Part shown: positions 1 to 64,000 of the stretch, in pieces | Position numbering within the stretch: the first letter of the stretch is position 1 | How the letters are laid out: every line of letters starts with the position of its first letter | From: Bradyrhizobium sp. WBAH42 | GTDB taxonomy: Bacteria > Pseudomonadota > Alphaproteobacteria > Rhizobiales > Xanthobacteraceae | Direction of reading: 5' to 3' | DNA: 64,000 bases | NCBI RefSeq assembly: GCF_024585265.1 | Contig: NZ_CP036533.1 | Coordinates: 4,597,001 to 4,661,000 of the forward strand | Translations under genes and position numbers: made by a program | The notes under the pieces: model-generated | What the model was told of the DNA's origin: nothing | Seen by the model: the letters and a program-made list of their open reading frames with translations, nothing else | Database searches by the model: none

Positions 1-441
1 GACGACGAGGCCGCGCCTTGCCGCGAACCAGCGCGTGGCGATGGTCGCGCCGAGCACCAAGGCCGTCATGCCGGTGCCGATCCCGATCACCACGCCCCAG
101 AGAGCAATGAGCTGCCAGACCTCGGTCATGCCGAGCGAGAGCACGAGCGCCGAGACCACGATCAGCTGAGCGGCCAGCGTGACGTTGCGCAGGCCATAGC
201 GGTTGAGCAGGGCGGCCGCGAACGGCGCCATCAGCCCGAACAGGATGAAGCGGATCGACAACGCGGAGGAAATCTCCGCCGTGCTCCAGCCGAACTCCTT
301 CTGCAGGGGCACGATGAACACGCCGGGCGCGCCCACCGTGCCGGCGCTGATCAGCGCGGCGAGAAATGTCACGCCGACCATCACCCAGCCGTAATGGATG
401 TTGCGGCGGGACAGTGCTGCCGCGAGCCAGTTCGAGATCAT
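1..441 (-). CDS. MFS transporter, C-terminal part cut by window edge
   Basis: Reading leftward from the ATG at 441, the product begins MISNWLAAALSRRN and runs off the window at base 1, leaving about 147 residues. It shows hydrophobic helices (HYGWVMVGVTFLAALISAG, then VTLAAQLIVVSALVLSL) separated by a short loop rich in small and basic residues, the N-terminal pattern of a 12-helix major facilitator carrier of the OFA/monocarboxylate-like type. The same general type appears at 51350-52573. It would act in the inner membrane as a secondary transporter. The substrate cannot be told from this fragment. The next gene on the same strand lies 113 bp upstream. Confidence 0.75.
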   Translation of the reverse strand, partial: MISNWLAAALSRRNIHYGWVMVGVTFLAALISAGTVGAPGVFIVPLQKEFGWSTAEISSALSIRFILFGLMAPFAAALLNRYGLRNVTLAAQLIVVSALVLSLGMTEVWQLIALWGVVIGIGTGMTALVLGATIATRWFAARRGLVV

Positions 442-553
442 CGGGCCTCAATTTGGTTGGCGGGCCCCAGAGAGACCCGCATCATCGTTGCAATCTGGCA
501 CAGACAAGGAAAGTCTAAAATGCCAGACTTCCCTCAATTTCGGACATTGGCGG

Positions 554-1750
554 TCAGCGAGCTGACCGTTCGACTGCGATTGCGGTGGCTTCGCCGCCGC
601 CAATGCACAGCGCCGCGATACCGCGCTTGAGGTTGTTGGCCTCCAGCGCATGCAGCAGCGTCACGATCAGCCGCGCCCCGGTGGCGCCGATCGGGTGGCC
701 CAGAGCGCAGGCGCCGCCGTTGATGTTGAGCTTCTCGCGGGGAATGCCGAGATCGCGCTGCGCCGCCATCGCCACCACGGCGAAGGCCTCGTTGATCTCG
801 AACAGGTCGACGTCGGAGGCAGCCCAGCCGACCTTGTCCAGGAGCTTGCGGATCGCCGGGATCGGCGCCGTGGTGAACCATTGCGGCTCCTGGCTGTGGG
901 TGGCGTGGCCCTTGATCTCGGCGAGAACGGGCAGGCCGCCCCGATCTGCAAGCGAGCGCTTGGTCAGAACCAGCGCGGCGGCGCCGTCGGCATTGGCGGA
1001 GGAGGCGGCCGGCGTGATCGTGCCGTTGGCGCGGAATGCCGGTTTCAATCCGGGGATCTTGGCGGGGTCGACCTTCAGCGGATGCTCGTCGTTGGCGATC
1101 ACGCGCGGTCCGGCCTTTTCGGTCAGCGTGATCGGCGCGATCTCAGCCTTGAATGCGCCGCCCTCGACGGCCTTGCGGGCGCGGCTCAGCGTCTCGATCG
1201 CATAGGCGTCCTGGTCCTTGCGAGTGAACTGGTAAGCCTCCGCCGTGGCCTCGCCGAAATCGCCCATGGACCGGCCGGTCTCGTAGGCGTCCTCCAGGCC
1301 GTCCATCATCATGTGGTCGATGATGCGGTCATGGCCGACGCGATAGCCGCCGCGCGCCTTGGCCAGCAGGTAGGGCGCGTTGCTCATGCTCTCCATGCCG
1401 CCGGAGACGACGATGTCGGCCGAGCCGGCGCGGATGATGTCGTGCGCCAGCATGGTCGCTTTCATGCCGGAGCCGCAGACCTTGTTGACGGTGGTGGCAC
1501 CGGTCGCGTCAGGCAGACCCGCGCTGCGCGCCGCCTGCCGCGCCGGCGCCTGGCCCTGACCGGCCGGCAGCACGCAGCCCATGAAGACCTCGTCGACCTT
1601 CTCGGGCGCAAGCTTGGCGCGCTCCAGCGCCGCACCGATCACGTGTGAGCCGAGCTGGTGCGCGGGGAGCGGCGACAATTCGCCCATGAAGCGGCCGAGC
1701 GGGGTACGTGCGGCGGAGACGATGACGACGGGATCGGCGGCTTCGGCCAT
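554..1750 (-). CDS. Acetyl-CoA C-acetyltransferase (thiolase)
   Basis: A 398-residue thiolase condensing or cleaving acyl-CoA and acetyl-CoA in the cytoplasm. The nucleophile is Cys92 in NKVCGSGMKA. The His motif GHPIGATGAR places His352, and the second catalytic Cys is Cys382 in LCIGGGEATA, so all three active-site boxes are intact. The reading frame stays open upstream, but the start at 1750 gives the normal family N-terminus (MAEAADPVVIVSAARTPLG); the extra upstream residues are not thiolase-like. It faces a divergent repeat (1895-1997) and is followed by an MFS gene. It could serve beta-oxidation, ketone metabolism or polyhydroxybutyrate synthesis; the sequence does not decide which. Confidence 0.92.
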   Translation of the reverse strand: MAEAADPVVIVSAARTPLGRFMGELSPLPAHQLGSHVIGAALERAKLAPEKVDEVFMGCVLPAGQGQAPARQAARSAGLPDATGATTVNKVCGSGMKATMLAHDIIRAGSADIVVSGGMESMSNAPYLLAKARGGYRVGHDRIIDHMMMDGLEDAYETGRSMGDFGEATAEAYQFTRKDQDAYAIETLSRARKAVEGGAFKAEIAPITLTEKAGPRVIANDEHPLKVDPAKIPGLKPAFRANGTITPAASSANADGAAALVLTKRSLADRGGLPVLAEIKGHATHSQEPQWFTTAPIPAIRKLLDKVGWAASDVDLFEINEAFAVVAMAAQRDLGIPREKLNINGGACALGHPIGATGARLIVTLLHALEANNLKRGIAALCIGGGEATAIAVERSAR

Positions 1751-1786
1751 GATGGGCTCCCTGGCGATGATAGGTAAGATGACGAT

Positions 1787-1798
1787 CATCATATGATG
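1787..1798. promoter_or_regulatory. 12-bp perfect palindrome upstream of thiolase
   Basis: CATCATATGATG is its own reverse complement and lies 37 bp before the thiolase start. A related half-site, TATGATGC(G/A)G, recurs at 2909-2918 just before the thioesterase gene. It may be an operator for a nearby regulator such as the TetR protein at 3536. Weak evidence. Confidence 0.25.
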
Positions 1799-1894
1799 CG
1801 GCGCAAAAAATGCAACCGCGGCAGGGATGAGAAAATGTCGTGGGCCGGATGAGATTTGGTCGTTCGATCGGGAAGGTGTCAATCGACCGTACAC

Positions 1895-1997
1895 TGTCAT
1901 CACCCGCGAAGGCGGGTGATCCAGTATTCCACAGACGACGCGGTTAGAACCGAGAAGGCGCGGCGTACTGGATGCCCCGCCTTCGCGGGGCATGACA
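1895..1997. repeat. Family C intergenic palindrome, copy C1
   Basis: Imperfect inverted repeat running from TGTCATCACCCGCGAAGG to CCTTCGCGGGGCATGACA with a conserved core (CCAGTAT..., GCGGCGTACTGGATG). Further copies are at 19043, 27124 and 42425. It lies between the thiolase promoter and the end of the enoyl-CoA hydratase gene. Confidence 0.85.
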
Positions 1998-2012
1998 CCG
2001 GTATCGAAGCGT

Positions 2013-2783
2013 TTACCGCTTCCGGTTCACAAACGCGCCCATCAACCGCGTTGGCTCATCCGTCAGGAACGACTCGCCGAACACTTTCACGCTCAAATTC
2101 ACCGACTCGGTCAGAGGCAGCTCTTCCCACTGCCGCAGCAGCGCCTTCTGCGACCGCAGCGCCTCGGCGCCGCATTCGAGCAAGGCCTTCACCAGGTGCT
2201 CGATCTCCGCATCCAGCCCGCCCTCCGGCGCGACCTTGTCGATCAGCCCCCAGGCGAGCGCAGTGGCTGCATCTATGTTCTCCGCCGTCATCACCAGCCA
2301 GCGCGCGCGGGCCCAGCCGATCAGGCGCGGCAACAGCGCGGCGTGAATCACCGAGGGGATGCCGACGCGCACCTCGGGCATGCCGAAATGGGCGTCGTGC
2401 GCGGCGATGCGGAAGTCGCAGGCCGCTGCCACTTCGAGCCCGCCGCCGAGGCACCACCCCGGCATGCGTGCGATGACCGGAGCCGGGAACTGGCGCACCG
2501 CCTCGCAGAGATCGCGCAGGCGGCTGATGAAGGCTTCCGCGGATCTCTGGTCGAGCCCGGCCATCTCCTTGATGTCGGCCCCGCCGATCAGGCTCTTCTC
2601 GCTCTGGCCGCGCAGCACCACGACGCGGATGCTGCGGTCGGAGCTTAGCTGCTGCAGGCCTTCGCGCACGGCGTCGGTCACCGGCGAGCCGAGAATGTTG
2701 AGCGGGCCGGCGTTGCAGATGGCGACGTGAACGACGCCGCGCGCATCGCGCGTCACGCCGCAGTGGTTGTTGAGCATTTCCAT
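2013..2783 (-). CDS. Enoyl-CoA hydratase/isomerase family protein
   Basis: A 256-residue crotonase-fold protein. It has the oxyanion-hole segments LIGGADIKEM and CLGGGLEVAAACDFRIA and the FGMPEVRVGIPS region, where the Glu of MPE matches the second catalytic Glu of hydratases. It probably hydrates a 2-enoyl-CoA in beta-oxidation or amino-acid catabolism. The chosen start (MEMLNNHCGV) gives the usual length. Another ATG nine codons upstream (2810) is possible, and neither has a strong ribosome site. It diverges from the thioesterase gene at 2938, and with the thiolase on the same strand it forms a small acyl-CoA cluster. Confidence 0.85.
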   Translation of the reverse strand: MEMLNNHCGVTRDARGVVHVAICNAGPLNILGSPVTDAVREGLQQLSSDRSIRVVVLRGQSEKSLIGGADIKEMAGLDQRSAEAFISRLRDLCEAVRQFPAPVIARMPGWCLGGGLEVAAACDFRIAAHDAHFGMPEVRVGIPSVIHAALLPRLIGWARARWLVMTAENIDAATALAWGLIDKVAPEGGLDAEIEHLVKALLECGAEALRSQKALLRQWEELPLTESVNLSVKVFGESFLTDEPTRLMGAFVNRKR

Positions 2784-2937
2784 CGTGGAGTCTCGAGGTT
2801 TCGTGGACATGCGCAAGGTGCGCCGGTCGGGATCACTTCCGGGCCGAAACCCCCGGCTTGTCAAGCGGGCAGGGCAGCGGAGTTGCCAGCGTGAAGTCCG
2901 TGGCATAGTATGATGCAGATCATCTAAAGAGGCTGCC

Positions 2938-3471
2938 ATGACCGGTAATGATCGACTCGACCTGTTTTCGCCCACGCAGCGGCGCGAACGCGTGGTGGAC
3001 TGGCAGGTGCCTGCGCCGGTCGCCAAGGTGGCCATGGGTCTGTCGGGCATGGAGGCCATGCTGGGCATCCGTGACGGCCGGCTGCCGCCGCCGCCCTTCG
3101 CAAAGCTGATCGGGTTCATCATGGCCGTGGTCGAGCCGGGCCGGATCGTCATGGAACTGGAGCCGCGCCAGGATCTCGAAAACACCATCGGTCTTCTGCA
3201 TGGTGCGACCGCCGCGGCGCTGCTCGATACGGCCATGGGATGTGCCATCTCGACCCGACTCGAGGCCGGACAAAGCTCGGTGACCCTCGATCTGAAGCTG
3301 ACCTATCTGCGCCCGCTATCGGTTCGCTCGGGGCTGATCTCGGCCGAGGGCAAGATCATCAAGCTCGGGCGCCAGACCAGCTATACCGAAGGCTTCGTCC
3401 GGGACGGCAAGGGGGCCCTCGCGGTGCACGCAACTGCAACGTTCTCCATGATCGGACGCAACTTAACATGA
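2938..3471 (+). CDS. PaaI-type hot-dog thioesterase
   Basis: A 177-residue hot-dog fold protein. The segment LLHGATAAALLDTAMG is the PaaI/acyl-CoA thioesterase signature: an HG turn, then the long central helix with the conserved acidic residue. It is followed by the strand pattern TLDLKLTYLRPLSVRSG. It is predicted to hydrolyse acyl-CoA thioesters in the cytoplasm. A good ribosome site (AAAGAGG) precedes the ATG. It is divergent from the enoyl-CoA hydratase gene and is followed 64 bp later by a TetR gene on the same strand, so acyl-CoA-dependent control is plausible but unproved. Confidence 0.85.
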   Translation: MTGNDRLDLFSPTQRRERVVDWQVPAPVAKVAMGLSGMEAMLGIRDGRLPPPPFAKLIGFIMAVVEPGRIVMELEPRQDLENTIGLLHGATAAALLDTAMGCAISTRLEAGQSSVTLDLKLTYLRPLSVRSGLISAEGKIIKLGRQTSYTEGFVRDGKGALAVHATATFSMIGRNLT

Positions 3472-3535
3472 ATTAATGCACCCATTTCGTCATTTGCGTG
3501 TTATGAGATGATCTCCGACATCCAATGAGCTCCGC

Positions 3536-4156
3536 ATGCGCTATTCCCGGGAACACAAGCAGGAAACCCACGACCGCATCGTGAAGAAGGCCTCGGTGCG
3601 GCTGCGGGAGAAGGGTGCCCATGGCATCGGCGTCGCCGACCTCATGAAGGAGGCGGGCCTGACCCACGGCGGCTTTTACGCGCATTTCGACTCCCGTGAG
3701 GCGCTGGTGATCGAAGCCTTTGCCTACGCCATGGACCGTTCGATGGAACACTGGCGCAAGCTCACCGGCGAGGCCTCGCCGGAGAAGCGGCTGGCGCTGA
3801 TCGCCGAGGCCTATCTCTCGGCGCTGCACCGCGACAATCCCGGCCACGGCTGTTCGATCCCTTCGCTCGGCGCCGAGATCGCTCGTGAGAGCCCGAAGAC
3901 CAGAAAGGCCTTCGCCGGCAAGCTCGACGAGATGATCGAGCTGATGACCGACTACATTCCGAACGCGCCGCGCAAGGCAGCCCGCAAGCAGGCGATCGCG
4001 ACGCTGGCGACGATGGCCGGTACCATGCTGCTGGCGCGCATTGCCGGCTCGAGCGAATTGTCCGACGAGGTGCTGAAGGCGGGTCGGGACCACGCGCTCG
4101 AGGGAGCGAAGCGTGAGCCGAAGGGGGCGGCGGCGAAGAAGGCGAAGCAGAACTAG
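3536..4156 (+). CDS. TetR/AcrR family transcriptional regulator
   Basis: A 206-residue TetR-type repressor. Residues 5-55 hold the helix-turn-helix (ETHDRIVKKASVRLREKG..., THGGFYAHFDSREALV). The C-terminal half is the ligand-binding helical domain with a CS motif near residue 105 (HGCSIPSLGAEIAR), as in the TetR_C regulators near redox or efflux genes. The tail is lysine-rich (AAAKKAKQN). It follows the thioesterase gene and converges on the LysR gene across repeat A1. The target is unknown; palindromes near 1787 and 2910 are candidates. Confidence 0.88.
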   Translation: MRYSREHKQETHDRIVKKASVRLREKGAHGIGVADLMKEAGLTHGGFYAHFDSREALVIEAFAYAMDRSMEHWRKLTGEASPEKRLALIAEAYLSALHRDNPGHGCSIPSLGAEIARESPKTRKAFAGKLDEMIELMTDYIPNAPRKAARKQAIATLATMAGTMLLARIAGSSELSDEVLKAGRDHALEGAKREPKGAAAKKAKQN

Positions 4157-4163
4157 GCGAGGT

Positions 4164-4284
4164 GCCGTAGGGTGGGTTAGCCATGCGATTGCGCGAAGCG
4201 CATTCGCCTGGCGTAACCCACCACTGTGTCTGTCCGCGGAGACAGAAGAGGTGGGTTACGCCTTCGGCTAACCCACCCTACGGC
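4164..4284. repeat. Family A intergenic palindrome, copy A1
   Basis: Long inverted repeat with outer arms GCCGTAGGGTGGGTTA and TAACCCACCCTACGGC and a second inner pair (GCGTAACCCACC / GGTGGGTTACGC). It fills the gap between two convergent genes and could fold into a strong hairpin that ends transcription from both sides. Related copies are at 46132 and 47873. Confidence 0.9.
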
Positions 4285-4291
4285 AGCGGTG

Positions 4292-5200
4292 CTACCGCCC
4301 TGCAAACAACGCCCGCTCGCGCTCGACAATCTCCGAAATGTAATCCGCCACGGCCCTGATCCGCGCCAGGTCCTTGCTGTCGGCGTGCATCAGCATCCAG
4401 AATGTGCGCGTGATCGAAATCTCCTCCGGCAGCACGGCCACCAGCTGCGGATAATCGCTCGCCATGAAGTGGGGCAGGACGGCGATGCCGAAGCCTGAGA
4501 GCGTGGCGTTGAGCTGCGCGATCAGATTGGCGCTGCGAAAGCGCGCCGAGATCCGCGGCGACACCTGCGGCAGATAATCGAGCTCCGGCGTGAACAAGAG
4601 TTCCTCGATATAGCCGACGAAGCGGTGCTGCGTCAGGTCCTGCCGCGAGGCGATTTTTGGGAAGCGGTCGAGATAGGCGGGGGCCGCATAGAGTCCAAGG
4701 CGGTAGTCGAGCAGCTTGCGCCCGACGATGCGACCTTCCTTCGGCATGGTCAGGCTGATGGCGATATCGGCCTCGCGCTTGGAGAGGCTGAACAGCCGCG
4801 CGGTTGCCACAAGTTGCAGATCCAGATCGGGATAGCGGTCCGCGAACGGCGCCAGCCGCGGCGCCAGGAAGGCAGTGCCGAACCCGTCGGGTGCGCCGAT
4901 CCGCACCGTTCCGGTCAGCCGCGCGACCGAGCCACCGACCTGCTCCTGGTTGGCGACGATGGTGGATTCCATGGCTTCGGCGCTGTCGGCGACGCGTTGG
5001 CCGGCCTCGGTGAGAAGGTAGCCGGTCTTGCGCCGGTCAAACAGCTTGGCCGAGAGGTGCTTCTCCAGCCGGTCGACGCGGCGGATCACCGTGGCATGGT
5101 CGACCCCCAGCTGTTTTGCCGCAGCCGACACCGAGCCGCCCCGCACGATGGCCAGCACGAAGCGAAAGTCGTCCCAGTCGATGGTACCTTGATCCAGCAT
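4292..5200 (-). CDS. LysR family transcriptional regulator
   Basis: A 302-residue LysR-type regulator. The N-terminal winged helix-turn-helix covers about residues 8-65 (DDFRFVLAIVRGGSVSAAAK, then HATVIRRVDRLEKHLSAKLF). The rest is the periplasmic-binding-protein-like effector domain (VRIGAPDGFGTAFLAPRL). The frame is open further upstream, but the ATG at 5200 gives the family-typical N-terminus. It is divergent from mmsA with a 102-bp intergenic region holding a GCAC-N7-GTGC dyad (5205-5219), the usual arrangement for a LysR protein controlling the neighbouring gene. Control of the valine genes is therefore a reasonable inference. Confidence 0.9.
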   Translation of the reverse strand: MLDQGTIDWDDFRFVLAIVRGGSVSAAAKQLGVDHATVIRRVDRLEKHLSAKLFDRRKTGYLLTEAGQRVADSAEAMESTIVANQEQVGGSVARLTGTVRIGAPDGFGTAFLAPRLAPFADRYPDLDLQLVATARLFSLSKREADIAISLTMPKEGRIVGRKLLDYRLGLYAAPAYLDRFPKIASRQDLTQHRFVGYIEELLFTPELDYLPQVSPRISARFRSANLIAQLNATLSGFGIAVLPHFMASDYPQLVAVLPEEISITRTFWMLMHADSKDLARIRAVADYISEIVERERALFAGR

Positions 5201-5204
5201 TTTC

Positions 5205-5219
5205 GCACATCTATGGTGC
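5205..5219. promoter_or_regulatory. Probable LysR-type box upstream of mmsA
   Basis: GCAC-ATCTATG-GTGC is an interrupted dyad just upstream of the LysR start and in the lysR-mmsA intergenic region, fitting the spaced dyads bound by LysR-type regulators. Predicted by eye only. Confidence 0.45.
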
Positions 5220-5302
5220 ATTATCTCAGACTTGAATCCCAATAAATGCAGGTCGATAGGATTTGTCAAAGCGTTCAAGCTCGACCTCAAGGAGATCATT
5301 CC

Positions 5303-6799
<1,497 letters not shown>

Positions 6800-6814
6800 G
6801 GCTGTAGCCCAGCC

Positions 6815-6898
6815 CGTCATTGCGAGCGCAGCGAAGCAATCCAGACTTTCTCCTTGGACACACTGGATTGCTTCGTCGCTTCGCTCCTCGCAATGACG
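6815..6898. repeat. Family B intergenic palindrome, copy B1
   Basis: Inverted repeat with arms CGTCATTGCGAG and CTCGCAATGACG and inner arms GAAGCAATCCAG / CTGGATTGCTTC. It lies between mmsA and the acyl-CoA dehydrogenase gene. Copies B2 (14607) and B3 (27277) share the arms. It may form an mRNA hairpin within the operon. Confidence 0.9.
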
Positions 6899-6918
6899 AG
6901 AAACAGTGAGCAGCCTGC

Positions 6919-8064
6919 ATGCAATTCGCTCTGAACGAGGATCAGATCGTCCTTCGCGACATGGCGCTGGCGTTTGCGGCGGAGAAGATCGCGCCGCATG
7001 CGCTACGCTGGGACGAGGAAAAGCATTTCCCCGTCGACGTGATGCGCGAGGCGGCTACGCTCGGCATGGGCGGCATCTACATCCGCGAGGATGTCGGCGG
7101 CTCCGCCATGACGCGGTTCGACGCGGCGCTGATCTTCGAGGCGCTGGCGACGGGCTGCCCGACCACCTCGGCCTTCATCTCCATCCACAACATGGCGAGC
7201 TGGATGATCGATGCCTTCGGCAGCGACACCCAGCGCCATCAATGGCTGCCAAAGCTCTGCACCATGGAGCTGATCGCGAGCTACTGCCTGACCGAGCCGG
7301 GCGCCGGCTCGGACGCGGCAGCGCTGCGCACCCGCGCGGTACGCGACGGCGATCATTACGTCCTCAACGGCCAGAAGCAGTTCATCTCCGGCGCCGGCGG
7401 CACCGACGTTCTGGTCGCGATGGTGCGTACCGGCGGCGACGGACCGGGCGGCATCTCGACCCTCGTCATCGACGGCAAGACACCCGGCGTCTCCTTCGGC
7501 GCCAATGAGCGCAAGATGGGCTGGAACGCGCAGCCGACTAGGGCGGTGATATTCGAGAACGCCCGCGTGCCGGTTTCCAACCGCCTGAGCGAGGAGGGCA
7601 CAGGGTTCAAGATCGCGATGGCCGGCCTCGACGGCGGCCGTCTCAACATTACGGCGTGCTCGCTCGGCGGCGCGCAGGCCGCGCTCGATAAGGCACGCGC
7701 CTACATGAAGGATCGCAAGGCGTTCGGAAAGCGGCTGGACGAATTCCAGGCGCTGCAATTCCGTCTTGCCGACATGGCGATCGAGCTCGAGGCCGCGCGC
7801 ACCTTCCTGTGGCGTGCTGCGGCGGCGCTCGACCGCAAGGACGCTGACGCCACCATGCTATGCGCCATGGCGAAACGCTTCGGCACCGATGTCGGCTTTG
7901 AGGTCGCCAACCATGCGCTGCAGCTTCACGGCGGCTACGGTTACCTCAGCGAGTACGGCATCGAGAAGATCGTGCGCGACTTACGTGTGCACCAGATCCT
8001 CGAAGGCACCAATGAAATCATGCGGCTCATCGTGGCGCGCAAATTGATCGAGGGCGCGCGATGA
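6919..8064 (+). CDS. Isobutyryl-CoA dehydrogenase (acyl-CoA dehydrogenase family)
   Basis: A 381-residue FAD-dependent acyl-CoA dehydrogenase. The CLTEPGAGSDAAALRTRA and FISGAGGTDV segments bind FAD and substrate, HGGYGYLSEY is the C-terminal helix signature, and the catalytic base is Glu362 in LEGTNEIMR. Its position between mmsA and the hydroxyisobutyryl-CoA hydrolase makes isobutyryl-CoA (from valine) the likely substrate, oxidised to methacrylyl-CoA. The stop overlaps the next start by 4 bp (ATGA), so the two are translationally coupled. No dedicated methacrylyl-CoA hydratase is present in the block; a general enoyl-CoA hydratase could supply that step. Confidence 0.9.
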   Translation: MQFALNEDQIVLRDMALAFAAEKIAPHALRWDEEKHFPVDVMREAATLGMGGIYIREDVGGSAMTRFDAALIFEALATGCPTTSAFISIHNMASWMIDAFGSDTQRHQWLPKLCTMELIASYCLTEPGAGSDAAALRTRAVRDGDHYVLNGQKQFISGAGGTDVLVAMVRTGGDGPGGISTLVIDGKTPGVSFGANERKMGWNAQPTRAVIFENARVPVSNRLSEEGTGFKIAMAGLDGGRLNITACSLGGAQAALDKARAYMKDRKAFGKRLDEFQALQFRLADMAIELEAARTFLWRAAAALDRKDADATMLCAMAKRFGTDVGFEVANHALQLHGGYGYLSEYGIEKIVRDLRVHQILEGTNEIMRLIVARKLIEGAR

Positions 8065-9125
8065 CGGCAGCAGAAGAGGGCGATCTCGTCGCCCGCGTCG
8101 AGGGCGCCGCCGGCATCATCAGGCTCAACCGCCCCAAGGCGATCAACGCCGTCACGCTGGAGATGTTTCGCGACATCGACAAGGCGCTCGACCGCTTCGA
8201 GGCTGATCCTGCCGTTGCCGTGATCCTGCTTGAAGGCGCCGGCGAGCGCGGCCTCTGCGCCGGCGGCGACATCCGCACGCTCTGGGAAAGCTCGAAGGCT
8301 GGTGGCGATCTCGGCAAGATCCTGTGGCGGGAGGAGTATATCCTCAATGCCCGAATCAAGAAGTTTCCAAAACCCTATGTCGCCTTCATGGACGGCATTG
8401 TCATGGGCGGCGGCGTCGGGCTTTCCGCGCATGCCAGCCACCGCGTCGTCACCGATCGCACCAAGCTCGCGATGCCCGAAGTCGGCCTCGGCTTCTTCCC
8501 CGATGTCGGCGGCACCTATCTGCTGTCGCATGCGCCGGGCGAGATCGGCACCTATTTCGGGCTGACCGGCCAGACCATGAACGGGCCTGACGCGATCCAT
8601 GCGAAGTTTGCCGATTGGGTCGTGCCGGTGGCGAGATTGCCGGAGCTGCGCGAGGCGCTGACCAAGCTGCGCCTTGGTGCGACCGCTGACGATGTCGGCA
8701 AGCTCATCAGCGGCTTTGCGACGGGCGAGACTGCGGGGCCGGTCGCCGCCAGGGAGCCGATCATCGATGCGTTGTTCGGCTTCGACCGCATGGAGGACAT
8801 TTTCGCTGCGCTGAAGCGCGATGGTTCCGAGTTCGCGCTGGCCACGCTGAAGATGCTGAACGAAAAATCACCGCGTGGCATGGTGGTGACGCTCAAACTG
8901 CTGCGGCTTGCGCGCGGATCGAGCCTGGAAGAGTGCCTGGTGCGCGAATACCGCGCCGCACTGGAAGTGTTTCGGAGCGATGATTTTCGCGAAGGCGTGC
9001 GCGCCGCCGTGATCGACAAGGACCGCAACCCGACCTGGTCGCCGCCAGCAATCGAGGATGTGACGCCGGAGATGCTGGCGCCCTATCTCGCCGAGATCGG
9101 CGCGGACGAATTGAAGTTCAATTAA
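8061..9125 (+). CDS. 3-hydroxyisobutyryl-CoA hydrolase
   Basis: A 354-residue crotonase-superfamily hydrolase that releases 3-hydroxyisobutyrate from its CoA ester. It has the oxyanion-hole residues in ERGLCAGGDIRTL and GIVMGGGVGLS, the MPEVGLGFFPDVGGTYLLS block with the hydrolase-specific Glu and Asp, and the C-terminal motif VIDKDRNPTWSPP that separates HIBCH proteins from ordinary enoyl-CoA hydratases. It overlaps the preceding gene at ATGA and is followed 25 bp later by mmsB, giving the expected valine pathway order. Confidence 0.93.
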   Translation: MTAAEEGDLVARVEGAAGIIRLNRPKAINAVTLEMFRDIDKALDRFEADPAVAVILLEGAGERGLCAGGDIRTLWESSKAGGDLGKILWREEYILNARIKKFPKPYVAFMDGIVMGGGVGLSAHASHRVVTDRTKLAMPEVGLGFFPDVGGTYLLSHAPGEIGTYFGLTGQTMNGPDAIHAKFADWVVPVARLPELREALTKLRLGATADDVGKLISGFATGETAGPVAAREPIIDALFGFDRMEDIFAALKRDGSEFALATLKMLNEKSPRGMVVTLKLLRLARGSSLEECLVREYRAALEVFRSDDFREGVRAAVIDKDRNPTWSPPAIEDVTPEMLAPYLAEIGADELKFN

Positions 9126-9150
9126 CAACGCGACAGCGGAGGAAACGACA

Positions 9151-10041
9151 ATGGCCACGATCGCATTCATCGGTCTCGGCAACATGGGCGGCCCGATGGC
9201 GGCCAACCTCGTCAAGGCCGGCCACAAGGTGGTGGCGTTCGATCTCGTCGAAGCCTCGCGCAATCAGGCCAAGGCCGATGGCGCCAGCATTGCCGACAGC
9301 GCGCCCGCTGCGGTGAAGGGCGCCGATGTCGTGGTCACCATGCTTCCCGCGGGCAAGCACGTGCTCGTCGTCTGGAACGAGGTCGTGCCTGTCATGACCA
9401 AGGGGACGCTGATCATCGACAGCTCCACCATCGACGTCGAAAGCGCGCGGGCCGCGCATGCGCTCGCCGCCAAGCACGGCGTGCTCTCGGTCGATGCGCC
9501 GGTCTCCGGCGGCACCGGCGGCGCCAAGGGCGCAACGCTCACCTTCATGTGCGGCGGCGAGGAGAAGGCATTTGCCGCGGCAAAGCCCGTGCTCGAGAAC
9601 ATGGGCAAGAAGATCGTGCATTGCGGCGGGGCCGGTGCGGGCCAGGCCGCGAAAATCTGCAACAACATGATCCTCGGCATTTCCATGATCGCGGTGAGCG
9701 AAGCCCTTGCGCTCGGTGAGAAGCTCGGGCTCTCGCATCAGGCGCTGTTCGACGTCGCCTCGACCTCGTCCGGCCAGTGCTGGTCGCTGACGACCTATTG
9801 CCCGGTGCCCGGCCCGGTGCCGACCTCGCCGGCCAACAACGATTACAAGCCGGGCTTTGCCTCGGCGCTGATGGTGAAGGACCTCACCCTGGCGCAGGAT
9901 GCGGCGAAAGCTGCGGGCGCGGCGACGCCGCTCGGCAAGCATGCGCAGGAGATCTATCAGTCTTTCGACGCAGCCGGCCAGGGCGGGGTGGATTTTTCCG
10001 GAATTATCAAGCACGTTAGGAGTTTGGCCGGGAAAGCTTGA
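9151..10041 (+). CDS. mmsB: 3-hydroxyisobutyrate dehydrogenase
   Basis: A 296-residue NAD+-dependent beta-hydroxyacid dehydrogenase oxidising 3-hydroxyisobutyrate to methylmalonate semialdehyde, the substrate of MmsA. The Rossmann motif IGLGNMGGPMAANL is at residues 7-20, the substrate motif DAPVSGGTGGAKG at 115-127, and the catalytic Lys168 lies in GQAAKICNNM. A ribosome site (GCGGAGGAAA) precedes the ATG. The stop TGA shares its last base with the ATG of the acyl-CoA synthetase gene, showing one transcription unit. Confidence 0.95.
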   Translation: MATIAFIGLGNMGGPMAANLVKAGHKVVAFDLVEASRNQAKADGASIADSAPAAVKGADVVVTMLPAGKHVLVVWNEVVPVMTKGTLIIDSSTIDVESARAAHALAAKHGVLSVDAPVSGGTGGAKGATLTFMCGGEEKAFAAAKPVLENMGKKIVHCGGAGAGQAAKICNNMILGISMIAVSEALALGEKLGLSHQALFDVASTSSGQCWSLTTYCPVPGPVPTSPANNDYKPGFASALMVKDLTLAQDAAKAAGAATPLGKHAQEIYQSFDAAGQGGVDFSGIIKHVRSLAGKA

Positions 10042-11759
10042 TGACCACATTCCAGGAAGCACGCGCGTTCCTTCTGCAACACCGCACGGATTACGAGGCG
10101 GCGGTCAAGGGTTTCCGCTGGCCCGATCCGGTCCCTTTCAACTGGGCGCTCGACTGGTTCGACGCTGAGCTGGCGGCAAAGGCGGAATCCAAGGATCGGC
10201 CGGCGCTCTGGATCGTCGACGCCGCGCAGGACAAGCAGACAAAGCTGTCTTTCGCGGCGCTGTCGCGTCGCTCCAACCAGGTCGCGAACTTCCTTCGCGC
10301 GCAGGGTTTGAAGCGCGGCGATCATCTCCTGCTGCTGCTCGGCAATGTGGTACCGCTGTGGGAGACGATGCTCGCCGCGATGAAGCTCGGCGTGGTCGTC
10401 ATTCCCGCCACGACGCTGCTGACCGCCGACGAGATGCGCGACCGGCTCGATCGCGGCAAGGCGAGGGCGGTGATCGCGGCGCAGGACCAGGTCGCAAAGT
10501 TCGCGAGCTTGGGCGCGGAGAATGTCGTCCGCATCGTCGTCGGCGCGGACTCCGACGGTTGGCTTGCATTTGACGAGGCGGCCAAGGCTTCCGAAAGTTT
10601 TGCGCCTGATGGTCCGACCCATGCCGACGACCCGATGCTGCTCTATTTCACCTCGGGTACGACAGCAAAACCAAAGCTCGTCCGGCACAGCCAGCGCAGC
10701 TATCCCGTCGGCCATCTCTCGACGATGTACTGGATCGGGCTGAAGCCCGGCGACGTCCATCTCAACATCTCTTCGCCCGGCTGGGCCAAGCATGCCTGGA
10801 GCTGCTTCTTCGCGCCGTGGAATGCCGGTGCGACCGTGTTCGTGGTCAACCAGCCGCGCTTCGACGCCAAAGCGCTGCTCGCCACCATCGGCCGCTGCGG
10901 CGTCACCACGCTGTGCGCGCCGCCGACGGTGTGGCGGCTGTTCATCCAGGAGAACCTGGCCTCGTTCAGGGTGGCGCTTCGCGAGGTCTGCGGCGCCGGC
11001 GAGCCGCTCAACCCTGAAGTGATCGACCAGGTGCAGGCCGCCTGGGGCCTCACCATCCGCGACGGCTACGGCCAGACCGAGACCACCGCGCTCGCCGGCA
11101 ACTCGCCGGGGCAGCCCATCAAGATCGGCTCGATGGGCCGTCCGCTGCCGGGCTATCGCGTGCAGATCAGCGATGCCGACGGCAATCCCGCAAAGGAGGG
11201 CGAGGTGACGTTGGTGCTGGACGCCGACCGCCCCGCGGGCCTGATGCAGGGCTATCAGGGCGACGACGGCAGATTGTCCGGCGCCGAAGGCGCGCTCTAT
11301 CGCAGCGGCGACGTCGTGTTTGCGGATGAGGACGGCTATCTCACCTTCGTCGGGCGCTCCGACGACGTGTTCAAATCCTCGGACTACCGCATCAGCCCGT
11401 TCGAGCTCGAGAGCGTCCTGCTCGAGCACGAACTCGTCGCGGAAGCTGCGGTGGTGCCGAGCCCGGACCCGATCCGGCTTGCGATCCCCAAGGCCTTCGT
11501 GCTGCTGACCGCGGGCGCGGAGCGGACGCCGGAAACCGCGCTCTCCATCTTCAAGCACCTGCACGCGCGTCTGGCGCCGTTCAAGCGCATCCGCCGCCTC
11601 GAAATCGTCACCGAACTCCCGAAGACGATCTCTGGAAAGATCCGCCGCGTCCAGCTACGACGGCTCGAACGCGACGATGATCGGAGCGATCCCTTGCGCG
11701 GCCGGGAATTCCGTGAGGAGGATTTTCCGGAGCTGGCGAAGACACGGAGTGAGACCTAA
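10041..11759 (+). CDS. AMP-dependent acyl-CoA synthetase
   Basis: A 572-residue ANL-superfamily ligase activating a carboxylic acid with ATP and CoA. Core motifs: A3 LLYFTSGTTAKPKLV, A5 DGYGQTETT, the A7/A8 region LYRSGDVVFADEDGYLTFVG then SSDYRISPFELE, and the A10 lysine in KTISGKIRR. It starts on the last base of the mmsB stop and its own stop directly precedes the next GTG, so it belongs to the valine operon. The similarity is to medium or branched acyl-CoA synthetases. An isobutyrate-like substrate would fit the context, but this is not shown. Confidence 0.88.
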   Translation: MTTFQEARAFLLQHRTDYEAAVKGFRWPDPVPFNWALDWFDAELAAKAESKDRPALWIVDAAQDKQTKLSFAALSRRSNQVANFLRAQGLKRGDHLLLLLGNVVPLWETMLAAMKLGVVVIPATTLLTADEMRDRLDRGKARAVIAAQDQVAKFASLGAENVVRIVVGADSDGWLAFDEAAKASESFAPDGPTHADDPMLLYFTSGTTAKPKLVRHSQRSYPVGHLSTMYWIGLKPGDVHLNISSPGWAKHAWSCFFAPWNAGATVFVVNQPRFDAKALLATIGRCGVTTLCAPPTVWRLFIQENLASFRVALREVCGAGEPLNPEVIDQVQAAWGLTIRDGYGQTETTALAGNSPGQPIKIGSMGRPLPGYRVQISDADGNPAKEGEVTLVLDADRPAGLMQGYQGDDGRLSGAEGALYRSGDVVFADEDGYLTFVGRSDDVFKSSDYRISPFELESVLLEHELVAEAAVVPSPDPIRLAIPKAFVLLTAGAERTPETALSIFKHLHARLAPFKRIRRLEIVTELPKTISGKIRRVQLRRLERDDDRSDPLRGREFREEDFPELAKTRSET

Positions 11760-12239
11760 GTGAACGAAGTCTGGAAGAAGCCGCCTGTAACGCTCGAAGC
11801 CTATCAGGCCATGGTCGGCAAGGAGATCGGCGTGTCGTCATGGCATCTGATCGATCAGCCCCGCATCGACACCTATGCCGACGTGATCGAGGATCGCCAG
11901 TTCATCCACGTCGATCCGGAACGCGCGAAGAAGGAGACCGCCTTCGGCACCACCATCGCGCACGGCTTTCTCACGATGTCGCTGCTGTCGATCATGTCAT
12001 ACGAGGTGATGCCTGTCATCGCCGGCACCACGATGGGCGTGAATTACGGCTTCGACAAGCTGCGCTTCATCTCGCCGGTGCGGTCAGGCAAGCGCGTGCG
12101 CGGCCGCTTCGTGCTGGCGGAAGCCAAGCTCCGCAAGCCGAACGAATTGCAGTCCCGCACCAACGTCACGGTGGAGATCGAGGGCGAGGACAAGCCGGCA
12201 CTGGTCGCCGAGTGGCTCGGCCTGATCTATTTCGAATAG
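11760..12239 (+). CDS. MaoC-like hot-dog acyl-CoA hydratase
   Basis: A 159-residue single-domain MaoC dehydratase. The catalytic pair of (R)-specific hydratases is visible: the Asp/His segment around FIHVDPERAKKE followed by FGTTIAHGFLTMSL. The GTG start at 11760 immediately follows the preceding TAA with no gap, so translation is probably coupled. It is likely to hydrate a 2-enoyl-CoA to a (3R)-hydroxyacyl-CoA, and with the SDR downstream it could form a hydratase-dehydrogenase pair. Another possibility is that it provides the hydration step missing from the valine genes. Confidence 0.85.
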   Translation: MNEVWKKPPVTLEAYQAMVGKEIGVSSWHLIDQPRIDTYADVIEDRQFIHVDPERAKKETAFGTTIAHGFLTMSLLSIMSYEVMPVIAGTTMGVNYGFDKLRFISPVRSGKRVRGRFVLAEAKLRKPNELQSRTNVTVEIEGEDKPALVAEWLGLIYFE

Positions 12240-12314
12240 GCCCGTGCCGCCGTTGCCGGCCTTGACCCGGCAACCCATCGCTGCTCAAAAGCTGCATAAT
12301 TCACGCTCGGTGCA

Positions 12315-12452
12315 CCCTCTCCCCCTGCGGGAGAGGGTGGCTTCGCGGAACGCGAAGCCGGGTGAGGGGTATCTCTCCACGAACTCGGCTGCCGAGAGAT
12401 ACCCCTCATCCGGCGCGCGTTGCGCGCCACCTTCTCCCGCAAGGGGAGAAGG
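12315..12452. repeat. Family E intergenic palindrome, copy E1
   Basis: Long inverted repeat with arms CCCTCTCCCCCTGCGGGAGA and CTTCTCCCGCAAGGGGAGAA and inner arms around AGAGATACCCCTCA. It occupies nearly all of the gap between the MaoC and SDR genes. Copy E2 is at 30042. The end of the repeat supplies part of the purine-rich leader of the SDR gene. Confidence 0.85.
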
Positions 12453-12470
12453 AAGAAAGGAAACGCACTC

Positions 12471-13388
12471 ATGGCAATCAGGTTCGACGGACGCGTCGCC
12501 ATCGTCACCGGCGCGGGCAATGGTCTCGGACGCGCGCATGCGCTGGGGCTGGCGAGCCGCGGCGCCAAGGTCGTGGTCAACGATTTCGGCGGCGCGCGCG
12601 ACGGCACCGGCGGCTCGCTGTCGCCGGCCGAAGCCGTGGTCGAGGAGATCCGCAAAGCGGGCGGCACCGCGATGGCCGACGGCGCTGATGTCTCGAACTT
12701 CGAGCAGGTCACCGCCATGGTCGAGCGCGCCACAAAGGAGTGGGGCAGCGTCGATCTGATGTGTGCCAATGCCGGCATCCTGCGCGACAAGTCGTTCGGC
12801 AAGATGGAAGCCGCCGATTTCCAGAAGGTACTCGACGTGCATCTCGTCGGCACCTTCTATTGCTGCAAGGCGGCCTGGGCCGGCATGCGCGACCGCAATT
12901 ACGGCCGCATCGTGCTGACGACGTCGTCCTCCGGCCTCTACGGCAATTTCGGCCAGGCCAATTACGGCGCGGCGAAATCGGGCATGGTCGGCCTGATGAA
13001 CGTGCTGGCCGAGGAAGGCCGCAAGAACGACATCCGCGTCAACATCATCTCGCCGACGGCGGCGACGCGCATGACCGAAGAGCTGCTGCCGCCGCAGGCG
13101 TTGCAGCTGATGAAGCCGAACGCGATCACGCCCGCGGTCGAGTACATGCTGAGCGAGGACGCCCCGACCCGCACCATCATGGGCGCCGGTGCCGGCTCGT
13201 TTGCGGTGATCAAGATTTTGGAGAGCGAAGGCATCAACCTGCCGGAGAGCGAGTGGACGCCGGATGCGATCGCCGCGCATTTCGCCGAGATCAGCGACAT
13301 GTCGAAGGCCAGGGCCCTGCAGGGCGCGTTCGAGCAGACGCAGAAATACGTCGCGCAGGCCACGGCGCGGGCGGGGATCAAGCTCTGA
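12471..13388 (+). CDS. SDR family 3-hydroxyacyl-CoA dehydrogenase-like oxidoreductase
   Basis: A 305-residue short-chain dehydrogenase. The NAD(P) motif VTGAGNGLGRA is at 13-23, NAG at 100-102, and the catalytic Tyr165 and Lys169 lie in NYGAAKSG with the serine in the preceding TSSSGLYG. The extended NDFGGARDGTGGS loop matches the dehydrogenase domain of peroxisomal multifunctional enzyme type 2, suggesting a (3R)-hydroxyacyl-CoA dehydrogenase. A purine-rich site (GGAAGAAAGGAAA) precedes the ATG. It lies downstream of the MaoC hydratase and overlaps the next gene by 4 bp. Confidence 0.9.
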   Translation: MAIRFDGRVAIVTGAGNGLGRAHALGLASRGAKVVVNDFGGARDGTGGSLSPAEAVVEEIRKAGGTAMADGADVSNFEQVTAMVERATKEWGSVDLMCANAGILRDKSFGKMEAADFQKVLDVHLVGTFYCCKAAWAGMRDRNYGRIVLTTSSSGLYGNFGQANYGAAKSGMVGLMNVLAEEGRKNDIRVNIISPTAATRMTEELLPPQALQLMKPNAITPAVEYMLSEDAPTRTIMGAGAGSFAVIKILESEGINLPESEWTPDAIAAHFAEISDMSKARALQGAFEQTQKYVAQATARAGIKL

Positions 13389-14602
13389 GAGCCGTCGCCG
13401 TCATCGGGGCCGGTCCCGCCGGGCTGATGGCGGCGGAAGTGCTGGCGTTGGCCGGCGCGCGCGTCACGATCTACGACGCGATGCCGTCTGCGGGGCGCAA
13501 GTTCCTGATGGCGGGCCGCGGTGGGCTCAATCTCACCCACAGCGAACCGCTGCCGCAGTTCACGGCGCGCTACCGCGAGGCCGCACCGAAGCTGCAAGCG
13601 GCGATCGACGCGTTTTCACCCGATGCGCTCCGGGCCTGGTGCGAAGCGCTGGGCGAGCCGACCTTCGTCGGCAGTAGCGGACGCGTGTTTCCAAAGGCCT
13701 TCAAGGCTTCGCCCTTGCTGCGCGCCTGGCTGCGGCGGCTCGATGCCGGCGGTGTCGGCTTTGCTTTTCGCCATCGCTGGATCGGCTGGGACGGCGAGGG
13801 ACGGCTGATCTTTCAGACGCCGAAAGGTATCTCCGCCATCGAAGCGAACGCCACGCTGCTCGCCCTTGGCGGCGCAAGCTGGCCGCGGCTCGGATCGGAT
13901 GGAAGCTGGGTCGAGATCCTCACCGCAAGAGGCGTTGCCGTCTCGAAGCTGCGGCCCGCCAATTCCGGCTTCACGGTCGCCTGGTCCAAAGTGTTCCGCG
14001 ACCGTTTCGAGGGCCAGCCGCTCAAGGGCGTGGCGCTGACGATCGGCGCACACACGGTGCGCGGAGAAGCCATGATCACCCGCAGCGGAATCGAAGGCGG
14101 CGCGATCTATGCGCTCTCGTCAGAGCTGCGCGAGGCGGTGCTGAGTCTCGGGCAGGCGACGCTGATGATCGCGTTGCGGCCCGACCTCGACGCCGCGGCG
14201 CTGACCACGCGGCTGTCGGGCGTGCGCGGCAAGCAATCGCTGGCGAACTTCCTGCGCAAGGCCGCGCAATTGTCGCCGGCCGGCATCGGCCTGATGCAGG
14301 AAGCGGCCATCGCCTCTGGCCGGCCGCTGGCCGCGTTCTCGCCGGCCGAGCTGGCGCAGCTGGTCAACGCCATTGCGCTTCAGCTCACCGGCGTGGCTCC
14401 GATCGATCGGGCGATCTCGACGGCGGGCGGGATCACCCTCGACGAGCTCGACGCACACTTCATGCTGCGTAAGCTGCCCGGAGTGTTCGCCGCCGGCGAG
14501 ATGCTCGATTGGGAAGCACCGACCGGCGGGTATCTGCTGCAGGCTTCGTTTGCGACGGGGGCCGCGGCGGGCAGGGGTGTGCTGGAGTGGCTCAGTCGCT
14601 AA
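13385..14602 (+). CDS. HI0933/TIGR03862-like FAD flavoprotein with apparent CTG start
   Basis: About 405 residues. The N-terminus carries the dinucleotide motif VAVIGAGPAGLMAAEVLA, then AGRKFLMAGRGGLNLTHSE and ALGGASWPRLGSDG, and the C-terminal FAD box GVFAAGEMLDWEAPTGGYLLQ, all typical of the HI0933-like flavoproteins (the PP_4765 subgroup is my recollection). No ATG, GTG or TTG lies just before the GxGxxG motif. The first ATG (13427) is inside it, and the nearest upstream GTG is about 45 codons inside the SDR gene. CTG at 13385, overlapping the SDR stop as CTGA and preceded by GCGGGGATC, is the best start. Substrate and role are unknown. Confidence 0.8.
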   Translation: MRAVAVIGAGPAGLMAAEVLALAGARVTIYDAMPSAGRKFLMAGRGGLNLTHSEPLPQFTARYREAAPKLQAAIDAFSPDALRAWCEALGEPTFVGSSGRVFPKAFKASPLLRAWLRRLDAGGVGFAFRHRWIGWDGEGRLIFQTPKGISAIEANATLLALGGASWPRLGSDGSWVEILTARGVAVSKLRPANSGFTVAWSKVFRDRFEGQPLKGVALTIGAHTVRGEAMITRSGIEGGAIYALSSELREAVLSLGQATLMIALRPDLDAAALTTRLSGVRGKQSLANFLRKAAQLSPAGIGLMQEAAIASGRPLAAFSPAELAQLVNAIALQLTGVAPIDRAISTAGGITLDELDAHFMLRKLPGVFAAGEMLDWEAPTGGYLLQASFATGAAAGRGVLEWLSR

Positions 14603-14606
14603 CCAC

Positions 14607-14693
14607 CGTCATTGCGAGCGCAGGGAAGCAATCCAGAATCCCTCCTCGGACGTAGTCTGGATTGCTTCGTCGCAAGAGCTCCTCGCAATGACG
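14607..14693. repeat. Family B intergenic palindrome, copy B2
   Basis: Inverted repeat with arms CGTCATTGCGAGCG and CTCGCAATGACG. It fills the gap between two convergent genes, where it may act as a two-way terminator. Confidence 0.9.
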
Positions 14694-14714
14694 GCCGTGG
14701 GAACGGCGCGAACC

Positions 14715-15794
14715 CTACCGCAGCTTCCCCCGCGCCGCGACCGGCAGCGTGCCGATGATCTCCTCGCCGCGGACCATTACGACCTCGTCCATCATGTTGA
14801 CGACGACGCAGACGTGGTTCGGCACGATGCGGACGACGTCGCCGACATTCGGCCTTGTGTTGCTGCGGGAGAGATCGAGGAAGCCGTGCTCCTCGGCGAA
14901 CTTGGCGATCTTCGCCTCGGGATGCTCCAGGATCAGGCCGTGACCGTCGAGCCCGCCGGTATCCGTGGTCAGCGTCTTCGAGCCGGCGTCCAAAATACCG
15001 CGCTCGGGCGCGGCGCGGCTCACCACTGTCGAATAGATGTGCAGCGCGCAATCGTCCCAGGTCGCCGAACCCGCGGCGACCTGCATGCGATCGTTGTAGA
15101 TGTAGGTGCCGAAGCGGTGCTCGGTGCCGCCCTTGAGCTTGCCGATGTTGACGAGGTTCGGGGTGCCGCCGGTCGAGACGATCTTGGCGTCCAGCCCGTG
15201 CGCGCGCACGCCGGCCAGCGCCTCGTCGTAGAATTTCTGCGCCTCAGCCCAGCCGGTCTCGGTCGGGTACAGCATGAAGCCGGCGAACTCGAGGCCCTTG
15301 GAGTCCGCGATCTCTCGTGCCAGGGCGATCGCTTCAGCTGGCGTCTCGACACCCGCACGCTTGCGGCCCGTGTCGCACTCGACCACGACCGAGAGCGGAC
15401 GGCCGGACACCGCGGCGGCCTTGGGCAGGCCCGCGACGACGGTCGAGTTGTCGGCGGCGACCGTCATGTTCGCCTTCGCCTGCAGCGCGCCGAGCCGCGC
15501 CATCTTCTCCTCGCCCAGCAGATTGTAGCTGATCAGGATGTCGTCAATGCCGGCATTGGCCATGATCTCGGCTTCGCCCAGCTTCTGGCAGGTAATGCCC
15601 TTGGCGCCGGCGGCGACCTGCATTTTGGCAATCGTCGGGTTCTTGTGCGTCTTGATGTGCGGACGATTGGCGATGCCGGCATCGTCGCAGGCCTTCTGGA
15701 TCCGCGTGATGTTGCGCTCGACCCTGTCCATGTCGATGACGGCGCAGGGCGTGCCATATTCGCGGGCGATTTTTGCGGCGAGAGTTGTTGTCAT
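14715..15794 (-). CDS. D-threonine aldolase/D-serine dehydratase-like PLP enzyme (DSD1 family)
   Basis: A 359-residue fold-type III PLP enzyme. The N-terminal alanine-racemase-like barrel has the lysine motif RPHIKTHKNP, probably Lys48 as the Schiff-base residue. The C-terminal beta domain carries the metal pair His327 and Cys329 in PNHVCVVVN, as in D-threonine aldolases and D-serine dehydratases. STGGTPNLV is the phosphate-binding segment. Predicted reaction: cleavage or dehydration of a D-beta-hydroxy amino acid. It lies 3 bp after the ABC-F gene on the same strand. A distant paralogue is at 34571-35869. Confidence 0.85.
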   Translation of the reverse strand: MTTTLAAKIAREYGTPCAVIDMDRVERNITRIQKACDDAGIANRPHIKTHKNPTIAKMQVAAGAKGITCQKLGEAEIMANAGIDDILISYNLLGEEKMARLGALQAKANMTVAADNSTVVAGLPKAAAVSGRPLSVVVECDTGRKRAGVETPAEAIALAREIADSKGLEFAGFMLYPTETGWAEAQKFYDEALAGVRAHGLDAKIVSTGGTPNLVNIGKLKGGTEHRFGTYIYNDRMQVAAGSATWDDCALHIYSTVVSRAAPERGILDAGSKTLTTDTGGLDGHGLILEHPEAKIAKFAEEHGFLDLSRSNTRPNVGDVVRIVPNHVCVVVNMMDEVVMVRGEEIIGTLPVAARGKLR

Positions 15795-15797
15795 AAG

Positions 15798-17612
15798 TTA
15801 TGCCTGTTCAATCTCTTCACGGAGCATTTCGAGTTCGAGCCAGCGCTCTTCGGCGGCGGACAGTTCTTCATGGGCCTTGGCGATGGCGGCCGAGGTGTCG
15901 TCGAATTTTTTGCGATCCTTCGCATAGAGATTAGGATCGTCCAGCACGCGCTGCAATTTTGCAATATCGGCGTGCAACGTTTCCATCTTCTTCGGCAGCG
16001 TTTCCAGCGCGTGCTTCTCGTTGAAGCTCAGCTTCCGCTTGGGCGCCGACGCGGCCGGAGCAGCGGCGCGCTCCTCTTTCTTCTCCACTGGCGCTTGCGC
16101 CTTCGCCGTCTCGCGCTTGAGGTCTGCGCCGCGCTGCGCCAGCATGTCGCTGTAGCCGCCGGCATATTCGATCCATTTGCCGTTGCCCTCGGGCGCGATC
16201 ACGGACGTGACGACGCGGTCGAGGAAATCGCGGTCGTGGCTGATCAGGATCACCGTGCCCTCGTAGTCGCCGAGCATCTCCTCGAGCACATCGAGCGTTT
16301 CGAGATCGAGATCGTTGGTCGGCTCGTCCAGCACCAGCAGGTTCGACGGTTTTGCGAGCGCCCGCGCCAGCATCAGGCGGCCGCGCTCGCCGCCGGAGAG
16401 TACCTCCACCGGAGTGCCCCGCTGCTCCTGGGCGAACAGGAAGTCTTTCATGTAGCCGACGACGTGCTTCGGCTTGCCGCCGACCATGATCTGATCGCCG
16501 CGGCCGCCGGTGAGGGCTTCTGCCAGCGTCGATTTGGGATCGAGGCTTTCGCGGTGCTGATCGAGCGTGGCCGTCTCCAGATTGGCACCCAGCCGTACGA
16601 TGCCGGAATCGGGTTGCCCGCCGCCGGTGAGCAGATTGACCAGGGTGGTCTTGCCGGCGCCGTTCGGGCCGATGATGCCGAGCCGGTCGCCCCGCTGGAT
16701 GCGCGTGGAAAAATTCTCGACGATCTTGCGCTCGCCATAGGCTTTGGTGATGCCCTTCGCCTCGATCACCAGCTTGCCGGACTGCTCGGCCTCGGCCGCG
16801 GCGAGACTGGCGGTGCCGGCCGTGCCGCGATAATTGCGGCGCTGGTCGCGCAGGGCGTGCAGATTGGCGAGCCGCTTGACGTTGCGCTTGCGGCGGCCGG
16901 AGACACCGTGGCGCAGCCAGTGCTCCTCGTCGACGATCTTGCGATCGAGCTTGTGCTGATCGCGCTCTTCCTCGGCAAGCACCTCGTCGCGCCAGCTCTC
17001 GAACGAGGCAAAGCCGCGGTCGATCTGCTTGATCCTGCCGCGGTCGAGCCAGGCGGTGGAGCGCGACAGATTGGTGAGGAAGCGGCGGTCATGGCTGATG
17101 ATGACGAGCGCACTGCGGCGGTTGTCGAGCTCCTGTTCCAGCCATTCGATGGTGGCGAGATCGAGATGGTTGGTCGGCTCGTCCAGCAGCAGAATGTCGG
17201 GCGAGGGCGCCAGCACAAAGGCCAATGCCGCGCGGCGCGCCTCGCCGCCCGAGAGATTGTGCGGGTTCTCCTCGCCGGTGAGGCCGAGCTGCTCCAGGAG
17301 ATAACGCGCCTGGTGCTGGTCGTCGCCGGGCGCGAGCCCGGATTCGACATAGGCGAGCGTGGTCTTGTGCGCGCCGAAGTCAGGCTCCTGCGGCAGGTAG
17401 CGCACCGTTGCGCCCGGCTGCACGAAGCGCGTGCCGGCGTCGGGCTCGACCAGGCCGGCCGCGATCTTCAGCAGCGTCGACTTGCCGGAGCCGTTGCGGC
17501 CGATCAGGCAGACCCGTTCGGATGGCGCGACATTGAGCTCGACCCCTGACAGCAGCGGCGTGCCGCCGAAGGTCAGCCGGATGTCTCTGAGTTGGATCAG
17601 CGGCGGCGCCAT
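15798..17612 (-). CDS. uup: ABC-F family ATPase (Uup-like)
   Basis: A 604-residue soluble protein with two ABC domains and no membrane segments. Domain 1: Walker A GRNGSGKST, signature LSGGEARRA, Walker B LLLDEPTNHLD. Domain 2: GPNGAGKTT, LSGGERGR, LVLDEPTNDLD. The linker between domains is basic and arginine-rich, as in ribosome-binding ABC-F factors. A C-terminal coiled coil (about residues 530-604: HALETLPKKMETLHADI...) fits the Uup subgroup, tied to ribosome function and DNA structure maintenance. It is packed with the YaiI gene (2 bp apart) and the PLP enzyme gene (3 bp apart), so one operon is likely. Confidence 0.9.
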   Translation of the reverse strand: MAPPLIQLRDIRLTFGGTPLLSGVELNVAPSERVCLIGRNGSGKSTLLKIAAGLVEPDAGTRFVQPGATVRYLPQEPDFGAHKTTLAYVESGLAPGDDQHQARYLLEQLGLTGEENPHNLSGGEARRAALAFVLAPSPDILLLDEPTNHLDLATIEWLEQELDNRRSALVIISHDRRFLTNLSRSTAWLDRGRIKQIDRGFASFESWRDEVLAEEERDQHKLDRKIVDEEHWLRHGVSGRRKRNVKRLANLHALRDQRRNYRGTAGTASLAAAEAEQSGKLVIEAKGITKAYGERKIVENFSTRIQRGDRLGIIGPNGAGKTTLVNLLTGGGQPDSGIVRLGANLETATLDQHRESLDPKSTLAEALTGGRGDQIMVGGKPKHVVGYMKDFLFAQEQRGTPVEVLSGGERGRLMLARALAKPSNLLVLDEPTNDLDLETLDVLEEMLGDYEGTVILISHDRDFLDRVVTSVIAPEGNGKWIEYAGGYSDMLAQRGADLKRETAKAQAPVEKKEERAAAPAASAPKRKLSFNEKHALETLPKKMETLHADIAKLQRVLDDPNLYAKDRKKFDDTSAAIAKAHEELSAAEERWLELEMLREEIEQA

Positions 17613-17614
17613 CG

Positions 17615-18106
17615 TCAGCCCTGACTCGTTGCGGCCGCATCAGTGCGACGCCGCGCGATCCGCCGCAGCGTCTGGTCGAGCGCGGACAGGAAGGCCGAGC
17701 GGTCGCGCGGCGCGAACGAGCGCGGGCCGCCGGTGACTTCGCCGGCCGAGCGCAGATCCGTCATCAGATTGCGCACCGCCAGCGTCATCCCGATCGACTC
17801 TTCGGTGAACGGCTTTCCGTTCGGTGCGATTACGTCGGCGCCCGCCTTCACACAGCGGCTCGCCAGCGGGATGTCCGAGGTCACGACCACATCGCCAGGC
17901 CTGGCGCGCTCGGCGATCCAGTCGTCGGCCGCATCCATGCCGCTACCTGCGGCAATGCGCTCGATCAGGGGATCCTGCGGCACGCGGATGAAATTGCCCG
18001 CGACCACGCTGACGGGCACGCCGTGCCGGATCGCAACGCGGTAGATCTCGTCCTTCACAGGGCAGGCGTCGGCGTCGACATAGATGCGGGTGGGGGTGTC
18101 GGTCAT
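17615..18106 (-). CDS. YaiI/YqxD family protein (DUF188)
   Basis: A 163-residue protein starting [20 protein letters not shown], with the DADACPVK box typical of the YaiI/YqxD family and the second block [17 protein letters not shown]. The acidic residues and NYN/PIN-like layout suggest a nuclease-like fold, but no reaction is established. The ATG at 18106 is chosen over in-frame upstream starts because it begins the conserved domain. First gene of a three-gene reverse operon with the ABC-F ATPase. It is divergent from the hot-dog gene at 18213. Confidence 0.88.
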
Positions 18107-18212
18107 TCCGCGCGTGGTACCCCATTCGGGCCGCAAAGGCGAGGGGATTGACCCTGGTTCCTCAGGCCCTACCATCGCTCCTGAAACAATAAGAATATGG
18201 GAAAGCCAAGCC

Positions 18213-19013
18213 ATGCCGAACCGGCTCGAAACCTACCGCGTCGAGGCCTACAACACCGCCAAGCAATCCGAAAACAAGATGCACGACGACAATGTCGCGC
18301 GCCGCTTCGGCTTTGAAGGCGGGCTGGTCCCGGGCGTCGACGTCTTCGCTTACATGATGCACGTGCCGATCGCGCGCTGGGGCCGCGATTTCCTTTCCCG
18401 TGGGCTGGTCGAGGCGCGCTTCATCAAGCCGGTCTATGACGGCAAGACTGCCGACGTCGACGCGACCGAGCACAACGGCCTGCTGACCATCGAGGTGTTC
18501 AGCCGCACCGAGCTCTGCGCGACCGGAACGGCGTCGCTGCCGGCGGAGGCGCCAGTGGTAGCATTGAGCGACTATGTCGAAGTCCCCGCTGTCGCCGAGC
18601 GCAAGCCGGTCAGTCCTGCGACGTTCGAGCTGGGCAAGTGGCTGGGCACGACGCCGCGCCGCTGGGCCGGGCAGGACGCGGCCGACTATCTCACGGATGT
18701 CAGGGAGAAGGATCCGATCTTCGCGCGCGAGAGCCTCGGCCATCCCGGCCTGATCCAGCGGGTCATGAACCGCGTCCTCGTCGACAACACCATTCTGGGC
18801 CCCTGGATCCACGTCGGCAGCCGCATGCAGCTGCTGTCCGCCGCGCGCGCCGGTGACGAGATCACGGCGCGGGGCAAGGTCACCGCGAACTACGAGAAGA
18901 AGGGCCACCGCTTCGTCGAGCTCGACGCGCTCGTCGTCGCCAACGGCACGATGCCGCTCGCCCACTGCCTGCACACCGCAATCTACCAGCCGCGCGAGCA
19001 GGCGGCGGCGTAG
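18213..19013 (+). CDS. Hot-dog-fold hydratase-like protein, double domain
   Basis: A 266-residue protein with two segments that read as hot-dog domains. The first (about 20-110) contains [20 protein letters not shown] and [17 protein letters not shown]. The second (about 165-255) contains [20 protein letters not shown] and [14 protein letters not shown]. This resembles double hot-dog MaoC-type proteins acting on acyl-CoA, but the usual D/H catalytic pair is not clear, so the reaction is uncertain. The ATG at 18213 follows a short purine-rich stretch. It stands alone between the YaiI operon and repeat C2. Confidence 0.65.
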
Positions 19014-19042
19014 CGGAGGCAAGCCTGTCACCACAAACGCGG

Positions 19043-19145
19043 TGTCATGCCCCGGCTTGACCGGGGCATCCAGTACGCCGCGGCCCATCCGTGAATCACG
19101 ATTGCCTCGGAGTACTGGATCGCCCGATCAAGTCGGGCGATGACA
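19043..19145. repeat. Family C intergenic palindrome, copy C2
   Basis: Runs from TGTCATGCCCCGGCTTGACC to GGCGATGACA with the core CCAGTACGCCGCGGC ... CGGAGTACTGGAT. It sits between two convergent genes. Confidence 0.88.
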
Positions 19146-19190
19146 GCTGTGCGTGTGGACGCGGCGAATGACCTTCTGCGATAGAGCCCC

Positions 19191-21563
19191 TTACGCCGCC
19201 TTGGCCTTCGCCTCCTGGATCGCGCGCCACACCCGCTCCGGGGTCAGCGGCATGTCGATGTGCTTGATGCCGTAATCCGACAGCGCATCGAGCACCGCGT
19301 TCACCACCGTCGAGAGACTGCCGGCGCAGCCTGCTTCGCCGCAGCCCTTGCTGCCGAGCGGATTGGTGGTGGCGGGCACCGGATGATCGCCGACCGTCAT
19401 GTTGGGGACGTCCTCGGCACGCGGCAGGGCGTAGTCCATCAGCGAGCCCGTGATCGGCTGGCCGCTCTCGTCGTAGCGGATGTGCTCCATCAGCGCCTGG
19501 CCGATGCCCTGGACCACGCCGCCATGGAGCTGGCCCGCGACCAGCATCGGGTTGATCACCGTGCCGAAATCGTTGACCGCGCTGTAGCGCACGATCTGCA
19601 CCACGCCGGTGTCCGGGTCGATCTCGACCTCGGCGACGTGGCAGCCGTTCGGGAACGCCGAGGCGACCGGTTCGCTGGTGTGATCGACGTCGAGCGTATC
19701 AGGCACGCCCTCCGGCACCTTGCCGTCATGCAGCTTCTTCGCGAGCTCCATGATGTCGATGCTGCGATCGGTGCCGGCGATCGTAAAGCTGCCGTCAGCA
19801 AACTCGATATCGGCCTCGGACGCTTCCAGCATATGCGCGGCGGCGCGCTTGCCCTTCTCGATGACGAGCTTTGCGGCCCCCACGATGGCTTGGCCGGTCG
19901 CAGTGATCGAGCGCGAGCCGCCGGTGCCGTTGCCGGTGTGGACGATATCGCTGTCGCCCTGCACGAGCTTCACGCTCTCGAAGGGGACGCCGAGCTGCTC
20001 GGACAGCACCTGCGCGAACGGCGTGGCATGGCCCTGGCCGTAATCGAGCGTGCCGGTGATGAGCTGCACGGTGCCGTCAGCATCGAACACGATCTTGCCG
20101 AGCTCGGGGCTCGGCGGCGCCGTGACCTCGAGATAGGAGCCGACCGCGATGCCGCGGAGCTTGCCGGCCTTCTTGCTCTCCTTCTTGCGCTTGGCGAAGT
20201 TCTCGTGGTCCGAGATTTCGAGCGCCTTGTTGAAAACGGCCTGGAAGTCGCCGCTGTCATAGGTGACGCCGGAGGAGGCCGCGAACGGGATCTGGTTCGG
20301 CTTGATGAAGTTGCGCTTGCGCAAGGTCAGCCGGTTGATGCCCATCTCGTCGGCGGCGCGGTCGATCAGGCGCTCCATGTAATAGTTCGCCTCGGGCCGG
20401 CCGGCACCGCGATAGGCGCCCATCAGCGTGGTGTTGGTGAGCACCGTCTTGATGTCGACCGCCATCAGCGGCGTGCGATAGACGCTGGAGAAGTTCTTGC
20501 CGGTGTTGAGCGAAAGCGGGCCCGGCGCGACGCCGGTGATGTAGGCGCCGAGATTGCCGTAGCCGGACAGCTTTGCCGCGAGGAAGTGGCCCTCTGCATC
20601 GAGCGCGAGCTCGGCATGGATCTTCTGCGCGCGGCCATGGCTGTCGGAGAGGAAGCTGGTGGAGCGCTCGTCCAGCCACTTCACCGGCCGTTCCAGCGCC
20701 TTCGCCGCATACAGGATGCACATATATTCGGGATAGTTGATGTTCTTCATGCCGAAGGAGCCGCCGACATTGGCGGTGAGAATGCGCACCTTCTCGTTCG
20801 GCACCTTCAGGTTCTTGGCGAGGTTGGCGCGGTTGCCGGCAACGCCCTGGGTCGGCACCTGAAGCGTGTAACGCTCGGTCTTCTTGTCGTAGGAGGCAAG
20901 CCCCACGCGCGGCTCCATCGAGACCACGGCGACGCGGGTGTTCTCGATGTCGAGCCTGGTCACATGAGCGGCGCTGGCGAAGGCCGCGTTGACCTTGTCC
21001 ATGTCGCCATAGTGGTAGTCGAGCGCGACGTTGTTCGGGATGTGGTCATAGAGCTGCGGCGCGCCGGGCTTGGCGGCTTCTTCGGGATCGGTCACCGCCG
21101 GCAGCGGCTCGATGTCGAGCTCGACCGCTTCGGCCGCGTCGCGCGCCTGCGCCAGCGTCTCCGCCACCACGAAGGCGACGGGATCGCCGACGAAGCGGAC
21201 CTTGTCGGTCGCCAGCGGCTGGCGGTTGGTCTGGAGCAGGGGCGAGCCGTCACGGCTCTTCAGCGGCAGGCCGCAGGTGAAGGGGCCGTAACCGGCGGCA
21301 TCGAGATCTTTCCCGGTCCACACCCCGAGCACGCCCGGCATCGCCTTGGCGGCATCGAGGCCAATGCCGCGGATGATGCCATGGGCATGGGTCGAGCGGA
21401 CGACCACGGCATAGGCCTGGCCGGGCAGGTTGAAATCGTCGGTGTAGCGGCCCTTGCCGCGCACCAGGGTGTCGTCCTCCTTGCGGCGGACCGGTTGCCC
21501 GACACCATATTTTTGCAGTGCAATAGCGTTCTCGAGCGTGGACGATTTGGTGTGTTCTTGCAT
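19191..21563 (-). CDS. Molybdopterin-binding subunit of xanthine dehydrogenase family (form II CoxL-like)
   Basis: A 790-residue large subunit of a molybdenum hydroxylase. The N-terminus has the family opening GVGQPVRRKEDDTLVRGKGR. The active-site loop reads AYRGAGRPEANYYMERL: AYRGAGR marks form II (non-classical) CoxL proteins, whereas true aerobic CO dehydrogenase has AYRCSFR. The C-terminal catalytic Glu is in GSKGCGEAGCAG. No FAD-binding (CoxM-like) or 2Fe-2S (CoxS-like) subunit gene is adjacent, so partners must be encoded elsewhere or the protein works differently. Start MQEHTKSS is preceded by AGG; MPAFQV eight codons upstream is an alternative. The substrate, an aldehyde or aromatic heterocycle, is unknown. 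Confidence 0.9.
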   Translation of the reverse strand: MQEHTKSSTLENAIALQKYGVGQPVRRKEDDTLVRGKGRYTDDFNLPGQAYAVVVRSTHAHGIIRGIGLDAAKAMPGVLGVWTGKDLDAAGYGPFTCGLPLKSRDGSPLLQTNRQPLATDKVRFVGDPVAFVVAETLAQARDAAEAVELDIEPLPAVTDPEEAAKPGAPQLYDHIPNNVALDYHYGDMDKVNAAFASAAHVTRLDIENTRVAVVSMEPRVGLASYDKKTERYTLQVPTQGVAGNRANLAKNLKVPNEKVRILTANVGGSFGMKNINYPEYMCILYAAKALERPVKWLDERSTSFLSDSHGRAQKIHAELALDAEGHFLAAKLSGYGNLGAYITGVAPGPLSLNTGKNFSSVYRTPLMAVDIKTVLTNTTLMGAYRGAGRPEANYYMERLIDRAADEMGINRLTLRKRNFIKPNQIPFAASSGVTYDSGDFQAVFNKALEISDHENFAKRKKESKKAGKLRGIAVGSYLEVTAPPSPELGKIVFDADGTVQLITGTLDYGQGHATPFAQVLSEQLGVPFESVKLVQGDSDIVHTGNGTGGSRSITATGQAIVGAAKLVIEKGKRAAAHMLEASEADIEFADGSFTIAGTDRSIDIMELAKKLHDGKVPEGVPDTLDVDHTSEPVASAFPNGCHVAEVEIDPDTGVVQIVRYSAVNDFGTVINPMLVAGQLHGGVVQGIGQALMEHIRYDESGQPITGSLMDYALPRAEDVPNMTVGDHPVPATTNPLGSKGCGEAGCAGSLSTVVNAVLDALSDYGIKHIDMPLTPERVWRAIQEAKAKAA

Positions 21564-21773
21564 GGAATTGACCTGAAAAGCCGGCATTTGCGCATTTTCG
21601 CGGCAGCGGAGCACCGGACTCCCTTGAGATAACCCACCACCCCCGTTCACGACAACGCACGATTGGGCATGGTCCCATGTGATGCGTTGTTGCGCAGGCC
21701 TGCCGCGCTGCTAATGTTTCAGGCGAATAATCAATTCCAGACCGGCCCGACCGGCCGCGGAAAGACACTTTGT

Positions 21774-22859
21774 ATGAATGACCACACGCGGCTCCGCGAC
21801 GGCCATGTTAGCCAACATGGGCCGCACGGTGAGCTGAATGGGTCGATGGCGGCGGTGGCGTTGGCCACCGATCCGGCCGTCGGCGCGCAAGCGCCGGGAA
21901 CCGGCGTCTATGCGGCGCTGGACCTCGGCACCAACAATTGCAGGCTGCTGATCGCCTGTCCGACCCAGGACGGCTTTCGCGTGGTCGATTCCTTCTCGCG
22001 CATCATCCGGCTCGGGGAGGGCGTCTCGGCGACAGGTTGCATCAGCGACGCCGCGATCGAGCGTGCCATCGCCGCGCTCAGCATCTGCCGGGACAAGATC
22101 AACTTACGGAAGGCGCGGCGGCTGCGGCTGATCGCGACCGAAGCCTGCCGCGCGGCTTCGAACGCGGAAGGTTTTCGCAGCCGCGTTGCGGCCGAGACGG
22201 GCATCGAGCTCGAGGTGATCGACCGCGAGACCGAGGCCACGCTCGCCGTGCTCGGCTGCTCGCCGCTGGTCGACCCGAGGGGGCGCGGCGCGATCCTGTT
22301 CGACATCGGCGGCGGCTCGACCGAGCTGGTGCGGATCGAGCGCGACCCGGAAAACCCGGAGCCGCGCATAAAAGCCTGGATGTCGATCCCCTATGGCGTG
22401 GTCACGCTCGCCGAGCAGTTCGGCGGACGCGACGTCACGCCGGAGATCTACGCCGCGATGGAGCAGGAGGTCGCAAGCCACGTCGCGCCGTTTGCGGAAG
22501 AGCACGGCCGCGATCTCGCCGACATGCATCTGCTCGGCACGTCGGGCACGGTGACGACGCTGGCCGGGATCCATCTCAATCTGGCGCGCTATGACCGACG
22601 CCGCATCGACAGCATCTGGATGAACGATGCCGACATCACCGCGACCATCAACAAGCTGCTCGGCATGAGCTACGAGGAGCGCGCGAACAACAGCTGCATC
22701 AGCGTCGAGCGTGCCGATCTCGTGCTCGCCGGCTGCGCCATTCTCGATGCTATCCGCCGCGCCTTTCCGCTGCCGCGCCTGCGCGTCGCCGACCGGGGCT
22801 TACGCGAAGGCATGCTGGTCGAGATGATGCGCGAGGACGGCGCGCTCAGGAGCTGGTGA
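21774..22859 (+). CDS. Ppx/GppA family phosphatase
   Basis: A 361-residue member of the exopolyphosphatase/pppGpp phosphatase family. The ASKHA fold is shown by [15 protein letters not shown] (phosphate loop 1, near residue 45) and [13 protein letters not shown] (loop 2, near 180). Without the long C-terminal HD domain of E. coli Ppx it resembles the short alphaproteobacterial form. It could degrade polyphosphate or pppGpp. The N-terminal 40 residues are low in conservation, and the ATG at 21774 is preceded by GGAAAG. The gene runs straight into rlmE, a common pairing in Rhizobiales. Confidence 0.88.
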
Positions 22860-22861
22860 GT

Positions 22862-23548
22862 ATGGCCAAGGACACGACCGGCCGCTTGCACGTCCAGGTC
22901 AAGACCGGCGGCAAGCGCAAATTGTCGTCGAAGCTGTGGCTGGAGCGGCAGCTCAACGATCCCTATGTCGCGAAAGCCAAGGCTGCGGGCTATCGCTCGC
23001 GTGCCGCGTTCAAGCTCTTGGAGATGGACGACAAGTTCCGGCTCTTGAAGCCGGGCATGGCCGTGGTCGATCTCGGCGCGGCACCCGGTGGCTGGAGCCA
23101 GATCGCGGCCAAGCGCGTCGGCTCGACGGAAGGCAAGGGCAAGGTCGTCGCCATCGATCTGTTGGAGATGCCGGAGATTCCCGGCGTCGATTTCGCGCAG
23201 CTCGACTTCATGGACAACGACGCGCCCGAGAAGCTCACCGCGATGCTCGGCGGCAAGGCCGACGTTGTGATGTCCGACATGGCCGCCAACACCACCGGCC
23301 ACCGCAAGACCGACCAGCTGCGCATCGTCGGCCTGGTTGAGACCGCCGCGGCGTTTGCCTGCGACGTGCTCAAACCCGGCGGCGCGTTTCTGGCCAAGAC
23401 GTTCCAGAGCGGCGCCGATGCCGATCTGCTCGCCCAGCTCAAGCGCGATTTCGCGACGGTGCGTCATGTGAAGCCCGCGGCGAGCCGGCAGGATTCCTCG
23501 GAGCGCTACGTGCTGGCGACGGGATTTCGGGGCGGGGGAACGGCGTAG
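22862..23548 (+). CDS. rlmE: 23S rRNA (uridine-2'-O-)-methyltransferase RlmE
   Basis: A 228-residue FtsJ/RrmJ methyltransferase modifying U2552 in the 23S A-loop (E. coli numbering). The SAM motif is [18 protein letters not shown]. The catalytic K-D-K-E tetrad is visible in [28 protein letters not shown] and [13 protein letters not shown] at 22856 overlapping the ppx stop (GTGA) would add two residues; the ATG at 22862 is chosen, and either start leaves the genes coupled. Confidence 0.93.
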
Positions 23549-23558
23549 CCTCGCACCC

Positions 23559-23664
23559 CGTCATTCCGGGGCGCCTCGAAAAGGCGAGCCCGGAATCCAT
23601 TTCTCAACACGTTCCGCGGTGCGATGGATTCCGGGTTCGATGCTGCGCATCGCCCCGGAATGAC
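23559..23664. repeat. Family D intergenic palindrome, copy D1
   Basis: Inverted repeat with arms CGTCATTCCGGGGCG and CGCCCCGGAATGAC and inner arms GAGCCCGGAATCCAT / ATGGATTCCGGGTTC. It lies between convergent rlmE and the efflux gene. Copies are at 25286 and 41314. Confidence 0.9.
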
Positions 23665-23675
23665 CGAGGAGATAT

Positions 23676-25166
23676 TCACCCAAGCCGCTGATCCCTTACG
23701 TCCTGCGTATCCTCGGACGCTGCCTTGACCGCCGCCTTCTCCGCACCCTTGCCCGCGCCCTTGCGGCTGGCGATCTCCACGGCCTTGCGACCGGAGATCT
23801 CGTGGCCGGCATCCGCGGGCATCTGCCAGAAGAACCAGCTCGAGGCCGCCGAGGTCAGCGCCACCACGACGAAGGCGGGCGCGAACACGGTGGCGTCGAT
23901 CTCGCTGATATGGTGGAACCACATCGTCGTTTCCACGCAGGCCGCGCCGACGGCGACGCCGGCGGAGACCGCGAGCTGCTGGTTGACGCTGACGAGCGTG
24001 GTGGCCCGGCTCATCTGCGCGGTTTCGACGTCGGCATAGGCGACCGTGTTGATCGCGGTGAACTCCAGCGAGCGGAAGAAGCCGCCGACCACCAGGATGA
24101 CCATGATGATGAGCAGCGGCGTCGTCACCGTGAACAGCGCGCAGACGGCGAGGAAGAACGCGCTGACGATCGCGTTCACCGTCATGAGGTTGCGGAAGCC
24201 GAAGGTGCGGATGATCCGCGCCGCCAGCGTCTTCATGCCCATGGCCCCGAGCGAGGAAGCAAAGGTGACGAGGCCGGAATGGAACGGCGACAGGCCGAAG
24301 CCGATCTGCATCAGGAGCGGCAGCAGGAACGGCAGCGCGCCGATGCCGAGCCGGAACAGGAAGCCGCCGAACACGGCTGCGCGCAGCGTCGGCAGCCTCA
24401 GGAGCGAGAAGTCCAGCACCGGCGATCCGGTCCGCCGCGCGTGGATGACGTAGAGCGTCATCGAGATCGCACCGCCCACGATCAGCGCGGCCACCGTGCT
24501 CCAGGGCAGCAGGTTGAGCCCGGCGACTGAAAGGCCAAAGGCGATCCCGGCAAGGCCGATGCCGGCGAGCACCATGCCGTAGAGATCGAACGGCTCCTGC
24601 GCCTCGCTCTTGATGGGATCGATGAAGCGCAGCGCCATGAAGATGCCGAGCAGGCCGATCGGGATGTTGATCAGGAAGATCCAGTGCCAGGACGCATAGG
24701 TGGTGATGAAGCCGCCGAGCGGCGGGCCGATCACGGGGCCGATCAGGGCAGGGACCGTCACCCAGGCCATGGCGTTGACCAGCGCGCTCTTGTCGACCGA
24801 GCGCAGCAGCACGAGGCGTCCGACCGGCGTCATCATCGCCCCGCCCATGCCTTGCAGAATGCGCGCGAACACGAAATCGGTGACCGAGGTCGAGAGCGCG
24901 CAGCCGACCGAGCCGACCATGAACACGCCGACCGCGATCGCGAATACCATCCGCGCGCCGAACCGGTCGGCGGTCCAGCCGCTCGCCGGGATGAACACCG
25001 CGAGCGACAGCAGGTAAGATGTGATCGCGAGCTTCAGCGTCAGCGGGCTGGTGCCGATGTCGGCCGCGATCGCCGGCAGCGAGGTGGCGATCACGGTCGA
25101 ATCCATGTTCTCCATGAACAGAGCCGTGGCCACGATCAGCGGAATGACGCGTTGCTTGTCGACCAT
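23676..25166 (-). CDS. DHA2 family MFS drug:H+ antiporter (EmrB/QacA type)
   Basis: A 496-residue inner-membrane exporter. It opens with ALFMENMDSTVIATSLPAIA, the DHA2 motif D1 in helix 1, followed by the motif A loop WTADRFGAR and the motif C region GPVIGPPLGGFI in helix 5. Up to 14 hydrophobic helices can be counted, and the tail is a charged Lys/Ala-rich cytoplasmic segment. No membrane-fusion partner gene is adjacent. MVDKQ at 25166 is the best start; an ATG 15 codons upstream is less likely. The drug or metabolite exported is not known. Confidence 0.9.
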   Translation of the reverse strand: MVDKQRVIPLIVATALFMENMDSTVIATSLPAIAADIGTSPLTLKLAITSYLLSLAVFIPASGWTADRFGARMVFAIAVGVFMVGSVGCALSTSVTDFVFARILQGMGGAMMTPVGRLVLLRSVDKSALVNAMAWVTVPALIGPVIGPPLGGFITTYASWHWIFLINIPIGLLGIFMALRFIDPIKSEAQEPFDLYGMVLAGIGLAGIAFGLSVAGLNLLPWSTVAALIVGGAISMTLYVIHARRTGSPVLDFSLLRLPTLRAAVFGGFLFRLGIGALPFLLPLLMQIGFGLSPFHSGLVTFASSLGAMGMKTLAARIIRTFGFRNLMTVNAIVSAFFLAVCALFTVTTPLLIIMVILVVGGFFRSLEFTAINTVAYADVETAQMSRATTLVSVNQQLAVSAGVAVGAACVETTMWFHHISEIDATVFAPAFVVVALTSAASSWFFWQMPADAGHEISGRKAVEIASRKGAGKGAEKAAVKAASEDTQDVRDQRLG

Positions 25167-25285
25167 GAAATTAAAGAAAGCTGAAGGAGGGGCGGAGTTG
25201 CGGCTTATCACCGCCGTCCGCCGCCGACCATTGCGGATCGGCGCATAGCACCTAAGTCCCGCGTAACAACGGTGTGACCCTCTCT

Positions 25286-25391
25286 GTCATTCCGGGGCGC
25301 GCCCCTTGGCGCGAGCCCGGAATCTATTGGGCCACAGCGTTGCTGCGCGATGGATTCCGGGTTCGCGACTTCGTCGCGCCCCGGAATGACG
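25286..25391. repeat. Family D intergenic palindrome, copy D2
   Basis: Arms TGTCATTCCGGGGCG and GCGCCCCGGAATGACG; inner arms GAGCCCGGAATCTAT and GATGGATTCCGGGTT. It lies in the divergent gap between the efflux gene and guaB. Confidence 0.88.
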
Positions 25392-27109
<1,718 letters not shown>

Positions 27110-27123
27110 TCGTTCCATTCTCG

Positions 27124-27245
27124 GCGTCATCGCCCGCCTAGTGCGCACTTGCGCACAGGGGCGGGCGATCCAGTACGCCGCGGCTTCTCGGTCCAACAAC
27201 GATTGTCTCGGAGTACTGGGTGCCCCGCCTTCGCGGGGCATGACA
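27124..27245. repeat. Family C intergenic palindrome, copy C3
   Basis: Arms GCGTCATCGCCCGCC and CGCGGGGCATGACA, core CCAGTACGCCGCGGC / CTCGGAGTACTGGG. It carries an insertion-like segment (TAGTGCGCACTTGCGCACAG) compared with the other copies and sits directly beside repeat B3. Confidence 0.85.
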
Positions 27246-27276
27246 GCGCCTGTGTGGCGTGCGCGTGCCAAAAGCT

Positions 27277-27391
27277 CGTCATTGCGAGCCAACGGGTCCG
27301 CGCGAAGCGCGGCCCGATGACAGGCTCCGCGAAGCAATCCAGTCCTTTTGTATTGACGCGGCTGGATTGCTTCGCTTCGCTCGCAAGGACA
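27277..27391. repeat. Family B intergenic palindrome, copy B3
   Basis: Arms CGTCATTGCGAGCC and CTCGCAAGGACA with inner GAAGCAATCCAG / CTGGATTGCTTC. It is longer than B1 and B2 because of extra sequence near CGGGTCCGCGCGAAGCGCGG, itself a small hairpin. The end of the repeat is 19 bp from the following start codon. Confidence 0.85.
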
Positions 27392-27409
27392 GAAAAGTGG
27401 AGGAAGCCA

Positions 27410-28432
27410 ATGGCCCAAGCCAAACGCATCGTTCTCGCCGCGCGTCCCGTCGGCGAACCCAAGCCGTCTGATTTTCGCCTGGAGGAATTCGCCGTGCCGA
27501 CGCCAGGGCAGGGCGAAGTCCTGCTGCGCACGATCTGGCTTTCGCTCGATCCCTATATGCGCGGGCGTATGAACGATGCTCCGTCTTATGCCGCGCCGGT
27601 GCCGGTCGGCGGCGTGATGGAAGGCGAGGCGGTCAGCGAGGTCGTGGCCTCCAACAATTCCGATTTCGCGGTCGGCGACATCGTCCGCGCGCGCACCGGC
27701 TGGCAGTCGCACGCGATCTCGAACGGCAAGGGCCTGATCAAGGTGGATCCCAAGCTCGGTCCGATCTCGACGTCGATCGGGGTGCTCGGCATGCCCGGCA
27801 TGACCGCCTATACGGGCCTGCTCGATATCGGCAAGCCGCAGCCGGGCGAGACCGTCGTCGTCGCCGGTGCGTCCGGCGCGGTCGGCTCGGCGGTGGGGCA
27901 GATCGCCAAGATCAAGGGCGCACGCGCGGTCGGCATCGCCGGCGGCAAGGACAAGTGCGACTACGTGGTGAAGGAGCTCGGCTTCGATGCCTGCATCGAT
28001 CACCGCGATCCCGATCTCGCCGCCAAGTTGAAGGACGCCTGCCCTGGGGGTATCGACGTCTATTTCGAGAATGTCGGCGGTGCCGTGTTCGAGGCGGTGT
28101 TCCCGCTGCTCAACCCGTTTGCGCGCGTGCCCGTTTGCGGCCTGATCGCGCACTACAACGACACCGAGGCCAAGCCGCCGAAATGGGCCGCCCGCCTGAT
28201 GTTCGCGACGCTGACCAAGCGGCTGACCTTCCGCGGCTTCATCGTGTCGGACTTTGCCGCCCGCCATGGCGACTTCCTGCGCGACATGTCGGCCTGGGTT
28301 CGCGAGGGCAAGGTCAAGTACAAGGAGTTCGTCACCGAGGGCCTGGAGAGTGCGCCCGGCGCCTTCATGGGCCTGCTGAAGGGGGCCAATTTCGGCAAGC
28401 AGCTGGTCCGGGTCGGGCCGGACAAGGCCTAG
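27410..28432 (+). CDS. NADP-dependent zinc-free MDR oxidoreductase (leukotriene B4 dehydrogenase-like)
   Basis: A 340-residue medium-chain reductase without zinc ligands. LSLDPYMRGRMND is the signature of the prostaglandin reductase/leukotriene B4 12-hydroxydehydrogenase group. The nucleotide motif is VAGASGAVGSAVGQIAK, and FENVGG plus GLIAHYND complete the fold. Likely to reduce the double bond of alpha,beta-unsaturated carbonyls with NADPH in the cytoplasm. AGGAAG precedes the ATG. It stands alone downstream of guaB after two repeats. Confidence 0.9.
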   Translation: MAQAKRIVLAARPVGEPKPSDFRLEEFAVPTPGQGEVLLRTIWLSLDPYMRGRMNDAPSYAAPVPVGGVMEGEAVSEVVASNNSDFAVGDIVRARTGWQSHAISNGKGLIKVDPKLGPISTSIGVLGMPGMTAYTGLLDIGKPQPGETVVVAGASGAVGSAVGQIAKIKGARAVGIAGGKDKCDYVVKELGFDACIDHRDPDLAAKLKDACPGGIDVYFENVGGAVFEAVFPLLNPFARVPVCGLIAHYNDTEAKPPKWAARLMFATLTKRLTFRGFIVSDFAARHGDFLRDMSAWVREGKVKYKEFVTEGLESAPGAFMGLLKGANFGKQLVRVGPDKA

Positions 28433-28507
28433 CGCGACAGGGAATGGGACTCACGTGGCCCCGCGGCCACACGCCGGGTGGGGATAGTTAAGAAAGAGTC
28501 ACCAAAT

Positions 28508-28542
28508 GGTCACACCTGCCCGCAAAAGCCGCAGGTGTGACC
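28508..28542. promoter_or_regulatory. Perfect 12-bp inverted repeat, 11-nt loop
   Basis: GGTCACACCTGC and GCAGGTGTGACC are exact reverse complements, separated by CCGCAAAAGCC. It lies 76 bp after the reductase stop and 60 bp before a small membrane-protein gene. There is no T-run on either side, so it could be an operator, an mRNA hairpin or a weak terminator. Confidence 0.6.
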
Positions 28543-28602
28543 GCCTGTTCATTGACGGCCGGAGGAAGGCATTGAATCATCGCGCATATTTTAGGTGCTG
28601 CG

Positions 28603-28896
28603 ATGTTAGAGATTGGTATTTTCTGCGTAATCCTCCTGGCCGCCAGCTATTGGGCGACCATGTTCATCATGGGCCGTCGCGACGACGTCATCCATGGCAA
28701 GTTCGTTCACGCCGAGGACGAGGGCGAATTCACGCCGGCCGCAAGGCCTGCTCCACCGCCATTCCCGAAGCGCCCGGTGAAAGCTGCGCAGCCCGCCTCT
28801 GTTCAGCCGGTCGGCACCGCGGCCAAGCCGGTGAACAGCGCCGCGCTGCAATCGCTGCTCGCTGCCATCCAGCAGGATCTCAAGAGCGTCGCGTAA
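28603..28896 (+). CDS. Small single-pass membrane protein, function unknown
   Basis: A 97-residue protein. Residues 2-23 (LEIGIFCVILLAASYWATMFIM) form one membrane helix, followed by a GRRDD basic stop-transfer and a proline/alanine-rich stretch (ARPAPPPFPKRPVK). The end is a short amphipathic helix (ALQSLLAAIQQDLKSVA). The likely topology is an N-terminal anchor with a flexible cytoplasmic tail. Codon use looks coding, and it ends 10 bp from the convergent LacI gene. I do not recognise the family. The start ATG has no strong ribosome site. Confidence 0.6.
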   Translation: MLEIGIFCVILLAASYWATMFIMGRRDDVIHGKFVHAEDEGEFTPAARPAPPPFPKRPVKAAQPASVQPVGTAAKPVNSAALQSLLAAIQQDLKSVA

Positions 28897-28906
28897 GCCG
28901 CAACGC

Positions 28907-29971
28907 TCAGACGCTGCCGCGCTCGACCAGGAACAGATCGACCGCGAGCCGCTGCTCGGCGCGCGGCGTGCCTGAGAGCCGCGCCAAAAGCAGTTCGCCC
29001 GCGAGACGTCCCACGGCCGCCGCGTCGAATGAGATGGTCGTAAGGCCGGGCATGATTTGATCGGCGACGTCGTTGTCACCGAAGCCGAGGACGGCCAGAT
29101 CGCGCGGCACCGACAGGCCGCGGGCGCGAGCCTCGATCAGCGCACCGGTCGCGAGCAGGTCGTTGGCGCAGAACACGGCGTCGACGTCGCCGCTGCGCTC
29201 GAGCAGGGCGGTGAAGGCGGCACGGCCGTCGACCAGCCCCGTCACCTCTCCAACGAGGATTTCGTGAACGATCGTGAGGCCGAGCTGTGCGGCGGCGGCG
29301 CGAAAGCCGTCGCGGCGGAGTGCGCCGCGGCCGCTGCTGCGGCCGATGAAGGCGATGCGGCGATGTCCCGCCTGCGCCAGCCGGCGCGCCGCCATCGCGC
29401 CGGCATCCGCATTGGGCAGGCCGACCAGCATGTCGATGGGATCGCGCGGGAACGCCCAGGTCTCGATCACGGGAATGCCGAGCTCGGCCAGCGCCGTGCG
29501 GTTCTCCTCGAGCTCGATGACGCCGGTGAACATCACCGCCGCGGGGCGGATGCCGCGCAGCGACTGGATCATCGCGACCTCCTTGGCATAGGAGTAGGAG
29601 GTCTGGCCGACCAGCACCTCAAAACCCTCCGGCTCGAGCGTCGCGGCAAAGCTGCGCACCGCAAGGCCAAACTGCTGGCTGAGGATGTTGGAGACGAAGG
29701 CGACGACCACGTTGGACCGGCCCGAGCGGAGCGCGCGGGCATGCGGGTTGGAGGCATAGCCGGTCGCCTCGATCACCTCGAGGATTCGCTCGCGGGTCTT
29801 GCGATTGACCTTCTCGGGGTGGCGCAGCACCCGCGACACCGTGATCGGCGCGACGCCGGCGCGTTCTGCGACTTCCTCGATGCGCGGCGGCCGTCCGGTC
29901 GCATTGCTGCGGCCGGGCGGCGCCGGAATGCGCACGACGTCGTCATAGCTCGGCTTGGCCGGATCGGTCAT
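28907..29971 (-). CDS. LacI family transcriptional regulator
   Basis: A 354-residue LacI/GalR-type repressor. Residues 30-85 hold the helix-turn-helix and hinge (IEEVAERAGVAPITVSRVLR then ATGYASNPHARALRSGRSN). The rest is a periplasmic-binding-protein-like effector domain (VVVAFVSNILSQQFG, FCANDLLATGALIEA, VLGFGDNDVADQ). The N-terminal 25 residues before the HTH are extra. It lies downstream of the amino-acid operon on the same strand, separated by repeat E2. The perfect palindrome with central CG at 35917-35932, upstream of that operon, is the kind of site LacI proteins bind. Confidence 0.9.
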   Translation of the reverse strand: MTDPAKPSYDDVVRIPAPPGRSNATGRPPRIEEVAERAGVAPITVSRVLRHPEKVNRKTRERILEVIEATGYASNPHARALRSGRSNVVVAFVSNILSQQFGLAVRSFAATLEPEGFEVLVGQTSYSYAKEVAMIQSLRGIRPAAVMFTGVIELEENRTALAELGIPVIETWAFPRDPIDMLVGLPNADAGAMAARRLAQAGHRRIAFIGRSSGRGALRRDGFRAAAAQLGLTIVHEILVGEVTGLVDGRAAFTALLERSGDVDAVFCANDLLATGALIEARARGLSVPRDLAVLGFGDNDVADQIMPGLTTISFDAAAVGRLAGELLLARLSGTPRAEQRLAVDLFLVERGSV

Positions 29972-30041
29972 CGAATTCCTGAAGAGACGTCAGGTTAGAG
30001 CATCATGAGATCAGATCGTACTGCAACCGCATTGGCACTGC

Positions 30042-30188
30042 GCTCCCTCCCCCGCTTGCGGGGGAGGGTTGGGGAGAGGGTGTCTCCACGTCGGGATCGT
30101 CCAAGGTTACGGACGAAATCCCCAAGAGGAGAAAGCCCTCACCCGGATCGCTTTCGCGATCCGACCTCTCCCGCAAGCGGGAGAGGTG
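30042..30188. repeat. Family E intergenic palindrome, copy E2
   Basis: Arms CTCCCTCCCCCGCTTGCGGG and CTCCCGCAAGCGGGAGAGGT, with inner CACCCGGATCGCTTTCGCGA. It separates the deacylase and LacI genes. Confidence 0.85.
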
Positions 30189-30209
30189 CAATGAGCATGC
30201 GGCCGAAGC

Positions 30210-31238
30210 TCACCGTCCCAAAACTTCCTCACGCTTCAAGGCGCGGCCGACCTGCACCAGGCAGTCGCCGCTCTGGCTGTCGGTGTGCAGGCGCTGCGAG
30301 ATCACGATGCCGTCGGCGGGGAAGCGCAGCACCTCTTCGGCAAGCTCGGGGCGCTCGAAGTCGTGATACCAGCCGGCGATGTCGCCCGCCTTCACGCGCG
30401 CACCGACGGTGACAGCGGGCTCGAACCAGCCACGGCGCGTCGCGAACACGGCCTGGGCATGGTTCTGCAGGGCCAGCAGTTCGGTCGCGCGCTCGACCGG
30501 CGCATGCGGCCCGAGCACGGGCGCCTGGACGAGGCCGAGCGCGAGCAGCAGCCGATCGACCGCGCGCGCGGTGAACGCCATGGTCTGCGGCGTGACAGTG
30601 CCGCCGCCGCCGAATTCACCGGAGAGCCCGATCGCGCCGGCGCGCGCGGCCGCCGCCATCGAGGTCGGCGCCGTGGCGCCGTTCTCGGCGACGAAGGCGA
30701 AGGGCATCCCGAGCCCTTCCATCAGGCGCAGCGCGTGGCCGAACATTTCTGGCGGTCCCTGCCGCTCGATCAACGCGCAGGGCACGTGCGCCATCGACGT
30801 GCCGCCGGAGTGGATGTCGAAGACGACGTCGTGGCGCGGAAACAGCTCGTGCTCGAGGAAATGCGCCAGGCGGAAGGTCGGCGTGCCCGCGGCATCGCCC
30901 GGGAAGGCGCGGTTGAGATTGCCTTCATCGAGCGGCGAGCGGCGCCGTGCCGCCATCACGGCGGGCCAATTGGCGAAGGGCAGGATGGTGATCTCGCCCT
31001 TGATGGCGCTCGCATCGAGCCGGCGATACAGCCGCGTCAGCGTGATCTCGCCCTCATATTCGTCGCCGTGATTGCCGGCCATCAGGAGCAGCTTCGGTCC
31101 GGCGCCGTTCTTGATCCGGAAGATCGGGATCTTGAGCTGATAGTAGGGGGAGCGATCGATCGAGAAGGGAATGCCGAGATGGCCGGACCATTTCTGGTCC
31201 TTCTCGAAATCGATCTCGTGAAACAGTCCGGTATGCAT
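30210..31238 (-). CDS. Succinylglutamate desuccinylase/aspartoacylase family deacylase (DoeB-like)
   Basis: A 342-residue zinc amidohydrolase of the M14-like AstE/AspA group. The zinc ligands are His57 and Glu60 in MAGNHGDEYEGE, with His143 in FDIHSGGTS. The conserved Arg/Asn segment is DEGNLNRAFPG, and the active-site Glu lies in GLSGEFGGGG. The closest known theme is DoeB, which deacetylates N-acetyl-diaminobutyrate in ectoine breakdown, but no eutBC-type partners are here. Last gene of the seven-gene operon (35869 to 30210), so it probably removes an acyl group from the imported amino acid or its product. Confidence 0.85.
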   Translation of the reverse strand: MHTGLFHEIDFEKDQKWSGHLGIPFSIDRSPYYQLKIPIFRIKNGAGPKLLLMAGNHGDEYEGEITLTRLYRRLDASAIKGEITILPFANWPAVMAARRRSPLDEGNLNRAFPGDAAGTPTFRLAHFLEHELFPRHDVVFDIHSGGTSMAHVPCALIERQGPPEMFGHALRLMEGLGMPFAFVAENGATAPTSMAAAARAGAIGLSGEFGGGGTVTPQTMAFTARAVDRLLLALGLVQAPVLGPHAPVERATELLALQNHAQAVFATRRGWFEPAVTVGARVKAGDIAGWYHDFERPELAEEVLRFPADGIVISQRLHTDSQSGDCLVQVGRALKREEVLGR

Positions 31239-31299
31239 GGGAGGCCTCGTGGCCGCGCCGTCGCCGGCGCCGGCCGAAGGTTGAAAGAAAGGCGGCGGC

Positions 31300-31644
31300 T
31301 TAGAGCAAGGCGACCGCGGTCATCTCGACGCGCAAATCGGGATCGGCGAGGCGGGCTTCGACGCAGGCGCGCGCCGGCGGATTGGCCGGATCGATCCAGG
31401 CGTCATAGACCGAGTTCATGGTGTCGAAGTCGGTGATATGCGGCAGGAAGACGTTGACCGCGATCAGCTTGGAGCGGTCGGAGCCGGCCTCCTTGAGCAG
31501 CGCGTCGATCTTGCCGAGCACCTGCTCCGTCTGCGACACGATGCCGGCCTTGCGGTCATCGGCGACCTGGCCTGCGATGTGCACCATGCCGCCGGCGGCG
31601 ACGGCCTGGCTCATGCGCGATCCCACGACGTAACGTTTGATCAT
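31300..31644 (-). CDS. RidA family enamine/imine deaminase
   Basis: A 114-residue YjgF/YER057c/UK114 protein. It matches the family core in VHIAGQVADDR, KLIAVNVFLPHITDF and the conserved Arg/Glu block ARACVEARLADPDLRVEMTA. RidA proteins hydrolyse reactive 2-aminoacrylate-type intermediates released by PLP dehydratases. A PLP deaminase heads the same operon, which makes this role very likely here. It lies 55 bp after the solute-binding gene. Confidence 0.9.
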   Translation of the reverse strand: MIKRYVVGSRMSQAVAAGGMVHIAGQVADDRKAGIVSQTEQVLGKIDALLKEAGSDRSKLIAVNVFLPHITDFDTMNSVYDAWIDPANPPARACVEARLADPDLRVEMTAVALL

Positions 31645-31699
31645 CTCAATTCTCCTCGTAAAGGTGGGCTCTCACATGATGCGAGAGCCCGTCCAAAAT

Positions 31700-32497
31700 T
31701 CACAGCGTCGGCAACGACTGCTCTTCCTTGAACCATTTCAGCTGAAGTGCGCCGAGCTTGCCGTTGAGCTTGTTGAAGAAGATGTCGGTGTTGATCCAGT
31801 TGAGCAGGTTCTGCTCGCCCTGGCGGACGCCGACATGGGCCGGCGACTGGCGGATCAGGAATTTCAGCTCGACCTCCTTGGTCGGGTTCTGGTCCTGCAC
31901 CTTCAGCGCAATGGCGCTGTTCTCCGCGAACGTGTCGGCCTGTCCGGCGAGATAGGCCGCAATCGCAGCCGGAGTGTCCTCGAAGCGCACCAGCTTCACC
32001 TTCGGCGCGTTGTCGGTGAGCCAGACGTCGAGCGTCGTACCTTTGGCGACGGCTACCGTGCGGCCCTCCAGATTGTCGGGCTTCTTGCCGGTGGCGGAGG
32101 GGAGCGACTTGGCGCCATAAACGCCGAGATTCACTACCGCATAGGGCTGCGAGAACATCACCTGCTGGGCGCGCTCGGGCGTGGCGCCGAGACCGGCGAT
32201 CAAAATGTCGAGCTTGTCCGAGAGCAGGCTCGGGATGCGCGCGGCACCCGTCACCGGCACCAGTTCGAGCTTCACGCCCATGTCGGCGGCGATCAGTTTT
32301 GCAAGATCGGCATCGAGGCCGGCAATCTCGCCCTTGTCGTCCTTGAAGCCCCACGGCGCGGCATCAGTGAGAATGCCGACGCGAATCTTGCCGGCGCCGA
32401 GCACGTCCTGGAGCTTGTCGGCGTTGGCGACGTTCGGCGCGGCGAGAACGGCAAGCGCCGCGGCTGCGATGGTGAAGAGGGACTTCAATTTTCTCAT
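31700..32497 (-). CDS. Polar amino acid ABC transporter, periplasmic solute-binding protein
   Basis: A 265-residue family 3 binding protein. A signal peptide covers residues 1-26 (RKLKSLFTIAAAALAVLAA, cut after ANA). The mature part shows the amino-acid binding-protein pattern GKIRVGILTDAAPWGF, AGLDADLAKLIAADM and DILIAGLGATPERAQ. It should deliver an amino acid or small polar solute to the two permeases and ATPase encoded upstream. ATG at 32497 is chosen because it begins the signal peptide. Confidence 0.92.
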   Translation of the reverse strand: MRKLKSLFTIAAAALAVLAAPNVANADKLQDVLGAGKIRVGILTDAAPWGFKDDKGEIAGLDADLAKLIAADMGVKLELVPVTGAARIPSLLSDKLDILIAGLGATPERAQQVMFSQPYAVVNLGVYGAKSLPSATGKKPDNLEGRTVAVAKGTTLDVWLTDNAPKVKLVRFEDTPAAIAAYLAGQADTFAENSAIALKVQDQNPTKEVELKFLIRQSPAHVGVRQGEQNLLNWINTDIFFNKLNGKLGALQLKWFKEEQSLPTL

Positions 32498-32523
32498 GGC
32501 TCTCTCCTTGAAGGGGACGGTTT

Positions 32524-33252
32524 TCACTTGGCAGATGCGATGAAGCTTGCGAGCTCGGGTGTCTCAGGACTGACGAACAGTTTTGCCGGTGGGCCCTGTT
32601 CCCAGACGCGGCCCTGATGCATGAAGACGATGCGGTCGGCGACGTTGCGGGCAAAGCCCATCTCGTGGGTGACCAGGATCATGGTCATGCCCTGTTCCGC
32701 CATCGCTTCAATCACTTTCAGGACTTCGCCGACGAGCTCGGGGTCGAGCGCCGAGGTCACTTCGTCGAACAGCATGAGATGAGGCACCATGGCGAGACAG
32801 CGGGCGATCGCGACGCGCTGCTGCTGGCCGCCGGAGAGCTGCTCGGGCCAGGCGTCGATCTTGTCGGCGAGCCCGACGCGGGTCAGCACGTCCTCGGCCA
32901 AGGCCCGCGCTTTCGTCTTCTCGATGCGGCCGGTGAGCAGCGGAGCGAGCGTGATGTTGCGCTCGACCTTCAGATGCGGAAACAAATTGAAGGCCTGGAA
33001 CACGATGCCGACGCGCTGACGGAATTTCTTTAGCTCAGGCATTTTGGCGTGGACCTTCTGGCCCTCGACCCGGATCTCGCCGGAATCGACGCTCTCCAGC
33101 GCGTTGATGCAGCGGAGCAGCGTCGACTTGCCCGAGCCGGAGCGGCCGATGATGGTGACGATCTCGCCTTCTTCGACCTCGAGCGAGACGCCCTTGAGCA
33201 CCTCGACCTTGCCGAATGTCTTGCGCACGTCGCGGATTTCAACGAGAGCCAT
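32524..33252 (-). CDS. Polar amino acid ABC transporter ATPase
   Basis: A 242-residue GlnQ-like ATPase: Walker [10 protein letters not shown] near residue 35, Q-loop FQAFNLFPH, signature [13 protein letters not shown], Walker [13 protein letters not shown] and the H-loop VTHEMGFA. It energises uptake through the adjacent permeases. Its start overlaps the end of the preceding permease gene by 14 bp, so expression is coupled. Confidence 0.94.
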
Positions 33253-33889
33253 CGAGGCGGGCCTCCAGGGAGCGGGACCAGAGCGTGAGCGGCAGGCACA
33301 GCGCGAAATAGATCGCGGCGACCAGGGCGTAGGTGAGCAGCGGCTGGAACGTCGCCGCGCTCACCACCTGACCGGCGCGGGCGAGCTCGACGAAGCCGAG
33401 AATCGAGGCGAGCGAAGTGCCCTTGATCAGCTGCACCAGGAAGCCGACGGTCGGCGGCAGCGATAGCCGCAGCGCCTGCGGCGCGATGATGTGGCGGAAT
33501 TGCTGCCAGGCGGAGAGGCCGAGACAGGCGCCGGCCTCCCATTGCGCCTGCTTCACGGCCTCCAGGCCACCGCGCCAGATCTCGCCGAGGAAGGCGGCGG
33601 TGTAGAGCGTGTAGGCGACCGTCACGGCGATCAGCGCCGGCACCTGGATGCCGAGGAAAACCGGCATGCCGAAATAGAAGAAGAACAACAGGCCGAGCAG
33701 CGGCACGCTCTGGATCACCTGGATGCACGCCGCCATCGCCCAGCGCAGGCTCGCGAACCGGCTGATGCGGCCGAGCGCAAGCCCGAGCGCCAGTGGCGCA
33801 CCGAAGGCAAGCGCGAGCACGACGAGGGCGACGGTCCAGCGCAGCGCCGCGAACAGCGAAACGAAGTCGATGAGGGAGAAGGATCGCAT
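33239..33889 (-). CDS. Polar amino acid ABC transporter permease (second subunit)
   Basis: A 216-residue HisM/GlnP-type permease with about five membrane helices (VALVVLALAFGAPLALGLAL, VIQSVPLLGLLFFFYF and others). The cytoplasmic EAA loop is EAGACLGLSAWQQFRHIIAP. It pairs with the permease encoded 11 bp upstream, with which it shares the GLSxWQxFRHII loop, to form the membrane channel. Confidence 0.92.
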   Translation of the reverse strand: MRSFSLIDFVSLFAALRWTVALVVLALAFGAPLALGLALGRISRFASLRWAMAACIQVIQSVPLLGLLFFFYFGMPVFLGIQVPALIAVTVAYTLYTAAFLGEIWRGGLEAVKQAQWEAGACLGLSAWQQFRHIIAPQALRLSLPPTVGFLVQLIKGTSLASILGFVELARAGQVVSAATFQPLLTYALVAAIYFALCLPLTLWSRSLEARLDGSR

Positions 33890-33900
33890 CGCGTCGTCCC

Positions 33901-34560
33901 TCAGCGCCGCCGCGGCCAGCGGAAGGCCGCCAGACCGATCACGGTGAACAGCGCCTTGAACGACATCGCCATCGCGAAATAGACCGTGCAGATCACGGCA
34001 TAGACCTCGAAGCTGCGATAGGTACGGCTCTCGATGAAGCCGGCGACGTGGAACAGCTCATCCGTGGCGACCTGCGAAGCGAGCGAGGTGCCGAGCAGCA
34101 AAAGCACGAACTGGCTGGTCACGGCGGGATAAGCATTGCGCAGCGCCGGCGGCAGGATGATGTGGCGAAACACCTGCCAGCCCGACAACCCCAAGCACTG
34201 GCCGGCCTCGACCTGGCTGCGCGGAATGGAATCGAGACCGGCGCGGATGATCTCGACGGAATAAGCGCCGAAATAGAGTGACAGCGCGACGGCCGCGGCC
34301 TCGAAGGCGGGCAGCTTCAGGCCGAAGTTCGGCAGCACGAAGAAGACGATGAAGATCTGGATCAGCGAGGGCGTGTTGCGGAACAGCTCGATGTAACCGC
34401 GCACCAGCCAGCGCAGCGACGTGATCCGACCCTTCAGCGCGACCGCGCCGGCGATGCCGATCACGAGCCCGGCGAACGCCGAGATCACCGTCAGCTCCAG
34501 CGTGACGATGGCGCCGTCGATGAGCTGGTTCTGATAGCGCCAGAGCGGCAGGAAGTTCAT
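33901..34560 (-). CDS. Polar amino acid ABC transporter permease (first subunit)
   Basis: A 219-residue HisQ/GlnP-type permease. The N-terminal region has the family motif YIELFRNTPSLIQIFIVFF, and the EAA loop is EAGQCLGLSGWQVFRHIILP. About five hydrophobic helices. ATG at 34560 lies 10 bp after the deaminase stop. The true start was preferred over longer in-frame reads because the upstream part overlaps the deaminase gene. Confidence 0.92.
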   Translation of the reverse strand: MNFLPLWRYQNQLIDGAIVTLELTVISAFAGLVIGIAGAVALKGRITSLRWLVRGYIELFRNTPSLIQIFIVFFVLPNFGLKLPAFEAAAVALSLYFGAYSVEIIRAGLDSIPRSQVEAGQCLGLSGWQVFRHIILPPALRNAYPAVTSQFVLLLLGTSLASQVATDELFHVAGFIESRTYRSFEVYAVICTVYFAMAMSFKALFTVIGLAAFRWPRRR

Positions 34561-34570
34561 CGCGCCGCTC

Positions 34571-35869
34571 TCAGCCGAACTGGGTGGGGAGGGCGCGCGC
34601 CACGACGCCGTCGGCATCGAGGCCGAAGATCACGCGCCAGCGGTCGAGGCAGGTGCAGGGATGCGAGATGCCGAAGGCGATGATGTCGCCGACCGCAAGC
34701 GCAGCTTCGGATGCGACCGAGAGGAACGCGTGCTGGTCGTTGAGGCGGGTCACCGCGAGCGCCGCGGCAAGGCCTTGCTGCTCGACTCCGTCCCGGAACA
34801 CGCGCAACGGCACGGGCAGTCCCTGGTCGAAGGAGGCATCGCGCATGCCGAAGCCGGCGATCGCAAGTCCGTCTTCGGGCCGCGACAGCACCTCGGCCCA
34901 GAGCGTCAGCGTGGGCCGAAAGCTCTCCACGGCCGAGTGGTGCAGGCCTTCGATGAGGAGGCCGCCGCGCCGGTCGACTTCCGCGAAGGCGCGCGCATAG
35001 ATGCCGTGATCGGCGAAGCACAGTGCGCCCGAGCGCAGGATCACACTGGCGTTGCCGTCGGCCTGAGCCGCGGGCGCAAGTGCTCGCGCGACGATATCGA
35101 AATAGGCCGAGCCGCCGGCACTCAGGATCAACGGCCGCTTCGGGGCGGCCGCGCGCACCAACGCAAATGTCTCGATGGTGCGCTCCAGCAGCACCGCGAT
35201 GGCGCGCATCGTCTCGTCGGTATCGGACGTTGCAGCGGCGCCTTCGTAAGTGGCGACGCCGCCGAGCACGAGCCGGTCGGCGGCGAGCACGGCTGCGATC
35301 GTTGCCTCGACCGCGGCGCGGTCGCGCGCGCCGGTGCGGTCGGCGCCGAGTTCGACCAGCACCGATAATTCACTGCGTCCCGCGATCCGCGCGGCCTCGG
35401 CGAGAGCTGCCACCGCAGCCGGTGAATCCGCGAAGGCGTGAAATTCGACGTCGGGATAGGCGCCGAGCAGCGCGCCGAGCCGCCGACCGGCGGCGAGCCC
35501 GCCGATCTCGTTGGCCAGCAGCAGGCGTCGCTCGCCGCTCGCGAGCAGCACGGCGGCCTGCTGGACGTTGGCAACCGTCGTGCCCCAGGCGCCGGCGGCG
35601 CGCAGCGAGCGGGCGAGCTCCGGCGACATCGGCGTCTTGGCGTGGGGCGCGACGGCAACGCCTGAACTCGCGCACCATTTTAGGAAGAGATCGCGGTTGG
35701 CCGCGAAGGCGGCTTCATCCAGGGTGAGGACGGGCAGGGCGAGATCGCCGTGTGCAGGCGACCAGCGCTGGTTGCCGATGTCCGCAGTGGCAACGCCATC
35801 GACCATGGGAATGCCCCGCACGGTCGCCGAAAGGCGTTGGTTCTCCCACCGGGACAAGAACTGCATCAT
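34571..35869 (-). CDS. PLP-dependent D-amino-acid deaminase (D-threonine aldolase/D-serine dehydratase-like)
   Basis: A 432-residue fold-type III PLP enzyme. The PLP lysine is Lys78 in VAPHAKTPMSP, and the C-terminal metal pair is His403 and Cys405 in ISHPCTCLDRW, as in D-serine dehydratase. VELGADRTGARD and SAGGSAYFDIV are cofactor-contact segments. Predicted to deaminate a D-beta-hydroxy or similar D-amino acid, releasing an enamine for the RidA protein encoded in the same operon. First gene of the operon; ATGATG start with GAGGGAG upstream. A perfect 16-bp palindrome lies 48 bp before it. Confidence 0.85.
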   Translation of the reverse strand: MMQFLSRWENQRLSATVRGIPMVDGVATADIGNQRWSPAHGDLALPVLTLDEAAFAANRDLFLKWCASSGVAVAPHAKTPMSPELARSLRAAGAWGTTVANVQQAAVLLASGERRLLLANEIGGLAAGRRLGALLGAYPDVEFHAFADSPAAVAALAEAARIAGRSELSVLVELGADRTGARDRAAVEATIAAVLAADRLVLGGVATYEGAAATSDTDETMRAIAVLLERTIETFALVRAAAPKRPLILSAGGSAYFDIVARALAPAAQADGNASVILRSGALCFADHGIYARAFAEVDRRGGLLIEGLHHSAVESFRPTLTLWAEVLSRPEDGLAIAGFGMRDASFDQGLPVPLRVFRDGVEQQGLAAALAVTRLNDQHAFLSVASEAALAVGDIIAFGISHPCTCLDRWRVIFGLDADGVVARALPTQFG

Positions 35870-35916
35870 CGCTCCCTCAGCGGCCCTCGACCGCTGCCAG
35901 GAAACGATACGGCCAT

Positions 35917-35932
35917 ATGACAACGTTGTCAT
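35917..35932. promoter_or_regulatory. Perfect 16-bp palindrome, probable LacI-family operator
   Basis: ATGACAACGTTGTCAT is fully palindromic with a central CG, the hallmark of LacI/GalR-type operators. It lies 48-63 bp before the first gene of the amino-acid operon. The LacI-family gene at 28907-29971 is the obvious candidate to bind it. Confidence 0.7.
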
Positions 35933-36010
35933 TAGCGGATTTTAGCCAATCTGAGGCCAAATTCGATGCAATGAGGTATCAAGGTAAGGTGCGCTTGCCC
36001 CTGGAGTAGG

Positions 36011-36853
36011 CTAATGCTCGCCGCCCATCTGGATGAGCAGCTCCTCGATGTCGACATCGACCTGGCCGGCGGCCCTGACGTGACGGACCTCCAGACTGTC
36101 GGGCTGGAAGCGGTATTCGACGAGGCCGACTTCCTTGATCGCGATCCGGTCCTGGCGCTGATCGTTGATGACGAAACCCGCTGAAGGCGCCCAGACGTGG
36201 CGTGTATGGCGAAAGGTGAAGTCGCGGCGCTGGTGCACGTGGCCGCTGGCGACAAGACGCAGGTCGACATTGCCGAACAACTCGATCAGCCGCGCCCGCG
36301 CTGGCTGCGGCACGTAGCGGATCGACGTCTCCGGCGTCTCGGCATCGTCGGGCAGGTTGAGAAACAGCGGCTTGTGCAGGAACAGCGCGACCGGCCTGCC
36401 GTTCGTGCGCGAGATTTCCTGAGACAGCCAGTCGAACTGCTCGGCCTCGAAGGCGAGGCCCGAATTCATCACCAGCGAATTGAGGCCGATGAAGCGCCAG
36501 CCCGCGGCTTCGAACGACCAATGGTCTTCGCCGATGATGTCGCAGAACTGCCGGCGCTGCGTCTCGCTGACCGGCGGCTTCGGCGCCGGCCCGATCGCGG
36601 TCGGATTGTCGCCGATGTCGTGATTGCCGGGGAGATAGCGGCAGGTGACGGGCAGCGCGTCGTGCAGGCCTTTGGCGAATTCGACGTCGTCGCGGCTGGT
36701 CGGCCCGTCGAACGAGACGTCGCCGGTGTTGACGACGAGATCCGGCCTGCCGGCGTCGATGTGCTCGCTGATGCGATGGAAGTTGGCGATCAGGCCGGGG
36801 AAACGCCGGCCGAGATGAGTGTCGGAAATCTGCGTGAGACGAAATTCGGACAT
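36011..36853 (-). CDS. Metallophosphoesterase (Icc/CpdA-like)
   Basis: A 280-residue calcineurin-like phosphoesterase with the complete metal-binding set: ISDTHLG (residues 9-15), VNTGDVSFDG, LPGNHDIG, LFLHKPLF and SGHVHQRRD. It is closest to class III cyclic-nucleotide phosphodiesterases (CpdA/Icc), but the C-terminal lid is its own (IEELLIQMGGEH). It acts in the cytoplasm as no signal peptide is seen. It is followed by no close gene; a membrane-protein gene on the same strand lies 69 bp upstream. Confidence 0.88.
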   Translation of the reverse strand: MSEFRLTQISDTHLGRRFPGLIANFHRISEHIDAGRPDLVVNTGDVSFDGPTSRDDVEFAKGLHDALPVTCRYLPGNHDIGDNPTAIGPAPKPPVSETQRRQFCDIIGEDHWSFEAAGWRFIGLNSLVMNSGLAFEAEQFDWLSQEISRTNGRPVALFLHKPLFLNLPDDAETPETSIRYVPQPARARLIELFGNVDLRLVASGHVHQRRDFTFRHTRHVWAPSAGFVINDQRQDRIAIKEVGLVEYRFQPDSLEVRHVRAAGQVDVDIEELLIQMGGEH

Positions 36854-36922
36854 GCGATCATCCTACCGGTCGCCGCGCGTCGGAACGATGACGGGCCGGG
36901 CATGGATCGCACCGAACAAAGT

Positions 36923-37537
36923 TTAAAGCACGCGGTAGCGGATGGTGTAGCCGTCCTGCGGGGCGACCGCGCCGGCGAGCGGGGCGGCGATGCGGTCGGC
37001 GAGGTGCCAGGGGCCGAACTCGACGGAACGATGCGGCTCGGCCGGCAGGCGGAGGCGGAACTCGAAGATGCCCTTGCCGGACAAGTTCACGACCAGAACG
37101 CGATCGGCCGTGCGGTGGTTGAGCACCACTGCGCCGCGCAGCACCGCCCGGCCGTCCGCGAGATCGCGCACGCCGTCGACCAGCGCCAGCGTCTGATTGC
37201 GATCGGTGTGCAGCTCGATCTGGCTGTCGCTCACCGCCGTCAGCATCTCCCGGGGCATGCGGATCTCGAACTCGACGGCAGGCTTGGAGGGATTGAGGCC
37301 GAGATAGGCAAGCGCAGCGTGGCGCATGTCGTAGGCGGCGAAGGCGAACAGGGCGACCGCGGCCAAGGCAGCCAGCCCATGCCGGGCGACGTCGCGCCAG
37401 GTCCGATAACTCAGGCGGAAGTAGACCGTCATGGCCAGTGCGACCGCTAGGGCTGCCGCGATCCCTGATAGGGCCGACATCAGGATGCCGAGCTGGCCAT
37501 CGGCGGATTCGGTGAAGAGGCCGGACAAGGTCGTCAT
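36923..37537 (-). CDS. Two-helix membrane protein, function unknown
   Basis: A 204-residue protein. Two membrane helices are clear: about residues 18-40 (LMSALSGIAAALAVALAMTV) and 53-70 (GLAALAAVALFAFAAYDM). The rest (about 75-204) is a beta-rich soluble domain (PAVEFEIRMPREMLTAVSDS, ELHTDRNQTLALVDGVRDL, GYTIRYRVL) likely outside the cytoplasm. I do not recognise the family. It lies between the radical SAM and metallophosphoesterase genes on one strand, with gaps of 156 and 69 bp. Confidence 0.65.
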   Translation of the reverse strand: MTTLSGLFTESADGQLGILMSALSGIAAALAVALAMTVYFRLSYRTWRDVARHGLAALAAVALFAFAAYDMRHAALAYLGLNPSKPAVEFEIRMPREMLTAVSDSQIELHTDRNQTLALVDGVRDLADGRAVLRGAVVLNHRTADRVLVVNLSGKGIFEFRLRLPAEPHRSVEFGPWHLADRIAAPLAGAVAPQDGYTIRYRVL

Positions 37538-37693
37538 GGCGGTATCTCGCCTCGGGCCCGAAATGGGGCCGAAATCGCTTTAACAATCTGTGGTTGGTCG
37601 CAAGAGCGGGAACGCCGGTTCAAGTCGCTCGCTGGCGACGGCAGCAATCCCGCGAGATTCCGGCGCCGCTGCGTGCCGGCGGTATCTGAAACG

Positions 37694-38698
37694 CTATTCC
37701 GCGGCAGCCAACACTGGGGTCGGGCGGCGGCTCGCGGCGTTGAACTTGCCGCACACCTGCGTGCTGAGGCAGTCGTCGCATTGCCGCGAACGCGCGGCCT
37801 GTTGCAACAGGCGGAATCGGCCGGGCAGGGCGGCGAGATCGGCGGCGTTGCGCAGGCTGCCGATATCGATGCCGTAGTCTTCCGTCGTGAAGCTGCAGGG
37901 CGAGACCCGGCCCTTCTCGTCGATGAAGAGGAAGCTCTCGCCGGGGTCGCAATCGGCCACCGGCATCCGCTCGCCCAGCGTGCTCGCCCGGATCCGCGCC
38001 AGATATTGCTCCCCGCCGACCAGCACGACGCCGCGTGCTGCGAGGCTTTTGCGGATCGCCGGCAGCGCCTGCTCCAGCGCGTCGACGTCGGCGCGGGTGA
38101 GGCGGTGCTGCGGGTAGAATTCCGGGCGGTCGCGGCCGCCGAGCTGGTTGTAGGTGATCTCGACGATGCCCCAACCGGCGAGCTCTTCGCACAGGGCGGC
38201 GAAGCGACCGACGTTCTGGTGCATCAGCACGACATTGGCGCGCAGCGTCAGCTTCGAGCCGCGTACGCGTGCCTCGGTGTTGAGCCGAGGGACCCAGCGG
38301 CGCAGCTTCTCGAAGCCGCCGGCCCAGCCGCGCGAGGGATCATGGAAGGCGGCAAAGCCGTCGACGCTGATGGTCAACTCCTTGTAGGTCTCGCACAGAT
38401 GCTGGCGCAGGGCCGGGCTGCCGAGGGTAGTGCCGTTGGTGGTCGCACTCACCTCGAGGCCGAGCCCGCGTACGGCGTGGGTCAGCGCCTGCAACGGCTG
38501 CCAGCGCGGCGGCTCGCCGCCGAGCCAGCTCAGGAGCACACGGTCGCCGGTCTGCGCCTGATGCTCGGCCAGCACCGCGGCGAAGCGGAGGACGTCCGCC
38601 GGCGCAGCCTGGCTGCGCGGAAAGCCGAGCCGCTTGTCATACGCGCAGAACCCGCAGGCGAGGTTGCAACGGTTCACGACACGCCAGACGACGATCAT
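37694..38698 (-). CDS. Radical SAM protein with SPASM-like C-terminal cysteines
   Basis: A 334-residue radical SAM enzyme. The cluster motif CNLACGFC (Cys11, Cys15, Cys18) is almost at the N-terminus, and SWLGGEPPR supplies the GGE SAM contact. The C-terminal third holds five more cysteines: Cys250 (DCDPGES), Cys268 (SPCSFT) and Cys307, Cys310, Cys316 (QCDDCLSTQVCGKF), a SPASM/twitch-like auxiliary cluster site as in peptide-modifying or sulfatase-maturing enzymes. No sulfatase or precursor peptide is adjacent. It is transcribed away from the NrtR-like gene across a 130-bp region with tandem TTGCAA operator repeats. Substrate unknown. Confidence 0.87.
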   Translation of the reverse strand: MIVVWRVVNRCNLACGFCAYDKRLGFPRSQAAPADVLRFAAVLAEHQAQTGDRVLLSWLGGEPPRWQPLQALTHAVRGLGLEVSATTNGTTLGSPALRQHLCETYKELTISVDGFAAFHDPSRGWAGGFEKLRRWVPRLNTEARVRGSKLTLRANVVLMHQNVGRFAALCEELAGWGIVEITYNQLGGRDRPEFYPQHRLTRADVDALEQALPAIRKSLAARGVVLVGGEQYLARIRASTLGERMPVADCDPGESFLFIDEKGRVSPCSFTTEDYGIDIGSLRNAADLAALPGRFRLLQQAARSRQCDDCLSTQVCGKFNAASRRPTPVLAAAE

Positions 38699-38774
38699 GT
38701 TGGCCTCTCTCTTTGCCTCACTGTCTCAGACGATGATTGCCATCGCCTCGTTCAAGCTTGAGCTCCCCGCGGTT

Positions 38775-38816
38775 CTATTTGCAACTTGTTATTTGCAATT
38801 TGCTATTTGTATGAGA
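38775..38816. promoter_or_regulatory. Tandem 14-bp operator repeats between radical SAM and NrtR-like genes
   Basis: Two full copies and one partial copy: CTATTTGCAACTTG (38775-38788), TTATTTGCAATTTG (38789-38802), CTATTTGTATGAGA (38803-38816). Each full copy holds the palindrome TTGCAA at an exact 14-bp spacing, which would put bound dimers on similar faces of the DNA. It sits in a divergent promoter region whose rightward gene encodes the probable regulator. Confidence 0.75.
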
Positions 38817-38828
38817 TAGCATGGGCTT

Positions 38829-39494
38829 ATGGCCGCCGAGCTGATCCGTCCGATCCTTACTGTCGACGTCGTGCTTCTCACCCTGCATGACGACCGCATC
38901 CACGTCGTGCTCCAGGCGCGCGAAAAGGCGCCGCATGCCGGGCAGCTCGCGCTGATCGGCGGCTATGTTCACCCCGAGGAAGATCCGTCCACGCAGGCCG
39001 CTGCGGCGCGCGTGCTGCGGGGCAAGGCCGGCCTTTCGATCCGTGTGCTCGAGCAGTTGAAGACGTTTTCCGGCGGAAGCCGCGATCCGCGCGGCTGGTC
39101 GGCGTCGGTCGCCTATTATGCGCTGTTGCCGCACCAGGATTTCGCCGCGCGGGGCGATGCCTCGCTGAGGATGCTGCCGGTTGCCGAAGCGAAGGGGCTG
39201 CCGTTCGACCACGATGCGATCGTGGCCGGCGCGATGCAGCGGTGCCGGCGCCGCGCGGCCTATTCGTCACTGCCGGCCTTCCTGTTGCCGCCGGAATTCA
39301 CGCTGCCGGCGCTGCGGCGCGCTTATGAGGCCGCGCTCGGCCGCTCCCTCAACGACAGCGCCTTTCGCCGCAAAATCGACGAGCTCAGGATGATCGAGCC
39401 GGTCACGGGGTCCCTCAGCAAGGCGACGGCGCGACCAGCGCAATTGTTCCGCCTGACGAAAGCGAACGTTGTCGAATTCGACCGCACCGTGTAG
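38829..39494 (+). CDS. NrtR-like regulator: Nudix domain plus winged helix
   Basis: A 221-residue protein with an N-terminal Nudix-fold domain (about 8-135: TVDVVLLTLHDDRIHVVLQ, GQLALIGGYVHPEED) and a C-terminal winged helix (about 150-215: LPALRRAYEAALGRSLNDSAF then RKIDELRMI). This is the layout of NrtR, a regulator that senses nucleotide-like ligands such as ADP-ribose. The Nudix box is degenerate: the usual RE..EE core reads AA..RG in AAAARVLRGKAGL, so it should sense rather than hydrolyse. It probably represses itself and the divergent radical SAM gene through the 38775-38816 repeats. Confidence 0.85.
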   Translation: MAAELIRPILTVDVVLLTLHDDRIHVVLQAREKAPHAGQLALIGGYVHPEEDPSTQAAAARVLRGKAGLSIRVLEQLKTFSGGSRDPRGWSASVAYYALLPHQDFAARGDASLRMLPVAEAKGLPFDHDAIVAGAMQRCRRRAAYSSLPAFLLPPEFTLPALRRAYEAALGRSLNDSAFRRKIDELRMIEPVTGSLSKATARPAQLFRLTKANVVEFDRTV

Positions 39495-39543
39495 CGGTTG
39501 TTTGCGCGAGCCGCCGTTCGCGCCTCAGTTCGGGAAAGTTCCG

Positions 39544-39966
39544 ATGTCCGTTCAAATGGTCTTGCTGCCGGTCTTCGTGCAGATCGCTCTCACCTTCGCG
39601 CTACTGATCGGCATGGTCCTGGCGCGCCGCAAGGCCCTTGTCGCCGGCGAGACCAAGATCCGCGACATTGCCCTGGGCGAGCCGAACTGGCCGAAGGGCG
39701 CCACACAAATCGCCAATTGCTACCGCAACCAGTTCGAGCTGCCGGTGCTGTTCTACGTCTTGATCGCGCTGGCATTGCCCTTGCGCCGGGCCGACCTCTT
39801 CATCGTGCTGATGTCCTGGGTGTTCGTGGTGACGCGCTTTGCCCATGCCGGCGTGTTCGTCTCCTCCAACGATCTCGGCCGCCGCTCCACGGTCTGGCTC
39901 GCCGGCGTGCTGGTGTTGCTCGCGATGTGGATCTACTTCGCGCTGAAGCTCTTGTTGCTGATCTGA
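39544..39966 (+). CDS. MAPEG family membrane protein
   Basis: A 140-residue integral membrane protein with four hydrophobic helices (LPVFVQIALTFALLIGMVLA; FELPVLFYVLIALALPL; LFIVLMSWVFVVTRFAHAG; TVWLAGVLVLLAMWIYFAL). The NCYRNQFELPVLFY stretch is the MAPEG signature (membrane-associated proteins in eicosanoid and glutathione metabolism). Bacterial members are mostly uncharacterised. The start ATG at 39544 gives the normal MAPEG length. It is followed 35 bp later by the rsmB-like gene. Confidence 0.88.
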   Translation: MSVQMVLLPVFVQIALTFALLIGMVLARRKALVAGETKIRDIALGEPNWPKGATQIANCYRNQFELPVLFYVLIALALPLRRADLFIVLMSWVFVVTRFAHAGVFVSSNDLGRRSTVWLAGVLVLLAMWIYFALKLLLLI

Positions 39967-40001
39967 GCCTGACGCGCCGGATCCCATCTGAAAGATTTGA
40001 A

Positions 40002-41303
40002 ATGACCCCCGCTGCCCGGCTGTCCGCAGCCATCGAAGTGATCGACACCATCGAGAGGGACCGCGTGCCCGCGGCGAAGGCGCTGAAGGAGTGGGGCACC
40101 GCGCACCGCTTCGCCGGCTCGGGCGACCGCGCCGCCATCGCCGGCCTCGTCTGGGACGTGCTGCGGCGCTACGCCTCGAGCGCCTGGCTGATGGATTCCG
40201 ATACCGCGCGGGCCCGGCTGATCGGCATGCTCCGCCTCGAGCGCAACATGGACATGGCAACCATGGGCGCCTTGTTCGACGGCAGCCGCTTTGCGCCGGC
40301 GCCGTTGACCGAGGCCGAGCAGGCTGCACTCGCCTCGCGGTCGCTCGAAGGCGCGCCGGCCGCGATCGCCGGCGACTACCCGGAATGGCTCGACCCGTAC
40401 CTTGCCAAGGTGTTCGGGGAGACCCGCCCGGCGGAAGCCGCGGCGATGGCGAGCCGGGCGCCGCTGGACTTGCGCGTCAACACGCTAAAATCCAATCGCG
40501 ACAAGGTGCTGAAGGCGCTTTCTCATCTTCATGCAAAACCGACGCCCTGGTCCGCAACCGGCCTGCGCATCGAGCTTTCCGCCGATGCGCGCAACCCCGG
40601 CATCCAGGCGGAAGAGGATTTCATCAAGGGCGCCATTGAAGTGCAGGATGAGGGATCGCAGCTTGCCGCCCAGCTCACCGCGGCAAAACCCGGCGAGCAG
40701 GTGATCGATCTCTGCGCCGGCGCCGGCGGCAAGACGCTGGCGCTCGCCGCCCTGATGCAGGGCAAGGGCCGGCTGATCGCGACCGACCGCGACAAGCGCC
40801 AGCTCGCCCCGATCCATGAGCGGCTGTCGCGCGCCGGCGTCCACAATGCCGATGTCCGCACGCCCAAGGGCGAGGCCGATCCGCTTGCCGACATCCGCGG
40901 CTCCGCCGACCTCGTCGTGATCGACGCGCCCTGCACGGGAACTGGCACTTGGCGCCGCAACCCCGATGCCAAATGGCGGATGCGCCCCGGCGCGCTCGAG
41001 ATCCGCCTGCGCGACCAGGCCGAGGTGCTGGAGCGTGCGGTTCCGCTGGTCAAGCCGGGCGGCCGCATCGCCTACATCACCTGCTCGGTGCTGGCGGACG
41101 AGAACGGCGATCAGGTGAGGGCTTTCGTCGGCCGCCATTCCGAGTTCACGGTCGTCCCGCCCGAGCAGACCGCGAGCGTGCTCTGGAACCAGGCGGACGC
41201 TTTTGGCGAGGCCGCGCTGCAGTCCGCCGAGGGCTGGCTGATGACGCCGCGGCGCACCGGGACGGATGGGTTTTTCGTTTCGGTGCTGAAGAAATCGGGC
41301 TGA
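40002..41303 (+). CDS. RsmB/NOP2/Sun family RNA (cytosine-5-)-methyltransferase
   Basis: A 433-residue m5C RNA methyltransferase. The N-terminal helical NusB-like region covers about 1-125. The SAM site is DLCAGAGGKT (236-245). The two catalytic cysteines are Cys311 in DAPCTGTGT and Cys361 in YITCSVLAD. It probably modifies 16S rRNA (as RsmB does at C967) in the cytoplasm, though rRNA versus tRNA cannot be decided by eye. ATG at 40002 is preceded by a weak AAAGA site. Confidence 0.92.
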   Translation: MTPAARLSAAIEVIDTIERDRVPAAKALKEWGTAHRFAGSGDRAAIAGLVWDVLRRYASSAWLMDSDTARARLIGMLRLERNMDMATMGALFDGSRFAPAPLTEAEQAALASRSLEGAPAAIAGDYPEWLDPYLAKVFGETRPAEAAAMASRAPLDLRVNTLKSNRDKVLKALSHLHAKPTPWSATGLRIELSADARNPGIQAEEDFIKGAIEVQDEGSQLAAQLTAAKPGEQVIDLCAGAGGKTLALAALMQGKGRLIATDRDKRQLAPIHERLSRAGVHNADVRTPKGEADPLADIRGSADLVVIDAPCTGTGTWRRNPDAKWRMRPGALEIRLRDQAEVLERAVPLVKPGGRIAYITCSVLADENGDQVRAFVGRHSEFTVVPPEQTASVLWNQADAFGEAALQSAEGWLMTPRRTGTDGFFVSVLKKSG

Positions 41304-41313
41304 TTTCTCTCCC

Positions 41314-41416
41314 CGTCATTCCGGGGCGCCCGCAGGGCGAGCCCGGAATCCATCGGGCGGCAGGGTCTGCGGCTCAATGGATTCCGGGCTCTCGCTTCGC
41401 GAGCCCCGGAATGACC
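41314..41416. repeat. Family D intergenic palindrome, copy D3
   Basis: Arms CGTCATTCCGGGGCG and AGCCCCGGAATGACC, inner arms GAGCCCGGAATCCATCG / AATGGATTCCGGGCT. It lies between two convergent genes, next to the cold-shock gene terminator. Confidence 0.9.
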
Positions 41417-41427
41417 GGGGCAAACAA

Positions 41428-41460
41428 AAGCCCCGCAGACCGATCCCGGTCGCGGGGCTT
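41428..41460 (-). terminator. Rho-independent terminator of the cold-shock gene
   Basis: On the minus strand the stem AAGCCCCGC / GCGGGGCTT (41460-41452 with 41436-41428) is followed by TTTGTTTG. It lies 52 bp past the csp stop, the right place and orientation for its terminator. Confidence 0.75.
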
Positions 41461-41512
41461 TCGCGTTCTAACGTTCTGCCGGTACGTCCGTGGTCAGAAC
41501 GCTGCGCCAGCG

Positions 41513-41722
41513 TTAGCCGACGCGGAGATTGTCAGCCGACGACTTGCCGCTGCGGCGGTCGGCGACGATGTCGAACGAGACCTTCTGACCCTCGTTGAGG
41601 GAAGAGAGGCCAGCGCGCTCGACGGCGCTGATGTGAACGAACACGTCCTTCTGGCCGTCATCCGGCTGGATGAAACCATAACCCTTTTGGGTGTTGAACC
41701 ACTTCACGGTGCCCATAGCCAT
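41513..41722 (-). CDS. cspA: Cold-shock protein, CspA family
   Basis: A 69-residue OB-fold RNA chaperone: [20 protein letters not shown] carries RNP1 (KGYGFI), and VFVHIS is RNP2. It binds single-stranded RNA or DNA and melts secondary structure. The unit is self-contained, with a good sigma-70-type promoter at 41889-41917, a leader of about 160 nt and a terminator at 41428-41460. Bradyrhizobia usually carry several such genes; which paralogue this is cannot be told. Confidence 0.95.
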
Positions 41723-41882
41723 GGGAATTTCCTTTAGTTAGTTAGGTTGAGTACGCACGCAGACCGGTACGCAGCGTTGCGCCCATAGTCCCTGATGAGT
41801 CGATGTTTGGAGAATTCATCTGAAGCGTGCGCGCCCGTCAGCAACGAAGCGAAGCGGCCCAGTCGTTCGGCCAAGTATCGAT
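41723..41882 (-). promoter_or_regulatory. Long 5' untranslated leader of the cold-shock gene
   Basis: If transcription starts about 7 nt after the -10 box (near 41882), the leader is about 160 nt, similar in length to the temperature-sensing leader of E. coli cspA. GGAAATTCCC just before the ATG contains the ribosome site. The fold was not computed. Confidence 0.55.
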
Positions 41883-41888
41883 GATCAC

Positions 41889-41917
41889 AATATAGCGAGA
41901 ATTTGGGGCCACTTCAA
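41889..41917 (-). promoter_or_regulatory. Sigma-70-type promoter of the cold-shock gene
   Basis: On the minus strand TTGAAG (41917-41912), a 17-bp spacer and TATATT (41894-41889) form a near-consensus promoter, in an unusually AT-rich patch for this genome. Confidence 0.7.
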
Positions 41918-41989
41918 GGCACCACCCGCGGCTCGGCACCTCACGCGACTTTGCTATTTTGCGGTGCAAATTAACCGCGCCCTCGCGTG

Positions 41990-42322
41990 TTAGTCGACAA
42001 TGAAAAGCGTCGCCCCCGTGGCCGTCGAGGACCGGTGCGCGGCGTCGCCGAAATCCGACACCTGGTAGCTCATCCCCGCGGTGAGCTTGAATTTGCGCCC
42101 GTCGCGCAGCTCGCTATCGAGCTCGCCCTGCAGCACGTACAGCACGTGGCCGCGATCGCACCAATGATCGGCCAGATAGCCCGGCGAGTACTCCACCATC
42201 CGCACCCGGAGCTCGCCGATGTTGAGCGTGCGCCACTTGGCCTCTCCGCGTTCGCCGGGATGCGTGGTCGGCTCGACCTTGCTCCAGTCGGTGACGGTGA
42301 AGGGGGAGGTGGGAAGTTTCAT
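41990..42322 (-). CDS. DHCW-motif cupin-fold protein
   Basis: A 110-residue cupin. The sequence LADHWCDRGHVLYVLQGELD matches the DHCW-type small cupins in which the first metal motif is rearranged, and GMSYQVSDFGDAAHRS supplies the second motif His. Single beta-barrel, no signal peptide. The function is not established. The ATG at 42322 is followed by the conserved FTVTDWSKV opening. It stands alone, upstream of repeat C4. Confidence 0.82.
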   Translation of the reverse strand: MKLPTSPFTVTDWSKVEPTTHPGERGEAKWRTLNIGELRVRMVEYSPGYLADHWCDRGHVLYVLQGELDSELRDGRKFKLTAGMSYQVSDFGDAAHRSSTATGATLFIVD

Positions 42323-42424
42323 CGGGGATTCCTGTCTTGGAGCCGGCGGGCGCAGTGTTAGCGCACAGGCGTGCCGCAGTCTCCGTCGCAATGACGCTGG
42401 TGGCACGCTCGCGCCTCCCGCTCG

Positions 42425-42527
42425 GTGTCATCGCCCGGCTTGACCGGGCGATCCCGTATTCCGAGACGTCCGTGGTCGATCGAGAAGTCGCGGCGTACTG
42501 GATTCCCCGCTTTCGCGGGGAATGACA
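42425..42527. repeat. Family C intergenic palindrome, copy C4
   Basis: Arms GTGTCATCGCCCGGC and CGCGGGGAATGACAG, core CCCGTATTCCGAGACG and CGGCGTACTGGATT. It lies between two genes on the minus strand. Confidence 0.86.
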
Positions 42528-42563
42528 GCGGTGGGTGGCCTGCACCGTCCAACGCAGCGAGCC

Positions 42564-42935
42564 TCAATGCGCCAAATGGTTCGCCGAGCCCTGCACGATC
42601 AGCCCCGCCTCATTCACCCGCAGATATTCGCAGATCTTCTTGCCCCGCTCGTTCTCGTAGAACACCACGAGGCTGTCCGGGCTGACGAACAGATCGATCA
42701 GCGAGAAATGCAGGTTGGGCACCAGGGGAAGCGCCTTGCCCCAATAGGCGCGAAGGGCATCCTTGCCGCGCACGGTGCCGCTGGGGTCGAACCCCAGCAT
42801 GGGAATGCGGTCCGAGGTCATCACCGCCGCCTCGTCGTAGAGCGTGAGCACGCGCTCGAGATCGCGCGCGTTCCAGGCCTCGACCCAGGTCCGGCCGAGC
42901 GCGGCAAGTGTTGACGGCTGATGGTGCTGTGACAT
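42564..42935 (-). CDS. SnoaL-like nuclear-transport-factor-2 fold protein
   Basis: A 123-residue SnoaL/ketosteroid-isomerase-like protein. It has the pattern LGRTWVEAWNARDLERVLTL ... VRGKDALRAYWGKAL ... VVFYENERGKKICEY typical of cone-shaped NTF2-fold proteins. The usual metal or catalytic residues vary in this family, so the reaction is unknown. AGGGAGA precedes the ATG at 42935. It is divergent from guaA. Confidence 0.8.
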   Translation of the reverse strand: MSQHHQPSTLAALGRTWVEAWNARDLERVLTLYDEAAVMTSDRIPMLGFDPSGTVRGKDALRAYWGKALPLVPNLHFSLIDLFVSPDSLVVFYENERGKKICEYLRVNEAGLIVQGSANHLAH

Positions 42936-43083
42936 GGCATTCTCCCTGATCGGCCCCTTTTCTGAAGACGGAGCATAATAGGTCAATATTACTTACCTAT
43001 ATTCATTTGTCCATGCCAAAGAAGCATGTGGGCGCACTGCTGCCGCGGTTGCGGGCCGCGCGCGGCCAGCGTATTGGCTGGCC

Positions 43084-44682
43084 ATGACAGCAGCACAGAA
43101 CGACCGCTCCGCGTCGACGCCCTCGGTGGCCTCGGCGCACGACAAGATTCTCATCGTCGACTTCGGCAGCCAGGTGACGCAGCTGATCGCGCGTCGCGTG
43201 CGCGAGGACGGCGTCTATTGCGAGATCGTCCCGTTCAACAAGGCCGAAGAAGCCTTCAAGGAGATGAAGCCGAAGGCGGTGATCCTCTCCGGCGGGCCGG
43301 AGTCGGTGCATGAGGCCGGCTCGCCCCGCGCCCCCCAACTGATCTTCGCCTCCGGCGTGCCGGTGATGGGCATCTGCTACGGCCAGATGACCATGGCGGC
43401 CCAACTCGGCGGTGAGGTCGAGGGCGGCCATCACCGCGAGTTCGGCCGCGCCGATGTCGAGGTCAAGGCCGACAGCCAGCTGTTCGCGGACGTCTGGTCG
43501 GAAGGGACCAAGAACCAGGTCTGGATGAGCCATGGCGATCGTATCACCAAGATGCCGCCGGGCTTCTCCGTCGCCGGCACCTCGCCGAACGCGCCGTTCG
43601 CGATCATCCAGGACGAGAAGCGCAAATATTACGGCCTGATGTTCCACCCAGAAGTGGTGCACACGCCCGACGGCGCAAAGCTCATCCGCAACTTCGTGCG
43701 CAAGATCGCCGGCCTCACCGGCGACTGGACCATGCGCGCCTTCCGCGAGGAGGAGATCGCAAAGATCCGCGCGCAGGTCGGCAAGGGCAGGGTGATCTGC
43801 GGCCTTTCCGGCGGCGTCGATTCGGCCGTGGCGGCCGTCCTGATCCACGAAGCCATCGGCGACCAGCTCACCTGCGTCTTCGTCGATCACGGATTGATGC
43901 GCCTCAACGAGGCCGAGCAGGTCGTCGACCTGTTCCGCCACCACTACAACATCCCGCTCGTGCACGTGGATGCCTCCAAGCAATTCCTCGGCGAGTTAGA
44001 GGGCGTCACCGACCCCGAAACCAAGCGCAAGACCATCGGCCGCCTCTTCATCGAGGTGTTCGAGCAAGAGGCCAAGAAGATCGGCGGCGCCGACTTCCTG
44101 GCGCAAGGCACGCTCTACCCCGATGTGATCGAGAGCGTCTCCTTCACCGGCGGCCCCTCGGTGACGATCAAATCGCACCACAATGTCGGCGGCCTGCCCG
44201 AGCGCATGAACATGAAGCTCGTCGAGCCCCTGCGCGAGCTGTTCAAGGACGAGGTGCGCAAGTTAGGGCGCGAGCTCGGCCTTCCCGAAATCTTCGTCGG
44301 CCGCCACCCGTTCCCGGGCCCCGGCCTCGCTATCCGCTGCCCCGGCGAGATCACCAGGGACAAGCTCGACATCCTGCGCAAGGCCGACGCCGTCTACATC
44401 GACCAGATCCGCAAGCACGGCCTCTACGACGAGATCTGGCAGGCTTTTGCCGTGCTGCTCCCGGTCAAGACCGTCGGCGTCATGGGCGACGGCCGCACGT
44501 ATGACTATGTGGTTGGCCTGCGCGCCGTCACCTCCACCGACGGCATGACCGCGGACTTCTACCAATTCGACATGAAGTTCTTGGGCGAGACCGCCACGCG
44601 CATCATCAACGAGGTGAAGGGCGTGAACCGGGTGGTGTACGACGTGACCAGCAAGCCGCCTGGGACGATTGAGTGGGAGTGA
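43084..44682 (+). CDS. guaA: GMP synthase (glutamine-hydrolysing)
   Basis: A 532-residue enzyme making GMP from XMP, ATP and glutamine. The class I amidotransferase domain (1-200) has the triad Cys98 (GICYGQM), His188 and Glu190 (MFHPEV). The ATP-pyrophosphatase domain has the P-loop SGGVDS at 242-247, and the C-terminal dimerisation domain contains RHPFPGPGL and [11 protein letters not shown]. It acts directly after GuaB in guanine nucleotide synthesis. The N-terminal 20 residues are variable; ATG at 43084 follows TGGCC without a strong ribosome site. Confidence 0.97.
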
Positions 44683-44950
44683 GGATGTCGCTTATCTGAG
44701 ACATTGACTAGCGTTGCGCGTCGAGGGCGACCTCTATTAAAGCGCAGTTGGTAGGATGGGTAGAGCGCAGCGAAACCCATCGCGTTTGCAAAACGAACTT
44801 GATGGGTATCGCTTCGCTCCACCCCTCCTACGATCTACTTGTTTAATATCTTCGCTTCGTCAGGGATCGTTCACTGAGGCAACGAAGCGGGCGCCGGGCT
44901 GGAAAGCACTCTGAGGCGGGTACGGCCAAGCCGTCTTGAAAATCGGGCAG
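44683..44950. other. Gap after guaA, no gene seen
   Basis: Between guaA and the antitoxin operator this stretch has no convincing reading frame. It contains the family F palindrome (44751-44834). The rest (about 100 bp before the operator) is AT-richer and should hold the toxin-antitoxin promoter. Confidence 0.5.
44751..44834. repeat. Family F intergenic palindrome, single copy
   Basis: Imperfect inverted repeat from GTAGGATGGGTAGAGCGCAG (with CGAAACCCATC) to GATGGGTATCGCTTCGC and CCACCCCTCCTACGATC. It resembles family A in its GTAGG...CCTAC ends but differs inside. Only one copy in this window. Confidence 0.7.
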
Positions 44951-44954
44951 TTTA

Positions 44955-44981
44955 CCTATATGACTACTGTAGTCATATAGG
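44955..44981. promoter_or_regulatory. Toxin-antitoxin autoregulatory operator
   Basis: CCTATATGACTA-CTG-TAGTCATATAGG, perfect 12-bp arms with a 3-bp centre, ending 6 bp before the antitoxin ATG. Position and symmetry fit autorepression by an antitoxin-toxin complex. Confidence 0.75.
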
Positions 44982-44987
44982 TGTCCC

Positions 44988-45230
44988 ATGCGCGAAATTC
45001 AGCTTCGTGATGCGAAGGCCAACCTGTCCGCAGTCGTCGATGAGGCGGTCGACGGCAAGCCTGCGGTGATCACGCGTCACGGCAAGAAGCAGGCAGTGGT
45101 CTTGGGCTACGAGGAGTGGCAACGGCTGTCGAAGGTCCCAAGCTTCGGGCGGCTCCTGATGGCGGCCCCCACGAGTGCGGGCGATTTGCCGGCCCGGAAT
45201 CGATCTAAGCTGCGCAAGACCGATTTTTGA
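44988..45230 (+). CDS. Phd/YefM family antitoxin
   Basis: An 80-residue antitoxin. The N-terminal half, MREIQLRDAKANLSAVVDEA then GKPAVITRHGKKQAVVLGYE, is the typical Phd/YefM DNA-binding fold. The C-terminal tail (about 50-80) is charged and would wrap the toxin. It represses its own promoter via the 44955-44981 palindrome. The toxin gene begins 3 bp after the stop. Confidence 0.92.
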   Translation: MREIQLRDAKANLSAVVDEAVDGKPAVITRHGKKQAVVLGYEEWQRLSKVPSFGRLLMAAPTSAGDLPARNRSKLRKTDF

Positions 45231-45233
45231 GAC

Positions 45234-45671
45234 GTGTACCTCGTTGACACAAACATTATATCTGCGGTGTCGCCGAACCGGCCAGTACCTGCGGCGCTGG
45301 TCGAATGGATGGATGCGCAATCCGGCATCCTCTATTTGTCGGTGGTGACGATTGCAGAAGTCGAGGATGGAATAGCAAAGCTGCGGCGCGAAAAGGCTAC
45401 ACGCAAGAGTAAGGACTTGGCGCAATGGCTTGACGCCGTGCTGCACCTCTACGGCGATCGTATCCTGCCGTTCGACATGCCGACCGCGCGGCTCGCGGGG
45501 CAGCTGTCGGATCGGGCTCGCGGGCTAGGGCATGCGCCTGGATTTGCGGACATCATCATTGCTGCGACGGCGCGCCAGCACGCGCTGATGATCCTGTCCC
45601 GCAACGTCAGGCATTTCGAGCCACTCGGCGTGCCCGTACTCGACCCCTTCACTAAATTGCCGCTCTCCTGA
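45234..45671 (+). CDS. VapC-type PIN-domain toxin ribonuclease
   Basis: A 145-residue PIN nuclease with GTG start. The four acidic residues are in LVDTNIISA (Asp5), TIAEVEDGI (Glu near 42), GFADIIIAA (Asp near 104) and the SRNVRHFEPLG end motif. This is the FitB/StbB-like subgroup, paired with a Phd antitoxin. It would cleave RNA, often tRNA or rRNA, when free. It follows the antitoxin by 3 bp. Confidence 0.92.
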   Translation: MYLVDTNIISAVSPNRPVPAALVEWMDAQSGILYLSVVTIAEVEDGIAKLRREKATRKSKDLAQWLDAVLHLYGDRILPFDMPTARLAGQLSDRARGLGHAPGFADIIIAATARQHALMILSRNVRHFEPLGVPVLDPFTKLPLS

Positions 45672-45761
45672 TTGTTGCGCAGGTGATGCGCGCTTGCGTC
45701 GGGTGTGCGCTGTGGTGGTCCATGATACGACATCTGCATCACCTTTCCGGAGCCAAGCTTG

Positions 45762-46135
45762 ATGTCGATTGCGCCCGCCGCCACTCAGCCTGCCACCACC
45801 ACCGACCCCGAGCCCCTCGGCTCAACGGCCGCCAGATCGTGCCATCGCAGGTGGTCGAGGACATCGCGCGCGGCGGCGATCCCGAAAAGTTCAAGCCGGC
45901 CGGCTACACCACGCTGCCGGGTGCGTCCTATCGCAATCAATGGTGGGTCACGCACAACGACCACGGCGCCTACATGGCGCGCGGCGTCCACGGCCAGGGC
46001 ATCTACATCGATCCCAAGGCCGAGATGGTGATCGCCCGCTACGCCTCGCATCCGATGGCGGGCAACGCCGCCAACGACCCCGTGACGCTGCCGGCCTACA
46101 GGGCGCTGGCGAAGGCGTTGATGGCGGGCGGGTAG
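45762..46135 (+). pseudogene. Remnant of NylB-like serine hydrolase (class C beta-lactamase family)
   Basis: The C-terminal part in one frame (about 45828-46135) reads NGRQIVPSQVVEDIARGGDP, then NQWWVTHNDHGAYMARGVHGQ and GIYIDPKAEMVIARYAS, matching the end of 6-aminohexanoate-dimer-hydrolase-like serine hydrolases. A plausible N-terminus (ATG at 45762, MSIAPAATQPATTTDPEPLG) is present in a different frame directly before it. The catalytic SxxK and YxN regions are missing, so an internal deletion of roughly 250 codons with a frame change is inferred near base 45820. The stop TAG lies inside repeat A2. Not expected to be active. Confidence 0.75.
46105..46135 (+). repeat. 31-bp direct repeat, left copy, flanking repeat A2
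   Basis: GCTGGCGAAGGCG(T)TGATGGC and the following GGGCGGGTAG is the last coding segment of the hydrolase remnant. It recurs with one mismatch at 46248-46278 on the other side of palindrome A2. Confidence 0.85.
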
Positions 46136-46245
46136 GGTGGATTAGCCTGCGGCTGCGCGAAGCGCAGTCCGCCGGCGTAATCCACCATCTCTCGCCGCGC
46201 CGTGTTGCCAGATGGCGGATTACGCTTTCGGCTAATCCGCCCTAC
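46132..46245. repeat. Family A intergenic palindrome, copy A2
   Basis: Arms GTAGGGTGGATTAGCC and GGCTAATCCGCCCTAC with inner GGCGTAATCCACCATC / GATGGCGGATTACGC. The first TAG is the stop codon of the hydrolase remnant. It is flanked by the 31-bp direct repeats at 46105 and 46248. Confidence 0.9.
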
Positions 46246-46247
46246 GA

Positions 46248-46278
46248 GCTGGCGAAGGCGCTGATGGCGGGCGGGTAG
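46248..46278 (+). repeat. 31-bp direct repeat, right copy, flanking repeat A2
   Basis: Second copy of the 3' end of the hydrolase remnant (GCTGGCGAAGGCGCTGATGG...), 30 of 31 bases identical to 46105-46135. Confidence 0.85.
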
Positions 46279-46298
46279 TGCATCGCGAGGCTCGCGCC

Positions 46299-46649
46299 TC
46301 ACTCGCGCGCCTCCTGCCAATGCGGATAGGTGACATAGGCGGTGAGGGCGCCTTGCTCGTGCGAGCGGATCGTGACCGTCTCGCCCTTCGGCATGTAGAC
46401 GATCTCGCCGGGACCGGCGGTGACGGTGCTGCCGGCGCTGGTGACCGAGAGCTTTCCTTCCAGGACGAGCATGACGTCGTCGACTGCAAGCGTCTCGTTC
46501 AGGCTCTGGTTCGGCGCGTAGCGGCCGAAGCCGATGGTGATCGGTCCGCCGTGACGCTGGTCGATCACATTGCCGGCGAAGATATCGCCGTCCTGTCCCG
46601 GCGAGCGTTCGAGCGAAGCATCGGCGATGGCGAATTTGCGAACTTTCAT
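46299..46649 (-). CDS. Cupin domain protein
   Basis: A 116-residue single-cupin protein of the EutQ-like type: MLVLEGKLSVTSAGSTVTAG is the central barrel and GEIVYMPKGETVTIRSHEQG the second half. Conserved metal His residues are few (RHGG near 33 and SHEQG near 98), so it may bind a ligand rather than catalyse. The start at 46649 has AAGGAA upstream. It stands alone and is divergent from the SRPBCC gene. Confidence 0.8.
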   Translation of the reverse strand: MKVRKFAIADASLERSPGQDGDIFAGNVIDQRHGGPITIGFGRYAPNQSLNETLAVDDVMLVLEGKLSVTSAGSTVTAGPGEIVYMPKGETVTIRSHEQGALTAYVTYPHWQEARE

Positions 46650-46761
46650 GAATTCCTTCCGTTCTAGGCGGGGCTTGGTGGGAACAGGGCACCGATAGAC
46701 GCCTGGACAGGTGTTTGGTTCGCGTCGGCGCGCGAGGCGGTTTGACGCAGTAGCGTCACTG

Positions 46762-46783
46762 AATATAAGGATTGACTTATATT
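46762..46783. promoter_or_regulatory. Probable ArsR operator upstream of SRPBCC-ArsR operon
   Basis: AATATAAG-GATTGA-CTTATATT has perfect 8-bp arms in an AT-rich patch. It overlaps the -35 box of the promoter at 46773-46800, so bound repressor would block RNA polymerase. Confidence 0.65.
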
Positions 46784-46800
46784 AGTGGTGTTCGATATTC
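46773..46800 (+). promoter_or_regulatory. Sigma-70-type promoter of SRPBCC-ArsR operon
   Basis: TTGACT, 16-bp spacer, GATATT, 36 bp before the SRPBCC start. The -35 lies inside the inverted repeat. Confidence 0.5.
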
Positions 46801-46835
46801 ATTGCCTCACACGAAAGCGACAGGGAGAGGCGCCA

Positions 46836-47498
46836 ATGGAATTCGACGTCGCCAGGGTCCTCGGGCTCGTCACACGTTCGGTGAGGAATTTCGCCAAGGA
46901 TGGGAAACCGGCGAGCATCGTGACCCTCACGCGGCTCTACGACACCGGCGTCGACGATCTCTGGGACGCCGTGACCAGCAGGGAGCGGATCCCGCGCTGG
47001 TTTGCGCCGGTCGAGGGCGACCTCCGGCTCGGGGGACGCTACCAGGTCAAGGGCAATGCGGGCGGCACCATCACGGCCTGTACGCCGCCGACCCATTTCG
47101 CCGCGACGTGGGAATTCGGCGGCGCCACGAGCTGGATCGACGTCAGCCTGACAGCCGAGCGAAGCCAGGCGCGCCTGACGCTTGAGCACACAGCGATCAT
47201 CGAGGATCATTGGAATCAGTTCGGCCCGGGGGCGGTCGGTATCGGTTGGGACCTCGCGCTTGCGGGACTGGAGCGTTATCTTGCGACCGGGGCATCGGTC
47301 GACCATGAGACGGCGGAGGCCTGGATGGTCTCGCCCGAGGGCAAGGACTTCATGACGATGAGCGGCGAGCATTGGCGTGCGGCGCATGTCGCAAGCGGGG
47401 TCGATCCAGCCACGGCGAAGGAGCGCTCGGACCGAACCATCGCGTTCTATCGCGGCGAGATGCCGCCCGACATCGTTCATCCCGGCACCGGAAGCTGA
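46836..47498 (+). CDS. SRPBCC (AHSA1-like) domain protein
   Basis: A 220-residue START-like fold protein. IVTLTRLYDTGVDDLWDAVT opens the helix-grip fold, and RIPRWFAPVEGDLRLGGRYQ with HTAIIEDHWNQFGPGAVGIGW are the typical AHSA1 blocks. The last 60 residues are an extra helical extension. CAGGGAGAGG precedes the ATG. It shares one base with the ArsR start, a common pairing in which the ArsR protein controls a SRPBCC gene; the ligand is unknown. Confidence 0.85.
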   Translation: MEFDVARVLGLVTRSVRNFAKDGKPASIVTLTRLYDTGVDDLWDAVTSRERIPRWFAPVEGDLRLGGRYQVKGNAGGTITACTPPTHFAATWEFGGATSWIDVSLTAERSQARLTLEHTAIIEDHWNQFGPGAVGIGWDLALAGLERYLATGASVDHETAEAWMVSPEGKDFMTMSGEHWRAAHVASGVDPATAKERSDRTIAFYRGEMPPDIVHPGTGS

Positions 47499-47860
47499 TG
47501 CACGCCTTCGAAGTCCTCGCCGATCCCGTGCGCCGCCGCATCCTCGAGCTACTGGCGCCCGGTGAGTTGGCATCCGGCGAGGTCGTCGAAATCATCGGGG
47601 CCGAGTTCGGCATCACCCAGGCGGCGGTCTCGCAGCACCTCAAGGTGCTGCGCGAGAGCGGCTTTGCGAGCGTCCGGGCCGAGGCGCAAAGGCGGCTCTA
47701 TTCGGTCGACGCGGCCGGGCTGCAAGCGGTCGATGCCTGGGTCGGCCAGTTCAGGAATTTCTGGGAGCCGAAGCTGGACGCGCTGGCAACCGAGATCGCG
47801 CGCGGCAAACGCGAACGCCGCAACGCGCCGATCACCAAGCGCGGCGGGAAGCGGGCGTGA
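47498..47860 (+). CDS. ArsR family transcriptional regulator
   Basis: A 120-residue winged-helix repressor: FEVLADPVRRRILELLAPGE, then the recognition helix QAAVSQHLKVLRESGFASVR and the wing EAQRRLYSVDAAG. No metal-binding CxC motif, so it is probably of the SRPBCC-linked non-metal type. It starts at the TGATG overlap with the preceding gene. Probably binds the 46762-46783 repeat. It ends just before palindrome A3. Confidence 0.9.
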   Translation: MHAFEVLADPVRRRILELLAPGELASGEVVEIIGAEFGITQAAVSQHLKVLRESGFASVRAEAQRRLYSVDAAGLQAVDAWVGQFRNFWEPKLDALATEIARGKRERRNAPITKRGGKRA

Positions 47861-47872
47861 GGAGAGAGAACG

Positions 47873-47986
47873 CGTAGGGTGGATTAGCAGACCGCTGCGC
47901 AGAGCGCGGCGGGCGGCGTAATCCACCATCTCCCTCGTTTCGTCATGTTCAGATTGGTGGATTACGCTTCGCTAATCCACCCTACG
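47873..47986. repeat. Family A intergenic palindrome, copy A3
   Basis: Arms CGTAGGGTGGATTAGC and GCTAATCCACCCTACG, inner GGCGTAATCCACCATC / GATTGGTGGATTACGC. It sits between convergent genes and includes the stop codon (47982-47984) of the deformylase-like gene on the minus strand. Confidence 0.9.
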
Positions 47987-48482
47987 AATTCCGAGCCATC
48001 TTCTCGTACTTTTTCACCAGCCGCTCCCGCTTCAGCCGCGACAATCGCTGGATCCAGAATAGGCCGTCGAGCTGGTCGATCTCGTGCTGGTGGCACACGG
48101 CGCGCAAGCCATCCGATTCCTCGGTGTGCATGTTGCCGTCGAGATCAGAATAGCTGATCCGGACCCGCGCATGGCGCTGCACCTCGTCGTTGACCCCGGG
48201 CATCGAGACGCTGCCTTCGCGATGCATGATCATCTCCGGCGAGGTCCATGTGATCTCCGGATTGACGTAGGTCTGCGGGCCGTCCTTCGCGTCGAGCTCC
48301 AGCACCACGACGCGCAGGGGCACGCCGATATGCGGCGCAGTGATGCCGATGCCGGGCGCGGCGCGCATCGTGTCGAGCAGATCCTGCGCGAGCTCGCGCA
48401 AGGCATCGTCGAACACAGTGACGGGGCGGGCCGGCAGCGCAAGCCGGCGGTCGGGATAGCGCACGATCGGGCGAATGGTCAT
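47982..48482 (-). CDS. Degenerate peptide-deformylase-like protein
   Basis: A 166-residue protein of the peptide deformylase fold. All three signature motifs are changed: motif I GIGITAPHIG has His51 where catalytic Gln is expected, motif II EGSVS has Ser91 in place of the metal-binding Cys, and motif III HEIDQ keeps His133 and Glu134 but has Gln137 instead of the second metal His. Two of three metal ligands are therefore lost, so classical deformylase activity is unlikely. It may be a ligand-binding relative or act on another substrate. Its stop codon lies within repeat A3. It is divergent from the TetR gene, sharing the operator at 48536. Confidence 0.85.
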   Translation of the reverse strand: MTIRPIVRYPDRRLALPARPVTVFDDALRELAQDLLDTMRAAPGIGITAPHIGVPLRVVVLELDAKDGPQTYVNPEITWTSPEMIMHREGSVSMPGVNDEVQRHARVRISYSDLDGNMHTEESDGLRAVCHQHEIDQLDGLFWIQRLSRLKRERLVKKYEKMARNS

Positions 48483-48535
48483 GCAGGCTCCTACCACTCG
48501 CTCACGGATCATTGAAGCATGTCCGCTTGACTGTC

Positions 48536-48552
48536 TACCTACTGGAAGGTAG
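48536..48552. promoter_or_regulatory. TetR operator site 1
   Basis: TACCTACTGGAAGGTAG, with arms CTACCT / AGGTAG, lies 10 bp before the TetR start and in the divergent region with the deformylase-like gene. It matches 14 of 17 bases of site 2 at 49197-49213. Confidence 0.75.
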
Positions 48553-48561
48553 CTAAGCGCC

Positions 48562-49146
48562 ATGAGCACCGTTTCCTCGACTGCCGACGACATTCTTGCC
48601 TGCGCCCGCTCGCTGATCATCGCCGGCGGCTACAACGGCTTCAGTTACGCCGACATCGCCGATGTCGTCGGCATCCGCAAGCCGAGCATCCACCACCATT
48701 TCGCCAGCAAGGTCGACCTGGTCCGCACCCTCGTGGCGCGCTATCGCGAGGAGGCCCAGGCGGGACTGTCGGCGCTCGAACGCAATGTCGCCGACCCCGC
48801 CGAGCAGCTCAAAAGCTACGTCGCCTATTGGGAGGCGTGCATCAAGGACGCGACGGCTCCGTTCTGCGTCTGCGCGCTCCTTGCCAGCGAGCTTCCGATC
48901 CTGCCCGAGGAGGTGGCGCTCGAAGTCCGCGCGCATTTCCGCTCCCTCTCGTCCTGGCTGGCTGCGGTGATGGAGCGCGGCAAGCGGCAAAGCCGGCTCC
49001 ATCTCTCCGGCACGGCGCGGGTCGAGGCGGAGGGATTCATGGCAACCGTTCACGGCGCGATGCTGTCCGCGCGGGCCTATGGCGATCCAAAAATCTTCGC
49101 GACCATCACCCGGCCGCTGCTGGAGCGGCTTTCCACCAGGCAGTGA
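48562..49146 (+). CDS. TetR/AcrR family transcriptional regulator
   Basis: A 194-residue TetR repressor. The HTH is at about residues 5-52 (ADDILACARSLIIAGGYNGF then RKPSIHHHFASKVDLVRTLV). The ligand domain has two cysteines in PFCVCALLASELP. It controls itself and the downstream membrane-protein gene, since near-identical operators precede both. The deformylase-like gene may be a third target. Confidence 0.92.
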   Translation: MSTVSSTADDILACARSLIIAGGYNGFSYADIADVVGIRKPSIHHHFASKVDLVRTLVARYREEAQAGLSALERNVADPAEQLKSYVAYWEACIKDATAPFCVCALLASELPILPEEVALEVRAHFRSLSSWLAAVMERGKRQSRLHLSGTARVEAEGFMATVHGAMLSARAYGDPKIFATITRPLLERLSTRQ

Positions 49147-49196
49147 CGTGATCGGCACAGGCCAGGGCGGTTCGAACCTTTCCGCTTCCATCAAAA

Positions 49197-49213
49197 CTAC
49201 CAACTAGTAGGTA
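49197..49213. promoter_or_regulatory. TetR operator site 2
   Basis: On the minus strand TACCTACTAGTTGGTAG, 14 of 17 identical to site 1, lying 11 bp before the start of the membrane-protein gene. Confidence 0.75.
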
Positions 49214-49224
49214 AGGAATAGGCT

Positions 49225-49800
49225 ATGAGAAACAGCGAGATGGCTTTGGGCGCCGATCAGGCGCAATGGCTGAAGCAGTACTATTTCATGCGTGCCGCGT
49301 GCTCCGCCGCCTGGGTTGTTGCGGCCTTCGCGCTCGCGCCGTCGTCGATGGCGATCGCAGCGGCGTTGCTCGTCGCCTATCCCACCTGGGACGCTGCGGC
49401 CAATTATCTCGATGCGCTCTGGAGCGGCGGCTTGAACCGCAACCGCACGCAGGGCCTCAACGTGCTGGTCAGCCTCGCGACGACCATCGCGGTCATCCTG
49501 GCCTTGCAGGTCAGCATGAACTGGGTGCTCGGAATCTTCGGGGCCTGGGCCATCCTGTCCGGATTGCTCCAGCTCGGCACGGCCCTGCGGCGCTGGAAGC
49601 GTTTCGGCGCGCAATGGGCCATGGTGCTCAGCGGCGGCCAGTCGGCCCTGGCGGGCGGCTTCTTCATCTACCAGGCCGCAATGCCCGCGGTGCCGTCGAT
49701 TGCGAATGTCGCGGGCTATGCCGCGGTCGGCGCGATCTACTTCCTGGTCTCGGCGGTCTGGCTCACGGTCGGCACCTGGCGCCGCAGCGCGGCCCTGTGA
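49225..49800 (+). CDS. Multi-pass membrane protein, DUF308-like, TetR-controlled
   Basis: A 191-residue protein with six hydrophobic stretches (for example AWVVAAFALAPSSMAIAAAL, GLNVLVSLATTIAVILALQV, WVLGIFGAWAILSGLLQLGT, GYAAVGAIYFLVSAVWLTVG). The GxWAxxxGxxQL repeat resembles DUF308/HdeD-type proteins. It would sit in the inner membrane; the role is unknown. It is preceded by TetR operator site 2 and AAGGAATAGG. Confidence 0.75.
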   Translation: MRNSEMALGADQAQWLKQYYFMRAACSAAWVVAAFALAPSSMAIAAALLVAYPTWDAAANYLDALWSGGLNRNRTQGLNVLVSLATTIAVILALQVSMNWVLGIFGAWAILSGLLQLGTALRRWKRFGAQWAMVLSGGQSALAGGFFIYQAAMPAVPSIANVAGYAAVGAIYFLVSAVWLTVGTWRRSAAL

Positions 49801-49813
49801 GCCGCGATGTCAC

Positions 49814-50269
49814 TTACGGATAAGGCGTGCCGTCCTTGTGCAGAAAGCGGCCGTCGGATGCCGGGCTCATCATGTCGATGTCGGAGCACGTGATGAGGTC
49901 GCCTGGCGAGCGCGAGCCGATCTCGAGGTAGACCGCGGTGGCGTCCGAGCGGTTGATCATGTGATGGCCGTTGCCGCTGGCCTTGGGGAAGGCGGCGCAA
50001 TCGCCGGCGCGCAGCACGGTTTCGCCGCCATCCTCGATCAGCGTCACTTCGCCTTCGAGAATGTAGACGAACTCGTCCTCGTGCGAATGCCAATGCCGCT
50101 GGCTCGACCAGCCGCCCGGCGGCAGGCGCATCAGATTGACGCCGAAATCCGACAGGCCGCCGGCATCGCCGAGCCGCTTGCGAATGCGCTCGGCGCAAGG
50201 CGCGCTGAAGGGCGCCGGATAGCCGGAGCCCTTGCGGGCCGGCACTTTGGCGACGTCGATCTTTGGCAT
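49814..50269 (-). CDS. Cupin domain protein
   Basis: A 151-residue cupin with a complete metal site: HWHSHEDEFVYILEGE (motif 1, two His and Glu) and FPKASGNGHHMINRSD (motif 2 His). Similar small cupins in alphaproteobacteria are annotated only as cupin proteins; a dioxygenase, isomerase or sensor role is possible. The start at 50269 has GGAGTCCCCT before it. Divergent from the antitoxin gene at 50355. Confidence 0.85.
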   Translation of the reverse strand: MPKIDVAKVPARKGSGYPAPFSAPCAERIRKRLGDAGGLSDFGVNLMRLPPGGWSSQRHWHSHEDEFVYILEGEVTLIEDGGETVLRAGDCAAFPKASGNGHHMINRSDATAVYLEIGSRSPGDLITCSDIDMMSPASDGRFLHKDGTPYP

Positions 50270-50325
50270 GAGGGGACTCCAATCGGTTACCGAGGTCGGC
50301 GCATTCGCGAACATCTTGCGATGTG

Positions 50326-50345
50326 TTACATAAGGGCGTATGTAA
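50326..50345. promoter_or_regulatory. Operator of second toxin-antitoxin pair
   Basis: TTACATA-AGGGCG-TATGTAA, perfect 7-bp arms, ending 9 bp before the antitoxin start and in the divergent gap with the cupin gene. Confidence 0.6.
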
Positions 50346-50354
50346 GTCAGCATC

Positions 50355-50642
50355 ATGGCCCATATCAGCATCCGCGATCTACAGAAGATTTCCGGTGAAG
50401 CCATTGGTGCATTGCCCGGCCCGACGGCGGTGAAATCGGGGGAGCGAACGGTCGGGCTGCTCATCCCGCTCAAGGCGACCGATCCGGAGCGCTTGGCTGC
50501 CGTGCTGGCGCGCGCGGAGCGGCTGGCCAAAGGGCGCGACGCGGCCGCGGACGATGCCGCATTGGCCGAGTTCGGCGAGGTCGATCCGGTCGATTGGTCG
50601 ATTGCTGCAGTGAAGGCCCTGACGCGCAAGCGGAAGACGTGA
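50355..50642 (+). CDS. Probable antitoxin of a PIN-domain pair
   Basis: A 95-residue protein. The start MAHISIRDLQKISGEAIGAL then GERTVGLLIPLK resembles short Phd/prevent-host-death folds, followed by an acidic helical C-terminus (AADDAALAEFGEVDPVDWS) that could bind the toxin. The toxin gene begins at the GTGA overlap. A palindrome lies just upstream. Confidence 0.75.
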   Translation: MAHISIRDLQKISGEAIGALPGPTAVKSGERTVGLLIPLKATDPERLAAVLARAERLAKGRDAAADDAALAEFGEVDPVDWSIAAVKALTRKRKT

Positions 50643-51070
50643 GACCACCGTCGGCAACGATCGTCATCGATGCGGCCATTCTGGTCGCCGCTGTTCGCGG
50701 TCGAAGTTCCGGGGCGCTTTTGGCCGCCGCGGAGAAGGTGGTCTTCGTGACCACGGACCGTGTCGTCCAGGAGGCACGCCGGCGCATCGCGCTCGGCATG
50801 CAGCGCCCCGAACTGCTCGATGTGCTCGATGACCTCGCCGAGCTGTTGACGATCGTTCCCGTTGCGTCGCTGGAGCCGATCATCGCCCGGTGCGAGGAGA
50901 CCCTTCGCGATGCCGTGCCGAGCCGCAATGGATCGGTGCGCGATGCCCACGTGCTCGCGCTCGCGTGGAGCGTCGATGGCGATGTTTGGACCACCGATCG
51001 CGACTTCGCAGGAATCGGCGTGGCAACGTGGTCGACGCCCAATCTCGTGCGTGGTCTTGGCGAGATCTGA
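50639..51070 (+). CDS. PIN-domain protein, probable toxin
   Basis: A 143-residue PIN nuclease with GTG start overlapping the antitoxin stop by 4 bp. Acidic residues in TIVIDAAILVAAVRG, DRVVQEARRRI, SVRDAHVLALA and VWTTDRDFAGIG give the four-residue PIN site. It should be an RNase held by the upstream antitoxin. It differs in subgroup from the VapC at 45234. Confidence 0.85.
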   Translation: MRPPSATIVIDAAILVAAVRGRSSGALLAAAEKVVFVTTDRVVQEARRRIALGMQRPELLDVLDDLAELLTIVPVASLEPIIARCEETLRDAVPSRNGSVRDAHVLALAWSVDGDVWTTDRDFAGIGVATWSTPNLVRGLGEI

Positions 51071-51349
51071 GCATTGAACCGCACAGGATGGTGGCCCAGC
51101 GATGCTCTCGAATGGGGGGATGATGCCGTTATGCCGGTGTTTTGCCCGACGGGTCAACCCGCGCCTCGACCTTGCAAATGGCCGTCCTCGTAAGTCATTG
51201 ATCCCGCTGGCGCCGGCTACTGTGCATGGGGTTGTTTTTCGAGTTTTGTTGGCAGGTCACGAAAGCGTGCGGCAAATGCGACGTCGCCCTGTCGGCCGGC
51301 GCAGTTCCCATTCGTCTTCCAGGCGAGACAGAGCTGACGGGAGACTGAA

Positions 51350-52573
51350 ATGACTGCTTCCAACTATCGCTGGGTGATCGTCGCCGCCGGCGGCGTGCTT
51401 GGCTGCGTCGCGATCGGCGGCATGTTTTCGCTGCCGGTGTTCCTGCAGCCGATCACCAAGGACACCGGCTGGTCGGTGACCGGCATCTCCAGCGCGATGA
51501 CGATCGGCTTTCTGGCGATGGCCTTCACTAGCATGGCCTGGGGCACGCTGACGGACCGGTTCGGGCCGCTGCCGGTGGTGCTGACCGGATCGACCGTGCT
51601 GGCGCTCAGCCTGTTCGCGGCGAGCCTCGCCACCTCTCTGATCGTGTTCCAGATCGTGTTCGGCCTGTTGGTCGGCGCCGCCTGCGCGGCGATCTTCGCG
51701 CCGATGATGGCGACCGTCACCGGCTGGTTCGATACCAATCGCGGCCTCGCGGTGTCGCTGGTCTCGGCCGGCATGGGCATGGCGCCGATGACGATGTCGC
51801 CGCTGGCGGCCTGGCTCGTCTCCGGCCACGACTGGCGCACCTCGATGCAGATCATTGCGCTCGTGGTCGGCGCCATCATGATCCCGGTCTCGTTCCTGGT
51901 GCGCCGTCCGCCGGCGCTCGCGCAAGGCCCGGCCGCGCCCGTGGGCGAAGCCGCCGCCGGACAAAACGAGATGTCGATGGGTGAGGCGCTGCGTTCGCCG
52001 CAATTCCTGATCCTGCTCGCCACCAACTTCTTCTGCTGCGCGACGCATTCCGGCCCGATCATCCACACCGTCAGCTATGCCGTGAGCTGCGGCATCCCGC
52101 TGGTCGCGGCGGTGACGATCTACAGCATCGAGGGGTTTGCCGGCCTCGGCGGGCGCATCGCCTTCGGCCTGATGGGCGACCGCTTCGGCGCCAAGCGCGT
52201 GCTGGTCTCGGGCCTGCTGCTGCAGGCCTTCGGTGCGCTCGCCTATGTCTTCGCGCAACAGCTCACGACGTTCTATGCGGTCGGCGCCATCTTCGGCTTC
52301 ATCTATGCCGGCACCATGCCGCTCTACGCCGTGCTCATCCGCGAGAACTTCCCGCTCAAGATGATGGGCACGGTGATCGGCGGCACGGCGATGGCCGGCA
52401 GCCTCGGCATGGCGACCGGCCCGCTCGCCGGCGGCCTGATCTATGATGCCTTCTCCAGCTATGCCTGGCTCTACATCGCCTCCTGGGCGATGGGCCTCGG
52501 TGCCTTCCTGATGGCGATGACGTTCCGCCCGTTCGCAAAGCCGCAAGGCGAGGTGGCGCCGGCGGCGGCGTGA
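51350..52573 (+). CDS. MFS transporter, OFA/monocarboxylate-like
   Basis: A 407-residue 12-helix carrier. Motif A is WGTLTDRFGPLP (loop 2-3), and the mirror loop in the second half is GLMGDRFGAKRVL. Helix 1 reads VIVAAGGVLGCVAIGGMFSL. The TNFFCCATHSGPIIHTVSY helix 7 is typical of OFA-type exchangers of organic anions. Substrate unknown. The gene stands alone after a 279-bp gap in which I see no gene, only the motif TTGCCCGACGGGTCAA. Confidence 0.88.
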   Translation: MTASNYRWVIVAAGGVLGCVAIGGMFSLPVFLQPITKDTGWSVTGISSAMTIGFLAMAFTSMAWGTLTDRFGPLPVVLTGSTVLALSLFAASLATSLIVFQIVFGLLVGAACAAIFAPMMATVTGWFDTNRGLAVSLVSAGMGMAPMTMSPLAAWLVSGHDWRTSMQIIALVVGAIMIPVSFLVRRPPALAQGPAAPVGEAAAGQNEMSMGEALRSPQFLILLATNFFCCATHSGPIIHTVSYAVSCGIPLVAAVTIYSIEGFAGLGGRIAFGLMGDRFGAKRVLVSGLLLQAFGALAYVFAQQLTTFYAVGAIFGFIYAGTMPLYAVLIRENFPLKMMGTVIGGTAMAGSLGMATGPLAGGLIYDAFSSYAWLYIASWAMGLGAFLMAMTFRPFAKPQGEVAPAAA

Positions 52574-52594
52574 ATTCGCGATCGAGGCGCGGCG

Positions 52595-52981
52595 TCAGAG
52601 CTGCGCCTCGATCGCGGCCTTGTCGATGACCGACCAGACCCGACGGATCTTTCCGTCGCGAAATTCGTAGAACACGTTTTCGCAGAAGGACACGCGCCGC
52701 CCGTTGACGGCAAGACCAAGGAACGGTCCAGCCGGCGTGCAGTCAAACTTCAATCGGGCGGCGATGCGGGGAGGATCTGAGATCAGCATCTCGATGTGGA
52801 ACTGCAGGTCGGGTATCTGCCGAACATCCTGCTCCAGCATCGCGCGATAGCCCTCAAGCCCAAGCGGCCGCGCGTTGTGAGCGACCTCATCATGCACGAA
52901 TTGTCCGAGTGCCGGCCAATCCCGCCGATTCAGGCAGGTGATGTAGGCGCGGTAGATGTCGGCGAGGTCGTCTCTCGTCAT
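52595..52981 (-). CDS. NTF2-like/SnoaL ester-cyclase family protein
   Basis: A 128-residue SnoaL-like protein: LADIYRAYITCLNRRDWPAL, EGYRAMLEQDVRQIPDLQF and GLAVNGRRVSFCENVFYEF are the standard blocks of polyketide-cyclase-type small proteins. Reaction unknown. ATG at 52981 is used; a longer in-frame read upstream would overlap the MarR-GNAT gene's control region. Convergent with the MFS gene, 21 bp apart. Confidence 0.82.
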   Translation of the reverse strand: MTRDDLADIYRAYITCLNRRDWPALGQFVHDEVAHNARPLGLEGYRAMLEQDVRQIPDLQFHIEMLISDPPRIAARLKFDCTPAGPFLGLAVNGRRVSFCENVFYEFRDGKIRRVWSVIDKAAIEAQL

Positions 52982-53033
52982 ATCGAAGCTCCCACTTCGA
53001 CCTAACGCGCGAGGATCGCGAACCGGTCCGGCA

Positions 53034-53906
53034 TCAGAGCCGTTTCTCGAAGAACAGGTCCGGGTAAGGATCGTCATTGAAGCGGGGAATCTCGCGCCAG
53101 CCGCTGGTGCGGTAGAGCTGGGCGGCCTCGGGCAGCGCGCTGTTGGTGTCGAGCCGCAGCAGCGTGATGCCGAGCTCGCGTGCTGCGGCCTCGGTCGCGT
53201 CCATCAGGCGCCGGCCGAGCCGCAGCCCGCGCGCGGCCGGGACGACCCAGAGCCGCTTGATCTCGGCGTAGCCGTGATCGGTTCCCTTCAAGCCCACGCA
53301 GCCGATCGGCAGCGTGTCCGACATCGCGACGATGAAGGTGCCGCGCGGTCGGCGCATGTCCTTGGCGTCGGGATCGCGCGACAGCGAGACGTCAAAGCCT
53401 TGTTTGAAGCGGCGGCCGAGTTCGGCATAGTACTCGCCGAGGCAATAGCGTGCCGGTTCGGACTGAGGGTCGATCTCATCCAGCGAAACGCGCTCTCGCG
53501 TCAATGCGGATGCGATCAGGTCCATCGCCGCGAGCAAGGCCTCGGCTTGCGAATTCTGAGCGAGGAAGCCTTCGGCCTGCGCGTTCGAGAGCGCCTCGTA
53601 GGCTGCGAACTCGCGCCGGCCCGTGCGCGTCAGCCGCGCCACGCGGCGGCGGGCGTCGTCCGCATGCGCGGTGGTCTCGACCAATCCTTCGTCCTCGAGG
53701 CTGCGGAGCAGCCGGCTCATCAGCCCGGAATCGAGCCCGAGATAGTCCCGGATCTCGGCGACGTCCGAACGCCCGTGCCCGATCGCATTGAGCACGCGCG
53801 CCGCGCCGAGCGGCCGACCGCGCCCGAGAAACGACGTATCGAGTGCTCCGACGGCCGAGGTGACGGCGCGGTTGAAGCGGCGAACGCGGGAGACGGCGTC
53901 GAGCAT
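53034..53906 (-). CDS. MarR-GNAT fusion: winged helix plus acetyltransferase
   Basis: A 290-residue two-domain protein. Residues 1-125 are a MarR winged helix (VAEIRDYLGLDSGLMSRLLR, RRRVARLTRTGRREF). Residues 150-290 are a GNAT acetyltransferase (EIKRLWVVPAARGLRLGRRL with the acetyl-CoA P-loop RGLRLG, then LLRLDTNSALPEAAQLYRTS). It is probably a regulator that also acetylates a small molecule. Its own operator (53911-53926) lies 4 bp before its start. Confidence 0.92.
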   Translation of the reverse strand: MLDAVSRVRRFNRAVTSAVGALDTSFLGRGRPLGAARVLNAIGHGRSDVAEIRDYLGLDSGLMSRLLRSLEDEGLVETTAHADDARRRVARLTRTGRREFAAYEALSNAQAEGFLAQNSQAEALLAAMDLIASALTRERVSLDEIDPQSEPARYCLGEYYAELGRRFKQGFDVSLSRDPDAKDMRRPRGTFIVAMSDTLPIGCVGLKGTDHGYAEIKRLWVVPAARGLRLGRRLMDATEAAARELGITLLRLDTNSALPEAAQLYRTSGWREIPRFNDDPYPDLFFEKRL

Positions 53907-53910
53907 GATG

Positions 53911-53926
53911 TCTGACTTTAGTCAGA
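53911..53926. promoter_or_regulatory. MarR-type operator upstream of the MarR-GNAT gene
   Basis: TCTGACT-TT-AGTCAGA, perfect 7-bp arms with 2-bp centre, adjacent to the start codon; likely autoregulatory. Confidence 0.65.
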
Positions 53927-53960
53927 TATCACGCGCATGTCAATCGGGGGAGCGCCGGCG

Positions 53961-54374
53961 TCACTTCGCCGGCGTCAGCAGCGGCCTGTCCTTGGCGACG
54001 ATATAGGTGGCAAGTTCGCTGGCGGTCTCACCGCCGACATTCTTCGCCGCATGCACCGCGCCGGCAGGGATGAACAGCACGTCGCCGGCTCTCAGCGTGA
54101 CCGGCGGCTTGCCCTCGACGTCGTATTCGATCGCACCCGCCAGCACGTAGATGATCTCTTCGCCCGGATGGGTGTGCCGGCGGAACGCCACGCCCGGGGC
54201 AAGGTCGACGCGCACCTGCACAGCCTCGCGCCCGGGCGCGCTGAGATCGTGGCGCTGGAGGTCGGTGCGCGTGACGCCGGCCTGCGCCGCCGCGGCCGGC
54301 AGTGTGAACAGGTTTGCCGCGAGCAGCACCGCGCTCGACAGCACGCGGAGGATTCGCAGACGACGATGGCTCAT
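53961..54374 (-). CDS. Secreted cupin domain protein
   Basis: A 137-residue cupin with an N-terminal signal peptide (RILRVLSSAVLLAANLFTLP, cut near AAAQA), so it is exported. Motif 1 is FRRHTHPGEEIIYVLAGAIE with two His and Glu, and motif 2 is LFIPAGAVHAAKN. Periplasmic single-cupin proteins of this type are common in rhizobia, with unknown roles. It follows the ohr gene on the same strand, 77 bp apart. Confidence 0.85.
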   Translation of the reverse strand: MSHRRLRILRVLSSAVLLAANLFTLPAAAAQAGVTRTDLQRHDLSAPGREAVQVRVDLAPGVAFRRHTHPGEEIIYVLAGAIEYDVEGKPPVTLRAGDVLFIPAGAVHAAKNVGGETASELATYIVAKDRPLLTPAK

Positions 54375-54451
54375 GGTCGGCTCCTTTTGGTCACGAGATT
54401 GTCCGCGCCGCGCGGGCCCGGCCGATGCCGGCCGGTCCGCGTCGTGGCGCT

Positions 54452-54853
54452 TCAGACGAGGGTGGTGGTCACCTCGATGTTGCCGTGCACCGCCTTGGAG
54501 TAGGGGCAGATGCCGTGTGCGGCCTCGATCAGTTCCTGCGCCACCGCGCGATCGACGCCGGGAACGCTGACGTCGAGACGGGCACGCAGGAAGAAGGCGC
54601 CGCCGGCGTTGTTCAGGTCGATCGCGGTGTCGACCGACGGCTCGCTCGGCAGCTTGACCTTGCGCTGGGCAGCGGCGAGCCCGAGCGCGCCGAGATAGCA
54701 GGCCGACCAGGCGGCGGCGAACAGGTTTTCGGCCGCCGGGTGCGGCTGGGCCAGCTTGACGTTCAGGAATCCGTCACTGGAGTGCGCGGTGCCGTCGACG
54801 CCCGAGGTGACGTGGGTCTTGCCGGTGAAGAGAACCTTTGCAGCGGAGGTCAT
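54452..54853 (-). CDS. ohr: Organic hydroperoxide resistance protein
   Basis: A 133-residue OsmC/Ohr peroxidase that reduces organic hydroperoxides using lipoyl-protein electrons. The peroxidatic Cys52 is in WSACYLGAL and the resolving Cys116 in GICPYSKAV, with Arg and Glu in the surrounding loops. Start at 54853 begins the conserved VLFTGKTHVT. Divergent from ohrR across two inverted repeats. Confidence 0.95.
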   Translation of the reverse strand: MTSAAKVLFTGKTHVTSGVDGTAHSSDGFLNVKLAQPHPAAENLFAAAWSACYLGALGLAAAQRKVKLPSEPSVDTAIDLNNAGGAFFLRARLDVSVPGVDRAVAQELIEAAHGICPYSKAVHGNIEVTTTLV

Positions 54854-54884
54854 GGTCGTATCCTTCGGTTGAATTATTAATCGT

Positions 54885-54901
54885 ATCCGATCTAATCGGA
54901 T
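54885..54901. promoter_or_regulatory. OhrR operator 1 (ohr side)
   Basis: ATCCGAT-CTA-ATCGGAT, perfect 7-bp arms, 31 bp before the ohr start. Confidence 0.8.
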
Positions 54902-54942
54902 GCGTATGGAAATATACTCGCCGCACCCACCGGTCAAGCTCT

Positions 54943-54957
54943 TCCGATTTAATCGGA
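54943..54957. promoter_or_regulatory. OhrR operator 2 (ohrR side)
   Basis: TCCGAT-TTA-ATCGGA, perfect 6-bp arms in TTCCGATTTAATCGGATACG, 44 bp before the ohrR start; same core as operator 1. Confidence 0.8.
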
Positions 54958-55001
54958 TACGATTTATATTGGTCGGCAGATCACGAATTGCGGAGGTTCC
55001 C

Positions 55002-55460
55002 GTGGCCCGTTCCCCCAAATCAGCCGGCAAAGACCGGAAATTGTCGAATTTCCTCTGCTTTGCGATCTATTCGGCCAATCTCGCTTTCGGCCGGGCCTAT
55101 AAGCCCCTGCTGGACAAGGTCGGCCTGACCTATACCCAGTACATCGTCCTGGTGGCGCTGTCGGACGAGGATGAGCAGACCGTCAGCACACTGGGCGAGA
55201 AGCTGTTCCTGGAATCCAACACACTGACTCCGATCCTGAAGAAGCTCGAGCAGATGGGGCTGATCAAGCGCCACCGCGATCCTGCCGACGAGCGGCAGGT
55301 GCGCCTGAGCCTGACGCCCGCGGGGCGCAAGCTGATCGAGCAGGATCTCGGCGGGGCGCTGATTGAGGCGACAGGTCTTGGCGACGATTTTCCGGTGGTG
55401 CAGAAGACGGTGAGCAGATTGCGCGACAATCTGCTGCGTGCGACCAAGGCCGATGACTAG
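55002..55460 (+). CDS. ohrR: Peroxide-sensing MarR regulator OhrR
   Basis: A 152-residue MarR protein with GTG start and GGAGG 5 bp before it. The reactive Cys19 sits in NFLCFAIYSANLAFGRAYKP, the OhrR sensor helix; the winged helix is LGEKLFLESNTLTPILKKLE then DPADERQVRLSLT. Oxidation of Cys19 releases DNA and turns on ohr. The two inverted repeats between ohr and ohrR are its sites. Confidence 0.94.
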   Translation: MARSPKSAGKDRKLSNFLCFAIYSANLAFGRAYKPLLDKVGLTYTQYIVLVALSDEDEQTVSTLGEKLFLESNTLTPILKKLEQMGLIKRHRDPADERQVRLSLTPAGRKLIEQDLGGALIEATGLGDDFPVVQKTVSRLRDNLLRATKADD

Positions 55461-55540
55461 CACATCGAGACAGGACAGATCGGGAGTCCCCGCCGCGGCA
55501 CGCCCGTCGCCGAGGCCGGGCCCCATTACGGGAGGACATC

Positions 55541-56284
55541 GTGAGCAACGCGAGTGAAGCGGCGGACCGGTTGATCGCAGCCCGAAGCAAAGGCGGATCG
55601 GTCGGCTGGCGTGACATCCTTCCTTCGGATCGTGCGGGCGCCTACGCCATCCAGGATGCCACGCTTGCCCGGCTCGGTCCGCTCGGCGGCTGGAAGGTCG
55701 GGGCGTCGGGCCCGGATGCCGAGCCCGTCTGCGCGCCGCTGCCGGCATCCGGCCTGCTTGCCTCCGGCGCGCGGCTCGGTCCTGAATTCCGCCTGCGGGG
55801 TGTCGAGGTGGAGGTTGCGCTCCGGGTCGGGCGCGCGCTCGCGGCTGACGACGCCGCGTTGCCCGATCGCGAGCTGGCACGCGCCTTCGACGCCGTCTAT
55901 CCCGCCATCGAGATCGTCGAGACGCGGCTCGAGGATTGGACGAATAGTGCCGCCCTGGCCCAGCTCGCGGATTTGCAGAGCCACGGCGCGTTGCTGATCG
56001 GAGCAGCCTCGACAGTCAGCCCTGCTGCCATCGATCTGAGGGCCGTCGAGGCGGATCTCTCGATCGGTGAAGACATCAGCCCTCGAACCACTGGCGGCAA
56101 TCCGGCAGGAGACGTCTGGCGTCTGCTGCGCTGGCTCGTCCGTCATTGTGCGGACCGGGGTCTGCCTCTCTTGCCGGGCCAGATCGTCACGACCGGTTCG
56201 TGCATCGGCATGATCTTCGCAGAAGCGGGGACCAGCGCCCGTGCACGCCTTGTGGGTTTCGGCGAAGTTACTGTCGATTTCTGA
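55541..56284 (+). CDS. 2-keto-4-pentenoate hydratase/fumarylacetoacetase-family protein
   Basis: A 247-residue protein of the hydratase/decarboxylase group (MhpD/TesE-like). RGVEVEVALRVGRAL holds the metal-binding Glu pair, PAIEIVETRLEDWTN the third acidic site, and PGQIVTTGSCIGMIFAE is the typical C-terminal block. It would hydrate 2-oxopent-4-enoate-type products of aromatic breakdown, but no ring-cleavage genes are adjacent. GTG start with GGAGG at 55531. Confidence 0.85.
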   Translation: MSNASEAADRLIAARSKGGSVGWRDILPSDRAGAYAIQDATLARLGPLGGWKVGASGPDAEPVCAPLPASGLLASGARLGPEFRLRGVEVEVALRVGRALAADDAALPDRELARAFDAVYPAIEIVETRLEDWTNSAALAQLADLQSHGALLIGAASTVSPAAIDLRAVEADLSIGEDISPRTTGGNPAGDVWRLLRWLVRHCADRGLPLLPGQIVTTGSCIGMIFAEAGTSARARLVGFGEVTVDF

Positions 56285-56337
56285 GCAATGAGGCTTGCTT
56301 CGCTTCGGCGAGCCGCGACGCGCTTTCCGCATCACGC

Positions 56338-57519
56338 TCAGCTTTGGGGGCGGATCAACTTGATGTCCTGATCGGCTGCCCACGCGGCGACATCCTCGCG
56401 CTTCAGCGCGGTCGCCATCAGATCCGGAAACTGATCCGGCGTGCAGGCGAAGACGGGGATGCCGAGACTTGCGACCTTTGCCGACAACGCAGGATCATAG
56501 GAGGGATGCCCTGTGTCGGTCAGTGCCAGCAGCACGATCACATTGACTCCGCGCGTTGCGAGCCGCGCCAGCCGGTCGACCAGCTCATTTGCATTGCCGC
56601 CCTCATAGAGGTCGGTGATCAGGACCAGATGCGCTTTCGACGGCCGTTCGATGCGCTCCTCGCAATAGGCGACGGCGCGGTTGATGTCGGTGCCACCGCC
56701 TAGCTGGACGCCGAACAGCACCTCGACGGGATCGGCGAGCTCCTCCGTCAGGTCGACGATCGCCGTGTCGAAACAGACGAGCTTGGTTGCGACCACCGGA
56801 AGCGAAGCCATCACCGCCGCGAAGATCGAGGCATAGACGACGGAGGTTGCCATCGACCCCGATTGGTCGACACACAGGATCACCTCGTCGAGATCGACGA
56901 TGCGGCGCTGCTGGCGCAGGAAACCGATCAGCCGTTCGGGCACGATCGTGCGATGCTCCGCCTGATAGTGGCGCAGATTGGCCTTGATGGTGCGCGGCCA
57001 GTCGATATCGGCAAAGCGTGGGCGACTGGTGCGCAGCGAGCGGTTGAGGGCGCCGCCGACCGCATCCGCGGTGCGCCGCTCTAGCCGCTCCATCAGCTCG
57101 GCCACCACCTTGGCGATCACAGTGCGGGCGGTGTCCTTAGTCTTCTCAGGCATCACGCCGCGCAGCGCGACCAGATCGGCGATGAGGCTGACATCGGCCT
57201 CGACGGTCGCGAGGAATTCGGGCTCAACCAGCATCTGGCGCAGGCCCTTGCGCTCGAAGGCATCCTTCTGGATCACCTGGACCACCGGCGCGGGGAAGAA
57301 CTCCCTGATGTCCCCGAGCCATTTGGCGACGCGCGGTGCCGAGCCGCCGAGCCCGCCGCGGCCTTTCTTCGGGGCTTCGTCGCCGTCGCCGTAGAGCGCC
57401 GTCAACGCCTCGGACATGCGGCGATCGCTGGCGGACAGAGCAGGGCCTTTCTCGGCGCCTTCGGGGTCGACGCCGAGGGCGAGCGTCCAGCGGCGGCTGC
57501 GTTCATCGGCCTCGCTCAT
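56338..57519 (-). CDS. VWA domain (CoxE-like) protein of MoxR-VWA cassette
   Basis: A 393-residue cytoplasmic protein. An N-terminal helical region (1-205) precedes a von Willebrand A domain with a full MIDAS: Asp218, Ser220 and Ser222 in CVDQSGSMATS, Thr277 in GGGTDINRA and Asp303 in LITDLYEGG. VWA proteins are the metal-dependent adaptors of MoxR AAA+ ATPases. Its start overlaps the DUF5682 stop (ATGA). Last gene of the five-gene operon, with the ATPase two genes upstream. It probably presents substrate to the MoxR ring; the substrate is unknown. Confidence 0.9.
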   Translation of the reverse strand: MSEADERSRRWTLALGVDPEGAEKGPALSASDRRMSEALTALYGDGDEAPKKGRGGLGGSAPRVAKWLGDIREFFPAPVVQVIQKDAFERKGLRQMLVEPEFLATVEADVSLIADLVALRGVMPEKTKDTARTVIAKVVAELMERLERRTADAVGGALNRSLRTSRPRFADIDWPRTIKANLRHYQAEHRTIVPERLIGFLRQQRRIVDLDEVILCVDQSGSMATSVVYASIFAAVMASLPVVATKLVCFDTAIVDLTEELADPVEVLFGVQLGGGTDINRAVAYCEERIERPSKAHLVLITDLYEGGNANELVDRLARLATRGVNVIVLLALTDTGHPSYDPALSAKVASLGIPVFACTPDQFPDLMATALKREDVAAWAADQDIKLIRPQS

Positions 57520-59742
57520 CGCGCCGCTCCCGCCTTGACAAGTTCGAGTACGCGGACCTGATGCGCCGGCCAGATCTCGTTTGCGCCGGCGATCAGCCGA
57601 TAGCCTTTGGCAGCAGCGGTGCTTCGCGCGAAGAGCGCATCCATCAGCCGCCGGCGCTCGGTTCGGTCCAGGGCCGAGAAGACGCGGCGGAACAAGGGCA
57701 GGCTGGCGGTGAAGGCCTCCTCGTCCAGCGTCATCAACCAGGCATCGACCGCGCCCCGTAGCGCCGCATCGTGGATCAGCCGTTGGCCGGCGCCCTCGAA
57801 GAAGCCTTCGAAGAATCCCGCCGCTTCCGCGACCGGCGTTCCGGGCGAGAGCATTCGGGTCAGCAGGTCCGCGGCATGATCGGCTGTCAGCAGCTCGGCC
57901 TCGTAGAGCAGCCGCGCGGCGGTGCCGGCGATCAGGCGGGTCGCGTGATCGTCATTCATCAGTGCCCGCAGCGCATCGCGCCAGCCGGCCACGATGTCGG
58001 CCTCGATCTGGGCGAGCTGGATCGCGGCGTCGGCCGCAAGGAGCGCACCGCGCAGCTTGGCTGCCGCCGGCGCATCGAGATTGCGCGCAGCATAGGGCAA
58101 GGCAAGTGCCGCCTGCACCACGATACGCGGCATCAGCGCCGTCAGATGCTCGACCGTGCCGGTGCGCGCCTCGCCATAGCGCAGGATATCGGCCATCGGC
58201 GGCAGTGCGGCAAGGAGCGACGGGCCGTCGCTCGTCAGTGCCGCCTTCGTCTCCAGCGCGGCGATGCCGAACTCGGTGGCGCGCGCCAGGTCGGCGATCA
58301 TGGCATTGCGCACCAGGCTCGCCAGCGGGCCAAGCTCGGCTTCCTTGCCCATCGCTTCCATCAGGCGCCCGCCCGCGGCTTCCGCGATGGTCGAACCGTA
58401 GAGCAGATTTTCCACCAGCCTGACCGCGAATTCCGGCTCCCAGCGCAATTGCCAGTTCTCGCGGAACGTCCCGCGGCTGCGCCCCGCATCCGTCAACCGT
58501 CCCCAGGGCACGTCGAGCGCGTTCAGCCGGTGCAGTAGCGTGGAACGCATCAAGCCGCTTTCGCTGCGCAGATCGATTGTGAGCGCCCGCTCCAGCGCCT
58601 CCGGCTTGAGGCGCGTCGCTTTCTGCTGACGCTGGAGATCTTCGAGCAGCGGCGCGAGCGGTGTCGATGCTGGGATTGCACCGACGCCCGCGCCGATCAG
58701 GAGTTCGGCCGAAATGTCGTCCCACATGGCGCGCTCGCCGTTGCAGAGGCAGGCGATCGCCGCCTCGCGCAGCTCTGCAAAGCCCGGCGCGGGCCGGTCG
58801 CGCAGCGCCGCGAGTGCCGTCCCCAGCCGCTGCGCCTCGATCACCGAGGCGGTGGATACGAAATGGCCGCGATCGCGCAGCGCGCGCGTCACCTTGGCAA
58901 GCCACTCGGCAGCGCGATCGCGGTCGCGCGTGTCCCAGACATGTGCGCACCATCCCGGCGCCACGACGCCCGCGCCATAGCCGCTGGCGCGCGCCAGCCG
59001 CGGCGCGGTCCATGGCGCCCAGGTCGCCTTGATCTTGGTCCTGGGCCGGCCCTTGAGCAATTCGCGATCCGCAGCAAGGCTGCGGCGCTCGGCGAGCGCC
59101 GGCACGTGCCAGGCGCCGCAGACGACCGCAACGGCGCCGTCGCATTCTTTGGCCGCCTTCGCGATCTCGATCCGCATATGGGGCTTCGCGCGCGGCCTCG
59201 CGCGCCGACAGTGATTTTTCGTCCGCACGCAGCGCGGTCATCGCATCGGCAACGGCCGTGAAGATCGGGCCCGTTGCGGGATTCTCCTCGATGACGTCGG
59301 ACCACCAGGATTCGCCATCGTCATAGCCTGCGGCAGTTGCGAGCGCGCCGATCGGATCGTGGCTGACCGGGTCGGCCTCGGCCCTTGCTGCGATCTCCTC
59401 CGCGATATCGCCATCGCTGGCACCCAGCCGGTCCGATGCCGGCAGGTCGATGAAGCGCAGGGTCGCGCCGTGACGCACCGCCCAGCGTGCGGCCTGGTAT
59501 TCCGGCGAATAATCGGCAAAGGGAAAGAAGCTGGCATTCGCCGGATTGTCCTCGGCATAGGTGAGGAGGGCCACCGGCGTTACCATGTCGGGATCGGCGA
59601 GCATCGGCAGCAGCTCGGATGCATCCGCCGGGCCTTCGATCAGCACCGCCACCGGTTTCAGCGCGTCGAGCGCTTCCACCAGCCGCCGCGCAGAGCCGGG
59701 GCCGTGATGCCGGATGCCGAAGAGAGAGACCTGGCCCGCCAT
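57516..59742 (-). pseudogene. DUF5682 family protein, split by a one-base frameshift
   Basis: About 741 residues if repaired. The N-terminal part starts at 59742 (SLFGIRHHGPGSARRLVEAL, AVLIEGPADASELLPML, LRFIDLPASD) and loses frame after EKSLSAREAAREA. The rest continues one frame over as HMRIEIAKAAKECDGAVAVV to the stop at 57516. Dropping one base from the run GGGG at 59180-59183 joins them exactly (AREA-HMRIEIAK). The HHG and E-G-P pattern looks like the TraB/ChaN/EreA-type fold. Either a recent mutation, a sequencing error in a homopolymer, or frameshifting. The C-terminal part is long and helical. It overlaps the VWA gene and follows the MoxR gene by 16 bp. Confidence 0.85.
59180..59183 (-). 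other. Frameshift site in DUF5682 gene
   Basis: GGGG on the + strand (CCCC in the gene sense, GAAGCCCCATATG). With three C residues the two halves read through as E-A-H-M-R. The short run makes a sequencing slip possible but not certain. Confidence 0.8.
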
Positions 59743-59758
59743 CGCTCGCGCCGCTCCG

Positions 59759-60835
59759 TCAGATCAAGTCGGTCAGCGACGCGTAATAGCCTTCGAAGCC
59801 GCGTCGCTTCTTCAGCACGGTCTCGAGATATTCGCCGAGTACGGCCGTGTCCTGCACCGGGTCCTTGACCACCGCGCCGATCATGTTGCTGGCGAGCGTT
59901 TCGGGCGTCAGCTTGCCGTCATTGAAGAAGGTCGCCTGGCTGATCCCGCCGATCATCACCGCGATTGCCTCGGCCGTTGACAAACCCCCCGAGGGCGACT
60001 TCAGCGCGACCTTGCCGTCCTCGGTCGAGCCCGAGCGCAGCTCGCGGAAGATCGACACCACCCGCGCCACCTCGTCGGCGACGTTCTTCGGCGCCGGCAG
60101 GTCGAGAGTCTGCGCCATCTCGCCGACGCGCTTGACGATGATCGCCACTTCCTCCTCGGCGCTGTCTGGCAAGGGCAGCACGACGACGTTGAAGCGGCGC
60201 TTGAGCGCCGAGGACAGTTCATTGACGCCCTTGTCGCGGTTGTTCGCGGTCGCGATGATGTTGAAGCCGCGCTGGGCGTACACGGCGGTGTTGAGCTCGG
60301 GGATTGGCATCATCTTTTCCGACAGCACCGTGATCAGCGTGTCCTGCACGTCGCTGCCCATTCGCGTCAGCTCTTCGAAACGGCAAAGCTTGCCGCTCTC
60401 CATCGCGCGCATCAGCGGAGTAGGCACCAGGGCTTCGCGGCGCGGACCGTGTGCGAGCAATTGAGCATAATTCCAGCCGTAGCGGATCTGGTTCTCGTCA
60501 GTGCCAGCCGTGCACTGGATCACCAGGGTGGAGTCGCCGGTGATGCCCGCGGCGAGGTGCTCGGAGACCCATGACTTCGCCGTGCCCGGTACGCCCAGCA
60601 GCAACAGCGCGCGATCGGTCGCGAGCGTCGCAACGGCGGTCTCGATCAGACGCCGGTCTCCGACATACTTGGGCGTGATCACCGTGCCATCAACCGCCTT
60701 GCCGCCCATCAGATAGGTTACGACCTGCCGCGGTGCGAGTGCCCAGCCCGGTGGGCGATGCTGATCGCCCGTCGCAAGCGCCTTCAGCTCCGCCGCATAG
60801 CTCTCCTCGGCGGGCAGGCGCAGTTTCTCGCTCAT
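59759..60835 (-). CDS. MoxR-type AAA+ ATPase
   Basis: A 358-residue AAA+ ATPase of the MoxR group. Walker A is GVPGTAKS (81-88), Walker B-like LCRFEELTRMG (150-160), sensor 1 ATANNRD (195-201) and the Arg finger region ALKRRFN (210-216). The helix-2 insert QIRYGWNYAQLLAHGPRREA is typical of MoxR. Such ring ATPases work with VWA proteins to mature or remodel enzymes and complexes. Its start overlaps the DUF5691 stop by 4 bp. Central motor of the five-gene cassette. Confidence 0.93.
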   Translation of the reverse strand: MSEKLRLPAEESYAAELKALATGDQHRPPGWALAPRQVVTYLMGGKAVDGTVITPKYVGDRRLIETAVATLATDRALLLLGVPGTAKSWVSEHLAAGITGDSTLVIQCTAGTDENQIRYGWNYAQLLAHGPRREALVPTPLMRAMESGKLCRFEELTRMGSDVQDTLITVLSEKMMPIPELNTAVYAQRGFNIIATANNRDKGVNELSSALKRRFNVVVLPLPDSAEEEVAIIVKRVGEMAQTLDLPAPKNVADEVARVVSIFRELRSGSTEDGKVALKSPSGGLSTAEAIAVMIGGISQATFFNDGKLTPETLASNMIGAVVKDPVQDTAVLGEYLETVLKKRRGFEGYYASLTDLI

Positions 60836-62262
60836 GGTTTTGCTCCCTTGTCGTCCAACGCGGCGTTGAGCCGCAGCATGTCGAGGCGCGGGTCGCCTTG
60901 CAGCAGGCCTGCACCGGCTAGACCATTCAGCGCGCCTCGCGCGCCCTCGCGTGAGGTAATCAGGCCGAGCGCATGAAATTCCTCAGCGTCGTCGGAGGGC
61001 CTCGCATCGTCCCGCTGGAGCGCCGCAAGCAGCGTCTTGCCCGCAGGTGCGGACAGTGGATCTCGGAGCCGCGCAGCCGTTCCCGCGATCAGTTGCGCCA
61101 GCTCGAAACGGATGCCGCGCGCGTTCAAGGCCGCCTCGGCGTGCCTTGCGCGCTCGGCGGGCGCAAGCCGGGCAGCCAGCGATATGATGAGGCCAGTCGC
61201 ATCGTGTTCGCTGACCGCGTCGGCCGCTTGCGAGACTTGCGCATCGGCTCCCGTGGCCACGATCAGATCGACCAGCGCCGCATCGGCGGTCTGGTCTGTG
61301 TTCCAGTCCCAGGCCGCGATCAGCTCCTGCGGTGCAAGGCCCAGCGCGCCGGCGAACGATGTCAGGTCGGCGCCATCGAACAGCGCCTTTCGGCGCAGCG
61401 ATTGTGCCGCCGTCTTGAGAGGCTCGGCCTGGACCACGCGCGAGCGGCGCAACAGGCCCTTGGTCTTTACTGCGAAAAATCCGGCGAGCTCCGCCGTGTC
61501 CTCGCCCGCAGCAGGGCCGCGGCCAAGGCGTGCGAGCAGCGAGGTCGCAAGCGCCTTGACCTTGGGGGCACGATCGTTCGCCGCGACGCCTTCGAGAAAG
61601 GCGAGATCCTCATCGGACAGCCGTTCCGACAGCAAAGACAACAGGCGCCACCGCGTGTCGGCCGTCTCACCGGCAAGCTTAGCTTCCAGCACTGCGCGCG
61701 CCGCAGAGGGATCGCGCCTCCTGAGCTCGGCCAAGGCGACCTTGCGCGCTGCCGGCCAGAAATCGTCCCAATTCTCGGCGCTGAGTCGGTCGTCCGTCTG
61801 CCGCCGTGTGGCGCTATCGGACGCTGCAATCGCCGCCCAGTCGCGCCACCCGGCGTAGAGATCGGGCACATCGTCATCATCGGCTTGGGGCATCCAGTCG
61901 GCAGGATGCATCGTCCAGCCGCGCGCCGCGAGGAAGTGGACGAGGTCGGTCTTGACCTTGCCCTGCTTCTTCGTGGTCAGGATCCGGCGCACCAGCGGAC
62001 GCAAGGTCTCGGGCACAGTCGGCAATGCAAGCGCGGGAATGTCGGGCAGAATGCGAAGCGATGAGGAGGGCTCCATCGTCAACGCGGTGCCGAGAAACTG
62101 ACCCGAAAGTGCAAGCAGCCGCAACTCGGCCTCGACCGCATCGTCGCCGAGCTCGGCACGCCAGAACGAGGCTGCTGGCGCGGCTGGTGATCCCATGGTC
62201 CAGCGCGTGAGCACCGCACCCATCGCGTCGTAGATCGTCTCGGCCTTGATGACATCACTCAT
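60832..62262 (-). CDS. DUF5691 family protein
   Basis: A 476-residue helical protein: AELRLLALSGQFLGTALTME, LVRRILTTKKQGKVKTDLVH, LPDIPALALPTVPETLRP, then repeated short helices (SLLSERLSDEDLAFLEG, APKVKALATSLLARLGRG) that look like HEAT-type repeats. Known only as DUF5691, a domain seen beside SWIM, MoxR, DUF5682 and VWA genes. It may be a scaffold. Its start overlaps the SWIM gene stop by 8 bp. Confidence 0.85.
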   Translation of the reverse strand: MSDVIKAETIYDAMGAVLTRWTMGSPAAPAASFWRAELGDDAVEAELRLLALSGQFLGTALTMEPSSSLRILPDIPALALPTVPETLRPLVRRILTTKKQGKVKTDLVHFLAARGWTMHPADWMPQADDDDVPDLYAGWRDWAAIAASDSATRRQTDDRLSAENWDDFWPAARKVALAELRRRDPSAARAVLEAKLAGETADTRWRLLSLLSERLSDEDLAFLEGVAANDRAPKVKALATSLLARLGRGPAAGEDTAELAGFFAVKTKGLLRRSRVVQAEPLKTAAQSLRRKALFDGADLTSFAGALGLAPQELIAAWDWNTDQTADAALVDLIVATGADAQVSQAADAVSEHDATGLIISLAARLAPAERARHAEAALNARGIRFELAQLIAGTAARLRDPLSAPAGKTLLAALQRDDARPSDDAEEFHALGLITSREGARGALNGLAGAGLLQGDPRLDMLRLNAALDDKGAKP

Positions 62263-63643
62263 CGCTGCCGATCCGTCCCCAGGAGGTCTGTGCGGCCAGG
62301 ATCGTGAGCCGGTTGCCCGACCAGATCGCGGCTGTGCGCATCAGCGCTGTTCCGACCAGCAGGCCCTCCGTGTTGCCGGCGACGGGCAGCGTGGCGGTGC
62401 CGTCGGCGGCGCGCCACCAGGCACCCCCTGTCTCGTCGCGCGCGATCCGCCCCTGCGGCAGCAGCAGCGGCATTTCGATCACCCACGGCTCTGCGAGCAG
62501 GGGGCGTGTCAAGGCGTCGCCGAGCGCGGTGTCTGCAGCCGGCCATTCCAAGGCAGGTGTCTCTTCGCTCGCATCGCGCCGCACGAGCAGGGCGCGCAGC
62601 GGCTGCTGCGACGGATAGAAGACGAGCTCAGCCTGGAATCGGTCGCCGGGTGTGAAGACCGAGCCGCGTCGTCCGGCACTCGCCGGGAAGAAGTCGAGCA
62701 GCATCGCAAAGCGCGGACCGTTCGGAGCCAGATTGAGCAGCCAGGTCGTTTGCGACACCAATCCGTCGCGGCGCGTCTGCACCTGCTCGGCCAGGACCTC
62801 CCAGCGCGCATCGACCCGCAGCGCTTGCGGATCGCTCAGCACGGTCTCGCGCGTTTCCGATGCGGCGACGGCGCGCCTGATCTCGGCATCGCGCGGCGCG
62901 GCACGGAAGGCGCGCGCGAGCAGGACCAGCTTGCCGAGCTCGACCACGGCGGCACGTGGCCGGTCGCCTGCGGCAAGTGCGAGCAGGCGGGACGGCAGTT
63001 CGTCGATCCGGCCGGCGAGCACCGCGGCCTTGCCGTCGACCAGCCGTGCCGCGATCCTCCGGCATCGCGAGGTGGCATCGTCGATGAAGCCCGACAATCC
63101 CAGCCGCAATTGATCGCCGATCCATTGCTCGAGCGCATCCAGCGCGTCGAGAATGGCCCGCTCGGTCTCCTCGCTGCGTCTGGCGGCTTGGGCCTCGCGC
63201 CGCGCTATATCCTTTGGATCCTCGGCCACTTCGGGCTCGGCCGCGCGCGCGGCGCGCAAATCCTTGTCGCCGGCGGGCGGCGCATTGCTCCCGGGCTTTG
63301 CCGCGGACGTGCCGCGCCGGCGGCCCAGCCAATCGCTGACCCAGGCCGGTGTTTCCGCGGGCACGAACGGCACGATCGCTTCTGCATTCAGCCACAACAG
63401 GCCGAGCACGTGCTTGCAGGGGAATTTGCGCGAAGGGCAGGTGCACTTGTTGCCGAGATCGCGCAAGTCGGCCATCACGCGGTACGGATTGGCGCCGGAG
63501 CCCGCGCATTCGCCCCAGATCAGCGCGCCATCCTGGCTTGCGCCGACGCCGGACCATTTGGCGGGCTTGGCGAGGCCAGCCGCCGCCTTGAGCGAGGATT
63601 GATCGGTAGCGAGTTGCTCGACCGCTTTCAGATCAATCGCCAC
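62255..63643 (-). CDS. SWIM zinc-finger domain protein
   Basis: A 462-residue protein. The SWIM finger CTCPSRKFPCKH has the CxC...CxH ligands Cys67, Cys69, Cys76 and His78. The rest is helical and proline/alanine-rich in the linker (RRRGTSAAKPGSNAPPAGDK), then a long coiled or repeat-like region and a beta-rich end. SWIM fingers bind nucleic acid or protein. GTG at 63643 (VAIDLKAVEQLATDQSSLK) is chosen because the conserved region starts there; an ATG 46 codons upstream is less likely. First gene of the five-gene operon. Confidence 0.85.
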   Translation of the reverse strand: MAIDLKAVEQLATDQSSLKAAAGLAKPAKWSGVGASQDGALIWGECAGSGANPYRVMADLRDLGNKCTCPSRKFPCKHVLGLLWLNAEAIVPFVPAETPAWVSDWLGRRRGTSAAKPGSNAPPAGDKDLRAARAAEPEVAEDPKDIARREAQAARRSEETERAILDALDALEQWIGDQLRLGLSGFIDDATSRCRRIAARLVDGKAAVLAGRIDELPSRLLALAAGDRPRAAVVELGKLVLLARAFRAAPRDAEIRRAVAASETRETVLSDPQALRVDARWEVLAEQVQTRRDGLVSQTTWLLNLAPNGPRFAMLLDFFPASAGRRGSVFTPGDRFQAELVFYPSQQPLRALLVRRDASEETPALEWPAADTALGDALTRPLLAEPWVIEMPLLLPQGRIARDETGGAWWRAADGTATLPVAGNTEGLLVGTALMRTAAIWSGNRLTILAAQTSWGRIGSDE

Positions 63644-63993
63644 GCCGCTGTCCCAAATCGAATCCAGGAGCGGCAGTATATCGGTACAGGATGAAAGCTC
63701 AATGTCGCCGCGAGCGATCCAGGTGCTGCACGCGGGGATGGTGGTGTCGCTCGGCTTCCGCCAAGTCGAGCTCAAGCTCATGGCGGACCTTCCGCGAGAG
63801 CTTTGCCGCGATCAGCGCATGCGCCTGCATGAGTTAGGTCGTGAGCTCGGCGTCCGGCAGGGTGCTGTTGCTCGCATGGCAACAGCGAAGTTGATGTGCT
63901 GCCGCTCTTTGTGAGTTGTGCCGGAGCCGCGGACCGCTACCATGCGCCGGCTCTACTGGAACTCGAGAGCCAAGCACAATGAGCGGAGGCGAC
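63644..63993. other. Gap upstream of the five-gene operon, no clear gene
   Basis: This 350-bp stretch should contain the operon promoter on the minus strand. A 70-codon frame on the plus strand (63702-63914) reads MSPRAIQVLHAGMVVSLG and has no recognisable family, so I do not call it a gene. No inverted repeat stands out. Confidence 0.5.
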
Positions 63994-64000
63994 ATGAGCG
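63994..64000 (+). CDS. Possible start of a new gene at the window edge
   Basis: ATG at 63994 preceded by GCGGAGGC (63982-63989), a good ribosome site. Only two codons and part of a third are visible. An earlier ATG at 63979 is an alternative. Confidence 0.3.

Follow-up and report, generated by a model that had tools for sequence, protein, structure and literature searches.

Layout of the locus

The window (the whole 64,000-nucleotide stretch of Bradyrhizobium sp. WBAH42 DNA analyzed here) ends with five minus-strand genes that, by reading of open frames, encode SWIM, DUF5691, MoxR, DUF5682, and VWA proteins (Table 1). SWIM overlaps DUF5691 by 8 bp (62255-62262), DUF5691 overlaps MoxR by 4 bp (60832-60835), a gap of 16 bp (59743-59758) separates MoxR from DUF5682, and DUF5682 overlaps VWA by 4 bp (57516-57519). 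An earlier note on this DNA had described these five families on one strand with spacings of 8, 4, 16, and 4 bp, which Pfam matches and coordinates confirm; its single DUF5682 gene, however, proves to be two reading frames that meet at about 59,180. The note also listed co-expression in a fixed ratio as seen; this is true of the gene order, but co-expression is deduced from that order.

Table 1. Features of the five-gene cassette (window positions)
Feature	Position	Strand	Evidence
SWIM zinc-finger protein	62255..63643	-	Pfam SWIM E 1.2e-6; GTG start 63643
DUF5691 protein	60832..62262	-	Pfam DUF5691 E 3.8e-18, 66.7 bits
MoxR AAA+ ATPase	59759..60835	-	Pfam AAA_5 E 2.3e-37
DUF5682 gene	57516..59742	-	Pfam E 9.4e-153 and 1.1e-51, two reading frames
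VWA (CoxE-like) protein	56338..57519	-	Pfam VWA_CoxE (PF05762) E 1.6e-52, 178.6 bits
Sigma-70-like promoter TTGAGC-16-TATACT	63675..63702	-	Ahead of the cassette

The SWIM start codon at 63643 agrees with those of relatives and lies directly downstream of the promoter-like element; a longer open frame reaches 63781. Two sigma-70-like promoters were found in the region versus 0.4 expected. When copies were compared by eye, TTGAGCTTTC was present ahead of the cassettes of loci L005, L006, and L007 too, and TATACT ahead of those of L003 and L005. An Rfam scan of window positions 50000-64000 gave no match. SOS control was considered and dropped: a LexA-type box lies upstream in one of 75 loci (0.63 expected), and the gamma and actinobacterial LexA patterns occur upstream in 0/75.

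The DUF5682 frames are separated by a one-base slip. Is the cassette decaying in WBAH42, with a real break in DUF5682 that the other four genes may follow? The halves do lie in different frames within a one-contig, 99.98% complete assembly, and a whole-genome search likewise returns two DUF5682 pieces. At the slip site the gene is in a single frame in nine Bradyrhizobium loci; since L005 and L086 represent one contig, these amount to eight different genomes. Against decay, dN is far below dS for both halves relative to four relatives (dN 0.007-0.080, dS 0.40-0.78) and the remaining four reading frames are intact; moreover, one-base slips are a frequent assembly error. Because both halves are under purifying selection, the slip is either very recent or a sequencing error. 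We consider decay rather unlikely; it is in any case compatible with the other explanations weighed below. A programmed frameshift was also rejected: the DUF5682 frames of L070 and L037 are broken as well, but near the C-terminus.

Conservation of the gene set and its relation to yehLMPQ

A MoxR protein scan of one genome per species (GTDB) gave at least 589 pattern matches, of which at least 567 were confirmed; the best 80 loci were used, so this sample covers the nearer members of a larger family. With profiles made from the proteins of the window and of these 80 loci, all five genes were called in 75 of them. The order SWIM-DUF5691-MoxR-DUF5682-VWA is kept in 74 of these 75 (72 in single frames; L037 and L070 with split frames) and permuted in one (L035). 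In the five incomplete loci (L025, L049, L052, L053, L063) a contig end truncates the cassette. Across loci L003-L091, near-copies included, SWIM and DUF5691 are spaced by at most 11 bp in 77/78 pairs, DUF5691 and MoxR by at most 31 bp in 82/84, MoxR and DUF5682 by at most 24 bp in 85/88, and DUF5682 and VWA by at most 2 bp in 84/86; such tight spacings are favored because start codons were picked to minimize gaps. Protein distances correlate at 0.80-0.94 in all ten pairs of families, a level that none of 500 permutations reached and to which shared organismal history contributes (43 loci, retained from 71 of suitable length after thinning at 93% identity in MoxR).

Among 249 Pseudomonadota genomes, WBAH42 included, 12 have DUF5682 and six have DUF5691 over the cut-off; all six are among the 12, with the two genes adjacent by coordinates. 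The probability of this nesting by chance is about 6e-8 (own genome left out, relatedness ignored). One further genome (G124) has a sub-cut-off DUF5691 match and no DUF5682. The five-gene cassette is thus one conserved, co-inherited unit. The earlier note had proposed to look for this, with chance co-occurrence or independent phylogenies as the findings that would speak against it; both were checked and neither was found, the set occurring together far beyond chance.

What that note did not contain, its list of families standing, was the link to the E. coli yehLMPQ genes. In the annotated E. coli K-12 record the order is yehI (DUF4132)-yehK-yehL-yehM-yehP-yehQ, with yehF and a yehH pseudogene also upstream of yehL. 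Like the cassette, yehL-yehM-yehP-yehQ is a single-strand row of MoxR, DUF5682, VWA, and SWIM genes; the two share the DUF5682 motif set, and the MoxR proteins are 41.5% identical. Unlike the cassette, the K-12 operon has its SWIM gene last rather than first and has DUF4132 (YehI) upstream in place of DUF5691, for which a search of the E. coli control genome gave no match.

Ten further loci with lower-scoring DUF5682 (L161-L163, L167-L173) were read and are of this yeh type. MoxR is present in all ten, VWA in eight (missing in L171 and L173), and DUF4132 in nine (L161-L163, L167-L170, L172, L173), being upstream of MoxR in eight and behind DUF5682 in L173. The sequence of L171 stops 350 bp past DUF5682, and the one long upstream ORF scanned there had no match. 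For SWIM, L161 and YehQ score above the Pfam cut-off, and L162, L163, L168, and L172 score below it; in L167 SWIM was recognized by motif. A SWIM scan of the L169 protein gave no match, and no SWIM protein was identified for L170, L171, or L173. The DUF4132 proteins of L170 and L173 contain WGR. The SWIM and DUF5691 profiles of the cassette (type I) matched nothing in the ten loci.

MoxR is 41.5-46.4% identical to seven yeh-type MoxR proteins, including YehL, and about 24% identical (local) to RavA, over 101 residues, and to the two MoxR/AAA proteins of its own genome that matched. In a MoxR tree, the 11 type I rows make up one side of a branch, and so do the seven yeh-type rows, each with support of 100/100; the counts exclude eight ungrouped rows, and long-branch rows are weakly placed, two of them joining an open fork with both types. 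By these sequence comparisons MoxR belongs to the YehL subfamily, named in the accessible text of PMC3893208; it is a sister branch of YehL and stands separate from RavA and the remaining MoxR proteins. Given this sister relationship, the cassette represents another architecture within the YehL branch, and the gene orders of both types together with the tree indicate that DUF5691 and DUF4132 mostly occupy the same slot. A test for homology between these two families gave no support (score 19.8 versus a null maximum of 21.4 in 80 shuffles). One genome (G277) has both architectures: contig C24 carries DUF5682 and DUF5691, and contig C32 carries a yeh-type locus that includes DUF4132. On a Streptomyces cadmiisoli plasmid (L213:7384-12926) the core is reordered to VWA-MoxR-DUF5682, and the DUF5682 gene is absent from the annotation table.

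Distribution and genomic setting

The best 80 of at least 567 confirmed loci come, going by record titles (many are MAGs), from Alpha-, Beta-, and Gammaproteobacteria, Planctomycetota, Acidobacteriota, Verrucomicrobiota, Actinomycetota (two cut loci), Desulfobacterota, and Myxococcota. Plasmid copies also occur. All five genes are annotated on a Deinococcus plasmid; a Hymenobacter plasmid, by annotation only, carries SWIM, DUF5691, an ATPase, and, in three annotated pieces, DUF5682, with VWA not named; and on a Rhizobium plasmid, again by annotation only, ATPase and VWA occur together, the remaining three places being taken by genes without a name. Besides WBAH42, 35 genomes of the same genus yielded type I in six and the yeh type in three, and no DUF5682 was found in 24 genomes of the same order. 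In E. coli the type I cassette is in 30/5426 genomes, at 96-100% query coverage, in one place each and always chromosomal; the copy that was read has gltD on one side and, on the other, a PDDEXK gene next to nanQ. A PDDEXK nuclease gene adjoins the cassette in E. coli 2017-02-2CC (L092:18591-19703), and one is near the cassette on a Hymenobacter radiodurans plasmid (L215:13158-14210). Within the best 80 loci, the window MoxR is 90% identical to that of Novosphingobium and 75-77% identical to those of Mesorhizobium, a member of its own order, which points to transfer. The distribution is thus patchy and partly horizontal.

A TPP-enzyme gene and a MarR/GNAT-like gene, named by eye from sequence, flank the cassette in five of nine distinct Bradyrhizobium type I loci (L004, L005 [= L158], L155, L157, L164). 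Three others have only the GNAT-like gene within the stretch (L003, L159, L160) and L156 has neither; a hydratase gene was dropped as a marker since it is not conserved. Sixteen further Bradyrhizobium stretches were chosen for the GNAT-like gene, two of them shortened by contig ends. VWA, MoxR, and SWIM are absent from all 16; DUF5682 was searched in 12 of these genomes and not found, the other four being outside that search. Both markers are present in 12 of the 16 stretches and lie 89 and 100 bp apart in two, an empty site. Without the cassette, the site has mixed metabolic and transport genes (30 of 38 ORFs scanned), together with two helicases of the SNF2 type whose PADLOC matches are to helicase models, DpdE and ZorD among them (25 of 47 families listed).

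The neighbor set comprised 99 of the 112 nearest ORFs, from 64 of the 80 loci (16 Mesorhizobium loci were left out); these ORFs run stop to stop, and some may be spurious. A sixth partner was sought and none was identified: no Pfam family occurs in more than two of the 99 proteins. One single-linkage BLAST cluster of flank ORFs is found at 20 of the 80 loci, mostly in Mesorhizobium (for instance L022:2614-3672). At E 1e-10, 50 PADLOC models matched over the 99 neighbors versus 17 over 88 control proteins (nine from the window and 79 from ORFs next to TraB/ChaN genes); models, not proteins, were counted, and among the 25 of 50 listed none is in more than two proteins. The counts may lean to an excess over controls. 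The five cassette proteins themselves gave no convincing PADLOC match; the only matches, IetA at 0.014 and REase_II at 0.02, are weak and fall on the ATPase. Phage origin was discarded, viral contigs having given ten pattern matches and no confirmed one. One of 50,697 records, a 14-kb unverified and unannotated 'phage' scaffold (MT835988.1, L214), carries MoxR-DUF5682-VWA; it is probably bacterial DNA.

Predicted activities and possible function

MoxR residues G81, P83-G84-T85-A86-K87-S88, and N198 are invariant in 24 relatives, so that the Walker A motif and AAA+ core are in place, and the VWA MIDAS residues D218, S220, S222, D278, and D303 are invariant in 32; these signatures, like the DUF5682 motif set described next, are read directly from the sequences. 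Both proteins evolve slowly (mean column identity 77% for MoxR and 68% for VWA).

In DUF5682, the N-terminal residues H16, E40, R189, G213, and H216 (L003 numbering) are present in 98/98 rows, type I and yeh type; G13 is invariant in the 47 rows of A1 and replaced in some yeh-type copies. This is the GxxH ... E ... R ... GxxH set of the TIKI/TraB/ChaN hydrolases, as defined in part in the accessible text of PMC6254334, and its recognition in DUF5682 sequences is new here. The GxxH motifs and the invariant Glu and Arg are at places matching those of the TIKI/TraB/ChaN/Ere superfamily; unlike its members, DUF5682 has an added long helical region and, reading GIRH, lacks the initial Glu of the Ere-type ExH. 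Profile comparison with TraB and with ChaN scored above 150/150 shuffles each, at weak hhalign E-values (0.008 and 0.0024), and a Pfam scan of 47 DUF5682 proteins at E 10 gave no match to TIKI/TraB/ChaN/Ere families. For the L003 protein an AF2 model has pLDDT 90; the fold-search lists were filled by the helical C-terminus, so that the lack of a match to the parallel beta-sheet TIKI fold in them carries no weight. We accordingly describe DUF5682 as a predicted TIKI/TraB-like N-terminal domain followed by a helical C-terminus. The suggestion that it is an enzyme is to this extent borne out, as a prediction from motifs and profiles.

A second suggestion supported as a prediction is that the SWIM protein contacts nucleic acid. 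Its C89, C91, C98, and H100 are invariant in 42/42 relatives. From these residues, the Pfam match, the AF2 model of the L003 protein (pLDDT 89), and fold matches, the predicted layout is a zinc finger near the N-terminus, a helical middle, and C-terminal OB-type beta domain(s); the fold matches suggest an SSB/RPA-like OB fold, perhaps two. DUF5691 evolves fast (mean column identity 32%), gave no HEAT match in a Pfam scan, and is presumed to be a helical scaffold. Searches by sequence for solved relatives of DUF5682, SWIM, DUF5691, and VWA gave none that is credible.

We tentatively propose, short of calling it probable, that the five genes encode one ATP-driven remodeling and hydrolysis complex of the YehL branch that is recruited by nucleic acid. 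The SWIM/OB protein would anchor the complex to nucleic acid that is single-stranded or otherwise exposed, or to a nucleic-acid-bound protein, and DUF5691 would connect this arm to the core. There MoxR, as a ring, and VWA, with its MIDAS residues, would hold and remodel a client protein, which the candidate TIKI/TraB-like site of DUF5682 (H16, E40, R189, H216) would cleave or otherwise hydrolyze. That all five proteins join in one complex, with nucleic acid as the trigger and protein as the substrate, we infer.

How does this compare with what is known of MoxR-VWA pairs? The pairing itself, and the CoxE-like VWA domain (PF05762, 178.6 bits), recall CoxD/CoxE and RavA/ViaA; to our knowledge, neither of these has SWIM, DUF5691, or DUF5682 partners. 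MoxR and VWA might accordingly be maturation chaperones like CoxD/CoxE, NorQ/NorD, or RavA/ViaA, inserting a metal into an enzyme or helping to assemble it, with the other three proteins as client adaptors and no role for nucleic acid. Client enzyme genes do not, however, recur nearby as expected for CoxD/CoxE, given the Pfam result on the 99 neighbors, and we know of no maturation pair with OB folds or a TIKI-like hydrolase, which makes this account unlikely in our view. It has in its favor, besides the VWA match, that known MoxR-VWA pairs work in this way (accessible text of PMC3893208) and that molR, beside yehI (PMC10652928), is perhaps involved in molybdate metabolism (PMC8533742), as far as the accessible parts of these papers go.

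The MoxR and VWA core is also shared with the MoxR-vWA ternary conflict systems (eLife 2020), and other MoxR-vWA systems have been proposed, in the accessible parts of PMC7159879 and PMC12839542, to be conflict systems. An anti-phage or anti-plasmid role, in which SWIM/OB (or WGR in the yeh type) would sense invader nucleic acid and DUF5682 act on a host or invader protein, would fit the patchy presence (DUF5682 in 12/249 Pseudomonadota, the type I cassette in 30/5426 E. coli), the plasmid copies, presence and absence at one Bradyrhizobium site, and the 50 versus 17 PADLOC models. Those 50 may come from few neighbors, however, and the five proteins have no PADLOC family beyond the weak ATPase matches. 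The slow evolution of MoxR and VWA also argues against such a role, as does the lack of a swapped effector domain, unlike the ternary systems: a Pfam scan of the five proteins at E 0.1 detected no VMAP, iSTAND, FtsH partner, or variable effector domains, and bpMoxR as a sub-cut-off match in MoxR. We regard a conflict system as unlikely too. The words DUF5682 and YehM are absent from the main text of the eLife 2020 paper.

No mention of DUF5682 or DUF5691 was found in the literature searched, nor a function for yehLMPQ, although subscription papers on MoxR subfamilies may hold part of the neighborhood picture. The accessible parts of that literature name two or more of yehL, yehM, yehP, and yehQ together in genome reports only. 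According to the accessible text of PMC10652928, strain DGF-298 lacks the region from molR to yehQ and beyond, making it dispensable under genome-reduction conditions. Once a candidate active site and a candidate nucleic-acid arm are named, these five little-characterized genes can be tested as a machine, of which E. coli K-12 itself harbors the sister operon. A wider version, which we think doubtful, is that both architectures are forms of a widespread, unrecognized nucleic-acid-triggered AAA+ protease, with a MoxR-VWA motor, a TIKI-type hydrolase (DUF5682) as its blade, and an exchangeable arm (SWIM/OB plus DUF5691, or SWIM plus DUF4132/WGR) that sets the site of action. According to the accessible literature the TIKI superfamily includes Wnt-cleaving and Ras-cleaving proteases, and a branch in bacteria that is cytosolic and coupled to an AAA+ motor would put this fold to a new use.

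About 6-8 kb upstream of the cassette in the WBAH42 genome, outside the window (L154:16202-18880), reading by eye showed an RtcB-like ORF next to a TROVE/Ro60-like ORF with a VWA-type DVSGSM motif. This looks like an RNA-repair pair, in which a VWA protein would be joined to nucleic-acid repair too.
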